Positions 1 to 50,698 of a DNA stretch of 50,698 nt are shown here, piece after piece. How positions within the stretch are numbered: position 1 is the first letter of the stretch; every line of letters starts with the position of its first letter. Source of the DNA: Campylobacteraceae bacterium (GTDB lineage: Bacteria; Campylobacterota; Campylobacteria; Campylobacterales; Campylobacteraceae); contig JAIRNE010000040.1 of assembly GCA_031258205.1 (NCBI GenBank), positions 1 through 50,698 on the forward strand, given 5' to 3'. The notes under the pieces are model-generated. The model saw only the letters and a program-made list of their open reading frames with translations, had not been told where the DNA came from and did no database searches. The translations under genes were made by a program, and so were the position numbers.

Positions 1-320
1 TCCAGCTCTATTTTTGCCTTAACAACTTCGTTTTTCTCACTGTTTTTTTCTATTAGTTCGGCGGCTGATTTAGCATTTGTTTTAGCCTCTTTTTGCGCGC
101 TTTCTATACTTTGCAAAACCCCAGAATAACTCTCTTTACACTTTAGATACCTGTTCTCTTCCAGCAACAACAGAAAGTGTAAAATACCGATATAAACAAC
201 CAAAATACCGATAACTATAAAATGCCAAAACTGTTTAACAGCAGGCAAAAAACTTACAACTTTCGCAACCCAGCTAAGCTTGCTAAACCAAGCCCATACA
301 GTTAAAAACCAAGCTATCAC
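1..320 (-). CDS. Spanin-like membrane protein with coiled coil (partial at the left edge)
   Basis: Too short in the window to be obvious, but the frame is open to the left edge for 106 codons. It starts at a GTG that overlaps the TGA of the gene before it (GTGA), with an AGGAGA ribosome site about six bases upstream. The N-terminus is Trp-rich, followed by a hydrophobic membrane segment at about residues 35-57. After that comes an Ala/Lys/Glu-rich stretch of coiled-coil type (about 60-106). An N-terminal anchor plus a coiled coil is the layout of Rz-type inner-membrane spanins, and the place after the tail genes fits a lysis cassette. The function is inferred from layout only, and the C-terminus is outside the window. 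Confidence 0.5.
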   Translation of the reverse strand, partial: MIAWFLTVWAWFSKLSWVAKVVSFLPAVKQFWHFIVIGILVVYIGILHFLLLLEENRYLKCKESYSGVLQSIESAQKEAKTNAKSAAELIEKNSEKNEVVKAKIEL

Positions 321-610
321 GCGCTTCTCCTTTTACGTGCTCCCTCTGCTCTTAGCTGACTTTCTCTTATCTCTCGCAAAATTTCAGCGTGTTCAGACAG
401 GATTTTCTCCATAAAATCATTATGGATTTTCTGTACCTCTGCCATTTTTACAGTAGCTTCCACTTGTCTTTCCGCTATACCCTGCGCAGTTTTATCTTTA
501 CGCCTGTCAAAAAAAAGCATAATGATGACTAAAACTAAAACACCTACAATACCCATTTTGTCAATGTTTGAAACGGCATTCGTACCAGCCGTTATTACTT
601 CTGCTTCCAT
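317..610 (-). CDS. Small phage membrane protein, holin-like or lysis accessory
   Basis: 97 residues. A single hydrophobic segment at about residues 18-35 is followed by basic residues (DRRKDK) and then a long charged helix likely to form a coiled coil. The C-terminus is very basic (RKRRSA). It overlaps the fibre gene upstream by one base and the spanin-like gene downstream by a GTGA overlap, so the three are translationally coupled. One short membrane segment in a late phage operon suggests a holin or a holin partner. I see no family signature that settles it, and a minor virion membrane protein remains possible. Confidence 0.55.
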   Translation of the reverse strand: MEAEVITAGTNAVSNIDKMGIVGVLVLVIIMLFFDRRKDKTAQGIAERQVEATVKMAEVQKIHNDFMEKILSEHAEILREIRESQLRAEGARKRRSA

Positions 611-3429
611 TATCTAACTCTCCTTGCCGCGATATCAAGAGCCATATACCCGTTTGTTGGTTCTACGCAGTTTATATCAACTTCCCACATCATATTTTTT
701 ATATAATCCCATATTCTAATTTTGCTTCCTATGCTAAAGCCACCGTATCCCAAGTGATTTATTGGAGTTAAATCGGACGGATTTGTTTCAACGTTTCCTA
801 TCGTTATGCCTCCTGTGCCGCTAAACGCAGTTCCAGAAGCTCCGCTGTTGTAGTGATTTACAAGGTGAATAACGGCAGTGTATGTGTCGTAATTATGAGA
901 CCGTATCGCAAAGTTAATAAAATTTGTATTTTGATTTGCTCTGCTGAATTTTATCTCTAACTCTTCGTCTCCTTCTAAAAATCCCCCAAACGGTATCCAT
1001 TCGGTGTCCCCGCCGCTTAATTCCCAGCCGTGTTGATAGTATGTATATTTGCCCTCCGTTTTTTGAGTTTCGGGAGTAAATTTTTTATCCTGCGTTATGG
1101 AGTAAATCTTATTATTTACAATTCTCTCTTCGCTTTCATATGTTTGCGTTAGTTTAAATATTATCTTATAGGCAAACACAACTTCGGGAGTTGGATACTG
1201 CAAATCGTCAAACGTCTCATATTCACACTCTTGAACTATTTGACTGCGTTTAGTTCCAGCAAATATCTTAACAGGCTCTCTTTTATCTGTTGTGAAAGCT
1301 ATGTAAGAGGTATAATATACATAATCTCCGTCTATTCCACTATCAGTAACTCCACGTATGTTTATCTCATCGCCGTCTATTTCGTTGTAGTAAAAGTTTT
1401 TATAATCGCTTGGAGTTACCTCTCCCGTATCATAGTCCACATCTACATCGCCGAACATAAAATCATCGGCTATAGTATCCGACTTTACCCATACGGTTTT
1501 ATAATCCGTATGGTAGTCTCTTATCCTGAAGTATATATGAGCTTTCAGTTTTGTGGCAAACTCTTGCGTAAAGTCATCTGAATTTTCATCGTGAGTATCC
1601 GTATGCACTATTCTAAATCGTAAATCCTCATCTGCAACTCCCAACATATTGTTAGGCGCAAGTATGGCTATGGCGTCATTGTCTCCAGTTACAACTTTTG
1701 GCTTAGTGTAAATCCTGTTCATTCTCTCCCACGTCATACCCGTATCGTTATGCATTTGCAAGTGTGCATTTGTATCACGTGAAGCAGAGTGTCTCTCCTC
1801 TCCCATATGCACCCATCTGTTTACGTTGTGATAGCTTATGCCCAACGTTTGAGATATCCCAATTATTGAATTGTAGTAAAACCAAGCGACTATTACGTGG
1901 TCAAGGTTATCAGGGAATTTCACATATTTTAGTGTAGCTTCGTTTGAACCGTCTGGAAGTAAAACCAAATATCCGTATCCAGCTATTTTGCTTCTAAGCC
2001 CGTACACACCGTCCACAATAGCTTCTGTCTGCGCTAAAAACTCATCGTCTCTTTGAGGATACCAGCTAAGCTCGTTTGGCAAAGTTATCTTATTGCCGTG
2101 ATAATATACCGTTATAGGATTACCATTCACGCCTTTTAAGATAACTCTGTCGTGGTATCCTTTTCTTGCCATAGTAAAGGTTATTACCGTGCCTGAGGGC
2201 AAATCTGTTGAGAATGGTACTTGAACTACTATCTGCTCTTGATTTTTATATACATTTGCATATACTCTATCTCCGTCTCCAATCTGCGCATGCATAACAT
2301 TAGGGTAGTAATTGTAAGGCAGATACTCCTCAAATATACTCGTATCGTCTAAACTAAAAGGCTCAACTTCCGCGTAATGAAAATCAGCAGTAAGAGTTGC
2401 CTGTCCGATAGTCTCATAAATCGGTTCGTTTTGTTGATAAAATTCAAGCGTGCAGTTATTTTGATTTATATAGTCTATATCTCCAAGAAACCCAGTACCG
2501 TCTTTGGTTAATCTCTTATACTCCTCAAATTCCTGCTTTGTGTTAAAGTTTTCTACAGTTGATGGCGCAAGCTTCTCTAACGTTACGGCTTCGTCATTTA
2601 TTGTAGGGATACCGTCTATTATGCTTATCTCATCGCTTCCCTTTACGATACCAAATAACTCGTTTGTCGCTGGTATAACGCTGTCGTCTCCCGTATCTAT
2701 CCACTTATACACGGGGGGTTCGGTATCGTCCGTATTGGCAAGTTTCCATCTGTGGTTATTTTTAGTATTTTTTACCTCTGTTCCGTTAAATATTTCAGAC
2801 GCATAGTGAGTTGTATCGTTGTTCACGTAAGTAGAGTTTGCTGGGTTTGTACCGTCCCATGTAAATACTCCGCCGTCTTTCCATATAAACTTCATAGCGT
2901 GCTGTGTTAAAGCTTCTTGAGTAGGCGTATCTCCAAAGTCCGCAAAACCTACAGAACCTCCTTTGCCAAGCGCCGATTCAATCTCTAAAGCTAAAGCTTG
3001 CAGGCTTATCGCTACACCCTCTTTATTTGCTAAAGAGTTAAATTGTTCTGGTGTTATAACTCCTGCCGTTTCACTGCTTACAGGCTGTATAAATATGTCT
3101 TGGGTGGAATTTGTCTGATTTACGATATTACTTTTGTCAAAGTTTATTCTTATTCTGTTATTCTCGTAAAATACTCTGCCGTCTGTAAATACTTGACCAA
3201 GCCAATTAATCTTTTGACCCTCTAAATTGGTCATTAAGCGTTTTCCGTCTTCTTTATCTACTTTAGTGTCAAGAGCTTCCTCAACGCTATATACTACTGC
3301 TTGTGGTAATTCCCCTTGTCTTGTGATAGAGAGCTTGCCTTGATATACTACAAGCGTTCCTGCTTTGTAAGCTTTATTCTCATCATAGCTTTCTATGTAA
3401 TACTCTATAAAGTTGTTATCTATTTTCAT
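610..3429 (-). CDS. Phage tail fibre or tailspike-like protein
   Basis: 939 residues and the largest structural gene in view. The N-terminal part has fibre-like wording: a carbohydrate-module-type opening (YDENKAYKAGTLVVYQGK) and the stretch SSETAGVITPEQFNSL, a pattern frequent in phage fibres. A segment around residues 160-250 contains GGVFTWDGTNPA and KWIDTGDDS, also common in fibre or appendage proteins. The C-terminal 500 residues are rich in Tyr, Asp and Gly, as in beta-structured receptor-binding regions. The likely role is host recognition at the virion tip. It follows another large tail-like gene and precedes the lysis genes. No depolymerase motif was recognised. Confidence 0.6.
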   Translation of the reverse strand: MKIDNNFIEYYIESYDENKAYKAGTLVVYQGKLSITRQGELPQAVVYSVEEALDTKVDKEDGKRLMTNLEGQKINWLGQVFTDGRVFYENNRIRINFDKSNIVNQTNSTQDIFIQPVSSETAGVITPEQFNSLANKEGVAISLQALALEIESALGKGGSVGFADFGDTPTQEALTQHAMKFIWKDGGVFTWDGTNPANSTYVNNDTTHYASEIFNGTEVKNTKNNHRWKLANTDDTEPPVYKWIDTGDDSVIPATNELFGIVKGSDEISIIDGIPTINDEAVTLEKLAPSTVENFNTKQEFEEYKRLTKDGTGFLGDIDYINQNNCTLEFYQQNEPIYETIGQATLTADFHYAEVEPFSLDDTSIFEEYLPYNYYPNVMHAQIGDGDRVYANVYKNQEQIVVQVPFSTDLPSGTVITFTMARKGYHDRVILKGVNGNPITVYYHGNKITLPNELSWYPQRDDEFLAQTEAIVDGVYGLRSKIAGYGYLVLLPDGSNEATLKYVKFPDNLDHVIVAWFYYNSIIGISQTLGISYHNVNRWVHMGEERHSASRDTNAHLQMHNDTGMTWERMNRIYTKPKVVTGDNDAIAILAPNNMLGVADEDLRFRIVHTDTHDENSDDFTQEFATKLKAHIYFRIRDYHTDYKTVWVKSDTIADDFMFGDVDVDYDTGEVTPSDYKNFYYNEIDGDEINIRGVTDSGIDGDYVYYTSYIAFTTDKREPVKIFAGTKRSQIVQECEYETFDDLQYPTPEVVFAYKIIFKLTQTYESEERIVNNKIYSITQDKKFTPETQKTEGKYTYYQHGWELSGGDTEWIPFGGFLEGDEELEIKFSRANQNTNFINFAIRSHNYDTYTAVIHLVNHYNSGASGTAFSGTGGITIGNVETNPSDLTPINHLGYGGFSIGSKIRIWDYIKNMMWEVDINCVEPTNGYMALDIAARRVR

Positions 3430-3439
3430 TGGTTACTCC

Positions 3440-5047
3440 TTATTGTGCCGCTCTTGTCGTAAGAACCGTTAAGTAAATTCTTGTGCCAAAAAAATCTTTC
3501 CACTCTGATTGAGATTTAATTGTAAAATCAAAATTATTAGGAATATGGTCTGGATTAGGTGCTGGTGTACCATACATAGGGTACACTACACATTCAAGCG
3601 GACTAAGCCCCAAGGGAGGAGCTATTACTTCAGGAACTTGCGATGGTATGGAATTTCCGTCAGCTCCATATGGTACTCTTACCCATGATACATTACAAGA
3701 TATTACAGTTTCATTTTTATAAGACATACGTAAAAAATCATTTAGCCAAAAATAATGTGTATAATCTTCAGGTTGATGTGATTGGGTTTTGGGTATTTCT
3801 ATGCAAACATAATACTCTTTAAGATAATATGGCGTTACTCCATTGCCAAATTTTACAAGCGTTTCAAAAGCGGTTTGCGAGAAAAATGCACTAACCGTAT
3901 ATGCAGTTCCTGTATGGTCTGGGTTATTAGACGAATATGAAGTTAGTCGTCCGACTTCTTGTATTATCCCTTTTCTTACAGAAGCGTTTGCCGCATTAAC
4001 GCTGAAAAAAGTTATATCGGTAATCAGATAAAGCCTCAAATCTTTATTATTACCACTATTATATGGTTGCGATGTAGTAAGAGTATGAGTATTATCGTCA
4101 ATTGTATATTCGCTTCTTGGGATTAATATGCCTCCGTAAAAAAGTAGAGTTTTTTTATCCTCTATCACAACGTCTCCCAAATCAAATACGCTTACGCCAT
4201 TAGGTATAACATATCCGTTTTGATAGTAAAACTGCGGCGTCAAGTCAATCTCCGCAAAAGTCGGATTAAAACTATCTCTAAAATCGTCTATTGCTTGTTT
4301 TGCCGTGTCAATTTGTTCCGTAACGCTCAAAACTTCAGGAATTGCATCAAAAAGCAACGCTAAAACACTTGTCGTATCAAACCACGTGTATTTGGGTTCT
4401 AACTTTACAAAGTCTCCCGATACCGCATGCAGTTTAATACTCTCCAAGTTACTTAAAGTATCTGCGTAGTCAAGTATCCTCAAGATATTTCCTACTTTAC
4501 CCGCCGCGTCCGTTGTCATTTTAGTGTTAATAAGTTTATTCGTGAAAGCGGAATTCTCGTTAAGTTGAACTCTAAGTTCGGCAGAAGTAGATATATTAAT
4601 GGGCAAATCGCCATCGTTTACGAAAATTACCTCTATAATTGCGCCGTCATCAAACGTAGCAACCGCTTTATCGTAGTAAACGGTATTTTGCTCGTTTTGC
4701 CAAATTGCAAGAGCTTCGGCAGTTGTTTTTGCTTCCGCTATGCCGACTTTATTCAAAGACAAGTCTATGTCTAACTTACGTTTACCGTTAAATGTACCTT
4801 TAGCCAAATCGTCCGCTATCAGTCCGAGTTTATCGTTATTGTCTATTATGTACTGAAGTGTGCTTTTGTATTTTACCAATAGTCCCAAAAGGCTCTTTGC
4901 TTCGTCTGTGTCGTAGTAAGAAAGAAGTTCTATAAGCTCGTCAAGCTTTTCAAGAGTTGAGAATATTTCTCTTAGTTTCGCTTCGCCGACTTTCAAAGCC
5001 TCTCTATCTATAACGTTCCCTTTATCTCTATCAAACATATTAGCCAT
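3440..5047 (-). CDS. Phage tail or appendage protein
   Basis: About 535 residues from the start at 5047, chosen because its ATG overlaps the stop of the 43-residue gene upstream. An upstream ATG at 5083 in the same frame is an alternative. The N-terminal 110 residues are helical and charged (LREIFSTLEKLDELIELL), and the rest is mixed beta structure with YYQNGYVIPNGV and YGGILIPRSEYTID. That resembles an N-terminal coiled attachment domain with a beta-rich distal part, as in tail tip or baseplate-like proteins. It sits between head-connector genes and the large fibre, which supports a tail role. I do not recognise a specific family. Confidence 0.5.
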   Translation of the reverse strand: MANMFDRDKGNVIDREALKVGEAKLREIFSTLEKLDELIELLSYYDTDEAKSLLGLLVKYKSTLQYIIDNNDKLGLIADDLAKGTFNGKRKLDIDLSLNKVGIAEAKTTAEALAIWQNEQNTVYYDKAVATFDDGAIIEVIFVNDGDLPINISTSAELRVQLNENSAFTNKLINTKMTTDAAGKVGNILRILDYADTLSNLESIKLHAVSGDFVKLEPKYTWFDTTSVLALLFDAIPEVLSVTEQIDTAKQAIDDFRDSFNPTFAEIDLTPQFYYQNGYVIPNGVSVFDLGDVVIEDKKTLLFYGGILIPRSEYTIDDNTHTLTTSQPYNSGNNKDLRLYLITDITFFSVNAANASVRKGIIQEVGRLTSYSSNNPDHTGTAYTVSAFFSQTAFETLVKFGNGVTPYYLKEYYVCIEIPKTQSHQPEDYTHYFWLNDFLRMSYKNETVISCNVSWVRVPYGADGNSIPSQVPEVIAPPLGLSPLECVVYPMYGTPAPNPDHIPNNFDFTIKSQSEWKDFFGTRIYLTVLTTRAAQ

Positions 5048-5171
5048 TGTTGCCGCCTTTAAGTTTACTAATCCATTTGTCAAGATGAATATTCAATCTA
5101 CTAAAAAACTTTTTAATGTTAAACTTCTCCAAAAACCCTGCCGCTTCGTATGCTTTTTTGTCTATTTTCAT
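5040..5171 (-). CDS. Small basic phage protein (43 aa)
   Basis: The start used is MKIDKKAYEAAG at 5171, directly after the stop of the preceding gene (5173). A longer reading from 5297 would run back through the neighbouring gene in another frame and is less likely. The peptide is Lys-rich and amphipathic (EKFNIKKFFSRLNIHLDKWISKL). Its TAA lies eight bases inside the next gene. Its packing between structural genes argues that it is translated. The function is unknown. Confidence 0.4.
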   Translation of the reverse strand: MKIDKKAYEAAGFLEKFNIKKFFSRLNIHLDKWISKLKGGNNG

Positions 5172-5172
5172 T

Positions 5173-5556
5173 TCACACCACGCTGTATTGATTTTTGACG
5201 TAGAGCAAAATGTCTCTATCGCAAATCTGTAAATACCCCGCCTCTTTGCAAAGCAGAAAACAGACATAATTGATAACCGCAAAGCTAAGCTCTTCATCCA
5301 TCATCAGATGTTTTTGCGGCTTAGTAATATCAGGTTTTTCGGGAAATATAATCTCTCTATTATTTGGCAGGAGGCGCAATACCCCCTCGCCAAAATGCTC
5401 ACTGCCGTCATGTCTTATTAAGACAGTCGGTTCGCAGCTTCTTGCAACATATATCAAAGCTTCATGTAAAAGCGCGGTTATCATCTCATCGCTTGGCAAA
5501 GCATAACTTTGCGCACATCTAAGCTTTATATGTTCAAGAGCTGCGTCAAGTCTCAT
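5173..5556 (-). CDS. Phage head-tail connector-like protein
   Basis: 127 residues if started at MRLDAALEHIK (5556), which lies three bases past the capsid gene stop at 5559. A longer in-frame reading to 5640 would sit inside the capsid gene and is rejected. The sequence is mostly helical, with LPSDEMITALLHEALIYVARSCEP and later EELSFAVINYVCFLL. Short helical proteins encoded directly after the major capsid gene are often head-completion or head-tail adaptor proteins. The role is inferred from position and size, with no diagnostic motif. Confidence 0.45.
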   Translation of the reverse strand: MRLDAALEHIKLRCAQSYALPSDEMITALLHEALIYVARSCEPTVLIRHDGSEHFGEGVLRLLPNNREIIFPEKPDITKPQKHLMMDEELSFAVINYVCFLLCKEAGYLQICDRDILLYVKNQYSVV

Positions 5557-5558
5557 TA

Positions 5559-6521
5559 TTATTCTTCCTCTACGCTTTCTGACGGCGGCGTAGAACCGTC
5601 TCCCAAATCGCTCAAGAGCGCGAACGCGAACGGCGTACAAACGCGCAGAGTAAACTCGCTGATTATCTCTTTTTGTTTGATGTCGTTAGGGCTTAGTATA
5701 TCTCTTGTTTTCATAGGACGCAGATTTACTTTATAGATATCCTGCGGACGTATGGCGATAATCTCATTTTGTCCAACGTAGGGCGACAAAACAACTTTTA
5801 TGTTGCTTCCGTAGGGTGTGTTGCCGATTAAAGTTACATTGTTCTCAAGGGTTTTTGTACCAAGAAGAGTTATATAAGCTTTACTGAACAGTATGTCGTC
5901 AAGCACATCTTTTTGCGTTGAATTCATGAACACGTGGCTGAATGTCCCGCCGTTTCGCCAGCCTATTTTTAAGAGCTCGCGTATGAGCTTCCAAGAAAGA
6001 TTATCGCCGGCCGTATCAATCGTATTATTTACGGTTGCAAATGCCTTAAGACCTGCGCATTGCCCTTCAACAGGCGAGCCCGCATTTACTCTTTGCACGG
6101 CAGGTTGATCGCTTAGTAAAATCTGTTCTATGGATTTCACATGTTTTAGTTTGGCTTTCAAGAATTGGTCGGTCAAAACAAGCTTGCCGTCCACTCGTGT
6201 TGCGTCCTCATTAGACCCTGTCACTCCGTACGTGTTCTTCACAATCTGGTAGTGATTGAGTAAGCTTCCTCCCTCAAAATATTCCGCAGGTGCAGGAGCT
6301 CCGCCCTCAAGGTGTTTGTTGGCTACATCGCCGTCAGGCACATCATCATAAAACCATGCATGTCCTAAAGCGGCTTTACCGCTTCTAATCGGTGCAGCGC
6401 TTGGTATAAGAGATAAAAAAGGCGTATCTTTGAATCCCGTCTCTTTTATCACTCTCTCTAAATCCGCTTCTTTTCCCCAAACTTGTGCTTGGTCCACTAA
6501 TCCCGTTTTAAGTATCGGCAT
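5559..6521 (-). CDS. Phage major capsid protein, SU10/DUF5309-like
   Basis: 320 residues. The opening (KTGLVDQAQVWGKEADLERVIKETGFKDTPFLSLIP) with later YGVTGSNEDATRVDG and FSHVFMNSTQKDVLDDI follows the layout I know from the SU10-type major capsid family (DUF5309), which adopts an HK97-like fold. Many copies would form the icosahedral shell. It follows the scaffold gene by 11 bases and precedes a connector-like gene, the usual head-module order. The C-terminus ends in an acidic tail (PPSESVEEE). The family assignment is by pattern, not by a search. Confidence 0.72.
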   Translation of the reverse strand: MPILKTGLVDQAQVWGKEADLERVIKETGFKDTPFLSLIPSAAPIRSGKAALGHAWFYDDVPDGDVANKHLEGGAPAPAEYFEGGSLLNHYQIVKNTYGVTGSNEDATRVDGKLVLTDQFLKAKLKHVKSIEQILLSDQPAVQRVNAGSPVEGQCAGLKAFATVNNTIDTAGDNLSWKLIRELLKIGWRNGGTFSHVFMNSTQKDVLDDILFSKAYITLLGTKTLENNVTLIGNTPYGSNIKVVLSPYVGQNEIIAIRPQDIYKVNLRPMKTRDILSPNDIKQKEIISEFTLRVCTPFAFALLSDLGDGSTPPSESVEEE

Positions 6522-6532
6522 TTTTTATCTCC

Positions 6533-7084
6533 TTATGCAAATTTGCCAAACAGTTTATATTCGTCCTCTGCCGAAGCCGAACCGCTTTTCAATTTTTCTA
6601 TCAATGCGACATCATCGCTTGATACTCCGCTTGCTCTTGCAGCGTCAAATTCGCCCTCTTGCGATTTTGCGTTGGCAAATTCGCTCTTCCATACAAGCTC
6701 AATTCCCTTAGGGGTAAAAAGTGCATTACCCGCGCCGGGAGTTTTTTTATCAAGCTCCTGCAGGTATGAAACAACCTTCTTAATTTCAAAGCCGTCATAT
6801 TTTGCTTTCAAATCAGTCTCAAGGGCGTTAAGCTCTTCTCTTTGTCTTGCCGCCGCTTCGCGTGCCTCTATAGCTTTCAGCCTCGCGTCAATATCTTCAT
6901 TAGAAGTCGGAGGAGGATTGGACGGATTGGGAGACGGAGGCTCTGTTTGCGGCGGATTTTTTGCGGGTTCTGGTATATCGTCTCTATCGTTAAACAAATC
7001 CTCGCCGCCATCACTGCCTGCACCATCGTCAGGATCAATCACGTGAAAAAACAAAAACTTTATTAAAAAATTAAACAGTTTCAT
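6533..7084 (-). CDS. Phage scaffolding protein-like
   Basis: 183 residues. An N-terminal hydrophobic/acidic leader (MKLFNFLIKFLFFHVIDPDDG) is followed by a Pro-rich acidic linker (about 40-65). A charged helical region follows with an Ala/Arg/Glu coiled coil (LKAIEAREAAARQREELNALE). The C-terminus is helical (SSDDVALIEKLKSG). Acidic, coiled-coil proteins just before the major capsid gene are typically scaffolds. The first 35 residues are clearly similar to those of the small gene at 20560 on the other strand. The start overlaps the preceding gene by 14 bases. Confidence 0.6.
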   Translation of the reverse strand: MKLFNFLIKFLFFHVIDPDDGAGSDGGEDLFNDRDDIPEPAKNPPQTEPPSPNPSNPPPTSNEDIDARLKAIEAREAAARQREELNALETDLKAKYDGFEIKKVVSYLQELDKKTPGAGNALFTPKGIELVWKSEFANAKSQEGEFDAARASGVSSDDVALIEKLKSGSASAEDEYKLFGKFA

Positions 7085-7379
7085 TCGTATCTCCTAAATC
7101 TAAACCGGGCGATTTGGCGGCTGGTTGTGGTTTTGGCTTTTTTGGCTGCGGAATTTCAAGAGTTACCTCTTTGGATTCCGGTAATTCTTTCCACTCTTTT
7201 GAGTCTGCGGCGATAATTCGTCCGTCTTGTATCCTGCGTAAAACAACGTCCCCCACCTTGCAGGGTTTATCTATTTGGCGTTTTTTACCCTTGTACTCAA
7301 AAATTCCGAAACCTGTTACCGCCTTGTGAGTGATAACACCTAACTTCTCATACAGTTTTTTATGTCCTTCAAGTGGCAT
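7071..7379 (-). CDS. Phage head-region protein of unknown function (102 aa)
   Basis: The gene lies between portal and scaffold. The N-terminal 65 residues look like a small beta domain (GVITHKAVTGFGIFEYKGKKRQIDKPCKVGDVVLRRI). The last 40 residues are a Lys/Pro-rich linker (PQPKKPKPQPAAKSPG). Its stop codon is 14 bases inside the scaffold gene. It may be a head decoration or internal protein. I do not recognise a family. Confidence 0.5.
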   Translation of the reverse strand: MPLEGHKKLYEKLGVITHKAVTGFGIFEYKGKKRQIDKPCKVGDVVLRRIQDGRIIAADSKEWKELPESKEVTLEIPQPKKPKPQPAAKSPGLDLGDTNETV

Positions 7380-7430
7380 AGAAACTCCTTTCTTTTTTTT
7401 GGTATCGTAAGATTTTGTTTTCGCATTTTT

Positions 7431-9050
7431 TTATACTCCTCCCCGCAGTAACGCTTCTCTGTCAATATCTTCTTTGGTTGGGCTTGGAGGCGCTTCTTGC
7501 TGCTGCGGCTCTATCATCTCTACTGCGGCGTTTTCGCCTTGTATAATGACCATGATGTCTTGTATGAGTTTTTCTACGATGACGGCATTAACTACGCCTG
7601 ATTGCATCAGTATCTGCAAGAGGTTAGATAGTTTTGATAGTTTTACCTCTTCGGAAATGACAGTGCCGAAATTCACACGTACATTCATCTCAAGAGGTAT
7701 GCGTTTCCCAAGCGTGCCGATAATATTTATAATTTCAGGGTTTTCGGTGATATTGACAAATTCTGAATCCGTCGTGTTGTAATAAACAAGCTTTGCAAAG
7801 TGATTGGCGTAAGAATTTAGCATCGTATCTACAAGCGTTTGCATCATGCTTTCAATTCTTAATGAGCTTGACGCATTCACAGTCTGCAAAGCTCCCATTG
7901 CGCGGCGGTCTGACGGGCTGGTCTGTCCTAAGAGTATAGAGTTAAGTCCGCTTACCTTTTCGTACTCTTCGTTGAGAAGTCCAAGTTCTTCACCAATTGG
8001 GTATTGAGGAGGCGTATAATCAACGCTAACGACATCTTTTACGCTCTTCCCTTGCGAAGTCTCAACTCTTATAAAAGGTTCATTGTTTTTTATATCGGAC
8101 AGACTAACCGCGCCGCTATTCTTATCTATTGTACGCGGAGGGTCTATTATCCTGTCTACAAGTCTGATTTTTTGGTTTCGCTTGATGTTATACTCGCGCT
8201 GGAGTTCAAATAATACTTCAGCAACGCTAAAACCGTAAATGTACGATTCGTTATCGTCTATATCGTATTCTATGTCGGGCAAATTGTCTATGAGATACCC
8301 GAAATGGAAAGGCAGTTCGCGAAACTCTATCTTGTCTCTCACAATTCTATTGTGTATAAAGGTCGTTAGATACCAGACACGCTCGCCGCTTTTATTTAAA
8401 GACTTGACATAAATTTCATCTTTTTGTATTCTGTTGTTGTCGTGTTCGCTCTCGCTGAAAAGCTCGCCTTTGTCTTTAAGGACATAAAAGCCGTTTTTGA
8501 GGTTCTCGCGTACTTCTCTGATTGAGACTTTCGTACGGTAACAGACATACTCTATATCGCTTATGTCAATAGCGTTAGGATCAAAAGCAATATCCGTTAT
8601 TGGGATAAACCGCGTTCTTATCCTATTCTCCTGCCTGTCCCAAAACAGCGCGGCAATGCCAAGAGGCAGAGATATCGCGCTTAAAACCGCACGGGACAAT
8701 CCTATACGATGCGAGCTGTTCTCCCAAGCGTGTTTTATAACAGCCATAAGAGCGTTTCTGATATCGGCATCATTTTCCCTTTCGCCGATTCTGTCTATAT
8801 CAATGGGGCATTTTTTTGACATAAAAGAAGTTTGAAATATAGAGTGAAGTATCTGGACGGTGGTTTTTATTAGAGGCACGAAAAGTTTATCGCGCTCGTT
8901 TTTAGTCTTAAATTTTTTTGGATTATATTCTCTTGCTTTAACGGCGCATTCGCATTTTAAAAATCGCTCTTTTGCGTTTTCCACCTTAGAAAAGGCGGAG
9001 GTTATCATCGCCTGCAAGTCTGAGGGAGTGTATTTCAAAAACTTCTCCAT
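7431..9050 (-). CDS. Phage portal protein, podovirus type
   Basis: 539 residues, expected to form the ring at the capsid vertex through which DNA is packaged. Features typical of podovirus portals are visible: RDKLFVPLIKTTVQILHSIFQTSF near the start, a middle IPITDIAFDPNAIDISDIEYV (the ITDI.FDP pattern is common in P22-like portals), LFELQREYNIKRNQKIRLVD, and YEKVSGLNSILLGQTSPSDRRAMGALQ in the stem or crown region. The C-terminus is Gln/Pro-rich. It opens the structural module. The large terminase gene expected directly upstream is absent and a methyltransferase remnant lies there instead. Confidence 0.75.
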   Translation of the reverse strand: MEKFLKYTPSDLQAMITSAFSKVENAKERFLKCECAVKAREYNPKKFKTKNERDKLFVPLIKTTVQILHSIFQTSFMSKKCPIDIDRIGERENDADIRNALMAVIKHAWENSSHRIGLSRAVLSAISLPLGIAALFWDRQENRIRTRFIPITDIAFDPNAIDISDIEYVCYRTKVSIREVRENLKNGFYVLKDKGELFSESEHDNNRIQKDEIYVKSLNKSGERVWYLTTFIHNRIVRDKIEFRELPFHFGYLIDNLPDIEYDIDDNESYIYGFSVAEVLFELQREYNIKRNQKIRLVDRIIDPPRTIDKNSGAVSLSDIKNNEPFIRVETSQGKSVKDVVSVDYTPPQYPIGEELGLLNEEYEKVSGLNSILLGQTSPSDRRAMGALQTVNASSSLRIESMMQTLVDTMLNSYANHFAKLVYYNTTDSEFVNITENPEIINIIGTLGKRIPLEMNVRVNFGTVISEEVKLSKLSNLLQILMQSGVVNAVIVEKLIQDIMVIIQGENAAVEMIEPQQQEAPPSPTKEDIDREALLRGGV

Positions 9051-9107
9051 ATATTTTTTGGAGTAGTTTAAAGAACAGTTTTCGCCTTTTTTTATATCGT
9101 TTTTTGA

Positions 9108-9133
9108 AAATTAGTTATATAATATAGATGAGA
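9108..9133 (+). promoter_or_regulatory. Promoter and ribosome site of the plus-strand gene at 9142
   Basis: The stretch TTATATAATATAG holds a TATAAT hexamer downstream of a T-rich tract, the form usual for Campylobacterota promoters where the -35 box is weak. GAGAGGG follows just before the start codon. Inferred by eye. Confidence 0.4.
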
Positions 9134-9141
9134 GGGAAAAA

Positions 9142-9390
9142 ATGAAAATGAAAATGGAATTTTACTATCGCATGCCTAAGCCAGCGGAGTTGGAGTTGAT
9201 TGATTATATTCCTCTAACCAGACATTTGGTTGATGCCTCAGTTATTTTAGGGATACCAAACTATAGAGAGTATTTAGCTATGAAATACGAAGATGAGAAT
9301 ATACAATTGGCATGCGCATTGAAAAGTGCAGAAGAATTTATTATAGAAGATATTGAAAGTATAAATAATTGGTATTATAGAGGAAAATAA
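9142..9390 (+). CDS. Small unknown protein on the opposite strand of the prophage
   Basis: 82 residues, with a GAGAGGG ribosome site seven bases before the ATG and a TATAAT-like -10 element at about 9115-9120. The protein is acidic, with NYREYLAMKYEDENIQLACALKSAEEF and no membrane segment. It is the only plausible plus-strand gene inside the left 18 kb. It lies exactly where the methyltransferase and large terminase genes would be expected, and its end overlaps the convergent methyltransferase fragment by 16 bases. It may be cargo acquired with the deletion or a lysogeny gene. No family recognised. Confidence 0.5.
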   Translation: MKMKMEFYYRMPKPAELELIDYIPLTRHLVDASVILGIPNYREYLAMKYEDENIQLACALKSAEEFIIEDIESINNWYYRGK

Positions 9391-9494
9391 AGCGCTCCTT
9401 GAACTGCACTAAGCCGCTTATTTGCCATATTATCGGGTATATTCTTTATAAACTCAAAGCAGTCGCAATTGTAGATTTTATTAAGCTCTATCAT
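9375..9494 (-). pseudogene. N-terminal remnant of a DNA adenine/cytosine-N4 methyltransferase
   Basis: The start codon overlaps the stop of the coiled-coil gene (ATGA), so the start looks authentic. The first residues, MIELNKIYNCDCFEFIKNIP followed by DN, match the usual beginning of N6/N4 DNA methyltransferases, which continue into SIDLVLTDPPY. Here the frame leaves the family directly after DN and stops at residue 39, without the DPPY catalytic motif. The 3' end overlaps the convergent gene at 9142. This is best explained by a deletion or replacement that removed the rest of the gene. Confidence 0.6.
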
Positions 9495-10456
9495 ATTTCG
9501 CCTTTAGGCAAAGAGTAATATTGTCCATCCACAATATAAGCGGTCCCGCCCGTTTGTTTTGCTATTCTTTCAAATCTTTTCTTCCACTCCTCAGTCTCGT
9601 TTTTATATTTTTCTACTATTTTTGTTGTGAGTTTAAGAGTGTCTAAAAGTTCATCGCCGCTGTCGGCTCCCAGCCTTACGCTTGCTTTTTCTGTTTTTTG
9701 CGTTTTATTTTTACTCTCCATTTCACGCAATTTAATTACATAGTTATCTATACTCGCTTGTTTATATTTGAGTTCACGAATGTAATAATTTATATCTTTT
9801 TGCTGATTTGCTATTGTCGCTTTATACGCTTTTTCAATCTCTTGTATTCTATTATTAATAAGGCTTTCATTTGTTTCTTTAAATGGATCATTGGCAATCA
9901 ATTCGCACCTTTTAAGCAGTTCGTCGTTTTTTGTTTTTATCGCGGATAATTCGTTTTTTAATTCTCTATTCTCTTTTTTCAGAGCCGCTATCTCCGCGCT
10001 GTTCACGCTATCCATTCGCGCGAACTTTTTAGCCCGTTTGTCAATGATACCGCTTATCTCTTTTTCTCGCTTGTTAACTGCCGCGTTATATCTTGCGTCT
10101 ATATCTTTTATCTTTTCTTTTAAACTTTCTACTTGCTTTTTAAGCAAATCGTTTTCCTCTTTGTTTGCACTTTGTTTCTCAAGTTTTTTTGTAAGAGTTT
10201 CATTTTCATTTTGTAATTTTCTAATGCTTTCTCTGTTGTAGTTAATATCCTCTTGCAACTCTACTATTTGCTTTTTATAACTGTTCAACTGCTCTTTTGG
10301 CAGATTTTCACCGTTTTTTTTATACGGATTATCAAGGTCAAACAAAAGAAAAAACTCTATCCTTTCTTTTATATAAGAGAGTATCTCGTCTTTATTCTCG
10401 TTCTCAAACAGGCTTAGCATCTGCTCAAATTCTGATTTTAAGTTTAAGTCTTTCAT
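9491..10456 (-). CDS. Long coiled-coil phage protein
   Basis: 321 residues, almost wholly charged heptad-like sequence from about residue 45 to 290 (for example NENETLTKKLEKQSANKEEN). The first 40 residues are acidic and helical, and the tail is FERIAKQTGGTAYIVDGQYY. It lies in the block between replication and packaging genes, and its start overlaps the stop of the Cys-rich gene upstream by one base. The function is unknown. Coiled coils of this type can be internal head or structural proteins, and low-complexity composition makes similarity searches unreliable. Confidence 0.55.
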   Translation of the reverse strand: MKDLNLKSEFEQMLSLFENENKDEILSYIKERIEFFLLFDLDNPYKKNGENLPKEQLNSYKKQIVELQEDINYNRESIRKLQNENETLTKKLEKQSANKEENDLLKKQVESLKEKIKDIDARYNAAVNKREKEISGIIDKRAKKFARMDSVNSAEIAALKKENRELKNELSAIKTKNDELLKRCELIANDPFKETNESLINNRIQEIEKAYKATIANQQKDINYYIRELKYKQASIDNYVIKLREMESKNKTQKTEKASVRLGADSGDELLDTLKLTTKIVEKYKNETEEWKKRFERIAKQTGGTAYIVDGQYYSLPKGEI

Positions 10457-10671
10457 TATTCAAACTCAAAATGCCCTTGATTTGGGCTTTCATATTCAGA
10501 TTTTTGTTCCTCATCGTCATTTTTGAGCTGGGATACAGAGCAAGCAAGTTCGGCAACGCTTTGTTTGGGGTCAAACCCGATTCCTTGAAAAAAACTCTCT
10601 TCATTATCGCAATACCACCCGTCACATTCTTCTATAAGCCATTTACAATCGCCGCACGTCTTACAAGACAT
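10456..10671 (-). CDS. Small Cys-rich phage protein, probably metal binding
   Basis: 71 residues. The first 20 contain four cysteines in a CxxCGDC...C arrangement (MSCKTCGDCKWLIEECDGWYC), resembling a small zinc-binding fold. A fifth and a sixth cysteine lie nearby, and the C-terminal half is acidic. A GGAGT ribosome site lies upstream. It is coupled by a one-base overlap to the coiled-coil gene. No function can be assigned. Confidence 0.55.
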   Translation of the reverse strand: MSCKTCGDCKWLIEECDGWYCDNEESFFQGIGFDPKQSVAELACSVSQLKNDDEEQKSEYESPNQGHFEFE

Positions 10672-10757
10672 TTCTACTCCTTAATAAATATTCGCTCCAC
10701 TGCTCAGAAAGTTTTACCATCTTATTGGTTTTTCTATCCCAAGCTCATTGATTTTAC

Positions 10758-11687
10758 TCATTTTCTCTCCAAAAATCTTAATATATTCTCCCCGACAGCT
10801 CTAACTACAGGCACACTTACGGCATTGCCGAGCATTTTATATTTTTGAGTGTCGCTAAACTCCGCAGTCCAATTGTCGGGAAAACCTTGCAGTCTCTCGC
10901 ACTCAAGAGGCGTTAGACGCCTTACTCTTCCCTCAATTTCATAAAGCCCGGTATTTGCTCCAAGTCCGCCCCCCATACTATTAAGGGTAATGGATGGTTT
11001 ATCTATGCCGTAAATTCTTGCACCTATGCTGTTTCTTTTTGTTTTTTCATAGAGGTTATTTTTAATAACATAAGTTCCGTTTGTTCTGCTGTTGCCGTAA
11101 CTTGCCGTAATCGTTTGAACTGTTTGTTCTTGTAGCTTATCAATCTGTTTACCGTAGTTTGTGAGAGGAAATATTTGTCCGATACTTCCCCTTCCAAGAA
11201 ATCCAACAAAGTAAATCCGCTCTCTGTTTTGAGGGAGAAACCACGAAGTATTAAGCAGTTGCCATTGACATTCATAAATCCCAAGTGCGCCGATTTCATT
11301 AAGGATAATTGCGAAATCCCGTCCCGCGTTGCTTTGCAATAATCCTTTAACGTTTTCGAAGATAAAAATTTTAGGTTTGCAAATTCGGATAATCCGCAAA
11401 GCCTCATAGAACAAGCCGCTTCTTTTGCCCTCAAGTCCCCTTCGCTTTCCCATAATTGACAAATCTTGACAAGGGAATCCGAAAGTAACAATGTCGATGT
11501 GTCCGAGCTTATTGGTGTCAATTCCTCTGATGTCTCCCAAAGGGACGGCTGTCGGGAACTGTTTTTGATAGCATTCGCTTGCATATTTATCAACCTCCGA
11601 AAAATAATGTTTACTAAATTCAAATCCTGCTTCCCTCAATCCTAAAGCAAATCCGCCTATTCCGGAAAAGAGGTCAAGATAAGTCAT
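10758..11687 (-). CDS. Phage DNA cytosine-C5 methyltransferase (orphan)
   Basis: Transfers a methyl group from S-adenosylmethionine to C5 of cytosine in a short target. All main motifs are present with the start at 11687: motif I LDLFSGIGG (about 4-12), catalytic PCQ with Cys at about 73, ENV at about 111-113, QNRERIYFVGF, a recognition region at about 175-235, then LTPLECERLQGFP and KMLGNAVSVPVV. The start at 11687 has an AAGGG ribosome site and gives the usual family N-terminus. A longer frame to 11774 adds 29 residues unlike the family. No restriction enzyme is adjacent, so it probably protects phage DNA from host restriction or acts on gene regulation. Confidence 0.9.
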   Translation of the reverse strand: MTYLDLFSGIGGFALGLREAGFEFSKHYFSEVDKYASECYQKQFPTAVPLGDIRGIDTNKLGHIDIVTFGFPCQDLSIMGKRRGLEGKRSGLFYEALRIIRICKPKIFIFENVKGLLQSNAGRDFAIILNEIGALGIYECQWQLLNTSWFLPQNRERIYFVGFLGRGSIGQIFPLTNYGKQIDKLQEQTVQTITASYGNSRTNGTYVIKNNLYEKTKRNSIGARIYGIDKPSITLNSMGGGLGANTGLYEIEGRVRRLTPLECERLQGFPDNWTAEFSDTQKYKMLGNAVSVPVVRAVGENILRFLERK

Positions 11688-11786
11688 AGCAATACCCTTT
11701 GTACGTTTTGAATGCGTTTTTGCGCTATATCGCAATATGTTTTGCTTATTTTCGTTATGGATTTTGTTAAGCATTTTTTAAAACTC

Positions 11787-11933
11787 TCATGATTTTTCTT
11801 CGCCCTTGATAAAATCGTCGTTAAATATCGCAGAGACATAAAAATCATCGTATTCATCGCTCTTAACCTCAATCTCAAAAACTTTAACAGTTTTTTTCTG
11901 TTCAATTATGCTTTTAATTTTCTCTTGTGTCAT
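11787..11933 (-). CDS. Short acidic phage ORF (48 aa)
   Basis: An ATG overlaps the TGA of the YopX-like gene upstream. The peptide MTQEKIKSIIEQKKTVKVFE begins with a helix followed by a beta-like stretch with several Asp/Tyr and ends GEEKS. The overlap pattern is the same as in the neighbouring genes, which supports translation. Function unknown. Confidence 0.45.
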   Translation of the reverse strand: MTQEKIKSIIEQKKTVKVFEIEVKSDEYDDFYVSAIFNDDFIKGEEKS

Positions 11934-12328
11934 TTTTCCTCCAATAATTCAGGATTTTCATAGATATTGCCAATGACTTCGCAATAATGAGACCAATGGC
12001 TTTTGTGATTACATTCCTTATCCCAGCAAAAATAAGGCAAAGTAAAATTGACTTTTGAGTATTCAACTTTTTTAATATTAAACAAGAAAACACAGTTTAT
12101 AGAACGGTTTGCAACATTTAAAATATCTCCATCGTATATCTCTTTGCCGTTCTTATCTTTAAGTCCCACGTATTGCATAAGCCATATATCGCCAAAATAG
12201 TGAATATCATTTTTTTCATCAAGAATATGTGCATCATCTTTTAATGTTTTATCATTGAAAATTATTGCATCAACTCTAAACATCTCATTTTTCATGATAT
12301 CCCAAGCTCTAAATTTAATCTCTCTCAT
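11930..12328 (-). CDS. YopX family phage protein
   Basis: 132 residues. The N-terminus REIKFRAWD and the central LMQYVGLKDKNGKEIYDGDIL are the two signatures of the YopX family, followed by the usual C-terminal VIGNIYENPELL. The family is widespread in phages and has no established biochemical role. Both ends overlap neighbours by four bases. The identification is secure as a family, not as a function. Confidence 0.88.
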   Translation of the reverse strand: MREIKFRAWDIMKNEMFRVDAIIFNDKTLKDDAHILDEKNDIHYFGDIWLMQYVGLKDKNGKEIYDGDILNVANRSINCVFLFNIKKVEYSKVNFTLPYFCWDKECNHKSHWSHYCEVIGNIYENPELLEEK

Positions 12329-12552
12329 TTTCCCCTCCTCTTAAACCCAAGAGAAAATCTAAAATAATATTTCCACATCTCTAAGCCAATCTCAAATATC
12401 CATGCATATGTTAGCCATTGATAAACATAATCATAATCGTCAAGAGGGGAAAAATCTAAGTTTATGTTAATCCCAAAACCTTTGCTTACATTTCCCCCAA
12501 AAGCCTTAACCTCAAACCCCACTTTAAACCGCCAAAATTCAAGAACTTTCAT
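12325..12552 (-). CDS. Small phage protein of unknown function (75 aa)
   Basis: Aromatic-rich and probably compact (DFSPLDDYDYVYQWLTYAWIFEIGLEMWKYYFRF). The start and end match the overlap pattern of the operon: it begins three bases after the gene at 12555 ends and overlaps the YopX gene by four. The middle is hydrophobic enough that membrane association cannot be excluded. No family recognised. Confidence 0.5.
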   Translation of the reverse strand: MKVLEFWRFKVGFEVKAFGGNVSKGFGININLDFSPLDDYDYVYQWLTYAWIFEIGLEMWKYYFRFSLGFKRRGK

Positions 12553-12554
12553 TT

Positions 12555-12938
12555 TTACATCCTCTTGCCTTTCGGCAGATACTCATCCGCCGTTACTACT
12601 CTTATGCCTTGTTTTTCGGCAAACTCTATCTCAAGCCGCATGCCCTCGCTTATGCCGTACCTGTCGCCCACCAGCAGCATATCGCAGGCTTTCAAAAACT
12701 CAAATCCCGCTTCAAGTCCCATGCGCCTGTCTATTGCCACATCGTCATTCAGTATCGCGGTATAGAGTAGATGAGGAGCAAACACAGCGTCTTTTCTCTC
12801 TTTCATAACTCTTAGCATCATTTCAAGAGCGTATCTTTTATTGCGCTCGCGTCTCTGTTTTGCGGGGGATATAATGCTGTTTGGATTTAAAGAGCTGTTA
12901 TCCCCTCCGCTGTAAGGGCTGCAAAGATAGACTTTCAT
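12555..12938 (-). CDS. Nucleoside 2-deoxyribosyltransferase-like phage protein (DUF4406/DUF7768 type)
   Basis: 127 residues with a Rossmann-like layout: MKVYLCSPYSGG at the start, RNKRYALEMMLRVMKERKDAVFAPHLLY, then a MGLEAGFEFLKACDMLLVGDRYGISEGMRLEIEFAE core. That is the arrangement of small phage proteins related to nucleoside deoxyribosyltransferases, in which a Glu after SEGM acts as nucleophile. The predicted role is nucleotide salvage or base modification, but the substrate is unknown. The start overlaps the preceding gene by four bases (ATGA). Confidence 0.7.
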   Translation of the reverse strand: MKVYLCSPYSGGDNSSLNPNSIISPAKQRRERNKRYALEMMLRVMKERKDAVFAPHLLYTAILNDDVAIDRRMGLEAGFEFLKACDMLLVGDRYGISEGMRLEIEFAEKQGIRVVTADEYLPKGKRM

Positions 12939-13108
12939 GCCGCCTCCTCTATAACCTTACCGTCGCGGCGCACGATAAACTCGCCGTCTTTTGTCTTTTT
13001 GACGTCGTAATATCCTACGTTATAACGCGTACCGCTTTTACCTACAAAAAACATTACTTGACTAAATAGTTCATCTTTAAACGTCCTGTGCCTCATATAA
13101 ATTCTCAT
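12935..13108 (-). CDS. Small phage protein, tandem paralogue A (57 aa)
   Basis: Begins MRIYMRHRTF and contains VGKSGTRYNVGYYDVKK, a probable small beta-strand domain. Its core, G.SGT.Y.V..YDV, recurs in the gene directly upstream, so the two look like a tandem duplication. It overlaps the next gene by four bases (ATGA) and starts three bases after its paralogue ends. Function unknown. Confidence 0.5.
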   Translation of the reverse strand: MRIYMRHRTFKDELFSQVMFFVGKSGTRYNVGYYDVKKTKDGEFIVRRDGKVIEEAA

Positions 13109-13111
13109 CTC

Positions 13112-13270
13112 TCATCTCCTGAATATATCAACCGCTTTTTTGGTTGTTTTTATGACTATTTGTCCTTTGGACACCTCGTACCACTTAACGCTGTAATGCG
13201 TCCCGCTTGTCCCCTCGTACATCACTCTATGTTGAGTGTTTTTATGCTTTTTATCTCTTTGGTAAAGCAT
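13112..13270 (-). CDS. Small phage protein, tandem paralogue B (52 aa)
   Basis: Begins MLYQRDKKHKN and contains EGTSGTHYSVKWYEVSKGQ. A GAGAGG ribosome site lies before the ATG. The shared core with the next gene (GTSGTHYSV..YEV against GKSGTRYNV..YDV) marks it as a paralogue. Basic at both ends. Function unknown. Confidence 0.5.
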   Translation of the reverse strand: MLYQRDKKHKNTQHRVMYEGTSGTHYSVKWYEVSKGQIVIKTTKKAVDIFRR

Positions 13271-13284
13271 CTGCCTCTCCTCTC

Positions 13285-13494
13285 TCATTCAAAAACGGTG
13301 TAAAACCCATAATCTCTCACCTCGCCTAAAACGCGGCGAGATATCATCTCTTTTTGTTCGTCGTCAAGCAGTTCAAACATTGCAAACAAATTACAAGCTT
13401 CAATAACTATCTCGTCATAGCCGCGCCCTGCAAGCTCAGCCTCTCTTATCTTCGCTTTGTACGCCTCGCCCAATACTTTATAAATGTCTTTCAT
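13285..13494 (-). CDS. Small helical phage protein (69 aa)
   Basis: Starts MKDIYKVLGEAYKAKIREAE and is helical and acidic throughout (LFAMFELLDDEQKEMISRRVL). It overlaps the gene upstream by 17 bases. No family recognised; packed in the block of small genes between the AlpA-like regulator and the nucleotide-related gene. Confidence 0.5.
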   Translation of the reverse strand: MKDIYKVLGEAYKAKIREAELAGRGYDEIVIEACNLFAMFELLDDEQKEMISRRVLGEVRDYGFYTVFE

Positions 13495-13741
13495 GTTTAA
13501 AATCCTTAAAAATTTTCGCCCATTTGTCTAAGAGCTTGGAATCAACCCGCTTCTCTATATCATCTACTATCATAATCGGACGATACATTGGATAAACTCC
13601 GATTATCTTATTGCCTTCAATAACCCATTCTTTCCCGTCTGCGGTTACCATAAAACTGTCTTTACGATAGACGCTTTGAACTTTTGTAAGCTCCATCTCC
13701 ATGAGCTGTTTTCTTGCTTTTTTGGTTAGTTTGAGTTTCAC
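13478..13741 (-). CDS. Small basic phage protein (87 aa)
   Basis: A basic N-terminus (MKLKLTKKARKQLMEME) is followed by beta-rich sequence (SFMVTADGKEWVIEGNKIIGVYPMYRPIMI) and a short helix (LLDKWAKIFKDF). The four-base overlap with the gene before it supports the start. It may bind nucleic acid, judging only from charge. No family recognised. Confidence 0.5.
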   Translation of the reverse strand: MKLKLTKKARKQLMEMELTKVQSVYRKDSFMVTADGKEWVIEGNKIIGVYPMYRPIMIVDDIEKRVDSKLLDKWAKIFKDFKHERHL

Positions 13742-13944
13742 TTGTTCTCCTCCAGCGTTAAACTTTCTATTTTGTTAAGAGCCTTTCTAAGTTCGCGAAA
13801 TATCCGCAGCTCAGCATCGCCCATAGCCTCTTTTCCGCTTTGAAACTCAACGCAAAGATTGTGCAGGATTGTCCACACCTCTTTAAGCGCATCGTTGCAA
13901 TAATATATATCGCCGTACAGTCTCTCTCTTATTTCTGTACGCAT
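13738..13944 (-). CDS. Small phage protein of unknown function (68 aa)
   Basis: Helical, with two cysteines (YYCNDALKEVWTILHNLCVEFQ) and a charged C-terminus (FRELRKALNKIESLTLEENK). It overlaps the AlpA-like gene by 16 bases and the next gene by four. Function unknown. Confidence 0.5.
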   Translation of the reverse strand: MRTEIRERLYGDIYYCNDALKEVWTILHNLCVEFQSGKEAMGDAELRIFRELRKALNKIESLTLEENK

Positions 13945-14120
13945 AAAGCCTCAATATAAGCTTTGATATCGCTTTCTTTCCACGCGGCAAATCTATGACA
14001 CGACACGGCAGGCGCAGGAGCTTTGCCCTCTTGTATCTGCTTGTACCAGCTTGTACGGCTTCTGCCCGTGATATGCAAAACCTCTTTCAGCCGCAAAAGT
14101 CTGTCTATCTCTTTATTCAT
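13929..14120 (-). CDS. AlpA-like phage DNA-binding regulator
   Basis: 63 residues of the MerR-like winged helix-turn-helix form used by AlpA and excisionase-type proteins: RLLRLKEVLHITGRSRTSWY, then a wing KQIQEGKAPAP, then RFAAWKESDIKAYIEAL. Such proteins control excision or late genes in P4-like elements. It lies downstream of the primase-helicase and possible terminase genes, so it probably acts as a transcriptional activator or excision factor here. The fold call is secure; the target is inference. Confidence 0.78.
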   Translation of the reverse strand: MNKEIDRLLRLKEVLHITGRSRTSWYKQIQEGKAPAPAVSCHRFAAWKESDIKAYIEALCVQK

Positions 14121-14667
14121 CTATCACCTCCGCTTCAAATTCCAGTTCTACACTCTCAAGTTGCTTTTTTATCTCATCCGATGAGATAGTGTGAGTTCCA
14201 AGATTATTAATTCTCTCTAAGATTTTGTCTTTTACTACTGCGCTATATTGAGCTATAGCTATGATGGTTTTCGTCTCTTCTTTATTAAGTTCTTTGCCCT
14301 CTCTTAGCTTTTTAAGTATCCTTCCCATGAGTATCTCCATCGCTTCGTGAGTAGAAGCTTGCAGGATTTCCACTCTTTGGGCGTCTATCTTTGTATTTTT
14401 GATAACGCTTTCAAGTCCGGCATTTTCAAAGACGGTAACAACTTCGGCGCTGTCCGATACCGATGCCGTTACTTTCGCTTCTAAAAGAGCTTTCCAGCCA
14501 AACTTCTGTTTCACTCTATTTATTTGGCTGTCGCTCATTTGATATCCTTCGGCTTGAAGTCTCTCGGCAAGTTTCCGTTCTGTCATCGGCGTGAAATTGT
14601 TTTGAAGCTCTGCGCTCTCAAGCCAAAGTTCTAAAGCTCTTTTTTGCGCCGCGCTCATCTCTTTCAT
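14113..14667 (-). CDS. Possible small terminase subunit / DNA-binding packaging protein
   Basis: 184 residues. An N-terminal helix-turn-helix-like region (AQKRALELWLESAEL, MTERKLAERLQAEGYQMSDSQINRVKQKFGWKALL, about 6-60) precedes a helical oligomerisation-type core (about 85-150) and an acidic tail (VELEFEAEVIDE). That order, HTH then helical core then acidic tail, is usual for small terminase subunits, which recognise the packaging site. No large subunit follows, so a general DNA-binding protein is the alternative. It overlaps the primase-helicase gene by four bases. Confidence 0.45.
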   Translation of the reverse strand: MKEMSAAQKRALELWLESAELQNNFTPMTERKLAERLQAEGYQMSDSQINRVKQKFGWKALLEAKVTASVSDSAEVVTVFENAGLESVIKNTKIDAQRVEILQASTHEAMEILMGRILKKLREGKELNKEETKTIIAIAQYSAVVKDKILERINNLGTHTISSDEIKKQLESVELEFEAEVIDE

Positions 14668-17561
14668 TCGTCTTTCTCCGATTTTATGCTCTCTATCGTC
14701 AAAGAGCTGATATTCATATCTTTTGTCTCAATAGTCGTGTTATTGTCTATATTTATAGCCGTTATCTCAAAATCACTGCTTATCATTACGCCCGATGTGC
14801 ATTTGCATACAGAGGAAAGTCCCTGTAATGTTTTTTTCGGTCTGATAGTTTTTACTTCGGTTTTTGTTCCCAGCATATTCAACTCCTCCCTAAAAGAACG
14901 GAAAAAGCTTATATTGCCCATAGGATTGCCGCCTCTGTTTTTTATGTAGCTGACATATAATTTGTACATGTACTCGTGAGGTACGCAGCAGTATCTATTT
15001 GGTATTATCGCCTCTTTGATAAAGCTTCTTAGAGGATTAACTTCGTCTTTGTATGTTTCAAGCTCCTCAATCATTCTGTCGGATCTTGTGAAGCGTCCGT
15101 TCTCTTTTATTCTCTTAAGTCCGCTAATCGCAAGATTAAAGATACCAGCCATCTCGTCTTTAAATCTGTCCGAGAGGTCCCTTATTTTTTCCTCATCTTT
15201 TATCTCATAACTAAACGACAAAAGAAGCATCCGTCTAAATACGCCGTTATCAAGCCCGCCTTTTGGTTTATCGTTTCCGCTGAAAACAAGTTTGGGTTTT
15301 TCGGTGAGTTCGTAAGGGTCTTTGTTTTTAGGATTTACCGTGATAGAGTCATTATTGCTGACAAGCGCTTTCAAAATTGCCCACTGTCCTCTATCCGTTC
15401 CCGTTTTATCTATCTCGCTTCCGATGTTTATCAGTTTACCTGTGATTGCGTCAAGCTGATGTCCTTCAAACTGCTGCAATTGCAATGCGCTGACGTTTTC
15501 AGAACCAAAAAAGTTCCTTATCGTATCCAAGATAACGCTCTTTCCGTTTGCGCCGCTTTTGCCGTAAAGAAATAAAAACGTCTCAAATTCATGAGCAGGC
15601 AAAAAGCAATACCCTATAAACTCCATCAATGCCATACGTTCTTGCTCATTCGGCAGCACTTGTCTAAGAAACTTTTCCCATTTTGGGGCGGAGGCATTTT
15701 TATCATACTCAAACGGCAGAATATTTATCGCGGCATTCTTCTTGTCATGTTTATTTGAGAATGTTGTTTTACCTCTATGAGAGACAAATATCGTGCCGTT
15801 AATGCAGTTTACAACTCTTCTTTGTTCATATTTTTTTATCTCATCAAGATTTGTCGCAAGGCTTTTAATATTAACGACTATATCCTCAGCCATACTCCTT
15901 GTTCTTTTTTTCATATCCACCCTTGCCGCATTCATCCAATCCGTATGAATAAATTTAGCCAAATCGTTATCGCTCACTTGAAGATAGTAAGAACCCGTCC
16001 AAATATAGATAGAGCTTTTATACTCTCCTATATCAAACCCAGCCTTTTTTACCATAGCAATGAACGCATTCGCGCAGTCGGTTAAATGCGTTTGCCTGTA
16101 GTTATTGATGACTGTTTTTTTAAAAGTGAGCGCATTATCCATAGTATCTATTGCTTCATGGATATCTTTAAACATCCCATCTTCTCCGTTTTCAAAAAAA
16201 TACTTCGCGAACACTTCTTTTGCCGCGCGCCAAGTATCTGTTTTTTTATACCTGTCCATTTGAGAGAGGACATGATCTACCCTGTTATCATCTCCTTCGC
16301 CTTTTACATTCACAACGTACAAAACCTTATCCTCATCGTCTTTTTTCAAAAGTTCTTTTTTGATGTCTCTAAAGTCTTTAATATTGACACTCTCGTAAAA
16401 TTCGCAGAGATCAAGATTACAAATCTCCTCTATGTCGCCAAGCCTGTCGTTTGTAAGCTTGTACGTAGAGTAAGAGACGCTCTCATACAATTCATCGGGA
16501 CATTTAAAGTTTTGCTTTTGCAGATAATCGCTTATATCAAAGTTGTCGGGATACTTCTCTTTGAAGGTATAAAACAGAATGATGTGAATACTCTTTGCCG
16601 TGCTCTCAAGCTCTTTATATCTGCGTACCGCTCCGGTATATCCCGCCTTGTCGTGGTCAAACCAGACGTAAATATCTTTGCCTTTAAGTAAATCGGCATA
16701 CTCTTCCCAACTGTTTGTGGCAGCTCCAAGCGTTAAGCAGTTCACACCCAAAAACAGCAGATTCAAGGCGTCCTTTTCGCCCTCGCAGATTATTACTCTG
16801 CTATCCTCATGCTCTTCAAACCTCTCAAGCGGGAACGGGAAATAGCGAGCTTTCCACAGCCCTATCCATTTGCCGCCCATACGCTTATCGGTAAGGTTGT
16901 TATTCTCTGCGGCATATTTTTGCCTCCACTTTATGTTGTAGAGTTTTTTCTTATATTGATTGATTATGACAACGCTTTGATGGTCGGCATCCCAGCCAAG
17001 ATAAAGATTTGAGTAGTGGTGATAATGCGAAGTATGAAAAGTAGGAAAACGGGTTTTTATATCCTCGCTTATTGCATCCCACATCGTTATAAAATTCTCT
17101 TGAAGTTTTGGGACTAAAGGAAGCGCGCGTTTTAAAGAGGCTTCTCTTATCTTTGCCTCCTCTTTCTCAAACTTCTCTTTTGCTTTTTGTGCCGCAGCTT
17201 TACGCTCTTGGACTATCTTAGAGGCTTTTTCTTTCGCCTCTTCGCTCTCTTCGTAAGGAATGCCAAGAAACGTACACACTTTTTTAGCCGCTTCAATGGG
17301 TGTTATTTTGTAGTAAAGTTCCGCATATTTGACGGCGTCTCCAGCCGCGCCGCACGCAAAGCAGTTAAAAAACGCTTTGCCTTTGCGGTATGTTATACCG
17401 ACGCTTGGCGTATTGTGGCTGTGTTCATGAAACGGACAAAAGCACATGTCTTTATCAGTCGCGTATCCGCTCTTTCCAAACTCCGCGCCGTTTTGCGCCA
17501 TGAACTCTTTGAGCTCTTCTTTAGTGATATTTGCGGTGAGTTCAAAGATGTTTTGGGTCAT
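14664..17561 (-). CDS. Phage primase-helicase, P4 alpha / D5 type
   Basis: 965 residues combining primer synthesis and DNA unwinding. A CHC2 zinc domain (about 38-75) has CPFHEHSHNTPS and CFACGAAGD. A TOPRIM domain (about 258-335) has EGEKD and WFDHDKAG. A D5_N linker follows, then an SF3 helicase (about 640-800) with Walker A GKSGANGKS at about 665-673, Walker B-like LINIGSEID and LVFSGNDKP as motif C. A C-terminal winged-helix-like region ends the protein. In phage P4 the equivalent protein also binds origin repeats. Here a repeat array resembling an origin lies at 19,957-20,296. The neighbours on both sides abut or overlap. Confidence 0.9.
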   Translation of the reverse strand: MTQNIFELTANITKEELKEFMAQNGAEFGKSGYATDKDMCFCPFHEHSHNTPSVGITYRKGKAFFNCFACGAAGDAVKYAELYYKITPIEAAKKVCTFLGIPYEESEEAKEKASKIVQERKAAAQKAKEKFEKEEAKIREASLKRALPLVPKLQENFITMWDAISEDIKTRFPTFHTSHYHHYSNLYLGWDADHQSVVIINQYKKKLYNIKWRQKYAAENNNLTDKRMGGKWIGLWKARYFPFPLERFEEHEDSRVIICEGEKDALNLLFLGVNCLTLGAATNSWEEYADLLKGKDIYVWFDHDKAGYTGAVRRYKELESTAKSIHIILFYTFKEKYPDNFDISDYLQKQNFKCPDELYESVSYSTYKLTNDRLGDIEEICNLDLCEFYESVNIKDFRDIKKELLKKDDEDKVLYVVNVKGEGDDNRVDHVLSQMDRYKKTDTWRAAKEVFAKYFFENGEDGMFKDIHEAIDTMDNALTFKKTVINNYRQTHLTDCANAFIAMVKKAGFDIGEYKSSIYIWTGSYYLQVSDNDLAKFIHTDWMNAARVDMKKRTRSMAEDIVVNIKSLATNLDEIKKYEQRRVVNCINGTIFVSHRGKTTFSNKHDKKNAAINILPFEYDKNASAPKWEKFLRQVLPNEQERMALMEFIGYCFLPAHEFETFLFLYGKSGANGKSVILDTIRNFFGSENVSALQLQQFEGHQLDAITGKLINIGSEIDKTGTDRGQWAILKALVSNNDSITVNPKNKDPYELTEKPKLVFSGNDKPKGGLDNGVFRRMLLLSFSYEIKDEEKIRDLSDRFKDEMAGIFNLAISGLKRIKENGRFTRSDRMIEELETYKDEVNPLRSFIKEAIIPNRYCCVPHEYMYKLYVSYIKNRGGNPMGNISFFRSFREELNMLGTKTEVKTIRPKKTLQGLSSVCKCTSGVMISSDFEITAINIDNNTTIETKDMNISSLTIESIKSEKDE

Positions 17562-17774
17562 TTACTTTTTCAATTCGTAGATGGACTGTAACGTTTTTTG
17601 TATATACTTATTATTATCGTAGAAAAAATCTATAGCATTTTTTATATTCTTATCACACTCGTCAGCATGATTTTTATGGTACAAAAGAATAACTTTCACG
17701 CATTTAGCAACAAAAAATATTTTGATTATCTTGTCGCCCTGATCAACACCCCACAAATCTCTTATATCTCTCAT
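17562..17774 (-). CDS. Small phage protein before the primase (70 aa)
   Basis: MRDIRDLWGVDQGDKIIKIF is followed by a hydrophobic stretch (FFVAKCVKVILLYHKNH) and a Lys/Asn-rich helix. It overlaps the gene before it by four bases and stops next to the primase start. No family recognised. Confidence 0.5.
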   Translation of the reverse strand: MRDIRDLWGVDQGDKIIKIFFVAKCVKVILLYHKNHADECDKNIKNAIDFFYDNNKYIQKTLQSIYELKK

Positions 17775-18163
17775 TTTTCTAACTCCTCTATACTGAAAAG
17801 AAGCGGGTGAGTTCTTATGTATCTACTGATAGTATCCGCAACAACTCGCGCGTGTTGCGGGTTTTTGAAACTGAAGTTACGAATATTCATGTACTCACTC
17901 CATACACTTTTATTTGTTCTTTTTGAGATTTCTCTCGCTATCTCCTTTTCGTTTTTAAAGAAAAAAGGAGTTAAACTAAAGAAACTTCTCACTTTGTCGC
18001 TTTCAGGAAAAGTTATCCTGTCAGAGACAAAGACTTTTGTAACGCCACCGTCATCCATGAAGCGTCCTTCAAGTCCATGTTTTTTATCTTTATGACAAAG
18101 CTTCTGAAGCCTTGTCTTCGGGATATCAAACATGTAAGCCGCTTCTGCAAGTGGGACGTACAT
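17771..18163 (-). CDS. Early phage DNA-binding regulator (HTH at the N-terminus)
   Basis: 130 residues, the first gene of the minus-strand operon. The N-terminal 25 residues, MYVPLAEAAYMFDIPKTRLQ, read as a MerR/excisionase-like helix-turn-helix, followed by a beta wing (LEGRFMDDGGVTKVFVSD). The remainder is helical and basic (FKNEKEIAREISKRTNKSVWSEYM). A GGAGAG ribosome site lies seven bases before the ATG. It probably controls or assists replication; the exact role is not known. Confidence 0.6.
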   Translation of the reverse strand: MYVPLAEAAYMFDIPKTRLQKLCHKDKKHGLEGRFMDDGGVTKVFVSDRITFPESDKVRSFFSLTPFFFKNEKEIAREISKRTNKSVWSEYMNIRNFSFKNPQHARVVADTISRYIRTHPLLFSIEELEK

Positions 18164-18193
18164 CGTCTCTCCAATCTAAAGAACATAAAGAGA

Positions 18194-18221
18194 GGCTGTA
18201 GAGTGAATACAGCCCCTTTTT
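18194..18221 (+). terminator. Hairpin with T run, plus strand
   Basis: GGCTGTA and TACAGCC (18194-18200 and 18208-18214) form a seven-base stem with a seven-base loop, followed by CCTTTTT. In the plus direction this is a rho-independent terminator shape, although no plus-strand gene precedes it. In the minus direction it would be a hairpin in the leader of the early operon. Confidence 0.4.
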
Positions 18222-18224
18222 ATG

Positions 18225-18480
18225 CTCTTCAAAGTACACAAAACCCCCTTAAGTCGGGTCTAAAAAAAGGTTTTTGGTTTAACCTCCCCACCAAAAAAAG
18301 GGACATGTTCAGGAATGCCGTCTCCTTTGGCGAGCCTGCGATAGTCATGTCTTGTCTCCCTCGCTGGGCAACCGGCAAGACCACTTCTCTTGAGCGCTCA
18401 CCCGTAGCTGTATGCGGGCTTCTTTCTGTTTTTACGCCTCCATCCCAAGAGCGACTTAGGCAACCACACAAATGTGGAAA
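18225..18480 (-). other. G+C-rich structured leader between repressor and early operon
   Basis: The 471-base gap between the two divergent operons holds no convincing gene. Positions 18301-18420 are about 58% G+C by my count. Several hairpins can be drawn: CCACA/TGTGG at 18462-18475, CCCGTA/TGCGGG at 18401-18418, GTCTTG/CAAGAC at about 18349-18380, and TTTTTGGT/ACCAAAAA at about 18269-18295 followed on the minus strand by a U run. The heptamer GGCAACC occurs twice (about 18366 and 18459). This looks like an RNA leader or regulatory RNA of the early operon; see findings. Confidence 0.4.
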
Positions 18481-18499
18481 ATTTACCTACTCCTTATTG

Positions 18500-18528
18500 G
18501 AAATAGGGTATAATTATTAGTTAGTCAA
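18500..18528 (-). promoter_or_regulatory. Candidate early promoter of the minus-strand phage operon
   Basis: On the minus strand TTGACT (18523-18528) and TATTTC (18500-18505) are separated by 17 bases. Transcription from here would run about 330 bases before the first gene at 18163. The element overlaps the -10 box of the candidate repressor promoter. Confidence 0.4.
18509..18514 (+). promoter_or_regulatory. TATAAT -10 element of the repressor promoter
   Basis: A perfect TATAAT preceded by GGG, about 115 bases before the TTG start of the repressor. The -35 region is weak, which is normal in Campylobacterota. It implies a long leader that contains the two AGATGTTTTGT repeats. Confidence 0.45.
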
Positions 18529-18550
18529 AAAAACATACATATACAAAGTC

Positions 18551-18583
18551 AGATGTTTTGTCTAACTTTTGTAGATGTTTTGT
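18551..18583. promoter_or_regulatory. Candidate repressor operators (two AGATGTTTTGT direct repeats)
   Basis: The 11-mer AGATGTTTTGT is repeated exactly at 18551-18561 and 18573-18583. The spacing is 22 bases, or two helical turns, and a partial third copy (AGATGT) follows at 18585. The repeats lie in the repressor leader, where a CI-like protein would autoregulate. No binding evidence; position and spacing only. Confidence 0.4.
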
Positions 18584-18634
18584 AGATGTAATGGTAGTGT
18601 AAAAAATATTTTTTGTCAAGGGTAGAGATAAATT

Positions 18635-19174
18635 TTGAGTAATATTAAAGATATTTTAGAGAGATTAATGTCTCATTATAAAGTTGGGACATATGTAGAA
18701 TTAGCTAAAAAAATAGGAGTTGTAGAGACCACCATCTCGCAATGGAAACAAAGAGAAAAAATTCCAAAACGTAACCTTTATAGAATAGCCAACAAAGAAA
18801 ACATCTCTTACGAGTGGCTCATAAACGGCGAAGGCACAAAAGAGACAAGTACGGCAGCAGCGCATGAAATAGCTCCGATATTCGGATTTCATATCCCCGA
18901 GCTGACTAAGTCGGTTAAAATATATACTGCAGATAGCTTACGCATGTCTCCGTCCATTAAGCAAACCGACAAACTGCTGGTTGATGAATCAAAAACGGAA
19001 ATTATAAGCGGACGCGTATATATGCTAAGAGGTACAGACTTTACGATTTTTCCCGCACGGCTCTTTGAAACCGAGACAGGCGTTGTAGTAAGATATGACA
19101 ATACAAAATACAAAGAAGAAAAAATGAACTATGAGATATTAGGGCAGGTTTTCTATATTTTACGGGAAATATAA
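18635..19174 (+). CDS. CI-like phage repressor without the usual S24 catalytic residues
   Basis: 179 residues, starting at TTG with an AGGG site upstream. An N-terminal XRE-type HTH (about 8-62) contains TYVELAKKIGVVETTISQWK, the pattern of lambda-type repressors. The C-terminal half follows the LexA/S24 fold (about 95-178) with MSPSIKQTDKLLVD. In cleavable repressors a Ser precedes Met in SMEPT, and a Lys follows in the VKR segment. Here the residue before Met is Arg and no Lys stands in FTIFPARL, so RecA-stimulated self-cleavage looks lost. It is transcribed away from the lytic operon and presumably keeps it silent. Confidence 0.8.
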   Translation: MSNIKDILERLMSHYKVGTYVELAKKIGVVETTISQWKQREKIPKRNLYRIANKENISYEWLINGEGTKETSTAAAHEIAPIFGFHIPELTKSVKIYTADSLRMSPSIKQTDKLLVDESKTEIISGRVYMLRGTDFTIFPARLFETETGVVVRYDNTKYKEEKMNYEILGQVFYILREI

Positions 19175-19246
19175 AATAAGACTGAGTATAAAAACGATAA
19201 GACCAAGCAAGAGTCTTACTTTAAACCAATAGGGCATGCTTGTGAA

Positions 19247-19804
19247 TTATTTTATCTGCGGCATATCATCTTTGGAAGCTGGACCGCAAAGCGCTACAAG
19301 GTCATGTTCTATTTTTTTGTCTCTATCTTCTTTCATTTTTACTTTCGCCTCTTTGCAGGTTGTCCATTTGTCCGTCTTGCCAAGCAGATAGTCAAGCCTT
19401 TCAAAAAACAGTTCATAAATGTATTTACCAAGCACATCGTCTTTGCCCGAACCAATAAGCAAGCCAGGACTGGCTTCTCTTTTTAGCGAAATACTGACCG
19501 TTGAATCGTTATCGTTCACAGCGACTTCCCAATAGTCGGTTCCTGCTGCTGCCGAGAGAAAACCAAACGATATCCAATCTCTTGCCGCCAAAAGAGTATT
19601 GTTAGCGTACTCAAATTTAAATCCGTCATAAGCAAGGGTAAGCACTTTTTCACCGGCTTTAAGAATCTCATCTTTTGGGATATTTTCGTATATTCTAACA
19701 GTTGCCGGTTTATCCTCATCCGGCAGTTGCACAGCAGGTAATTTTATCAGTGCGCATCCATTCATTAAAAATGATAAACCCACCATCAATAAAACTTTTT
19801 TCAT
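19247..19804 (-). CDS. Prophage-carried lipoprotein
   Basis: 185 residues from MKKVLLMVGLSFLMNGC, a lipoprotein signal with Cys at about 17. A longer frame to 19846 has no ribosome site; AGGA lies just before the chosen ATG. The mature protein is mixed alpha/beta, with VRIYENIPKDEILKAGEKVLTLA and FLSAAAGTDYWEVAVNDNDS, and a Lys-rich end with two Cys. No known domain recognised. It has its own extended -10 promoter and sits beside the repressor, so it may be expressed in the lysogen and change the cell surface, for example to block other phages. That role is inference. Confidence 0.7.
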   Translation of the reverse strand: MKKVLLMVGLSFLMNGCALIKLPAVQLPDEDKPATVRIYENIPKDEILKAGEKVLTLAYDGFKFEYANNTLLAARDWISFGFLSAAAGTDYWEVAVNDNDSTVSISLKREASPGLLIGSGKDDVLGKYIYELFFERLDYLLGKTDKWTTCKEAKVKMKEDRDKKIEHDLVALCGPASKDDMPQIK

Positions 19805-19824
19805 ATCAAAATCCTCATAAATGC

Positions 19825-19836
19825 GAAAGTATAGCA
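19825..19836 (-). promoter_or_regulatory. Extended -10 promoter of the lipoprotein gene
   Basis: On the minus strand TGCTATACT: TATACT at 19828-19833 preceded by TGn, about 24 bases before the ATG. The spacing fits transcription starting just ahead of the ribosome site. Confidence 0.45.
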
Positions 19837-19956
19837 TAATTATCAAATGCGTGCGGATATATTAACCAAAACTATCTTAAGCTATTAAAAAGAAATATAA
19901 TTTTATACTTGCACCATGAAATAGATGACGTCAAATATGCCGTCTCTATACTCTTC

Positions 19957-20296
19957 TTTTTTGATAACCGTTATTGTAACGGTTGTAACGGATTGTAACG
20001 GATGCACCGTTACAAGATTTACCCCCTATTTTACGCGCTTCCAGACAATAAAAAATGCTTGTAACGGTTCTTCCCTCGCGTACGCGCGCGAGGGAATTTT
20101 TTATCTCTTTTTTTATTTCTTAATTTCTCCTTATTTTTTGTCTGCCTCTTTTTATATATTTATTTTTTTTCCTAATATAAAAAAATAACCGTTACAAAGT
20201 TACAAAGTATAAAGAAAGCCGATTTTATAGGAGTATTTTTGTAACGGTTATCCGTTACAATCCGTTACAACCGTAACACGATAACTGTTATCAAAA
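19957..20296. repeat. Dyad-symmetric array of nine TTGTAACGG nonamers, possible replication origin
   Basis: Nine exact copies of TTGTAACGG lie within 297 bases: forward at 19974, 19983, 19993, 20059 and 20239; reverse at 20007, 20189, 20252 and 20262. The outer copies build two inverted arms, 19979-20015 and 20239-20274, identical but for two or three bases. Weaker symmetry extends to 19957 and 20296 through GATAAC..TTAT. The centre holds a strong hairpin and a very T-rich tract (20101-20188) like an unwinding element. Iterons plus an AT-rich tract fit an origin bound by the P4-type primase-helicase; operators or a transposon-derived miniature element are alternatives. The rest of 19,805-20,559 is AT-rich and holds nothing I can name. 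Confidence 0.8.
20071..20102 (+). terminator. Strong rho-independent terminator inside the nonamer array
   Basis: TTCCCTCGCG (20071-20080) pairs fully with CGCGAGGGAA (20087-20096) around a six-base loop and is followed by TTTTTT. No gene lies upstream on this strand, so it would end a short RNA started within the array or protect the A/T-rich tract from transcription. Confidence 0.65.
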
Positions 20297-20559
20297 ATTG
20301 TAGCAAAGTCCTATTTACCGACACTAAAAAAATAACAAATGATACTAATTATCAAAGATAGTAATAAAAACGAAAAATGTCTATTTTAGTTAAATATGAG
20401 TTTTCAAGATTTGAATATATAACTTTTAAGAAATATTTTATATTTTTAAAAAAGTCCGATTTTGGTTAAATTTTTGATTTTCAAAAAAACCAGCCAAAAT
20501 ATACAACTTTTTTTGCAAAAAATATTATAATATACAAAACACAACGAAGAGGACATAAA

Positions 20560-20805
20560 ATGAAACTGTTATTATCGCTTTTAAAGCGTACTGTTTTTTG
20601 TTATGTTATAGACCTTGACGATGATCGCTTGTCAGATGATGGCGAAGCATTATATGAGGAAGATACAGCTCTTGCATCAATAACACGAGAATTAGAGGAA
20701 CAAGCATTGCAAGATTTGTTTACCTATAACATAAATGACAGCAGATTCAACAATTGCGTTTTTAAAAAACGCAATGGAAAATATTATGTTGTTAAAAAGG
20801 ATTGA
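20560..20805 (+). CDS. Small prophage protein sharing the scaffold leader sequence
   Basis: 81 residues, with GAGGAC close before the ATG and TATAAT-like sequence at about 20526-20535. Residues 1-35 (MKLLLSLLKRTVFCYVIDLD and onward) match the first 35 of the scaffold at 7084 with one gap: MKL..L.K...F..VID.DD...SD.GE.L...D. The DNA also begins the same (ATGAAACTGTT). After that the two differ; here a helical acidic part and NNCVFKKRNGKYYVVKKD follow. It is the last gene before the presumed attachment site. The function is unknown; either a duplicated leader module or a decoy/assembly modulator. Confidence 0.55.
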   Translation: MKLLLSLLKRTVFCYVIDLDDDRLSDDGEALYEEDTALASITRELEEQALQDLFTYNINDSRFNNCVFKKRNGKYYVVKKD

Positions 20806-20888
20806 TGTAATTTTTTATGGTCTCTATTATGGTCTTTTTTTATTGTTTTTATCTATAGAAATACGATATATAGGCTATTTCCAAATCA

Positions 20889-20912
20889 GTTCAAGTCCCG
20901 TCACCCCGACCA
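20889..20912 (+). other. tRNA 3'-end fragment, likely right attachment site (attR)
   Basis: Contains TTCAAGT as T-loop, a T-stem 3' strand CCCGT, an acceptor strand CACCCCG, discriminator A and CCA, followed by a T run. The 5' part of a tRNA is missing: the bases before the T-loop cannot pair with CCCGT. The implied 5' acceptor CGGGGTG suits bacterial tRNA-Pro. A copied tRNA 3' end is the classic footprint of integration into a tRNA gene. The orientation places the intact tRNA to the left, outside the window, and makes everything left of here part of the element. Confidence 0.65.
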
Positions 20913-20980
20913 TTTTTTGCATATATGTCTCAAAGCGAAAACCTTATCCGCTTTTCATAAAGATTTTCAATAGATAAAAA

Positions 20981-21736
20981 TTATTCACATGCTGTCTGCG
21001 TTTTATGTCTTATCGGACCGTTTCCATGTCCCAAATCGGGAGCGTTTTTTATGGCGTTATATATATAATTTTTACTGTTTTGTATCGCATCGTCCAATGT
21101 AAATCCAAGCGCAAGATTGCATGTTATTGCCATAGAGTAAGTGCAGCCGCTGCCATGCGTGTTGGCTTTTTGCGCAAACGGCGTCTCATAATCCCTTGCA
21201 AAACTGCCTTTCAAAAAAAGCCTGTCCACCGCTACGGCGCTATCGGGAAATATATTTTTTATCAAAAAATTACATTTTGGAAGTTTCGCGTCCGTATTGG
21301 TGCAAAGTCCGAAATATTCAGCCTCAAAATGATTTGGCGTAACTATATCGGCTAACGTAAAAAGCTTTGTCAAAGCCGTTTTTGCGTCATCGTCCAACAG
21401 TTTTGAACCCGCGCGCGAAATGGCTACGGGATCTAATACTATCGGTTTGCCAAAGTTTTTTAAGATATCTGCCAATGCGTTTGCCGTTTCATAGTTTCCG
21501 AGCATGCCGATTTTTACCGCGCTTATGTCAAAATCGCTAAGTACCGTTTCGATTTGCTTGATGATAAACTCTGTTTTTACGCCCAAAACGCCGGCTACTC
21601 CTTGCGTATTTTGCGCAGTGAGCGCGGTAATTGCGCTCGCGGCAAACACTCCGTGCGCCTCTGCCGTTTTTATATCCGCTTGTATGCCCGCACCTCCGCC
21701 GCTGTCCGAACCCGCTATCGTCAATACTGTTTTCAT
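20981..21736 (-). CDS. thiD: Hydroxymethylpyrimidine / phosphomethylpyrimidine kinase
   Basis: 251 residues. Phosphorylates HMP and HMP-phosphate to HMP-diphosphate for thiamine synthesis in the cytoplasm. The start MKTVLTIAGSDSGGGAGIQA is the family signature, followed by AVKIGMLG, VLDPVAISRAGSKLL, TPNHFEAE and near the C-terminus HGSGCTYS, with the anion-hole Gly residues and catalytic Cys. The length is typical. It is the first host gene right of the element and stands alone here, with no other thi gene beside it. Confidence 0.95.
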   Translation of the reverse strand: MKTVLTIAGSDSGGGAGIQADIKTAEAHGVFAASAITALTAQNTQGVAGVLGVKTEFIIKQIETVLSDFDISAVKIGMLGNYETANALADILKNFGKPIVLDPVAISRAGSKLLDDDAKTALTKLFTLADIVTPNHFEAEYFGLCTNTDAKLPKCNFLIKNIFPDSAVAVDRLFLKGSFARDYETPFAQKANTHGSGCTYSMAITCNLALGFTLDDAIQNSKNYIYNAIKNAPDLGHGNGPIRHKTQTACE

Positions 21737-21824
21737 GCCGCTCCGATGAGAGAATTTGAAAATGATAACCGCGAACCGCTTAAAATCCTATAATTTTACG
21801 CTTTTAAAATAATAGCTGCTTTAA

Positions 21825-22001
21825 CCGATATATTTTATTGAGCTGTCCGATTGTGAATATATAAAAAAGGCAATAGATGAAAAATTTATCCCTATAGTAC
21901 AAAACCTAAAACAATATAATTTTTTAGAAGTGAAAAGCAATTTAAATTTTAAGATAATAAAAACACAAAAGCGCAATATTGAGGTGATAGATGAATTATG
22001 A
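21825..22001 (+). pseudogene. Possible C-terminal remnant of an unknown gene
   Basis: A frame of 58 codons without any ATG, GTG or TTG start. It reads FIELSDCEYIKKAIDEKFIP and ends KRNIEVIDEL at a TGA overlapping the start of the next ORF. The composition is protein-like (Lys/Ile/Asn-rich, regular hydrophobic spacing). It could be the tail of a gene whose 5' end was lost. Chance cannot be ruled out. Confidence 0.3.
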
Positions 22002-22362
22002 GTTAATGTTTTTTTGCGTTTTTGTTTTTCTTGTTTCTCTCTCTTTAATAAAGACCACTTATAACAGTAGCAAGAAACAAACCTATATAATTAACAATAT
22101 CAGGAAGCTCAAACATTTTAATAACCTTAAAAGAAATTATAACAATATATCACAAAATGTGGCAGGAAAATTTCAATCGCTTGAAATATTGAGAAATTAC
22201 CACATTCAACGACATAATTTAACGTTTGAAGCTAATATAACCAATGCGGCGTCTTTTTTCGCGGTAACAGCGGTAAATTGCCGACATTTTTTATTATCTG
22301 CAAACGAACTTTATCATGCATGTAGTTTCGCTTTTTATCGCAATATTTATTGTATGGATTAA
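21991..22362 (+). CDS. Unknown small membrane-anchored protein (123 aa)
   Basis: A GAGG ribosome site lies just before the ATG. The first 20 residues (MNYELMFFCVFVFLVSLSLI) form one membrane segment, then come Asn/Lys-rich residues (NNIRKLKHFNNLKRNYNNIS). The last 40 residues, with several Cys, look less like a natural domain and may be out of frame. It lies in a short AT-rich gap convergent with murB, next to a gene remnant, so it may be decaying. No family recognised. Confidence 0.35.
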   Translation: MNYELMFFCVFVFLVSLSLIKTTYNSSKKQTYIINNIRKLKHFNNLKRNYNNISQNVAGKFQSLEILRNYHIQRHNLTFEANITNAASFFAVTAVNCRHFLLSANELYHACSFAFYRNIYCMD

Positions 22363-22366
22363 TGCT

Positions 22367-23140
22367 CTAACGCACTATCTCTATTTCCAATTCCAATCTA
22401 ATGCCAAATTTCTCAAAGACAGCCCTTCTTGCCTCGTCTATAAGAGTTATCGCCTCTTCGTAGATACCGCCTCCCAGATTTACTAAAAAATTCGCATGCA
22501 TGTCGCTAAACGCCATATTTCCAACGCGCTTTCCTTTAAATCCCGCCGCCTCCAACAGCCGTGCGGCAAAATCATTCGGCGGATTTTTAAAACAACTCCC
22601 CGCGCTTGGCAAATTCGGCTGATTATTTCTCATATTTTTAAATATCTCAACCAATGCGTAGTCAAACCCCTCTTTTTTTTCAAAAACCGCTTCAAATATC
22701 ACCCCTTTGATGCCGCTTTTTCTATAACTAAAATCTATACTGTTTTTTGCTCTCCTTGCGCCGTCTATCAGCGCGTTTATAAGATTGTCCGATATGCAAA
22801 ACTCTTTTAATCCCGCGTTCATTTTGACAATACCGCCCATAGAGCCCGGTAGTTTTTGCAGCAATTCAAACCCTTTTAAATTATGTTTTTTAGCATAACT
22901 CAAAACTTTTCCGCCGCTTGCTGCCGCGCCCACATGTACGCCCTCTTTATCTTCAAATATATAATCAAATTTTTTGGAGAGTATGGCAAGAGGAGGCGGA
23001 TTTGGCGAAACTAAAAGGTTATTTGCGCCGCCTATCAAAAAAAAGCCTTCTGGGATTTTACATACTTCGTCTATCTCCCAAACTTCAACTTTTGGTCCTA
23101 TTTTGATACTTGAAAATTTAGAAAAATCAATCTCTCTCAT
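22367..23140 (-). CDS. murB: UDP-N-acetylenolpyruvoylglucosamine reductase
   Basis: 257 residues. Reduces UDP-GlcNAc-enolpyruvate to UDP-MurNAc with NADPH and FAD in peptidoglycan synthesis. FAD-binding signatures are GGANNLLV (about 37-44) and LPGSMGGIVKMNAG (about 98-111). The catalytic Tyr/Arg lie in FSYRKSGI, the proton-donating Ser in AGSCFKNP, and a C-terminal Glu in LELEIEIV. It is shorter than the Escherichia coli enzyme, as usual for Campylobacterota. It is on the same strand as mqnD, with a 40-base gap. Confidence 0.95.
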   Translation of the reverse strand: MREIDFSKFSSIKIGPKVEVWEIDEVCKIPEGFFLIGGANNLLVSPNPPPLAILSKKFDYIFEDKEGVHVGAAASGGKVLSYAKKHNLKGFELLQKLPGSMGGIVKMNAGLKEFCISDNLINALIDGARRAKNSIDFSYRKSGIKGVIFEAVFEKKEGFDYALVEIFKNMRNNQPNLPSAGSCFKNPPNDFAARLLEAAGFKGKRVGNMAFSDMHANFLVNLGGGIYEEAITLIDEARRAVFEKFGIRLELEIEIVR

Positions 23141-23182
23141 ATATATATGTCCCGCATCAATTTATTGCGCATAACGCCGCTC

Positions 23183-24043
23183 TCATGAATATCTGTCCTT
23201 TTTATACTCAAGCGGTATCAAATAGTCCCGACATCGGATTTGCTCGTCATAAAAACCGGCGTTAAAACCTATCTCAAAAAGTCTGTCCACAGCGTCCAAC
23301 TGCTTTTCATCCATGTTTACGGATTTATCGTTTGCATAAAGATTAAGATATTTTTCAAGTTTTATCTCATCTACGCGCACCAAATTTCGCTCCAAAAGCA
23401 TATTTGAGAGCTGTTTTTTGCATTTAACGGCTGTTAAAACCGCGTTAGTCAGCATCTCTTCGCATTCGCATGCGCGCAAAAGCGGCATTGAACGCCGCAA
23501 CGCCATACCGCCAAGCGGCAGCGGTAAATCGCTTTTAGCAAAACTAATCCACATATCCCAAATCTCCCGCTCCACTTCAAGAGTATCGTCAAAACTTAAA
23601 ATACTCTCATGTATCAGCACGCCGGCATCCGCCTCGCCGCTTAAAACCGCGTTTTCAATATCTAAAAAGTTTTTATAGATAATGCGCGCATCAGGATACG
23701 CGGCGCGAAACAGTAGCGCATTTGTCGTATGCGCACCGCTGAGAGCGGCTTTGAAATTGCGCTTTAATTTCGTACCTTTTTTTTTGATTAGTTTTGGACC
23801 ATACCCTTCGCCGAAACTCACAGCCGTACGCAAAAGCGCGTAATCGTCTCTTATTAAAGGATAAAGAGCGAAACTTATCGCGCTCACGTCATAAGCGCCT
23901 TTTAGAGCTTCGTCATTTAATGTTTGTATGTCAAGCGCGTGATTTTCAAATTTCAAATTCCCGTCAACCCAGCCAAATTTAATAGCATAATACATAAAAA
24001 TATCATCTGCATCCGGCGAGTGAGCAAGCTGCAATATCTTCAA
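23183..24043 (-). CDS. mqnD: 1,4-dihydroxy-6-naphthoate synthase of the futalosine pathway
   Basis: About 286 residues from a TTG at 24043 that has AAAAGGA upstream and gives the usual start KILQLAHSPDADDIFMYYAI. A longer frame to 24103 adds 20 basic residues unlike the family. MqnD converts cyclic dehypoxanthinyl futalosine to the naphthoate precursor of menaquinone. Other recognisable parts are YDVSAISFALYPLI, TTNALLFRAAYPDARI, EADAGVLIHE and LPLPLGGMALRR, in the order of the periplasmic-binding-like fold. The pathway is characteristic of Campylobacterota. No other mqn gene is in the window. Confidence 0.92.
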   Translation of the reverse strand: MKILQLAHSPDADDIFMYYAIKFGWVDGNLKFENHALDIQTLNDEALKGAYDVSAISFALYPLIRDDYALLRTAVSFGEGYGPKLIKKKGTKLKRNFKAALSGAHTTNALLFRAAYPDARIIYKNFLDIENAVLSGEADAGVLIHESILSFDDTLEVEREIWDMWISFAKSDLPLPLGGMALRRSMPLLRACECEEMLTNAVLTAVKCKKQLSNMLLERNLVRVDEIKLEKYLNLYANDKSVNMDEKQLDAVDRLFEIGFNAGFYDEQIRCRDYLIPLEYKKDRYS

Positions 24044-24214
24044 AACAGTTCCTTTTATATGTTTAGAACGCATGCGCGTCCTATGGATGCGACATTGTAT
24101 CAAAAAGATAATTAAAGAAGCGGTTTTATAAAACTTTCAATATAGAGTTATGAAATATTTACAATCTTGTATTATAAATCCAACGGTATTTTTTTAAACA
24201 CATGGAGTTAGAAA

Positions 24215-24685
24215 ATGGCATATTGGAATTGGAATTCATCATATGAATTAGGAATTAACGTCATAGACAATCAGCACAAAAAACTTGTTCAGTATATTAA
24301 CGAGCTTCAAGCGGCGCTTACTACGCAAAACAGGGAACAAATTTATATGGTGCTTATGGGAATGACAAATTATACGATTTCGCATTTTGCGTTTGAGGAG
24401 CAATTGATGGAAGAAGCGGGTTATCCGATGACGAAACCCCACAAAAAGATACATGAATCATTTGTTGCTACTATACAAAAGTACAAGTCAAGCTTTGAAG
24501 AAGGGCGCAATATAACGGGGCAATTCATGGCTGAACTTCAGATTTGGCTCACGCACCACATCGCGCAAGACGATAACGATTATAAACAGTGTGTGGAGAA
24601 AATGCTGGAAGATAAAAGCTTAAAACGGCTTGAAAATAGAGTTGAAAGCAAAAAGAAAAGTTGGTTTGCCACGCTGTTTGGATAA
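24215..24685 (+). CDS. Bacteriohemerythrin
   Basis: 156 residues, a four-helix protein that binds O2 at a non-haem di-iron site. All ligands are visible: His21 in DNQHKKL, His57 and Glu61 in HFAFEE, His76 and His80 in HKKIH, His115 and Asp120 in HHIAQDD. The C-terminus carries a basic extension ending KKSWFATLFG, which may associate with the membrane. It has a GGAGTTAG ribosome site and no partner genes. The likely role is oxygen sensing, storage or delivery in a microaerophile; which of these is not shown. Confidence 0.93.
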   Translation: MAYWNWNSSYELGINVIDNQHKKLVQYINELQAALTTQNREQIYMVLMGMTNYTISHFAFEEQLMEEAGYPMTKPHKKIHESFVATIQKYKSSFEEGRNITGQFMAELQIWLTHHIAQDDNDYKQCVEKMLEDKSLKRLENRVESKKKSWFATLFG

Positions 24686-24739
24686 AGCTTCACAAAGTTC
24701 CAAGCCGCCCGCGCTGTTAAACGGACGATTTTTAAGATT

Positions 24740-25171
24740 TTATTTTTTCAAATTTACCAAATCGTCCGCATAAAACTCTTTTATCTCTTTTATCCATGCT
24801 TTTTGTTTCGCGCTAAGCTCTAAAACGTTGTTGCCGCGCAAATCAAGCTGTTTTAGTTTCAAAACGATTATATTTTTAGGCAGCGACTTTAAGTCGTTGT
24901 GCGATAGATTTAACTTTTTTAAGCTTGCGAGATTGCAAATCTCTTCAGGCAAAGATTGCAACTCCAATAAGGATAGGTCAAGCTCGCTGATATTTAAAAG
25001 CGTCTTCTCATCATATCTTGGCATTCTTTTACGGCTCACACCATTATCGTCCGCCCATTTTGTAAGAATGCCGCTCCAGCTGTTCAAATCATAATAGCGG
25101 TAACGGGAGACGTAAATTATCATCGCCAAAGCCAAAACGCAGACTACTGTCGTTATAAATATTGCCATCAA
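24740..25171 (-). CDS. Membrane-anchored leucine-rich-repeat protein
   Basis: 143 residues. An N-terminal membrane segment (MMAIFITTVVCVLALAMIIY) is followed by a charged linker. Then come about three leucine-rich repeats: ISELDLSLLELQSLPEEICN, LASLKKLNLSHNDLKSLPKN, VLKLKQLDLRGNNVLEL. These follow the LxxLxLxxNxLxxLP consensus. The repeats probably form a short protein-binding face outside the membrane or in the periplasm. The partner is unknown and the gene stands alone, convergent with the bacteriohemerythrin gene. Confidence 0.75.
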   Translation of the reverse strand: MMAIFITTVVCVLALAMIIYVSRYRYYDLNSWSGILTKWADDNGVSRKRMPRYDEKTLLNISELDLSLLELQSLPEEICNLASLKKLNLSHNDLKSLPKNIIVLKLKQLDLRGNNVLELSAKQKAWIKEIKEFYADDLVNLKK

Positions 25172-25368
25172 TCAATCCTTTTTTAAATCTCAAAATATTA
25201 GCATATTTTTTCAAAACCAAAACTTAGTACATGCAAAGCCGCGAAAAACAGCCTTGCCAAAAGGGTTTTAACGTTTTTTTAATATCGTTTGGATAAAATA
25301 ATGCTCCTCATAAAAATGCTTTAATTATAAAAGTTTTGGGGTATTTCGTTTGAATTTAAGGATATAAA

Positions 25369-25692
25369 ATGACAGGATTTTTTTTCGTACTCGAGTTTAT
25401 TTTAGCAGTTATCATTACTATAGCAGTTTTGCTTCAAAAAAGCTCTTCCATAGGACTCGGCGCATACAGCGGCAGTAACGAGTCGCTGTTCGGCGCAAAA
25501 GGAGCCGGCGGATTTTTAGCTAAATTTACGCTTGTCGTCGGACTTTTATTTGTCGTCAACACAATATGTCTTACATATTTATATAACCAGCAAAGCGGCG
25601 AATCTTTGATTGATAATGTAGAGACTTCCTCTCCTTCGGCGAATGACGCGCCGATTGCGCCGTATGCGCCCGAAGCTCCGTCAGCAGAATAA
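25369..25692 (+). CDS. secG: Protein-export membrane protein SecG
   Basis: 107 residues. Two membrane helices (about 1-24 and 50-72) flank the loop LLQKSSSIGLGAYSGSNESLFGAKGAGGFLAK, a SecG signature. The C-terminal tail is acidic and Ala/Pro-rich. SecG assists SecYE/SecA-driven export. It starts an operon-like run with a deacetylase gene (TAATG overlap), frr and pyrE, an order known in Campylobacterota apart from the deacetylase. The T/A-rich stretch before it includes TTATAAA at about 25325, a probable -10. Confidence 0.93.
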   Translation: MTGFFFVLEFILAVIITIAVLLQKSSSIGLGAYSGSNESLFGAKGAGGFLAKFTLVVGLLFVVNTICLTYLYNQQSGESLIDNVETSSPSANDAPIAPYAPEAPSAE

Positions 25693-26633
25693 TGCGTTGT
25701 TTTTTTCTGCTTTGTGCGTTTAGCTTTTATCTTTTTGCCGACGCACATATCTTTTTGTATCACCGTTTTAACGATGACAGATACCCCTCTACCAATACTC
25801 AAAACAGCGTCTTGCGCAAACAGTTTGAGTTTTTAAGAGATAATAACTACACTGTCGTACCATTGCAGGCTATCGTAGATAAATTAAATCAAAATGAAAC
25901 TCTGCCCGAAAAATGGGTCACTTTAACGATAGACGACGGATATAAAAGCTTTTTAAACGCTCTGCCGATATTTGAAGAGTTCGGATATGCGTTTACAATG
26001 TTTGTATATGTTGAAGCGGCGGAGAAAAATTATCCTGATTTTTTAAATTGGGAAGAGTTAAAAGATCTTGAAAAAAGAGGCGGCACGCTCGCTTTTCATT
26101 CATATCTGCATGCTCATCAAACAAAGCAGAGCGCGGAAGAGTTGAGGGCTGATTTTAAAAAAGGGTTGGAGCTTTACGAAAAAAGAGCAGGCTCTAAAAG
26201 CAGTTTTTACTCTTACCCTTACGGCGAATATAATGACGAAGTGAAAAATATCGCAAAAGAGTTTGGATTTAGCGCGATATTAAATCAAAATATCGGCGCC
26301 GTTTCAGATACGAGCAGTGTGTATGACTTAAATCGTTTCGCGCTTGTAGGCGATGCAAATATAAAACCTCTTTTAAAATACAAAACTCTTGAAGCGGAGT
26401 GGATAGAGCCTAAAGTTTATCCCTTAAGCGGCAATATCACAAAAATAAAAGCGAACATTAGCGATAATGTTACAAAAGCACAGCTTTACATTACCGATTT
26501 GGGCTGGCGGGATATAGCGGTTAAAAACGGACTTGTAGATTACGACATGAATGAAAAGCTGCAAAAATCAAGAGTGCGGGTAATACTGCGCTGTGATAAT
26601 AAAATTTCAACAAAGATTTTAGTAAAGGATTAA
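25692..26633 (+). CDS. Secreted polysaccharide deacetylase (NodB family)
   Basis: 313 residues with a signal peptide ending about residue 16. The catalytic domain has TIDDGYKSF with Asp81 and Asp82, then HSYLH with metal ligands His136 and His140. YSYPYGEYND and ILNQNIGAVS follow as later motifs. The C-terminal 70 residues form a separate beta domain (YPLSGNITKIKANISDNVT). It removes acetyl groups from a surface or wall glycan in the periplasm; the substrate may be peptidoglycan or an exopolysaccharide. It is placed between secG and frr with a one-base overlap to secG. Confidence 0.85.
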   Translation: MRCFFLLCAFSFYLFADAHIFLYHRFNDDRYPSTNTQNSVLRKQFEFLRDNNYTVVPLQAIVDKLNQNETLPEKWVTLTIDDGYKSFLNALPIFEEFGYAFTMFVYVEAAEKNYPDFLNWEELKDLEKRGGTLAFHSYLHAHQTKQSAEELRADFKKGLELYEKRAGSKSSFYSYPYGEYNDEVKNIAKEFGFSAILNQNIGAVSDTSSVYDLNRFALVGDANIKPLLKYKTLEAEWIEPKVYPLSGNITKIKANISDNVTKAQLYITDLGWRDIAVKNGLVDYDMNEKLQKSRVRVILRCDNKISTKILVKD

Positions 26634-26636
26634 GAT

Positions 26637-27194
26637 ATGCTGGACGAAGTTTATAAATTTGAAAAAGAGCACATGAGTAAAAGTATAGATGCTCTCAAAC
26701 GCGACTTTCAAACGCTTAGAAGCGGCAAAGTAAACATATCCGTTTTAGATAACATTCATATAGACTATTACGGCTCTCCTACGCCGCTAAATCAAGTAGC
26801 GTCAATAATGGCTGTGGATGCCGTTACGATAAGTATAGCGCCATGGGAAAAAAAGCTTGTCAAAGATATAGAAAGAGCAATTGCCGAAGCAAATATAGGC
26901 GTCAATCCGAACAGCGACGGCGAAGGCGTGAAACTCTACTTTCCGCCCATGACCGTAGAGCAGCGCCAAGAAAACGCCAAACATGCAAGAGCATTCGGCG
27001 AAAAAGCTAAAGTAGCAGTTAGAAATATTCGCAAAGAGGCAAATGACAAAATCAAAAAGCTTGAAAAAGAGAGCGCGCTTAGCGAAGACGTTATCAAAAA
27101 AGGCGAAAATGAAGTTCAAAAAATCACCGATGAATTCATCAAAACAGTTGACGAACTTGTCAAGCAAAAAGAAAACGAGCTTTTGAAAGTATAA
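26637..27194 (+). CDS. frr: Ribosome recycling factor
   Basis: 185 residues, full length. Recognisable blocks are [57 protein letters not shown] and the C-terminal helix [20 protein letters not shown]. With EF-G it splits the post-termination ribosome. It follows the deacetylase by three bases and precedes pyrE by three. Confidence 0.97.
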
Positions 27195-27197
27195 AAG

Positions 27198-27806
27198 ATG
27201 AATATAGAATTGATTTATAAAAATGCCGGCGCTTATCTTGAGGGGCATTTTCTGTTATCGTCAGGCAACCATTCGCGCTACTATCTGCAAAGCGCAAAAG
27301 TACTTGAAAATCCGCGCGTAGCTGCCGAGCTTGCCGTAGAGCTTGCAAAACAGATAAAGCTTGCGGGTATTAAAGCCGATTGCGTGTGCGCTCCTGCGCT
27401 TGGAGGTATTTTAGCCGGTTACGAGTTGGCGCGCGCCTTGAATATACGCTCTATTTTCACGGAAAGAGTTGAAGGCAAGATGACATTAAGGCGCGGATTT
27501 GAGGTTAAAGAAGGCGAACAATTTATCATCTGCGAAGATATCATCACCACAGGCGGTTCCGCTTTGGAGACCGCTAAAACCATAGCGCAAATGGGCGGAA
27601 AAATCGTAGCGTTTGCCGCGCTTGCCAACAGAGGATTTTGCGCGCGCAAAAGCAGCGGCAAACAAGCTAAGCCAAATTGTCAGCTGCCGTATGACGTACC
27701 GTTTTTTGCGCTGGCGGACTTTGAATTTGAGATATTTTCTGCGGATAACTGTCCTATGTGCAAACTTGGAAGCCAAGCCGTTAAACCCGGAAGCCGCGGC
27801 AATTAA
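27198..27806 (+). CDS. pyrE: Orotate phosphoribosyltransferase
   Basis: 202 residues. Forms OMP from orotate and PRPP in pyrimidine synthesis. The PRPP-binding loop [16 protein letters not shown] is at about 109-124, with [17 protein letters not shown] earlier and the lid segment [13 protein letters not shown]. It has an extra C-terminal Cys pair ([16 protein letters not shown]) as in the Campylobacterota/cyanobacterial type. The start lies three bases after frr. Confidence 0.96.
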
Positions 27807-27807
27807 A

Positions 27808-28311
27808 ATGAGAACCAAAAAAAGAGCCGAAGCGCAGTCCAATAAGAGCGTTTCCGCTCTTTCTCGCTTTAACGCCAAAAAACAAGCCGTACTTGCATCC
27901 AAAACGCCGCAGAGCGCGTCTGTTTCTAAGCGCGTGAAAGCTTTTATCGTTGATATGTTCATGATAAATATGCCTCTTTTATATTTTGCGGTTTACATCG
28001 TTTTAGACGGACGCGATGAATTTTTAAACAACCAGCCCGCCATACTTATCTGTACGCTTGTTTTTGGTATTATACTTTCTATTTTTTTTACCGTTACGGG
28101 GCAGAGTCCGGGATATAAAGCTTATAATATACAGCTTACAGATTTACAGACTAAACAAAAGCCCGGATTTTTTAGGGCAATGTGGAGATTTTTATGTTTT
28201 GCAATTTTCGGCTCGGTATTTATCGGATTTTTACCGGCATTTTTCAGAAACGATAAAAGATGTCTGCACGACATTTTATCGGATACTGTTTGCACAGAGT
28301 GTAAATTATAA
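27808..28311 (+). CDS. RDD family membrane protein
   Basis: 167 residues from the ATG at 27808, directly after pyrE. An in-frame reading from 27613 would run back through pyrE and is not used. A basic N-terminus is followed by SVSKRVKAFIVDMFMINMPL, the RDD signature (Arg, then Asp-Asp/Met), and three to four hydrophobic segments. The segment TGQSPGYKAYNIQLTD is typical, as is DKRCLHDILSDTVC at the end. The function of the family is not settled; transport of ions or small solutes has been proposed. It ends the secG-frr-pyrE run. Confidence 0.85.
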   Translation: MRTKKRAEAQSNKSVSALSRFNAKKQAVLASKTPQSASVSKRVKAFIVDMFMINMPLLYFAVYIVLDGRDEFLNNQPAILICTLVFGIILSIFFTVTGQSPGYKAYNIQLTDLQTKQKPGFFRAMWRFLCFAIFGSVFIGFLPAFFRNDKRCLHDILSDTVCTECKL

Positions 28312-28358
28312 ATATGATACAATAATTCGTTTAATACAGAATTTTTTAAAGGACAGTT

Positions 28359-29084
28359 ATGAGGTTTACGGCAGTTGCGCTTTTTTTACTCTTTTTTTGC
28401 GGATGCGCAGATAAAAGCGCGGTAAGCGCGCCTGATGAAGATGACTTTGAAGCCGAATTTAGCAGCGTAGAAGAGTTTGATCCTTTAAGCGGATACAATA
28501 GAGTCATGACCGAATTTAACGATGCAGCATTCCGCAATGTAATTATTCCAACTGCCGATGGTTACAGAAAAGTAGTCCCGCAAGGTGCGAGAGTTTCCAT
28601 AAATAACTTTTTTGATAATTTAGCATTTCCCGTGCGCTTTGTAAATAACATATTGCAGGGGAAAATTACAAATGCCGCTTCCGAAACAGGACGGTTTATC
28701 ATCAATACAACCGTTGGATTTTTAGGCTTTGCAAATACGGCTGACGAATTGTACGGTATGCAAAAACATGATGAGGATTTCGGACAGACTTTAGGCGTTT
28801 GGGGTATTCCTTCCGGTCCGCACATTGTGCTGCCGATTTTGGGTCCGTCAAATCTGCGCGACCTTGGAGGCATGGCTGTTAACTACATAACTCCGCTTAC
28901 TTACAACAGTTGGAACGTATTTGAGAATAACTGGCAAAGCATCGGCGTAGGCGCATTTGGCGCGTTTAACGGACTATCGGATTTCGCGCCCATGTATGAA
29001 GCAATGACAAAAGATGCGATAGATTTATATCCGCTGATGAAAAATATGTACGAACAAAGAAGAGATAAACTGATAAAGGAGTAA
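28359..29084 (+). CDS. mlaA: Outer-membrane lipoprotein MlaA (VacJ)
   Basis: 241 residues, a lipoprotein with signal ALFLLFFCGC (Cys16). The core reads DPLSGYNRVMTEFNDAAFRNVI, FFDNLAFPVRFVNNILQGK, FIINTTVGFLGFANTADELYG and DFGQTLGVWGIPSGPHIVLPI, the signature order of MlaA. It sits in the outer membrane and pulls stray phospholipid out of the outer leaflet to MlaC. The gene runs straight into mlaC and an RND protein, the arrangement of Cj1371-Cj1373 in Campylobacter jejuni. Confidence 0.94.
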   Translation: MRFTAVALFLLFFCGCADKSAVSAPDEDDFEAEFSSVEEFDPLSGYNRVMTEFNDAAFRNVIIPTADGYRKVVPQGARVSINNFFDNLAFPVRFVNNILQGKITNAASETGRFIINTTVGFLGFANTADELYGMQKHDEDFGQTLGVWGIPSGPHIVLPILGPSNLRDLGGMAVNYITPLTYNSWNVFENNWQSIGVGAFGAFNGLSDFAPMYEAMTKDAIDLYPLMKNMYEQRRDKLIKE

Positions 29085-29684
29085 ATGATGAAATTAAAGT
29101 TTTTTATAGCGGCGTTTTTTGCCTGCACGCTGTTAAACGCGCTTGAAGAGAGTGAAATAGATACTGTTATAAGCGGCGATATTGTTAAAGCGACCACTAT
29201 TTTACAAGATAAAAATATAAATGACAGTGAAAAATCGCAAAGGATTTTTGCGATGTTTGATTCATTTTTTGACTTTAAGCAGATGGCTGAAATTTGTCTT
29301 GGAAAGGCGCAGTGGAAAACGCTGAATGATAAACAGCAAGAAGAGTTTATAACAAAATTTGTAAAACGCCTCAAAGAGTCTTATATAGAAAAATTAAAAC
29401 TCTACACAGATGAAAAAATTACTATTAAAAAGAGCGATAAAAAGAGCGCGGCGCGTATTCAAGTGCCAATGGTTTTAAGCGCGAAAGACGGGCAGACTTA
29501 TGAGATTTTGTATAAATTTTACGATACAAAAGACGCGCGCGGCTGGCTTATTTACGATGTGGATATTATCGGAGTGAGTATCGTTCAAACATATAGAAGC
29601 CAATTTGAAGGCATATTAAAAAACGGTTCGTTTGAAGATTTGATACAAAAAATTGACGCCGTAAATTTGGAAGTGCAAAAATAA
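29085..29684 (+). CDS. mlaC: Periplasmic phospholipid carrier MlaC (Ttg2D)
   Basis: 199 residues with a signal peptide ending about residue 18. The MlaC fold is seen in FAMFDSFFDFKQMAEICLGKAQW, DKQQEEFITKFVKRLKESYIEKLKLY, ARIQVPMVLSAKDGQTYEILYKFY and GWLIYDVDIIGVSIVQTYRSQF. It ferries lipids between MlaA and the inner membrane. The RND protein that follows by a one-base TAATG overlap would replace the MlaFEDB complex, no parts of which are seen here. Confidence 0.93.
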   Translation: MMKLKFFIAAFFACTLLNALEESEIDTVISGDIVKATTILQDKNINDSEKSQRIFAMFDSFFDFKQMAEICLGKAQWKTLNDKQQEEFITKFVKRLKESYIEKLKLYTDEKITIKKSDKKSAARIQVPMVLSAKDGQTYEILYKFYDTKDARGWLIYDVDIIGVSIVQTYRSQFEGILKNGSFEDLIQKIDAVNLEVQK

Positions 29685-32134
29685 TGCTTAAAAAAATTTA
29701 TGAAAAGCTGATATTAAGATTTCCGATAGCTGTTTTAGCGGCGCTGTTCGTTATAGTAGGTATTTTGACTATTCAAGCCTCAAAACTTGAAGTAGATGCC
29801 TCCGCCGAAACATTGCTGCTGGAAGACGACTCGGATCTGCTTTTCATGAGAGAAATATCTACGCGCTACCCTTCGGGGCTTGATATGCTCATTATTTCAT
29901 TTGCGCCCAAAAATGACCTTTTTGCGCCTGAAACGCTGCGTTTTTTAGATGAAATTTCACAAGAATTAAAAAAAGTTCAGCGCGTGGACTCTGTCATGAG
30001 CATACTTGATATCCCGCTTTTGGAAAACGGCGGAAGCGCCGTAAAAGAGTTGGTAAACGATATCACGACTCTGCGCTCCCCGTACGTAAATTTCCAAAAA
30101 GCAAAAGAGGAGCTTTTGACAAGCCCGATTTACAGTGAAAATGTTGTCAGCAAGGATTTGAAAACTACCGCAATTATTGTAATGCTAAAAGCCGACGAAA
30201 CGTACGCAAAACTTCTTGAGAAGCGAAACAGCGCAAGAGAAGCGGTAACTAAGGGCGATACTGGAGCAGAAGAGACATTTAAAATAGCTTCGGAAGAGTT
30301 TAAAAAATACCGCGATGAATTAAGGATCAAAGAACGTCAAAATATAGATGAGATAAGGGCGATTTTAAAATCGCATAACGATGAAGGCGCACTCTTTTTG
30401 GGCGGCGTCAATATGATAGCCGTAGATATGATAACTTTTGTTAAATCCGACCTCGTATATTTCGGCGCGGTTTTATTTGCGCTGTTGGCGCTGACGCTTT
30501 GGGTTATATTCCGACAAATCCGCTACATTGTACTGCCGTTATTAATCTGCGCCATTAGCATTATTTCAACGGCTGGAATCTTGGGATTTTTCGGATGGGA
30601 AGTTACAGTCATTTCATCTAATTTTGTGGCTTTACAGCTGATTTTGACTATCTCCATAATTTTACACCTCATAGTAAGATATCGCGAACTTGCCTCAAAA
30701 TATCCGAAAGCAACGCAAAAAGAGCTTGTTTTACTCTCAACGCTGTCCAAAATTAAACCCTCGTTTTTTGCGGTTTTTACAACGATTATCGGTTTTTTGT
30801 CGCTCATGCTGGCAAATATCAAACCCATTATAAATCTTGGCTGGATGATGGCAAGCGGCATTACAATGTCTTTATTGATAGCTTTTACGGCGTTTCCGTC
30901 CATTCTCGCGATACTTCCCAAAAAGAAGCTTTATACGAAATTTGAAAAAGAGTTTGCTTTTTCGTCATTCTGCGCTAAGATAGTAGATAAACACGGCTTT
31001 TTTATCGTCTTGACGGCTGCATGTATGATAGTTTTTGCTCTTATAGGCATACAAAAAATACGCGTTGAAAACAGTTTTATTAACTATTTTAAATCCTCAA
31101 CGCAAATATATCAGGGAATGAAAAATATAGACAAAAATCTCGGCGGTACAACGCCTATGGATTTGATAGTGCAATTTAATACCGATAAAAGCGCGGATGA
31201 GGAAGAAGATGATTTTGAAAAAGAGTTTTTAGAAGATAAAAACGACCCAAAATACTGGTTCACGCCAAAAGTTACAAATACCGCTCTTGGCGTACATGAC
31301 TATTTTGAAAACAGCGAATTTATCGGCAAAGTGCAATCTTTAGGAACGCTTCTTAAAGTCGGCAAAAGGCTTAATGAGGGCAGAGATCTTGATAGTTTTG
31401 AATTGGCTTTGATATATACAAAACTTCCCGAAAGCTACAAAAGTATGATTTTATCGCCGTATATCAATATAGAACATAATGAACTTCGTTTTACTATGCG
31501 GCTCATTGACTCCGACCCAAATTTAAAACGAAATGAGCTGATACAAAAAGCAAATGAGGAATTAAAAGAGATAATTACCCCCGATATCGGCACATACCGA
31601 CTTTCAGGCGCGATGGTTTTATATAACAATATGCTCCAATCTCTTTTCAAATCGCAGATTTTAACGCTCGGCGCGGTGGCGGCGCTCTTTTTAGTGATAT
31701 TTATACCGCTGTTCGGCTCGCTTAAAGCTTCGCTTCTTGCGCTCGCTTCAAATCTTATACCCATGAGCGTAGTATTTGGCTTCATGGGGTTTGCGGGCAT
31801 TCCTTTGGATATGATGACTATCACAATCGCGGCAATTAGTATCGGTATGGGCGTGGATAATGTCATTCATTACATACACCGCTTTAAAGAGGAGCTGCGG
31901 TTAAGCGGCGGAGATTATACGAAAGCCATGTACAATTCGCACAATAGTATCGGTTATGCGATGTATTATACGACTGTGGCAACCGCTTTAGGATTTGGCG
32001 TATTGGTCTTTTCAAATTTTATTCCGACAATCTATTTTGGAGTGCTTACCGTTGCCGTGATGATAATGGTTTTCTTTGGCGCGATAATACTGTTGCCGAA
32101 ACTGCTTTTGATATTTAAACCGTTCAAATATTAG
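29684..32134 (+). CDS. RND/MMPL family lipid transporter of the Mla operon
   Basis: 816 residues. An N-terminal helix (about 13-33) is followed by a large periplasmic domain and a five-helix bundle with AVLFALLALTLWVIFRQI and ITSNFVALQ-like sequence (about 260-410). A second periplasmic domain and a second bundle follow, ending ITIAAISIGMGVDNVIHYIHRF and GVLVFSNFIPTIYFGVL. It resembles HpnN-like exporters. Together with mlaA and mlaC it probably moves phospholipids between membranes; the direction is not shown. A strong terminator follows the stop codon. Confidence 0.88.
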   Translation: MLKKIYEKLILRFPIAVLAALFVIVGILTIQASKLEVDASAETLLLEDDSDLLFMREISTRYPSGLDMLIISFAPKNDLFAPETLRFLDEISQELKKVQRVDSVMSILDIPLLENGGSAVKELVNDITTLRSPYVNFQKAKEELLTSPIYSENVVSKDLKTTAIIVMLKADETYAKLLEKRNSAREAVTKGDTGAEETFKIASEEFKKYRDELRIKERQNIDEIRAILKSHNDEGALFLGGVNMIAVDMITFVKSDLVYFGAVLFALLALTLWVIFRQIRYIVLPLLICAISIISTAGILGFFGWEVTVISSNFVALQLILTISIILHLIVRYRELASKYPKATQKELVLLSTLSKIKPSFFAVFTTIIGFLSLMLANIKPIINLGWMMASGITMSLLIAFTAFPSILAILPKKKLYTKFEKEFAFSSFCAKIVDKHGFFIVLTAACMIVFALIGIQKIRVENSFINYFKSSTQIYQGMKNIDKNLGGTTPMDLIVQFNTDKSADEEEDDFEKEFLEDKNDPKYWFTPKVTNTALGVHDYFENSEFIGKVQSLGTLLKVGKRLNEGRDLDSFELALIYTKLPESYKSMILSPYINIEHNELRFTMRLIDSDPNLKRNELIQKANEELKEIITPDIGTYRLSGAMVLYNNMLQSLFKSQILTLGAVAALFLVIFIPLFGSLKASLLALASNLIPMSVVFGFMGFAGIPLDMMTITIAAISIGMGVDNVIHYIHRFKEELRLSGGDYTKAMYNSHNSIGYAMYYTTVATALGFGVLVFSNFIPTIYFGVLTVAVMIMVFFGAIILLPKLLLIFKPFKY

Positions 32135-32148
32135 CGATTTTTTGCCAT

Positions 32149-32170
32149 GCCGCTTTGCGCGGCTTTTTTT
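32149..32170 (+). terminator. Rho-independent terminator of the mla operon
   Basis: GCCGC (32149-32153) and GCGGC (32159-32163) with a five-base loop and seven T residues, 15 bases after the RND stop codon. Confidence 0.8.
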
Positions 32171-32308
32171 ATTTTAAAGAATATTGCTTGCCGCAAAAAA
32201 CCGCTTCATGTAAACAATTGCCGTATTTGCGGCTATTGCCTCATGTTTTATTTTTGCCGCGTTTATCTATCAAACTCTTTTCAAGCTATTTTTTAAAAGC
32301 AAATATGG

Positions 32309-32314
32309 TAAAAT
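32309..32314 (+). promoter_or_regulatory. -10 element of the recA promoter
   Basis: GGTAAAATAG about 30 bases before the recA ATG matches the gnTAnaAT form of Campylobacterota promoters. AAGGA before the ATG is the ribosome site. No LexA-like operator is evident in this stretch. Confidence 0.5.
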
Positions 32315-32343
32315 AGAAAACTTCGTTTTTTTAAGGATTTCTG

Positions 32344-33396
32344 ATGGCGGCAATTGATGAGAATAAAAAAAAGGCTTTAGAGCTTACGTTAAAACAGATA
32401 GATAAAGCTTTCGGCAAAGGCGCGATGGTACGTCTTGGAGATAAAGAGTTTGAACCTATTGACTCTATAAGCACCGGTTCATTAGGTCTTGATATCGCTC
32501 TTGGTATCGGCGGCGTTCCAAAAGGCAGAGTGATTGAGATTTACGGACCAGAGAGTTCGGGCAAAACGACTCTCGCGCTTCAAATCATTGCACAAGCTCA
32601 GAAAAAGGGCGGTATCTGCGCTTTTATAGACGCCGAACACGCTTTAGACGTCAAATATGCCAAAAATCTTGGCGTTGACGTAGATAACCTGCTTGTTTCG
32701 CAGCCCGATTTTGGCGAACAAGCGCTTGATATTGTAGAAACTGTTGCCAGAAGCGGCGCAGTAGATGTTATAGTTATAGATTCCGTTGCCGCGCTTACGC
32801 CTAAAAACGAGATTGAGGGCGACATGGGCGACCAGCACATGGGACTTCAAGCAAGGCTGATGAGTCAGGCTCTTAGAAAATTAACGGGTATTTTGCACAA
32901 AATGCAGACAACCGTTATCTTTATAAATCAAATTCGTATGAAAATCGGCGTTGTAGGTTACGGCAGTCCAGAAACTACAACGGGCGGCAATGCGCTCAAA
33001 TTTTACGCTTCCGTTAGAATTGACGTAAGAAAAATAGCTACTCTCAAGCAAGCCGAAGAGCAGATAGGCAACCGCGTAAAAGCCAAAGTTGTAAAAAACA
33101 AAGTCGCGCCGCCGTTTAGGCAGGCGGAGTTTGATATTATGTTTGGAGAGGGTATCAGCAAAGAGGGCGAACTTGTAGATTACGGAGTAAAGCTTGATAT
33201 TATAGATAAAAGCGGCGCATGGTTTAGCTACAAAGAGACAAAAATAGGACAAGGCAGAGAAAACTCTAAAGCGTTCTTGAAAGAAAACCCGCAAACTGCA
33301 CAGCAGATTGAAAACGAGATAAAAGAGAGTATCGGTATAAACTCCTCTTTGATAGCGATAAGCGACGACGAAAAAGATGAAACAGTAGGAGAATAG
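32344..33396 (+). CDS. recA: Recombinase RecA
   Basis: 350 residues, full length. Forms filaments on single-stranded DNA for strand exchange and SOS signalling. Walker A GPESSGKT lies at about 68-75, Walker [11 protein letters not shown] at about 140-149, then [28 protein letters not shown] and [19 protein letters not shown]. The C-terminal tail is acidic ([10 protein letters not shown]). It is followed by eno after two bases, an order found in this phylum. The prophage repressor appears unable to respond to it by cleavage. Confidence 0.98.
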
Positions 33397-33398
33397 CA

Positions 33399-34670
33399 AT
33401 GGTATACATTGACGATGTGTATGGAATTGAAGTTTTAGACAGCCGAGGCAATCCGACCGTAAAAGCGACTGTTATTTTAAGCGACGGCACAAAAGCTTCC
33501 GCGATAGTTCCGAGCGGCGCAAGCACGGGAAGTAAAGAAGCGATAGAATTAAGAGATAAAGACCCTAAACGTTTTAAAGGCAAAGGCGTTTTAAAAGCCT
33601 GCGACAATGTCGGCGTAATCGGCAACGAATTGATAGGCTTAGAGCCTTTTAATCAAACTCAGATAGACAGGCTCATACAAGAGATTGACGGCACAAATAA
33701 TTACTCAAATCTCGGAGCTAACGCCTCTCTTGGCGTATCTATGGCGACGGCGCGCGCGGCGGCAAAGAGTCTTGGCATTCCTTTGTATCGTTATATCGGC
33801 GGAGTTAACGCTTCCGTATTGCCCGTACCGATGTTTAATGTCATAAACGGCGGCAAACACGCCGACAATAATGTAGATTTTCAAGAATACATGCTTATGC
33901 CTTTAAATTTTGACAGTTTCAGCGATGCCTTGCGTGCCGTTACGGAGTGCTATCACAGCCTAAAAGAGATTTTACAAAAAAGCGGACACTCCGTATCGTT
34001 AGGCGATGAGGGCGGATTTGCTCCGAATCTCAAAAACAATGAAGAACCAATAAAAGTTTTGGTAGAAGCGGTAAAACATGCCGGATATGAAGCAGGCAAA
34101 GATATAGCTATTGCACTTGATGCGGCAAGCAGTGAATTTTACAGCAGAGGCGCTTACGATTTGAAAGGCGAGGGCAGGGTTTTAAGCAGTTCCCAAATGG
34201 TGGATTATTATGCCGAACTTTGCGAAAAATATCCGATAGTCTCCATAGAAGACGGACTTAGCGAAAATGATTGGGAAGGGTGGGAGTTGCTTACAAAAAA
34301 AGTCGGCGGCAAAGTGCAGCTTGTAGGCGACGACCTTTTTGTAACAAATGCGGCGATTTTGGCTGAAGGCATTAAAAAAGGCGCGGCGAACTCCATACTT
34401 ATCAAATTAAATCAAATCGGTACGGTAACACAGACGTTAGAAACTATCCGTTTAGCTCATAAAAACGGCTACACATGCGTAGTAAGCCACAGAAGCGGCG
34501 AGAGCGAAGACGCATTTATAGCCGATTTTGCCGTTGGCGTAAATTGCGGGCAGATAAAAACGGGCGCTACCGCAAGAGGCGAAAGAACCGCTAAATATAA
34601 CCGACTTTTAGAGATAGAAAGAGAGCTTGTAAGCGGCGAGTATTTAGGGAAAACACTTTTTAATAAATGA
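33399..34670 (+). CDS. eno: Enolase
   Basis: 423 residues. Interconverts 2-phosphoglycerate and phosphoenolpyruvate. Signatures: [15 protein letters not shown] near the start, [60 protein letters not shown] and [12 protein letters not shown] with catalytic and Mg-binding residues. It sits between recA and the ftsB-like gene, with a four-base overlap to the latter. Confidence 0.98.
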
Positions 34671-34948
34671 AAATAGTTGAGAGTTTAAAGCAAAACTTTT
34701 TTAATCGTGCCGACCACGAAAAAATTTTCTCTTACGCTAAAAAAACAGTGGTCGGTTTTGCCGTTATCATACTTGGCATATATTTTGGAAATATGCTTTT
34801 CGGCAACTCTTCGCTGGAGGTACTGCTTGGCTTAAAAAAGGGCAAAACGGAACTTGAACAGCGCGTAGAAGAGTTAAAACATGCAAATGCAAAATTGCAA
34901 AAAGAGCTTTTTGAACTCCAGCAGTTAGATCCTGATATAAGACAGTAA
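34667..34948 (+). CDS. FtsB/DivIC-like septum-formation protein
   Basis: 93 residues, single-pass. A basic cytoplasmic N-terminus (about 1-25), one membrane helix ([18 protein letters not shown]), then a coiled coil ([20 protein letters not shown]) and a short tail, which is the layout of FtsB/DivIC. It is likely part of the division complex with FtsL and FtsQ. It overlaps eno by four bases (ATGA), an arrangement repeatedly found in the phylum. The identification is by topology and context. Confidence 0.78.
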
Positions 34949-35013
34949 AATATAAAACTTTTAAGATAAATATAGTAATATGGCTTATTATTAATCCAGA
35001 CAAAGGAGATAGG

Positions 35014-35202
35014 ATGAGATTAAGCGCTCCCACAAAGGTAATCTTTTTGATTACGCTTGTTATTGCCGTAGTTACCGTTGTTGCGGTTCTTGCTTCCGTT
35101 TTAGGAGTTGTAACTATTCCCATAGTTGTTCAGCACGCTTTTTGGTTCATAACAGCTGCGTATGTTCTTTTGGCTTTAGGCGTTACGCTAAAGAACCTAT
35201 AG
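35014..35202 (+). CDS. Small two-helix membrane protein (62 aa)
   Basis: A strong AAGGAGAT ribosome site precedes the ATG. Two hydrophobic helices (about 8-31 and 39-58) are joined by VTIPIVVQHAFW. Short proteins of this kind occur in Campylobacterota genomes without an assigned role. It lies alone between the ftsB-like gene and a possible structured RNA. Confidence 0.7.
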   Translation: MRLSAPTKVIFLITLVIAVVTVVAVLASVLGVVTIPIVVQHAFWFITAAYVLLALGVTLKNL

Positions 35203-35226
35203 GAGTTAAAAGCGGTTTTAAATTTT

Positions 35227-35325
35227 GGTCTTATAAGCACGGCAATCGGCTAAAGGAGTTAGGGTAGGTGTATAAGCTTTTTGCCGTGCATTATGAGAAC
35301 TGCTCAAAATTATAAGCGGTAGACC
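35227..35325 (+). ncRNA. Possible structured RNA between the two-helix protein gene and gltA
   Basis: GCACGGCAA (35237-35245) pairs fully with TTGCCGTGC (35281-35289). The flanking GGTCT (35227-35231) pairs with AGACC (35321-35325). The apical loop of 35 bases holds AAAGGAG and no gene of note. A nested stem with an inner bulge recalls 6S-type RNA, but it is shorter and I cannot identify the family. It could equally be a 3' structure of the gltA transcript read from the other strand. The direction is uncertain. Confidence 0.3.
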
Positions 35326-35418
35326 TTATATAATTTTGACAGGGCGCATTATAGAGTAAAAAGATTTACTGTAAAAAAACGATACCAAATAATATTTAAA
35401 TTACCTGAAAAATATTAA

Positions 35419-35454
35419 GTAAAAGCCCGATTTTTAGTATAAAAAGGCTTTTAC
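35419..35454 (-). terminator. Inverted repeat downstream of gltA
   Basis: GTAAAAGCC and GGCTTTTAC form a nine-base stem around an 18-base loop ten bases beyond the gltA stop. The long loop and AT-rich stem make it a weak terminator candidate. Confidence 0.4.
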
Positions 35455-35463
35455 ATTTAATAT

Positions 35464-36744
35464 CTATTCCGGTTTTATCTCTGTTGGTCCCAAGTAGAGT
35501 TGTCTTGGTCTTGCAATTTTACCGTCAGGCTGTTCTTTAAACTCTATCCATTGCGCTATCCAGCCCGGAACCCTTCCTATAACAAATATAACGGCATACA
35601 TCTCTTTTGGTATGCCTAAAGCGCGCAGTATAAGCCCTGAGTAAAAGTCTATATTCGGATATAAACCGCGCTCTATGAAATACTCGTCATGCAGCGCAAT
35701 CTCTTCAATTTTATTTGCAACTTCTATAAGCTTGCTGTCTATCGCGCGCTCTTTCATTAATTGTTCGCGTATATCTTTTAGTATAGTCGCTCTTGGGTCA
35801 AAGTTTTTATAAACTCTGTGTCCAAATCCCATAAGTCTGAACGGGTCATTTTTATCTTTAGCTTTGGCGATATATTTTTCAACATTTTTTACATCGCCTA
35901 TCATCTCAAGCTGGCTTATCACAGACTCATTTGCGCCGCCGTGCGACCTGCCCCAAAGAGCGCATATTCCGGCGCTTATAGCCGCATATGGGTGCGCGTG
36001 TGTGGAGGCTACCGTTCTGACCGTAGTTGTAGAGGCGTTTTGTTCATGGTCGGCGTGAAGCGTAAAAATCGTATCAAGCGCTTTTACTTCTATAGGTTTT
36101 AAATCTATATGATCATGCGGATAAGCCCTTAACATATACAGTATATTTTCGGTAAATCCTCTGTCAAGATTTGGGTAGATGATAGGAAGTCCGCGGCTGT
36201 ATCTGTATGAAAACGCGGCTATCGTAGGAATTTTAGCAATTATTCTTTTTGCCATCTCCATATACTCTTCGGGCGAATCTATATCCAAATGGTCAAAATA
36301 AAATGTGGAAAGAGCCGAAACTGCCGCTGATAAAATAGCCATAGGGTGGGCATTGTCGGGAAACGCGTCAAATAATTTTTTCATACCTTCATGTACAAAA
36401 GAGCGTTTTTTCAATTCAAGTTTAAATGCGTCTCTCTCTTCATTTGTCGGGAGTTTCTTGTACAGCAATAGATGCGCCGTGTCTACAAAACTCTTTTGTG
36501 TTGCAAGATAAGAGATGTCGTAGCCTCTGTACATCAGCTTGCCTTTTGAGCCATCGATATATGTTATTCTAGACCTGCATGATGCCGTTGACGTAAAACC
36601 TCTATCTAACATAAAAAGTCCCGTATCTTTGTAAAATGTAGCAATATCTACTACAGATGCGCCCAAAGTCGGGTCTATAATGTTATATTCAAAACTTTTT
36701 CCGGTACGATTGTCCGTCATGGTAACACTATTTTTGTTAGCCAT
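35464..36744 (-). CDS. gltA: Citrate synthase
   Basis: 426 residues. Condenses acetyl-CoA and oxaloacetate at the entry of the (oxidative or reversible) citric acid cycle. Catalytic His residues lie in TLHADHEQNASTTTVR and WGRSHGGANE, the catalytic Asp in NFDPRATILKDI, after the conserved MGFGHRVYK. The N-terminal part is the type II (hexameric) form with a short extra domain. A strong AGGAG site lies upstream. It is monocistronic here. Confidence 0.97.
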   Translation of the reverse strand: MANKNSVTMTDNRTGKSFEYNIIDPTLGASVVDIATFYKDTGLFMLDRGFTSTASCRSRITYIDGSKGKLMYRGYDISYLATQKSFVDTAHLLLYKKLPTNEERDAFKLELKKRSFVHEGMKKLFDAFPDNAHPMAILSAAVSALSTFYFDHLDIDSPEEYMEMAKRIIAKIPTIAAFSYRYSRGLPIIYPNLDRGFTENILYMLRAYPHDHIDLKPIEVKALDTIFTLHADHEQNASTTTVRTVASTHAHPYAAISAGICALWGRSHGGANESVISQLEMIGDVKNVEKYIAKAKDKNDPFRLMGFGHRVYKNFDPRATILKDIREQLMKERAIDSKLIEVANKIEEIALHDEYFIERGLYPNIDFYSGLILRALGIPKEMYAVIFVIGRVPGWIAQWIEFKEQPDGKIARPRQLYLGPTEIKPE

Positions 36745-36894
36745 ATTTTACTCTCCTTATAATTTGTTGTATTATAAGCGAATTATGATTAGCAGCGGGA
36801 TAGTTTCTCTTCATGTGTAACTATATTACACACTATCTTTGTTAATATGTTACTTTTAGTAATATGAATAGTTTTTACGCGCCTCTATTTTTGC

Positions 36895-38955
36895 TTATTC
36901 TGTTCGGTGTTTACACTTTATGCACTCTAAAAAATCACCTTTTTTAAGTGATTTTTTTACCATAATGCCGCCGCATTCGGAACATCTCTCGTTTGTGGGT
37001 TCATTATTTGAGATAAATTTACACTTTGGGTAGTTGGAGCATCCAAAAAATTTACCCCGCCTTGAAATACGCTCTATGATGTCTCCGCCGCATTCGGGAC
37101 ATTTGACGGAAAGTTTGACAGGCTCTTTTTTGGGAGTTTGGCTGATATTTTTTGTATATTTGCATTTAGGATAATTACTGCATGCTACAAATTCGCCGTA
37201 TCTGCCTTTTCTTAAAAGCAATTCGCTGCCGCATTCGGGGCATTTCTCGCCTATGGGAGTAGCAACCTTAATGCTTTTTATCTCTTTTTTGCCTATAGTT
37301 ATCTGTTCGTCAAACGGCGTGTAAAATTCGCCTAAAACAATCTGCCAATCTTTTTTACCCGCCGCAATAAGATCCAACGTATCCTCCATGGACGACGTAA
37401 AGCCGCTGTCTACAATTTTTGGGAAATGTTTTTCAAGCAGTTCCGTAACGGTAAAAGCTATTTCTGTGGGTACAATCTGCTTTTTTTCTATATTAATATA
37501 ATTGCGCGAATTTAGTATGGAAATAGTAGGCGCGTAAGTTGAAGGACGTCCTATACCCAAACTCTCAAGCTTATTTATAAGACTTGCTTCAGAATATCTT
37601 GCCGGAGGCTCTGTAAAATGCTGGTTGGCTTCAACTTGTTTTATGGCTGCCTGTTCTTTTTCTTTCAAATCCGGTAACAGCATATCTTTATCCCCGCCGC
37701 CGTAAACTTTGTGAAATCCCTCAAACAGCAGCTTTCTGCCGCCGGCTTTGAATTTGGCGTTGGAAGAGGCAAATATAACGCTTTGAGACTCAAAACGCGC
37801 ATCCGCCATCTGCGAAGCTAAAAAGCGGTTATAAATAAGTGTATAGAGTTTCAAATCCTCCGCTTCAAGATAGTTTTTGGCAACTTGCGGCGTAAAACTT
37901 ATGATGGTAGGGCGTATTGCTTCATGAGCCTCTTGCGCGCCTTTTGATTTTGTCGTATAGATTCTTGGTTTTGTACTTAAATATTCGTCGCCGTAATTCT
38001 TGGCTATCTCTTCTCGCGCGGCGCTTACGGCTTCTTTGGCGATATTTAAAGAGTCGGTTCTCATATAAGTAATAATGCCGCTTATGCCGCTTGGGGTTTT
38101 TACTCCCTCGTATAATTTTTGCGCTATGCTCATAGTCCGCTTTGGTGAAAATCCAAGCAATGAAGAGGCGCTTTGCTGCATTGTGGATGTCATAAACGGC
38201 GGCTGAGGAGAAGAGATTCTGGTTTTTTTCTCTATACTCTCTACAATATAGGACTTATCCTGCACAGCCTCTTTTATCTTTAACGCCGTCTTTTCGTCCG
38301 CTATACTCATCTTTTCTATTTTGCTGTTTTCAAACTCTATCAAAAGAGCCTCTATATTGGGCATAAATAGAGCGTCTATACTCCAATACTCCTCTTTTTT
38401 AAAAGCTCTTATCTCGCGCTCTTTATCTACTACTATTTTAAGCGCGGAAGATTGCACTCTGCCCGCGCTTAAGCCTTTTTGGATTTTTAAGCCAAGAAGC
38501 GGAGAGAGTTTGTAGCCTACTATTCTGTCTAAAAGTCTTCTTGCCTGCTGTGCGTTTACGCTGTCTATATCTATATGTCTTGGATTTTTCAAAGAGTTTA
38601 CAATCGCGCTTTTTGTTATCTCATGAAATGCGATTCTGGGAAGTTTTTCTGGTTCTTTGCCGATAGCGACCGCTATATGATAACCGATAGCTTCGCCCTC
38701 TCTATCCTCATCGGTCGCGATATACACTTCATCGCTTTTTGAAGCGGCGGTTTTTATCTCTTTAACAATTGCAGCGTGTTCTTTTGCTATTTTATATTCT
38801 GGCGTAAAAACAGATTTTTCAATCTTTATTCCAAAACTGCTTTTAGGCAAATCCCTTATATGCCCTTTGGAGGCTAAAACCAAATACCCATCTCCCAAAA
38901 AATTCTTAATAGTTTTCGCTTTCGCGGGGGATTCTACTATAATTAGTGATTTCAA
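36895..38955 (-). CDS. topA: DNA topoisomerase I
   Basis: About 686 residues from a TTG at 38955 (AAGG upstream). The family N-terminus LKSLIIVESPAKAKTIKNFL begins there, while the longer frame to 39111 adds 52 unrelated residues. The enzyme relaxes negative supercoils. TOPRIM residues are EDREGEAIGYHI; the active-site Tyr lies in GIITYMRTDS. Three C-terminal zinc ribbons follow: CPECGSE..CSNYPKC, CPECGGD..CSNYPKC and CSECGG..CIKC. It is flanked by an intergenic region of 432 bases on the 5' side. Confidence 0.96.
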   Translation of the reverse strand: MKSLIIVESPAKAKTIKNFLGDGYLVLASKGHIRDLPKSSFGIKIEKSVFTPEYKIAKEHAAIVKEIKTAASKSDEVYIATDEDREGEAIGYHIAVAIGKEPEKLPRIAFHEITKSAIVNSLKNPRHIDIDSVNAQQARRLLDRIVGYKLSPLLGLKIQKGLSAGRVQSSALKIVVDKEREIRAFKKEEYWSIDALFMPNIEALLIEFENSKIEKMSIADEKTALKIKEAVQDKSYIVESIEKKTRISSPQPPFMTSTMQQSASSLLGFSPKRTMSIAQKLYEGVKTPSGISGIITYMRTDSLNIAKEAVSAAREEIAKNYGDEYLSTKPRIYTTKSKGAQEAHEAIRPTIISFTPQVAKNYLEAEDLKLYTLIYNRFLASQMADARFESQSVIFASSNAKFKAGGRKLLFEGFHKVYGGGDKDMLLPDLKEKEQAAIKQVEANQHFTEPPARYSEASLINKLESLGIGRPSTYAPTISILNSRNYINIEKKQIVPTEIAFTVTELLEKHFPKIVDSGFTSSMEDTLDLIAAGKKDWQIVLGEFYTPFDEQITIGKKEIKSIKVATPIGEKCPECGSELLLRKGRYGEFVACSNYPKCKYTKNISQTPKKEPVKLSVKCPECGGDIIERISRRGKFFGCSNYPKCKFISNNEPTNERCSECGGIMVKKSLKKGDFLECIKCKHRTE

Positions 38956-39272
38956 AACAGACCTTCTTTTTTTTAATTGTGAAATTCTATCAAAAAAACG
39001 GATAAATATACTTAAGAGCTTTAGATTTATTTTCAACGGCTGTCGTATTAATATGCGGCATAACGCGAAAAAGGCATTAAATATGCATAATTTTCCCGCT
39101 AAATATGTCAAATTAACGTTATATTATTTTTATTTAATATAAAAAATGTTATATTGGCATTGATTTTTTTCACTATTAATTATTACATGCGGTCGGCGTA
39201 AGAGCGAAATGGAATTTTTAAGAGCAAGATTTTATTAGAGATACGCTTAAAAGGGGTAGGGAGATAGAGTAT

Positions 39273-39395
39273 TTGGCGTGGCAAAAATCTATACAAACAG
39301 ATAAAAAAGCCAAATATCGCGGCGTAAAAAGACGTATTATTTTTGATAATATTTTAGATTTTAACATCTCAAAGGTTGGGACGGGCAATGAATAG
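39273..39395 (+). CDS. Possible short ORF ahead of the TonB receptor, or a gene fragment
   Basis: TTG start with AGGGAG nine bases before it; 40 residues (AWQKSIQTDKKAKYRGVKRR, then IIFDNILDF and more). The stop overlaps the receptor start by eight bases. The frame is open for 17 further codons upstream (39222) without a usual start, which suggests a truncated gene. The rest of the 38,956-39,387 gap is AT-rich, with TATAAT-like elements at about 39120-39150 and nothing else I can name. Confidence 0.25.
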   Translation: MAWQKSIQTDKKAKYRGVKRRIIFDNILDFNISKVGTGNE

Positions 39396-41412
39396 AAAGT
39401 TATATATAAGCGTTGTTGCGGCGGCTTTATGTCTGGGCGCTCTGTGCGCGGATGACGCTGTTGAAACGATTGAAACAATTGAGGTTATAGAAGCCTCAGA
39501 GATAGAGCAGAGTGTCAGAATTTCCGATGTTATAGACGAAGAGTACACAAGAGATGTCGGAGCTAAAAGCGTGGGCGAAGCTTTGCGGCAGGTTCCGGGT
39601 ATTATAAATACTTACGCTGAAGAGGGCGGCACCAAAGGCGGCGTCAATGTGAGAGGTTTCAGCGGCACAAGAGTTCCCGTATTTGTGGACGGTATTCCCG
39701 TTTACTCGCCGTATGATAAAAGCGTAGATGTCGCGAGAATCAATACTTTTGACATACATGAGATAATTATCTCAAAAGGCTATACATCTTCGCTGCTTGG
39801 CGCAAGTACGCTCGGAGGAGCTATTAATATTATCTCCAAAAGACCCACAGACGGTTTTGGCGGTGAAATAGGCGCTGGCATTTCAAGCTGGGGCGGACAT
39901 GAAGAGAATGCAAATATAGGCATAGGCGAAGATAGTTTTTATGCGGCTTTGTCGGTTTTAAATACACAAAGAGATTATTATAAACTCCCTCATGATTATG
40001 TTCCTGACGGATATCAAAAGAGTTACGGATACAAAAGAGAAAACGCTGAAACTAAAGATTTGCAGGTAAATCTCAAAGTAGGACTTACGCCTAACGATAC
40101 GGATGAATATTCGTTGAATTATATTTTACAGCGGGGAGAAAAAGGTGAGCCGTATTATGCTGCCGATCTTGATATGGCGACAGATCCTGCGGGGATGCCT
40201 AAACGGTATTGGAAAGATTTGGATAGAACAAGTTATTATGTTTCTACGAAAACAAACTTTGACGTTTATACTATAAGTTCCCGCTGGTATTATGAGCAAT
40301 ATTATAGTTTTGCAAACGATTACGGCTTTCAAGATAGCATCAATAATGAGATAACGGAAAATCATGAATATGACGATAAAACTTACGGCGCTGTCATAGA
40401 GGGCGATATAAGGCTTTCTGACGACAAAACGTTTAAAGTCTCTGTCGCTCAAAAATATGATATTCATGAATATTTTAAGGAAGACTTTGGCGCTATCATG
40501 CCAGAAGATAGAGAAGAGGAAGAAACGATAAAAAGCGAGACATTCTCTGTGGGGCTTGAGCATAGCTGGAGATTTAACGAAAGGTTTACTTGGGTTGTAG
40601 GCGCTTCTTATGATAAAAATAAAATTACTAAAGCGGAATCCGAAATAACTAATGACGTTAACGGCAAAACAAAAGAGACTACAGCTTTCAATCCCCAAAC
40701 CGTCTTGTATTTTCAGGCAAATAGGGATTTAATGCTTTATGGTTCGGTGTCAAAAAAAAGCAATATACCATCCATACAGCAAAGGTACTCTACAGAGGAT
40801 TGGCGTTTTGTTCCAAATCCTGATTTGCAAGAGGAGAAGTTGACTAATTACGAGATTGGAACGGAGTATGTTTTAAATAACAATCATCTTATAAAAGCGG
40901 CGGTTTTTTATGCGAAAACGGACGACTTTATAGTCACACAAAACGGCCAAGACCCAATAATTGGCTACTATACAAGATTCGAAAATGTCGGAGAAGAGAC
41001 GCACTTGGGAGCTGAAATAACTGTCAACTCTTATTGGAACGACGCTTTCACGACAACCATATCTTATTCGTTTATAGACGCCGATATTAAAGGCAAAGAT
41101 ATTATTGACACTTATGTAACCGATACGCCTAAGCACAATCTGTATGCGTCTTTAAAATATTCTCCTATTAACAGCGTAGATATTATCCCCATAGTAAGAT
41201 ATGAGAGCGAGCGCTACTCTTCCCGCTACGCCTCCAATAACATAAAAAACAAAGGCTTCACGCTTGCGGATATAAGAGCGATTTACCGCCCGATAGAGGA
41301 TTTGGAGATAAGTGCGGGCATTAAAAATATTTTTGATAAATACTACTATTTTGATATCGGATATCCTCAGGAAGGAAGAAGTTACTACGCCAATATCAGA
41401 TATTCGTTTTGA
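39388..41412 (+). CDS. TonB-dependent outer-membrane receptor
   Basis: 674 residues from the ATG at 39388; a TTG 12 bases earlier is in frame but unlikely. The signal peptide ends about residue 20. No STN domain follows; an acidic stretch with ETIEVIEA near the N-terminus could serve as TonB box. The plug domain (about 45-160) reads SVGEALRQVPGIIN, GGVNVRGFSG and FVDGIPVYSPYD. The 22-strand barrel ends in YYANIRYSF with the terminal Phe. It imports a metal chelate or vitamin with TonB energy; the substrate is unknown. No TonB or ABC transporter gene is near; the aryl-polyene-like genes follow on the same strand. Confidence 0.9.
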   Translation: MNRKLYISVVAAALCLGALCADDAVETIETIEVIEASEIEQSVRISDVIDEEYTRDVGAKSVGEALRQVPGIINTYAEEGGTKGGVNVRGFSGTRVPVFVDGIPVYSPYDKSVDVARINTFDIHEIIISKGYTSSLLGASTLGGAINIISKRPTDGFGGEIGAGISSWGGHEENANIGIGEDSFYAALSVLNTQRDYYKLPHDYVPDGYQKSYGYKRENAETKDLQVNLKVGLTPNDTDEYSLNYILQRGEKGEPYYAADLDMATDPAGMPKRYWKDLDRTSYYVSTKTNFDVYTISSRWYYEQYYSFANDYGFQDSINNEITENHEYDDKTYGAVIEGDIRLSDDKTFKVSVAQKYDIHEYFKEDFGAIMPEDREEEETIKSETFSVGLEHSWRFNERFTWVVGASYDKNKITKAESEITNDVNGKTKETTAFNPQTVLYFQANRDLMLYGSVSKKSNIPSIQQRYSTEDWRFVPNPDLQEEKLTNYEIGTEYVLNNNHLIKAAVFYAKTDDFIVTQNGQDPIIGYYTRFENVGEETHLGAEITVNSYWNDAFTTTISYSFIDADIKGKDIIDTYVTDTPKHNLYASLKYSPINSVDIIPIVRYESERYSSRYASNNIKNKGFTLADIRAIYRPIEDLEISAGIKNIFDKYYYFDIGYPQEGRSYYANIRYSF

Positions 41413-41422
41413 TTTCAACGCT

Positions 41423-41443
41423 CCGCGCTTTTGCGCGGATGCG
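41423..41443 (+). terminator. Terminator-like hairpin after the receptor gene
   Basis: CCGCGC (41423-41428) and GCGCGG (41433-41438) with a TTTT loop, extended by CGC/GCG, then GGTTTTA. The T run is short. It may separate the receptor from the pigment-type genes. Confidence 0.5.
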
Positions 41444-41515
41444 GTTTTATTCGGATAGCAATTAAAATCGCCAAAATACAATACCGTTTTTATGTTACCT
41501 GTGTTACAATTTTTT

Positions 41516-41842
41516 ATGGATACAAATCTTTATATTATTGAAAAACATAACGACAGTTTTCGCATACTCTTAAGCGGCAAAGAGCACCCTCTGTTTAAGG
41601 CGCACTTTGAAGGAAATCCAATACTTCCCGGATTTATATTTTTTCATATATGTGAAAATGCCATGCGGCATAAAATGGTTGAGGTTGTGCGGGCAAAATT
41701 TATAACATTCGCAAAGCCAAATGATATTTTAGAGCTTCATATAACTCAAAAGGAGGATAGCTTTCACGCGGTTTTTGAGCGCGGCGATAAAAAGATTTGT
41801 ATAATTACATATAAAATAAACCAAAGGGAGAAATGTGAATAA
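41516..41842 (+). CDS. 3-hydroxyacyl-ACP dehydratase-like hotdog protein
   Basis: 108 residues from MDTNLYII; an ATG at 41492 adds eight residues and is the alternative, neither having a clear ribosome site. The hotdog signature KAHFEGNPILPGFIFFHIC corresponds to the catalytic helix region of FabZ-type dehydratases (HFPGNPILPG). In aryl-polyene pathways such a protein dehydrates the growing polyene on its ACP. It overlaps the ammonia-lyase gene by eight bases. The first gene of a seven-gene run. Confidence 0.75.
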   Translation: MDTNLYIIEKHNDSFRILLSGKEHPLFKAHFEGNPILPGFIFFHICENAMRHKMVEVVRAKFITFAKPNDILELHITQKEDSFHAVFERGDKKICIITYKINQREKCE

Positions 41843-43364
41843 TTTTCAGTTAGTCGTAAATACGGAGCTTGTAACACTTGAGAGTATCATAAATGCAAAA
41901 GACGTATATGTCAGCGAGGATGAGGTTTTTGTAAAGCGCATTGACGCTTCTCATAAATTTTTAGCCGACACAATCAAAAACGGCAAACCTATATACGGCG
42001 TTACGACGGGTTATGGCGACAGCGGAAAAAACTATTTGGAGGCTAACGAGGCTGATTTATTGCAGCAAAATCTTTACAGATACCATGGATGCGGGGTGGG
42101 AAAACTTTTAACTCCCGAAGTATCAAGATATGCGCTTATCGCAAGACTTATCTCGCTCTCAAAAGGTTATTCGGCAGTATCGTATGAACTTTTGAAACGT
42201 TTCGAACTTCTATTAAAGCATGAAATATATCCTGCAATTCCATCGCAAGGTTCTGTCGGCGCAAGCGGCGATTTAACTCCTTTGTCGTATATAGCGGCTG
42301 TTATTGCGGGTGAGCGGGAGGCATACTTTCGGGGGGAGATTCAAAAAACAGCCGATATTTATGAAAAATTATCCATAAAGCCATATCTTTTCAAACCCAA
42401 AGAGGCGCTTGCGGTCATGAACGGTACTACTATAATGAGCGCTATAGCGCTTGCTTCCATACAAGAGTTTAAGACACTGCTTAACAACATGGAGTCATTT
42501 ACTGCTGGTATGTATGAAGTCTTGCTTTGCGACACAACGCCATTGGAAGAGTTTGTGCATAAAGTAAAGCCGTTTGAAGGGCAAATCAGCGCGGCAGAGG
42601 CAGTTTTAAATAAAATAAAAAATTCAAAACTTACTCATGGCAGAGATGAAAGATATGCTAAATTTTTTGAAGATAACAATCTCAATATCCAGGATACTTA
42701 CTCCATGCGCTGCGCGCCGCAGGTTTTAGGTGTCATAAGAGATAACTTGAAAATATCCGAAAAGTGGGTAGAACAGGAGATAAACTCCGTAAATGACAAT
42801 CCATTGATAGACGCTGAAAACAAAAAAATCTACACTTCGGGCAATTTTTACGGCGGATACGTAGCGCACGCTATGGACACGCTGAAAATCTGCGCCGCTA
42901 ATTTGGCTGATTTGTTAGATAAAGAGTTTGCTCTGCTTATTGATCATAAATTTAACAGAGGTCTTGGCGAAAATTTGAAACTAAAAAAAGAGAACTTTTT
43001 TCACGGTTTCAAAGCGATGCAAATAACGCTAAGTTCGCTTTCAGCCGATGTCATCAAAAATACCGCCGCCGCATCCGTGCACTCGCGCCCTACGGAATCT
43101 CTAAATCAAGACAAAGTCAGCATGGGAACGACTGCCGCTTTGGATTTTTCAAAAATGCTGCCAGATATAAAAAATATGTTAAGTATCGCGCTTATAGGGC
43201 TTGCGCAAGCCGTAGACATAAGAGGAATAGATAAAGTGTCGCCGTTTTTGCGCGCCAATCATGACAAAATACGCGCAACTGTCCCCGCGCTTAAAGAGGA
43301 TAGAAGAATGGATATAGACATAGCTAAGATAGTAAAATTGATTGAGGGTAAGGTTTTAGCATGA
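41835..43364 (+). CDS. HAL/PAL family aromatic amino acid ammonia-lyase
   Basis: 509 residues with a GTG start and a GGGAG ribosome site. The MIO prosthetic group forms from Ala143-Ser144-Gly145 in GSVGASGDLTPLSYIAA. IYGVTTGYG carries the catalytic Tyr loop, and QDTYSMRCAPQVLG and NDNPLID are typical of the family. In the selectivity loop NLYRYHGCGVG the pair is Tyr-His, unlike the Ser-His of histidine ammonia-lyase. No other hut gene is present. Related lyases occur in xanthomonadin and aryl-polyene clusters and may supply a cinnamate- or coumarate-like starter. The substrate (Tyr, Phe or His) is not settled. Confidence 0.88.
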   Translation: MNNFQLVVNTELVTLESIINAKDVYVSEDEVFVKRIDASHKFLADTIKNGKPIYGVTTGYGDSGKNYLEANEADLLQQNLYRYHGCGVGKLLTPEVSRYALIARLISLSKGYSAVSYELLKRFELLLKHEIYPAIPSQGSVGASGDLTPLSYIAAVIAGEREAYFRGEIQKTADIYEKLSIKPYLFKPKEALAVMNGTTIMSAIALASIQEFKTLLNNMESFTAGMYEVLLCDTTPLEEFVHKVKPFEGQISAAEAVLNKIKNSKLTHGRDERYAKFFEDNNLNIQDTYSMRCAPQVLGVIRDNLKISEKWVEQEINSVNDNPLIDAENKKIYTSGNFYGGYVAHAMDTLKICAANLADLLDKEFALLIDHKFNRGLGENLKLKKENFFHGFKAMQITLSSLSADVIKNTAAASVHSRPTESLNQDKVSMGTTAALDFSKMLPDIKNMLSIALIGLAQAVDIRGIDKVSPFLRANHDKIRATVPALKEDRRMDIDIAKIVKLIEGKVLA

Positions 43365-44050
43365 GCAAAAGCGTTCTTATAACCGGATCCACAGGCGCAA
43401 TAGGCGAAGCGACGGCAAAAGCGTTTTTTGATAAAGGTTATAAACTTTTTTTGCACTATAACAGCAATGAGCAAAAAGCAAAAGAGCTTGAGCAGAAATT
43501 TAACGCAACGCTGTTTCGGTGGGATATGCGAGACGGCGAAGCCATCAAAAAAGAGCTTGAACATGCAAATATAGACATTTTGGTAAATAATGCGGCTATT
43601 ACGGATGATGCGCATATATTTTGGATGGATGATAAGCAGTGGAACAGCGTCATAGACACAAACCTAAACGGCACATACCGCGTAACAAAAGCCGTTCTTA
43701 ATGATATGATAAAAAACAGAGACGGAGCTATCATAAACGTAGTTTCCATATCGGGCTTAATAGGCAATCTCGGACAAGCAAATTATGCCGCAAGTAAGGG
43801 GGCAATTATCGCATTTACAAAAACGCTCTGCCTTGATTTGGCAAGATTTAATATCCGCGTAAATGCCGTAGCTCCCGGCATAATTTGTTCAAATATGTCT
43901 AAAAATATAGATGAAAAAAGCTATCAAAAGATTATTCCGCTTGGGCGTTTTGGCAAACCCGAAGAAGTTGCGGAGGCAATTCTTTTTTTATCCGAAGCAA
44001 AATATATAAGCGGCGAAGTTTTAAATGTAAGCGGCGGAATGGTTCGCTGA
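43361..44050 (+). CDS. 3-oxoacyl-ACP reductase (FabG/SDR family)
   Basis: 229 residues. The NADPH-binding motif TGSTGAIG is at about 8-15, NNAA at about 76-79, and the catalytic Ser129, Tyr142 and Lys146 lie in NVVSISG and YAASK. The C-terminus YISGEVLNVSGG is FabG-like. It would reduce beta-keto intermediates in polyene extension. It overlaps the lyase gene by four bases (ATGA). In this run it stands in place of an ApeQ-type reductase. Confidence 0.88.
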   Translation: MSKSVLITGSTGAIGEATAKAFFDKGYKLFLHYNSNEQKAKELEQKFNATLFRWDMRDGEAIKKELEHANIDILVNNAAITDDAHIFWMDDKQWNSVIDTNLNGTYRVTKAVLNDMIKNRDGAIINVVSISGLIGNLGQANYAASKGAIIAFTKTLCLDLARFNIRVNAVAPGIICSNMSKNIDEKSYQKIIPLGRFGKPEEVAEAILFLSEAKYISGEVLNVSGGMVR

Positions 44051-44051
44051 A

Positions 44052-44567
44052 ATGCTCGTGCTTTTTTCCATTATTTACGGTCCTTTGGTGGTCTATCTTA
44101 CGGACTCATTTGACGATACGATATCAGCCGCTTCTATTTTAGCAATCAGCAGCGTACTTATCGCGATACATGCACTCAAAAAAAGTCCCGCATGGATTAT
44201 CCCATTTGTCTATTTTTTTATCTCTTTGGGTACCTTGTTTTTTGGCGAAACTATCTGGCTTCAATTCGGACCGCTTGCTATCTCGCTTGGAACGGCTTTA
44301 CTTTTTAGCATGCGCGATAAAACGGCTGTTATGGTTAGAAACAGCGTGAAAAACCGCCGCTTTCAAGAGTATATGAGTAAAGAGAGAATTAAACCGATGG
44401 CGCCCATCTGGATAAGCGCGGCATGGATAAATGTAACTTTGCATGTCGGTTTTTTACTTTTCTCTTCTAAATGGTTGTGGGCTTTTTATGTCTCTGTGGG
44501 TTGGTATGCCGTTTTTGCCTGCGCGGCGGCTATACATATATATCTGCAAAGAAAAAAATATGAATAA
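44052..44567 (+). CDS. COG4648-type inner-membrane protein of aryl-polyene clusters
   Basis: 171 residues with four to five hydrophobic helices. The middle segment RNSVKNRRFQEYMSKERIKPMAPIWISAAW is characteristic in my reading of small membrane proteins found in aryl-polyene and related clusters. The role is unknown; assembly or transport of the pigment is likely. It starts two bases after the ketoreductase and overlaps the LolA-like gene by eight bases. Confidence 0.65.
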   Translation: MLVLFSIIYGPLVVYLTDSFDDTISAASILAISSVLIAIHALKKSPAWIIPFVYFFISLGTLFFGETIWLQFGPLAISLGTALLFSMRDKTAVMVRNSVKNRRFQEYMSKERIKPMAPIWISAAWINVTLHVGFLLFSSKWLWAFYVSVGWYAVFACAAAIHIYLQRKKYE

Positions 44568-45048
44568 AGTCGTTGTTTTAATTTTCTTATCTGTTTTCCT
44601 TGCGGCGCAGAATGCAACAATAGAGTTTTTGGAAACGCGCTATATAGAAGCGTTAAATGAAAAAGTTACTAAAAAAGGCGAGGTGGAATTTGGCGCAAAC
44701 CATACACTGATTCGCTATCTCCCGCCAAATCAACGCGAAATAACGCTTAAAAACGGTATTGTCACCTTGCAGACCAAAGACTCCATTGTGCAAAAAAGTG
44801 CAAAAGAGGAGCAAAATATAGTTTACATGTTCACTGTCTTTAAAGCCGCATTTGATAATAATGAGACTGAACTTAAAAAGTTTTTTAAAATAACAAAAGA
44901 CGATACGGATACTGTCTTGACGCCTTTTTCAACCTCATCTCCCGTATCTAAAATGACATTCTCCCGCAGTAGAGAAAAGATAAAAAAAATTGAGATTTTC
45001 TCTTGGGACGATTCAAGGATAACTATTGACGTGGTTGAAAAGAAGTAG
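44560..45048 (+). CDS. LolA-like periplasmic lipid/lipoprotein carrier
   Basis: 162 residues from MNKVVVLIFLSVFLAAQNAT, a signal peptide; the frame extends back to 44443 but that part lies inside the previous gene. The mature part has LolA-like beta sheets (GEVEFGANHTLIRYLPPNQREITLKNG and FKAAFDNNETELKKFF). In aryl-polyene clusters a LolA-like protein is taken to carry the product across the periplasm from the MMPL exporter. Its end overlaps the exporter gene by 23 bases. Confidence 0.72.
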   Translation: MNKVVVLIFLSVFLAAQNATIEFLETRYIEALNEKVTKKGEVEFGANHTLIRYLPPNQREITLKNGIVTLQTKDSIVQKSAKEEQNIVYMFTVFKAAFDNNETELKKFFKITKDDTDTVLTPFSTSSPVSKMTFSRSREKIKKIEIFSWDDSRITIDVVEKK

Positions 45049-47053
45049 TTTAGCTGCTATTTTTATCTTGCTTGCCGTTTTTGTTTATACTCTTGATATA
45101 AAAGATAAACTCTCTTCGTCTTTTTATGTTTTACTGCCGGAGGGCAATTCCAAAGAGACGCTTTTACTTTATCAGACGATAGAACACGCCCAGTATGTAG
45201 TACTTGCCGCTAAAGATATGGCGCAAATGCTTGAAAAAATAGAACGTCTAAAAGGGTACGGTAAACTCTCAAGCGAAGAGAATTTAAATTTTTTAAAAGA
45301 GTACCGCTTTTATCTTGCCGATACGCCGGAAGTACTGCCAAATCATGAACAGATAAAAGAGAGGCTTGCAAATTCAAAACAGGAGCTTTTGGAGGGTTTT
45401 ACGCTTCAAATAGACAAAGATGATCCGCTTTTATTGTTTAAAAGCACAAAAACGGCGGCAAGTTTTCCATTTATAGAGGGTTTTGATACAAGCGCTGTTT
45501 TTAAACTAAATATAGCGCCCAATGAGTATGAAAAGTATTACGATGCGCTCCTTGATATCGTAGAAAACAGGGAAGCTTTTGTTTTTTCGCCGTTTTTTTA
45601 TCAAGTAGAAAACGCTAAAATTTTTGCTTCTCAAGTTAAATTTATACTCTTTGTATCTATGGCTGTTTTAGCGCTTTTATATCTATATTGGTTAAAACAA
45701 CCCGCTCTTTTGATATGCGTGATTTTGACGCTTTTAAGCGCGGCGGCTTTTTCGCAGATTATAGCGGCTCTTATTTGGAATGAGATTTCGCTTTACTCTT
45801 TGATATTCAGCGCGGCAGTCAGCGCCGTATCTATTGACTATATGTTTCATTATTATATTTTAGGGCTTTATAAAAAACCGTCCTTTTCCAAAAATGTTTT
45901 TTTGGGATTTTTCACTACATTCGCGGCTTTTGCGGCATTGAGCTTAGTGAACTTTACTCTCATATCTCAAATAGCTCTAACTTCAGCCGCCGCGCTTTTA
46001 TTTGCATATTTATCGTTTGCATTTATCTATCCACATCTTGGATTTGGAGAAACAAAACGCCGCAGATTTGACTTTAACGGAAAAAAGCTGCTAAGTCCGA
46101 TTTTTATCTGCATCGTCAGCCTTATTATCATTATTTTGTCGTCGTTTTGGATACGCCCAAATTATGATATAAAATCGTTGGATATAAAAAACTATTCTTT
46201 GGACGCTAAAGCCAAAATGGTAAATTCTGCAAATCAAACCGCCATACTCCTAAAAGCCGATTCGCTTGACGAGTTGATACAAAAAGCGAAACTTTTGCAA
46301 AAGCAAGGCGCCGTTTTAAGCGCGGCTTCACTGTTGAGCACAAATGAGTATCGCCAAAAATTATCAAAAATAAAAGCGCTTGATTTTGCTTCTTTGAAAG
46401 AAAATATAACCGCCGCCGCGCTTTTAGTTGGGTTTAAAAAAGATTATTTTAACAACGCTTATGCCGATACGCTGCTTTATCCAAAACCGCCCGTTTACAC
46501 AAAAGAGTTTTTAAGCGGCAATCAAATCATGCAGTTTAAAGATAAATTTTACGCTTCCGGTTATTACACAGGCGGCGGATTGATAGAAGATGACGTTACA
46601 GCGATAAACTCTGCGCATCTTTTTGAAAAAGAACTCATGCAAATACGCGAAGAGTTGATTTTCGCAGGCGGATTTATAGCAATTTTAATTATTTTGACAA
46701 TTATTTTTGCGGCGCGAAAAGCTTTTTTTAGAGTTTTTAGTTTTATACTTACGCCTTTGGCTTTTTGTCTTTGTATATTTATTTTTACCGAAATAACGAT
46801 ACTTCATATTTTTATGCTTGTCATTATAGCGGCTATGAGTGTGGATTACGGTATTTACAGTATCTCAAAAGGAGGAGAAAAAGTCAAAGAGGCTATATGC
46901 TATTCGCTTTTAAGTACAGTCGCGGGTTTTGGCGTACTTGCGCTTAGTTCCATAGCGTCCATGAGGGCAATCGGCATAACGGCTCTTTGCGCGTGTTTTA
47001 CGATAATGATACTTTTATATTTTATGGAGACAGAAAATGAAGCTAATACTTGA
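45026..47053 (+). CDS. MMPL/RND exporter of the aryl-polyene-like cluster
   Basis: 675 residues, TTG start with AAGGAT upstream; a second TTG nine bases later is the alternative. N-terminal helix (about 8-24), a periplasmic domain, a helix bundle (about 205-340), a second periplasmic domain and a second bundle with IIAAMSVDYGIYSISKG and STVAGFGVLALSSIASMRAIG. It is shorter than the RND protein at 29684 but has the same two-fold layout. It probably moves the lipid-linked product out of the inner membrane. It overlaps the next gene by 17 bases. Confidence 0.85.
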   Translation: MTWLKRSSLAAIFILLAVFVYTLDIKDKLSSSFYVLLPEGNSKETLLLYQTIEHAQYVVLAAKDMAQMLEKIERLKGYGKLSSEENLNFLKEYRFYLADTPEVLPNHEQIKERLANSKQELLEGFTLQIDKDDPLLLFKSTKTAASFPFIEGFDTSAVFKLNIAPNEYEKYYDALLDIVENREAFVFSPFFYQVENAKIFASQVKFILFVSMAVLALLYLYWLKQPALLICVILTLLSAAAFSQIIAALIWNEISLYSLIFSAAVSAVSIDYMFHYYILGLYKKPSFSKNVFLGFFTTFAAFAALSLVNFTLISQIALTSAAALLFAYLSFAFIYPHLGFGETKRRRFDFNGKKLLSPIFICIVSLIIIILSSFWIRPNYDIKSLDIKNYSLDAKAKMVNSANQTAILLKADSLDELIQKAKLLQKQGAVLSAASLLSTNEYRQKLSKIKALDFASLKENITAAALLVGFKKDYFNNAYADTLLYPKPPVYTKEFLSGNQIMQFKDKFYASGYYTGGGLIEDDVTAINSAHLFEKELMQIREELIFAGGFIAILIILTIIFAARKAFFRVFSFILTPLAFCLCIFIFTEITILHIFMLVIIAAMSVDYGIYSISKGGEKVKEAICYSLLSTVAGFGVLALSSIASMRAIGITALCACFTIMILLYFMETENEANT

Positions 47054-48269
47054 CAATGAGGATTTGACGCAAAAAATTTATGAAATAACCGAGCAAAACT
47101 GCAAAATCAAAGAGCTTGAAAATGCCGTCGGTTTGGTTGAGTGCGACAATAAATTTGACAGCGCAGTAGCGATATTTCAAGCTTTATATTCAAATGCCAA
47201 AGCTATTTTGTATGATACTTCACATAAATATTTAGATATAAACCTAAAAGAACAGATGCGTTTACCTCTGCTTAAAAACTGCCTAAAAGAGGAGAAGTTT
47301 TGCGGCATTGACTATGATATTATGCTTTTTACTTCAGGTACTACAGGTATGCCCGCGGGCGTTTTTAAAACCAAAAAACATATACAAACCGAGATAGAGG
47401 TTTTGGCAAAACTTTTTGCTCCATACAAAATAACTAAAATGGCGGCATCCGTACCATTTGTGCATATTTACGGCATATTAATGCTGACATTGGCAAAACT
47501 TTTGGATATTGACCTGCGTTTTCGCGAGCGGTTTTTACCTGCCGATTTGGCTGACTTGGCAGATAAAAACACGCTTGTAGCCACAACGCCTTTGTATATA
47601 AACGCTCTTTTGCAGATGAATGAAGATTATGATTTTGGCGGAGCTTTATTTGTAAGTTCAACTGCGCCGCTGTCTAACATAAGCGCTGGGGAATTTTGCA
47701 AAAGATTTAATGCAAATATCATTCAGCTTTACGGTTCTACCGAAACCGGAGGTATAGCGTATAGAAAAAACGGCGAAAATTTGTGGCAGCCGCTGGAGGG
47801 CGTTATTTGTGCGAAAGCAAAAAACGGTTGTTTGCATGTGCGCTCGCCTTGGGTCAGCGATTATTCATATGAGGGCAAACTTAAACGTATTGGCGGTGAA
47901 ATAACGACTTTTGACGAAATAGAATTTATAGATGATAAATTTGAATTAAAAGGCAGACAGTCAAACATTATCAAAATCGGTGGCAAAAGACTCTCTGTAA
48001 TACAAATAGAAAGCATTATTGAAACTCATCCGAAAATCAAAGCGGCGCTTATTGACATTGTCAAAAATAGCGATGAAAAATCGCTTAAAGATGAAAATCT
48101 GCTCGTATACATGGAGGGTGAAAAGCCAGCTACAGGCGAACTTAAAGACCTTATCAAAAAAGAGTTGGGAGTTATTAATATACCGATGAAAATTATGATG
48201 GTTGAGAAAATTCCAAAATCCCAAATAGGCAAGAAGATAAGAAATTTTAAGAGTTTGAAATTAATTTGA
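47037..48269 (+). CDS. AMP-dependent acyl/aryl ligase (ApeH-like)
   Basis: 410 residues. ATP-binding motif LFTSGTTGMPAG at about 97-108, QLYGSTETGG at about 234-243, and the C-terminal catalytic Lys in PKSQIGKKI. The protein is shorter than typical acyl-CoA synthetases, as are acyl-ACP ligases of this cluster type. The predicted role is activation of the aryl starter made by the ammonia-lyase and loading onto an ACP. It closes the run; no ACP follows. Confidence 0.82.
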   Translation: MKLILDNEDLTQKIYEITEQNCKIKELENAVGLVECDNKFDSAVAIFQALYSNAKAILYDTSHKYLDINLKEQMRLPLLKNCLKEEKFCGIDYDIMLFTSGTTGMPAGVFKTKKHIQTEIEVLAKLFAPYKITKMAASVPFVHIYGILMLTLAKLLDIDLRFRERFLPADLADLADKNTLVATTPLYINALLQMNEDYDFGGALFVSSTAPLSNISAGEFCKRFNANIIQLYGSTETGGIAYRKNGENLWQPLEGVICAKAKNGCLHVRSPWVSDYSYEGKLKRIGGEITTFDEIEFIDDKFELKGRQSNIIKIGGKRLSVIQIESIIETHPKIKAALIDIVKNSDEKSLKDENLLVYMEGEKPATGELKDLIKKELGVINIPMKIMMVEKIPKSQIGKKIRNFKSLKLI

Positions 48270-48550
48270 TACTTATAAGAAAAAAATATTTAAAACCTCA
48301 ATCAATATTTGCGACGGTTCTTCATCGTCATTTTTTATAAAACGCTCTTTTTGCATTGTTTAATTTTTATACAATATCTCTTTTCTCATGAGAGCTCTAT
48401 TTTAAATTGCGTAAGAATATGGAGCGGCTGCCGCTTCAACGCTTGCAATAGTTCGCGTATTTGCCAACCGATTAATGCAAACCCAAGAGTAATATTGGTA
48501 TATTTCCATTTCGCAAAGTAAAAACGGCGGTTTTAAAGTCTTTATCATAT
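48270..48550. other. Gene-free stretch before tRNA-Ser
   Basis: 281 bases without a supportable gene. AT-rich, with TTTTTATACAATAT at about 48364-48377 that could be a promoter region for the tRNA. Nothing else recognised. Confidence 0.5.
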
Positions 48551-48638
48551 AGAGAGGTGTCCGAGCGGTTTAAGGAGCACGCCTGGAACGCGTGTGTGGG
48601 GCAACTCACCGAGGGTTCGAATCCCTTCCTCTCTGCCA
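48551..48638 (+). tRNA. tRNA-Ser (anticodon GGA)
   Basis: 88 bases with a long variable arm. Acceptor AGAGAGG pairs with CCTCTCT; discriminator G and an encoded CCA follow. The anticodon loop CTGGAAC in CACGC..GCGTG gives GGA. T-loop TTCGAAT is canonical. A type II tRNA of this form is serine. Confidence 0.97.
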
Positions 48639-48662
48639 TCCGCGACACTTCAGGGAGTAATT

Positions 48663-49910
48663 TTGCGCAGAATTTGTATAGTGATATATAATAGATGTAT
48701 AACTTCTTTTATAAAATTTTCAAGCATATTTATACTAAATAAAGCGAAAAGAAAAAACATTAGAAATAAATTGCTCAATACGTATGTATTAAAAGTTAAT
48801 GTATTGGCAATAAAAGAGAGAGAAAAAGCAAAGATAAAAGTTGGTATCTTGGGCACATCCAACTCTGTAATGAAAGATGGATATACGGTTAGCTTACAAA
48901 ATAATCCGGATATAGTTATCCGAAAAAATGCTTCTATCGGAAGCAGTCATGCTGCGCTTATTCCTTATACATTTTCAAAACATGATTTTAATGACTGCGA
49001 TGTTGTTGTGCTTGATATTTTGGCAAATGAACAGTACGCTCTTTGGCTACATGATTATGATATATCTTTATCATTACAAATTTTTGATTATTTTTTGACG
49101 GTTTGTGCAGTTTCTCATGTTTTACCTGTCATTCTTCTCGTGCCCGAACGTATTGGGTATCGTTCTCCTAAAGATCCCAAATTTCAACAAATAAGGAGGC
49201 GCTATATAGAAGTTTGCAATAAGCGAGGTATCCCATATTTCGACGGTGATGCCTACATTAAAAATGTTTATACAAAGACGCATTTTTCTAAACTATTTCA
49301 AGATGATGTACATATAATGCCTCTTTATGCGCAAGAGGTTGGCAGTATATTGGCAAAATCAATAGCTACAATATATAGTTCACACAAAATCATCAATGAA
49401 GAGCTAAATATTTATGATTTCAAATATATTAATGTGATAGGCGGCAATACCGAGAGCAAAAATATTGTAGAACGTAAAACGTCTATAGTGGAGTGCAAAT
49501 TTTTGAAGCTGTCTGCAGGTGAAACATGTGATGTCAATGTGGGAGAATATGAGATAGTGGGAATAGCGTTTAACATGGCTCAAACAAACGGCATATTAGA
49601 GTTTAAGGGAGGGGATTTAAACTATAAAATGCTCTCAAATGCATATTTTGACCCAAATCGTTCTTTGTGGTTAGTGATATGGTCGCTGCTAAAACCTATC
49701 AAATCAAACATTGACGGTAAAGTGAGATTAAAATGTTTAGAGAGAGCGGATATTTTAAATATGGAATTGCATGATCACGGTAAAATCAAGGAAGAATACA
49801 GTGATGAGCCCGTAAGAATTGAAATACAAGGCTTGATAGTCCGAAGTAAAGAGATGCATAAAGCTATTGGCATGAGAGTTGGCATTAATTTGGATATGGA
49901 AAAATACTAA
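48663..49910 (+). CDS. SGNH/GDSL-hydrolase-like protein
   Basis: About 415 residues from a TTG with AGGGAG five bases before; the frame also extends back into the tRNA, which is excluded. A basic N-terminal helix precedes the SGNH core: GTSNSVMKDGY as block I (the Ser nucleophile), IGSSHAALIP, VLDILANEQYA and DDVHIMPLYAQEVG with the Asp-His pair. A C-terminal domain of about 150 residues is beta-rich. SGNH enzymes of this kind act on acyl groups of surface polysaccharides. It sits right behind tRNA-Ser, with no neighbour of related function in the window. Confidence 0.7.
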   Translation: MRRICIVIYNRCITSFIKFSSIFILNKAKRKNIRNKLLNTYVLKVNVLAIKEREKAKIKVGILGTSNSVMKDGYTVSLQNNPDIVIRKNASIGSSHAALIPYTFSKHDFNDCDVVVLDILANEQYALWLHDYDISLSLQIFDYFLTVCAVSHVLPVILLVPERIGYRSPKDPKFQQIRRRYIEVCNKRGIPYFDGDAYIKNVYTKTHFSKLFQDDVHIMPLYAQEVGSILAKSIATIYSSHKIINEELNIYDFKYINVIGGNTESKNIVERKTSIVECKFLKLSAGETCDVNVGEYEIVGIAFNMAQTNGILEFKGGDLNYKMLSNAYFDPNRSLWLVIWSLLKPIKSNIDGKVRLKCLERADILNMELHDHGKIKEEYSDEPVRIEIQGLIVRSKEMHKAIGMRVGINLDMEKY

Positions 49911-50212
49911 GAGGTAATTTATTTTTTTGAATACCGCTATAAATTAGCGCGCCACTGCCATACTCAAGTAACAACTGTCTTTTGGTCGTTGTGAACAAGC
50001 GAAGTGTTCAATATTTTAAACTTTCAATTTGAAATACAAGCCTTTTCAAATACTTTTGAATAATACGAAAGCATAAATATATTTTTAAATAGCCTTATTG
50101 CACTCCTTGCAATAAATGGAGTTGCATAGCAATTTATAAAATATATAGATAGTAAAAATTTAAGAAATAGCGTATTATCACTAATACCGTATCGTAACTC
50201 ATTCAAGTAAAC

Positions 50213-50698
50213 TTATCTCATTGCCCATTCCCAAAATGGGATAAGCTCACAGGTTAATCCCTCGTCTTTATATTTTCCTTCATTTCCAAGAGTTACAACC
50301 TGTAAAGTCGTTATGCCAAGTGATTTTAACTCTTTTGATAACTTTTTAAATCTGCGGTTTATAAATTCAGGCTGTAAAAAAGGTATGCAAAGTATAGCCG
50401 TAAAACGTTTTGGAAGATAAAAATCAAGCGAGGGAGTATAAAAAATCTCTCTATCTTTTTTTGTGAGTTCGCAAAAGACGATATTTTGAAACTTTAACAT
50501 AAAATCTTTTTCAAATGTTAGTATATTTTTGAGCGTAAAGTCTGCAAAATAGAGTTTTTTTGCCGCTCCTGTTTTGCCGAATCTACTGACAAAATATATC
50601 AAATGCTCTTTTTCAAGACGGGCTATCTTAGCGTAAATCGTATCTTTTGAAAGTTTGATGTTTGATTTTAAAAGTTCGTAGAGTTTATGTACGCTAAG
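50213..50698 (-). CDS. AAA-ATPase-like protein, C-terminal part (cut by the right edge)
   Basis: 161 codons open to the window edge. The visible part has a winged helix (LSVHKLYELLKSNIKLSKDT, then IYAKIARLEKEHLIYFVSRF) and a DUF4143-like region (KKLYFADFTLKNILTF). The end carries YTPSLDFYLPKRFTAILCIP, QPEFINRRFKKL and ELIPFWEWAM. The pattern suggests the C-terminal half of an ATP-binding DUF234/DUF4143-type protein common in Campylobacterota, whose function is not established. The ATPase core, if present, is outside the window. The 302-base gap between this gene and the hydrolase holds nothing convincing. Confidence 0.55.
   Translation of the reverse strand, partial: LSVHKLYELLKSNIKLSKDTIYAKIARLEKEHLIYFVSRFGKTGAAKKLYFADFTLKNILTFEKDFMLKFQNIVFCELTKKDREIFYTPSLDFYLPKRFTAILCIPFLQPEFINRRFKKLSKELKSLGITTLQVVTLGNEGKYKDEGLTCELIPFWEWAMR

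Follow-up and report, generated by a model that had tools for sequence, protein, structure and literature searches.

A mirrored iteron array as the probable replication origin of a Campylobacterota prophage with a P4-type primase-helicase

A 340 bp array of mirrored nonamers lies inside a prophage of a Campylobacteraceae bacterium (contig JAIRNE010000040.1 of assembly GCA_031258205.1; the whole analysed stretch of 50,698 nucleotides is here called the window). It is very probably the origin of a full-length temperate Campylobacterota phage, at which winged helices of the phage's primase-helicase would bind the words and bring about helicase loading, melting and priming. An iteron origin used by a P4-type primase-helicase had been proposed in an earlier note on this DNA, and the proposal gains support from arrays at 16 out of 24 loci encoding relatives of this protein and from the match to the geometry of ori1 of bacteriophage P4. 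No description of the origins of temperate Campylobacterota phages with a primase-helicase of this family was found in the open-licence literature searched.

The array and its prophage

The word TTGTAACGG occurs in nine exact copies and in both orientations between 19974 and 20270 (19974+, 19983+, 19993+, 20007-, 20059+, 20189-, 20239+, 20252- and 20262-). This confirms the count of the earlier note and compares with a chance level of 0.32 copies per 50.7 kb on average and a maximum of two in 100 shuffles. The motif score of the array is 24.1, versus at most 5.1 in shuffled sequences. If > denotes a word pointing to the array centre from the left, the order reads >>> < > | core | < > < <, followed by a decayed tenth word at 20271 (CCGTAACAC, two mismatches to TTGTAACGG). 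Since this word fills the order, the ancestral layout is taken to be a complete mirror. The inverted arms described before were also recovered, as an inner pair of 29 nt with 97% identity (19975–20003 and 20250–20278) and an outer pair of 20 nt with 90% (19958–19977 and 20278–20297); allowing one 2-base gap, the arms align over about 58 bases. The central tract is indeed AT-rich, with 85% A+T compared to 61% window-wide, and the hairpin reported between the arms is terminator-like and followed by TTTTTT. It is absent from those arrays of relatives that were read and may shield the core against transcription. A near-palindrome, GATAACNGTTATC, is found at both outer ends of the array, where another protein might bind. 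A DnaA-dependent oriC was rejected on reading the sequence, as the nonamer is unlike DnaA boxes (TTATNCACA-like); here we agree with the earlier note. The features are compiled in Table 1.

Table 1. Coordinates of the array elements and of neighbouring prophage features in the window
Feature	Position	Strand	Remarks
184-aa protein	14113..14667	-	directly 3' of primase; genes overlap by 4 bp here
Primase-helicase	14664..17561	-	CHC2 zinc finger, Toprim, D5_N, DUF5906 helicase, C-terminal winged helix; proposed initiator
C-terminal winged-helix domain	14667..15092	-	predicted; proposed iteron-binding
Small protein	17771..18163	-	5' of primase, conserved alongside primase in relatives
CI-type repressor	18635..19174	+	Phage_CI_repr and Peptidase_S24; between primase operon and array
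Whole dyad-symmetric iteron array	19957..20296	.	proposed replication origin
Left outer palindrome	19962..19976	.	TGATAACCGTTATTG
Left triplet	19974..20001	+	inward TTGTAACGG words at 19974, 19983 and 19993; spacing 9 and 10
Left outward-pointing word	20007..20015	-	
Left inner word	20059..20067	+	towards A+T core
Terminator-like hairpin	20071..20096	+	TTCCCTCGCG...CGCGAGGGAA, then TTTTTT; between left inner word and core
A+T-rich core	20098..20188	.	T-rich on + strand; proposed melting element
Right inner word	20189..20197	-	towards A+T core
Right outward-pointing word	20239..20247	+	
Right triplet	20252..20279	-	inward; 20252 and 20262 exact, 20271 decayed (2 mismatches)
Right outer palindrome	20279..20293	.	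CGATAACTGTTATCA
attR	20890..20912	+	3' end of tRNA-Pro(GGG), right prophage end

The assembly (1.18 Mb, 59% complete) has a single copy of the array. The word itself recurs there at 17 further places, all isolated apart from two on contig C49 that are separated by about 1 kb, and no pair of the word exists in 398 other sampled genomes of the order. A BLASTN search of phages and plasmids with the array as query gave no match. With its inverted arms and its length of 340 bp, the array could also be a miniature transposable element bounded by long terminal inverted repeats; as the mark of such an element, the earlier note had named multiple copies of the array in host genomes that lack the phage gene. 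The single copy, the absence of word pairs in the 398 genomes and the fact that relatives conserve the geometry and not the sequence make this reading barely credible. Most exact matches to TTGTAACGG in the order and in viral contigs were single pairs or tandem arrays without relation to this one (L013, L015, L026, L038). Therefore, word identity alone is a poor guide, and geometry together with gene context is needed.

The right end of the prophage is formed by a 3' end of tRNA-Pro, and same-genus genomes have a complete tRNA-Pro at the corresponding place, beside thiD. The only other copy of this 3' end in the assembly is part of a complete tRNA-Pro on contig C97 (21391–21413; L161, L169), which adjoins a tyrosine integrase and a large-terminase-like gene. 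This region appears to be the other end of the prophage, the two contigs being unjoined. Because portal and major head genes are found within the window, and large terminase and integrase genes on C97, the element is considered a full phage and not a satellite. The end of the array is about 600 bp away from attR, and the words might thus be integrase arm-type sites of the attachment region. We regard this as very unlikely: the integrase is encoded at the opposite prophage end, the array of the relatives follows the primase gene, and geometry and A+T core agree with those of P4 ori1, P4 having separately annotated att arm repeats.

Some further genes of the element may be mentioned. The N-terminus of an 81-aa ORF beside attR (20560–20805) is similar, by eye, to that of a 183-aa ORF (6533–7084) upstream of the major head gene. 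A gene for a C-5 cytosine DNA methylase is located in the early region (10758–11774), and some relatives (L070, L055) have related methylase genes close to the primase. The presumed prophage part of C97 encodes a 2318-aa protein that reads like a methyltransferase/helicase fusion (L169:4949-11905).

The primase-helicase and the arrays of its relatives

The primase-helicase matches phage DNA primases. By sequence profile, the nearest PDB protein to its C-terminal half is 7OLA (E 2.7e-17), named as the SaPI5 primase-helicase by the fold search, in which it holds rank 2. A winged helix is predicted for the last 140 residues; the best structural matches of this model are RFX DNA-binding domains, and the match to the origin-binding domain of P4 (1KA8) is weak (rank 21, E 1.5). 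Pfam RFX_DNA_binding is matched by some members of the family, Pox_D5 by almost every one. The protein thus unites the primase domain, the D5/SF3-type helicase and, as predicted, the C-terminal winged helix of a P4-type replicon. A second carrier of the primase was not found in the same-genus search.

Relatives of this protein are about 36–54% identical, plus one at 25%, and come from Campylobacter concisus, C. gastrosuis, Sulfurospirillum, Sulfurimonas, Helicobacteraceae, Arcobacteraceae and other Campylobacterota. At 24 such loci we looked for an over-represented 8-letter word on both strands of the 560 bp that follow the primase gene on its 3' side. The co-occurrence with the primase-helicase that the earlier note had suggested checking was found at 16 of these loci, which have a strong array 3' of the gene (scores 10–26, with shuffles mostly at or below about 7) and, as near-duplicates are included, represent about ten independent lineages. 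Only 3 out of 608 control windows, taken from eleven of the sources of these loci, reach a score of 10 (maximum 10.9). Within the same 560 bp, five relatives (L071, L073, L078, L178, L180) have no array above shuffles and three more give weak scores.

The relatives share a conserved order: three inward words, one outward, one or two inward, the A+T core, and then the mirror image. It reads >>> < >> | << > <<< in L091, >>> < > | < > < > < < in L081 and L172, and >>> < >> | << > < < in L175. The spacing within a half-site is 11, 10, 19, 47, 9 in L091; 8, 12, 23, 44, 8 in L069; 11, 10, 22, 44, 8 in L084; and 9, 10, 14, 52 in the window array. Order and spacing are kept and the word differs in almost every lineage (TTGTCACAG, TTGGCTCAC, TTGTCAAGC, TGTCTTATC, TTGTCCTCA, GGTTACACTT, TGTTACACTT, GGTAACACTT, AGGTAGCAA, CGTCCCAAG), mostly with GT at its start and a lineage-specific remainder. 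What makes the finding interesting is that the geometry stays fixed and the words change. Even the nearly identical phages L081, L172/L090 and L089 have TGTTACACTT, GGTTACACTT or GGTAACACTT in most copies of their arrays. A difference that extends over most copies suggests concerted change. The distance between words correlates with the distance between winged helices (r 0.38, p 0.006); since the D5_N segment correlates as well (r 0.41), covariation does not locate the word specificity in either part.

In those relatives whose loci were read closely, the array is flanked by the primase gene and the conserved 184-aa gene. The window array is found 5' of the primase, 2.40 kb from its start and past the CI repressor. 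Nothing array-like is present at the 3' end of the window primase (score 6.4; shuffles reach 7.6), and the motif scan gave no array on its 5' side before the repressor. As there is no array at the 3' end of that gene, the link between the window array and its primase-helicase rests on family resemblance. The array stands on the opposite side of the primase gene from that in the relatives, beyond the repressor, and has preserved its geometry, which is what one would expect of a position-independent cis element.

This location bears on two other functions. The array is intergenic and close to the CI gene, and its outer palindromic sites (GATAACNGTTATC) look operator-like, so that an operator or enhancer for a transcription factor (the CI repressor, an AlpA-like or the 184-aa protein) in lysogeny control might be considered. 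We hold this to be improbable: in the relatives the primase and 184-aa genes enclose the array, at a distance from the repressor, the matching array of P4 is an annotated origin, and an operator of some ten sites and a long A+T core would be unusual. A packaging initiation site (pac/cos), bound by the small terminase subunit, is highly unlikely as well. It is true that the array of the relatives adjoins the 184-aa gene, which is conserved and lies upstream of the large terminase gene; in the window, however, the 184-aa gene is about 5 kb from the array, the large terminase gene belongs to the opposite prophage end on C97, and P4 ori1 has the same geometry.

Arrays were also seen in more distant replicons. 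A group of VapE-type phages, otherwise different, carries the very word TTGTAACGG (L016:5686-5926, L037:3801-4041, L042:717-957) in the order (>)>> < >> | << >, directly 3' of a VapE-type helicase gene (the gene was tested in L016). At L035:1425-1693, TTGTAACGG words surround a tract rich in A+T that immediately follows, on the 3' side, the gene for an 841-aa Toprim/AAA protein; this is likely another origin of similar sort. Strong arrays 3' of a distant helicase relative (L061–L068) follow another order, mostly without the internal outward site, with dense GTGTCCA words whose inward sets meet about 14 bp apart. Perhaps they represent a second origin grammar. For Javan60, a Streptococcus satellite, and for P4-type phages of Proteus and Parabacteroides, no clear array was found near the primase.

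Comparison with known origins and proposed mechanism

The annotated rep_origin ori1 of bacteriophage P4 consists of six type-1 repeats in the order >>> < >> with a spacing of 10, 11, 22, 43 and 10. A half-site of the window array resembles it in order, spacing and the position next to A+T-rich DNA. The P4 initiator and the one proposed for the window both have a primase, a superfamily-3-type helicase and a C-terminal winged helix (predicted here). Even the placement is comparable: ori1 lies 2.34 kb 5' of alpha, beyond cI, and the window array 2.40 kb 5' of the primase, beyond CI. The word is a different one in P4 (GGTGAACAG), and P4 has one half-site and requires a second cis region, crr, located separately 3' of alpha, whereas the window has two mirrored half-sites around one core. 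No other cluster of TTGTAACGG that could correspond to crr is present in the assembly, which is 59% complete and has the prophage spread over two contigs. Moreover, P4 is a satellite and the window element a full-length phage.

Iteron plasmid origins of the RepA/RepE type also combine short repeats with an A+T-rich unwinding region. Their initiator is not a primase-helicase, though, and their iterons are mainly direct repeats on one side, unlike those of the window.

In the replication origins of SaPIs and other PICIs, two iteron sets flank an A+T-rich region (PMC6092414), as in the window, and the proposed window initiator is related to the SaPI5 primase-helicase. The SaPI Rep recognises iterons directly downstream of its gene via its C-terminus (PMC7581432). 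Such a placement directly 3' of the gene is seen in most relatives but not for the window array. Further differences are the internal orientation order, in which the window array matches P4 ori1, and the portal, major head, large terminase and integrase genes, which set the element apart from the satellites. In SCCmec, the C-terminal domain of the D5-type helicase Cch2 binds short repeats 3' of its gene (PMC7581432); this putative origin has only three 5-nt direct-repeat iterons and, unlike the window, no mirrored two-sided array. The organisation of PICI origins has been said to be common to no other known bacterial replicon (PMC6092414). The finding made here calls this confinement to PICIs into question.

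P4 ori1, the Campylobacterota phages and the VapE-type replicons may follow one grammar, a generalisation for which we see about even chances. Order and spacing would be set by ring loading, and the word would be rewritten lineage by lineage together with the DNA-binding domain of the initiator. The origin would also be free to move within the phage, from a site 3' of the gene to one past the repressor, and would keep the grammar. The family supplies more than ten pairs of initiator and word, including near-identical proteins with words one letter apart in most copies. It is therefore a practical system for studying which residues read the word, how site geometry serves a self-loading helicase in loading two rings, and how an initiator and its multi-copy site change jointly.

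For the window array we infer the following course from its layout and from the domains of the primase-helicase. The C-terminal winged-helix domains would bind the TTGTAACGG words, and helicase rings would be positioned by the word sets that mirror each other across the A+T core. The rings would then converge on the core (20098–20188) and melt it. The CHC2/Toprim part would prime, and host polymerase would extend. Because the array is symmetric, bidirectional initiation is plausible. In 11 of 12 arrays one strand of the core is T-rich, and in the relatives this strand is the coding strand of the primase; a strand preference in initiation is possible.
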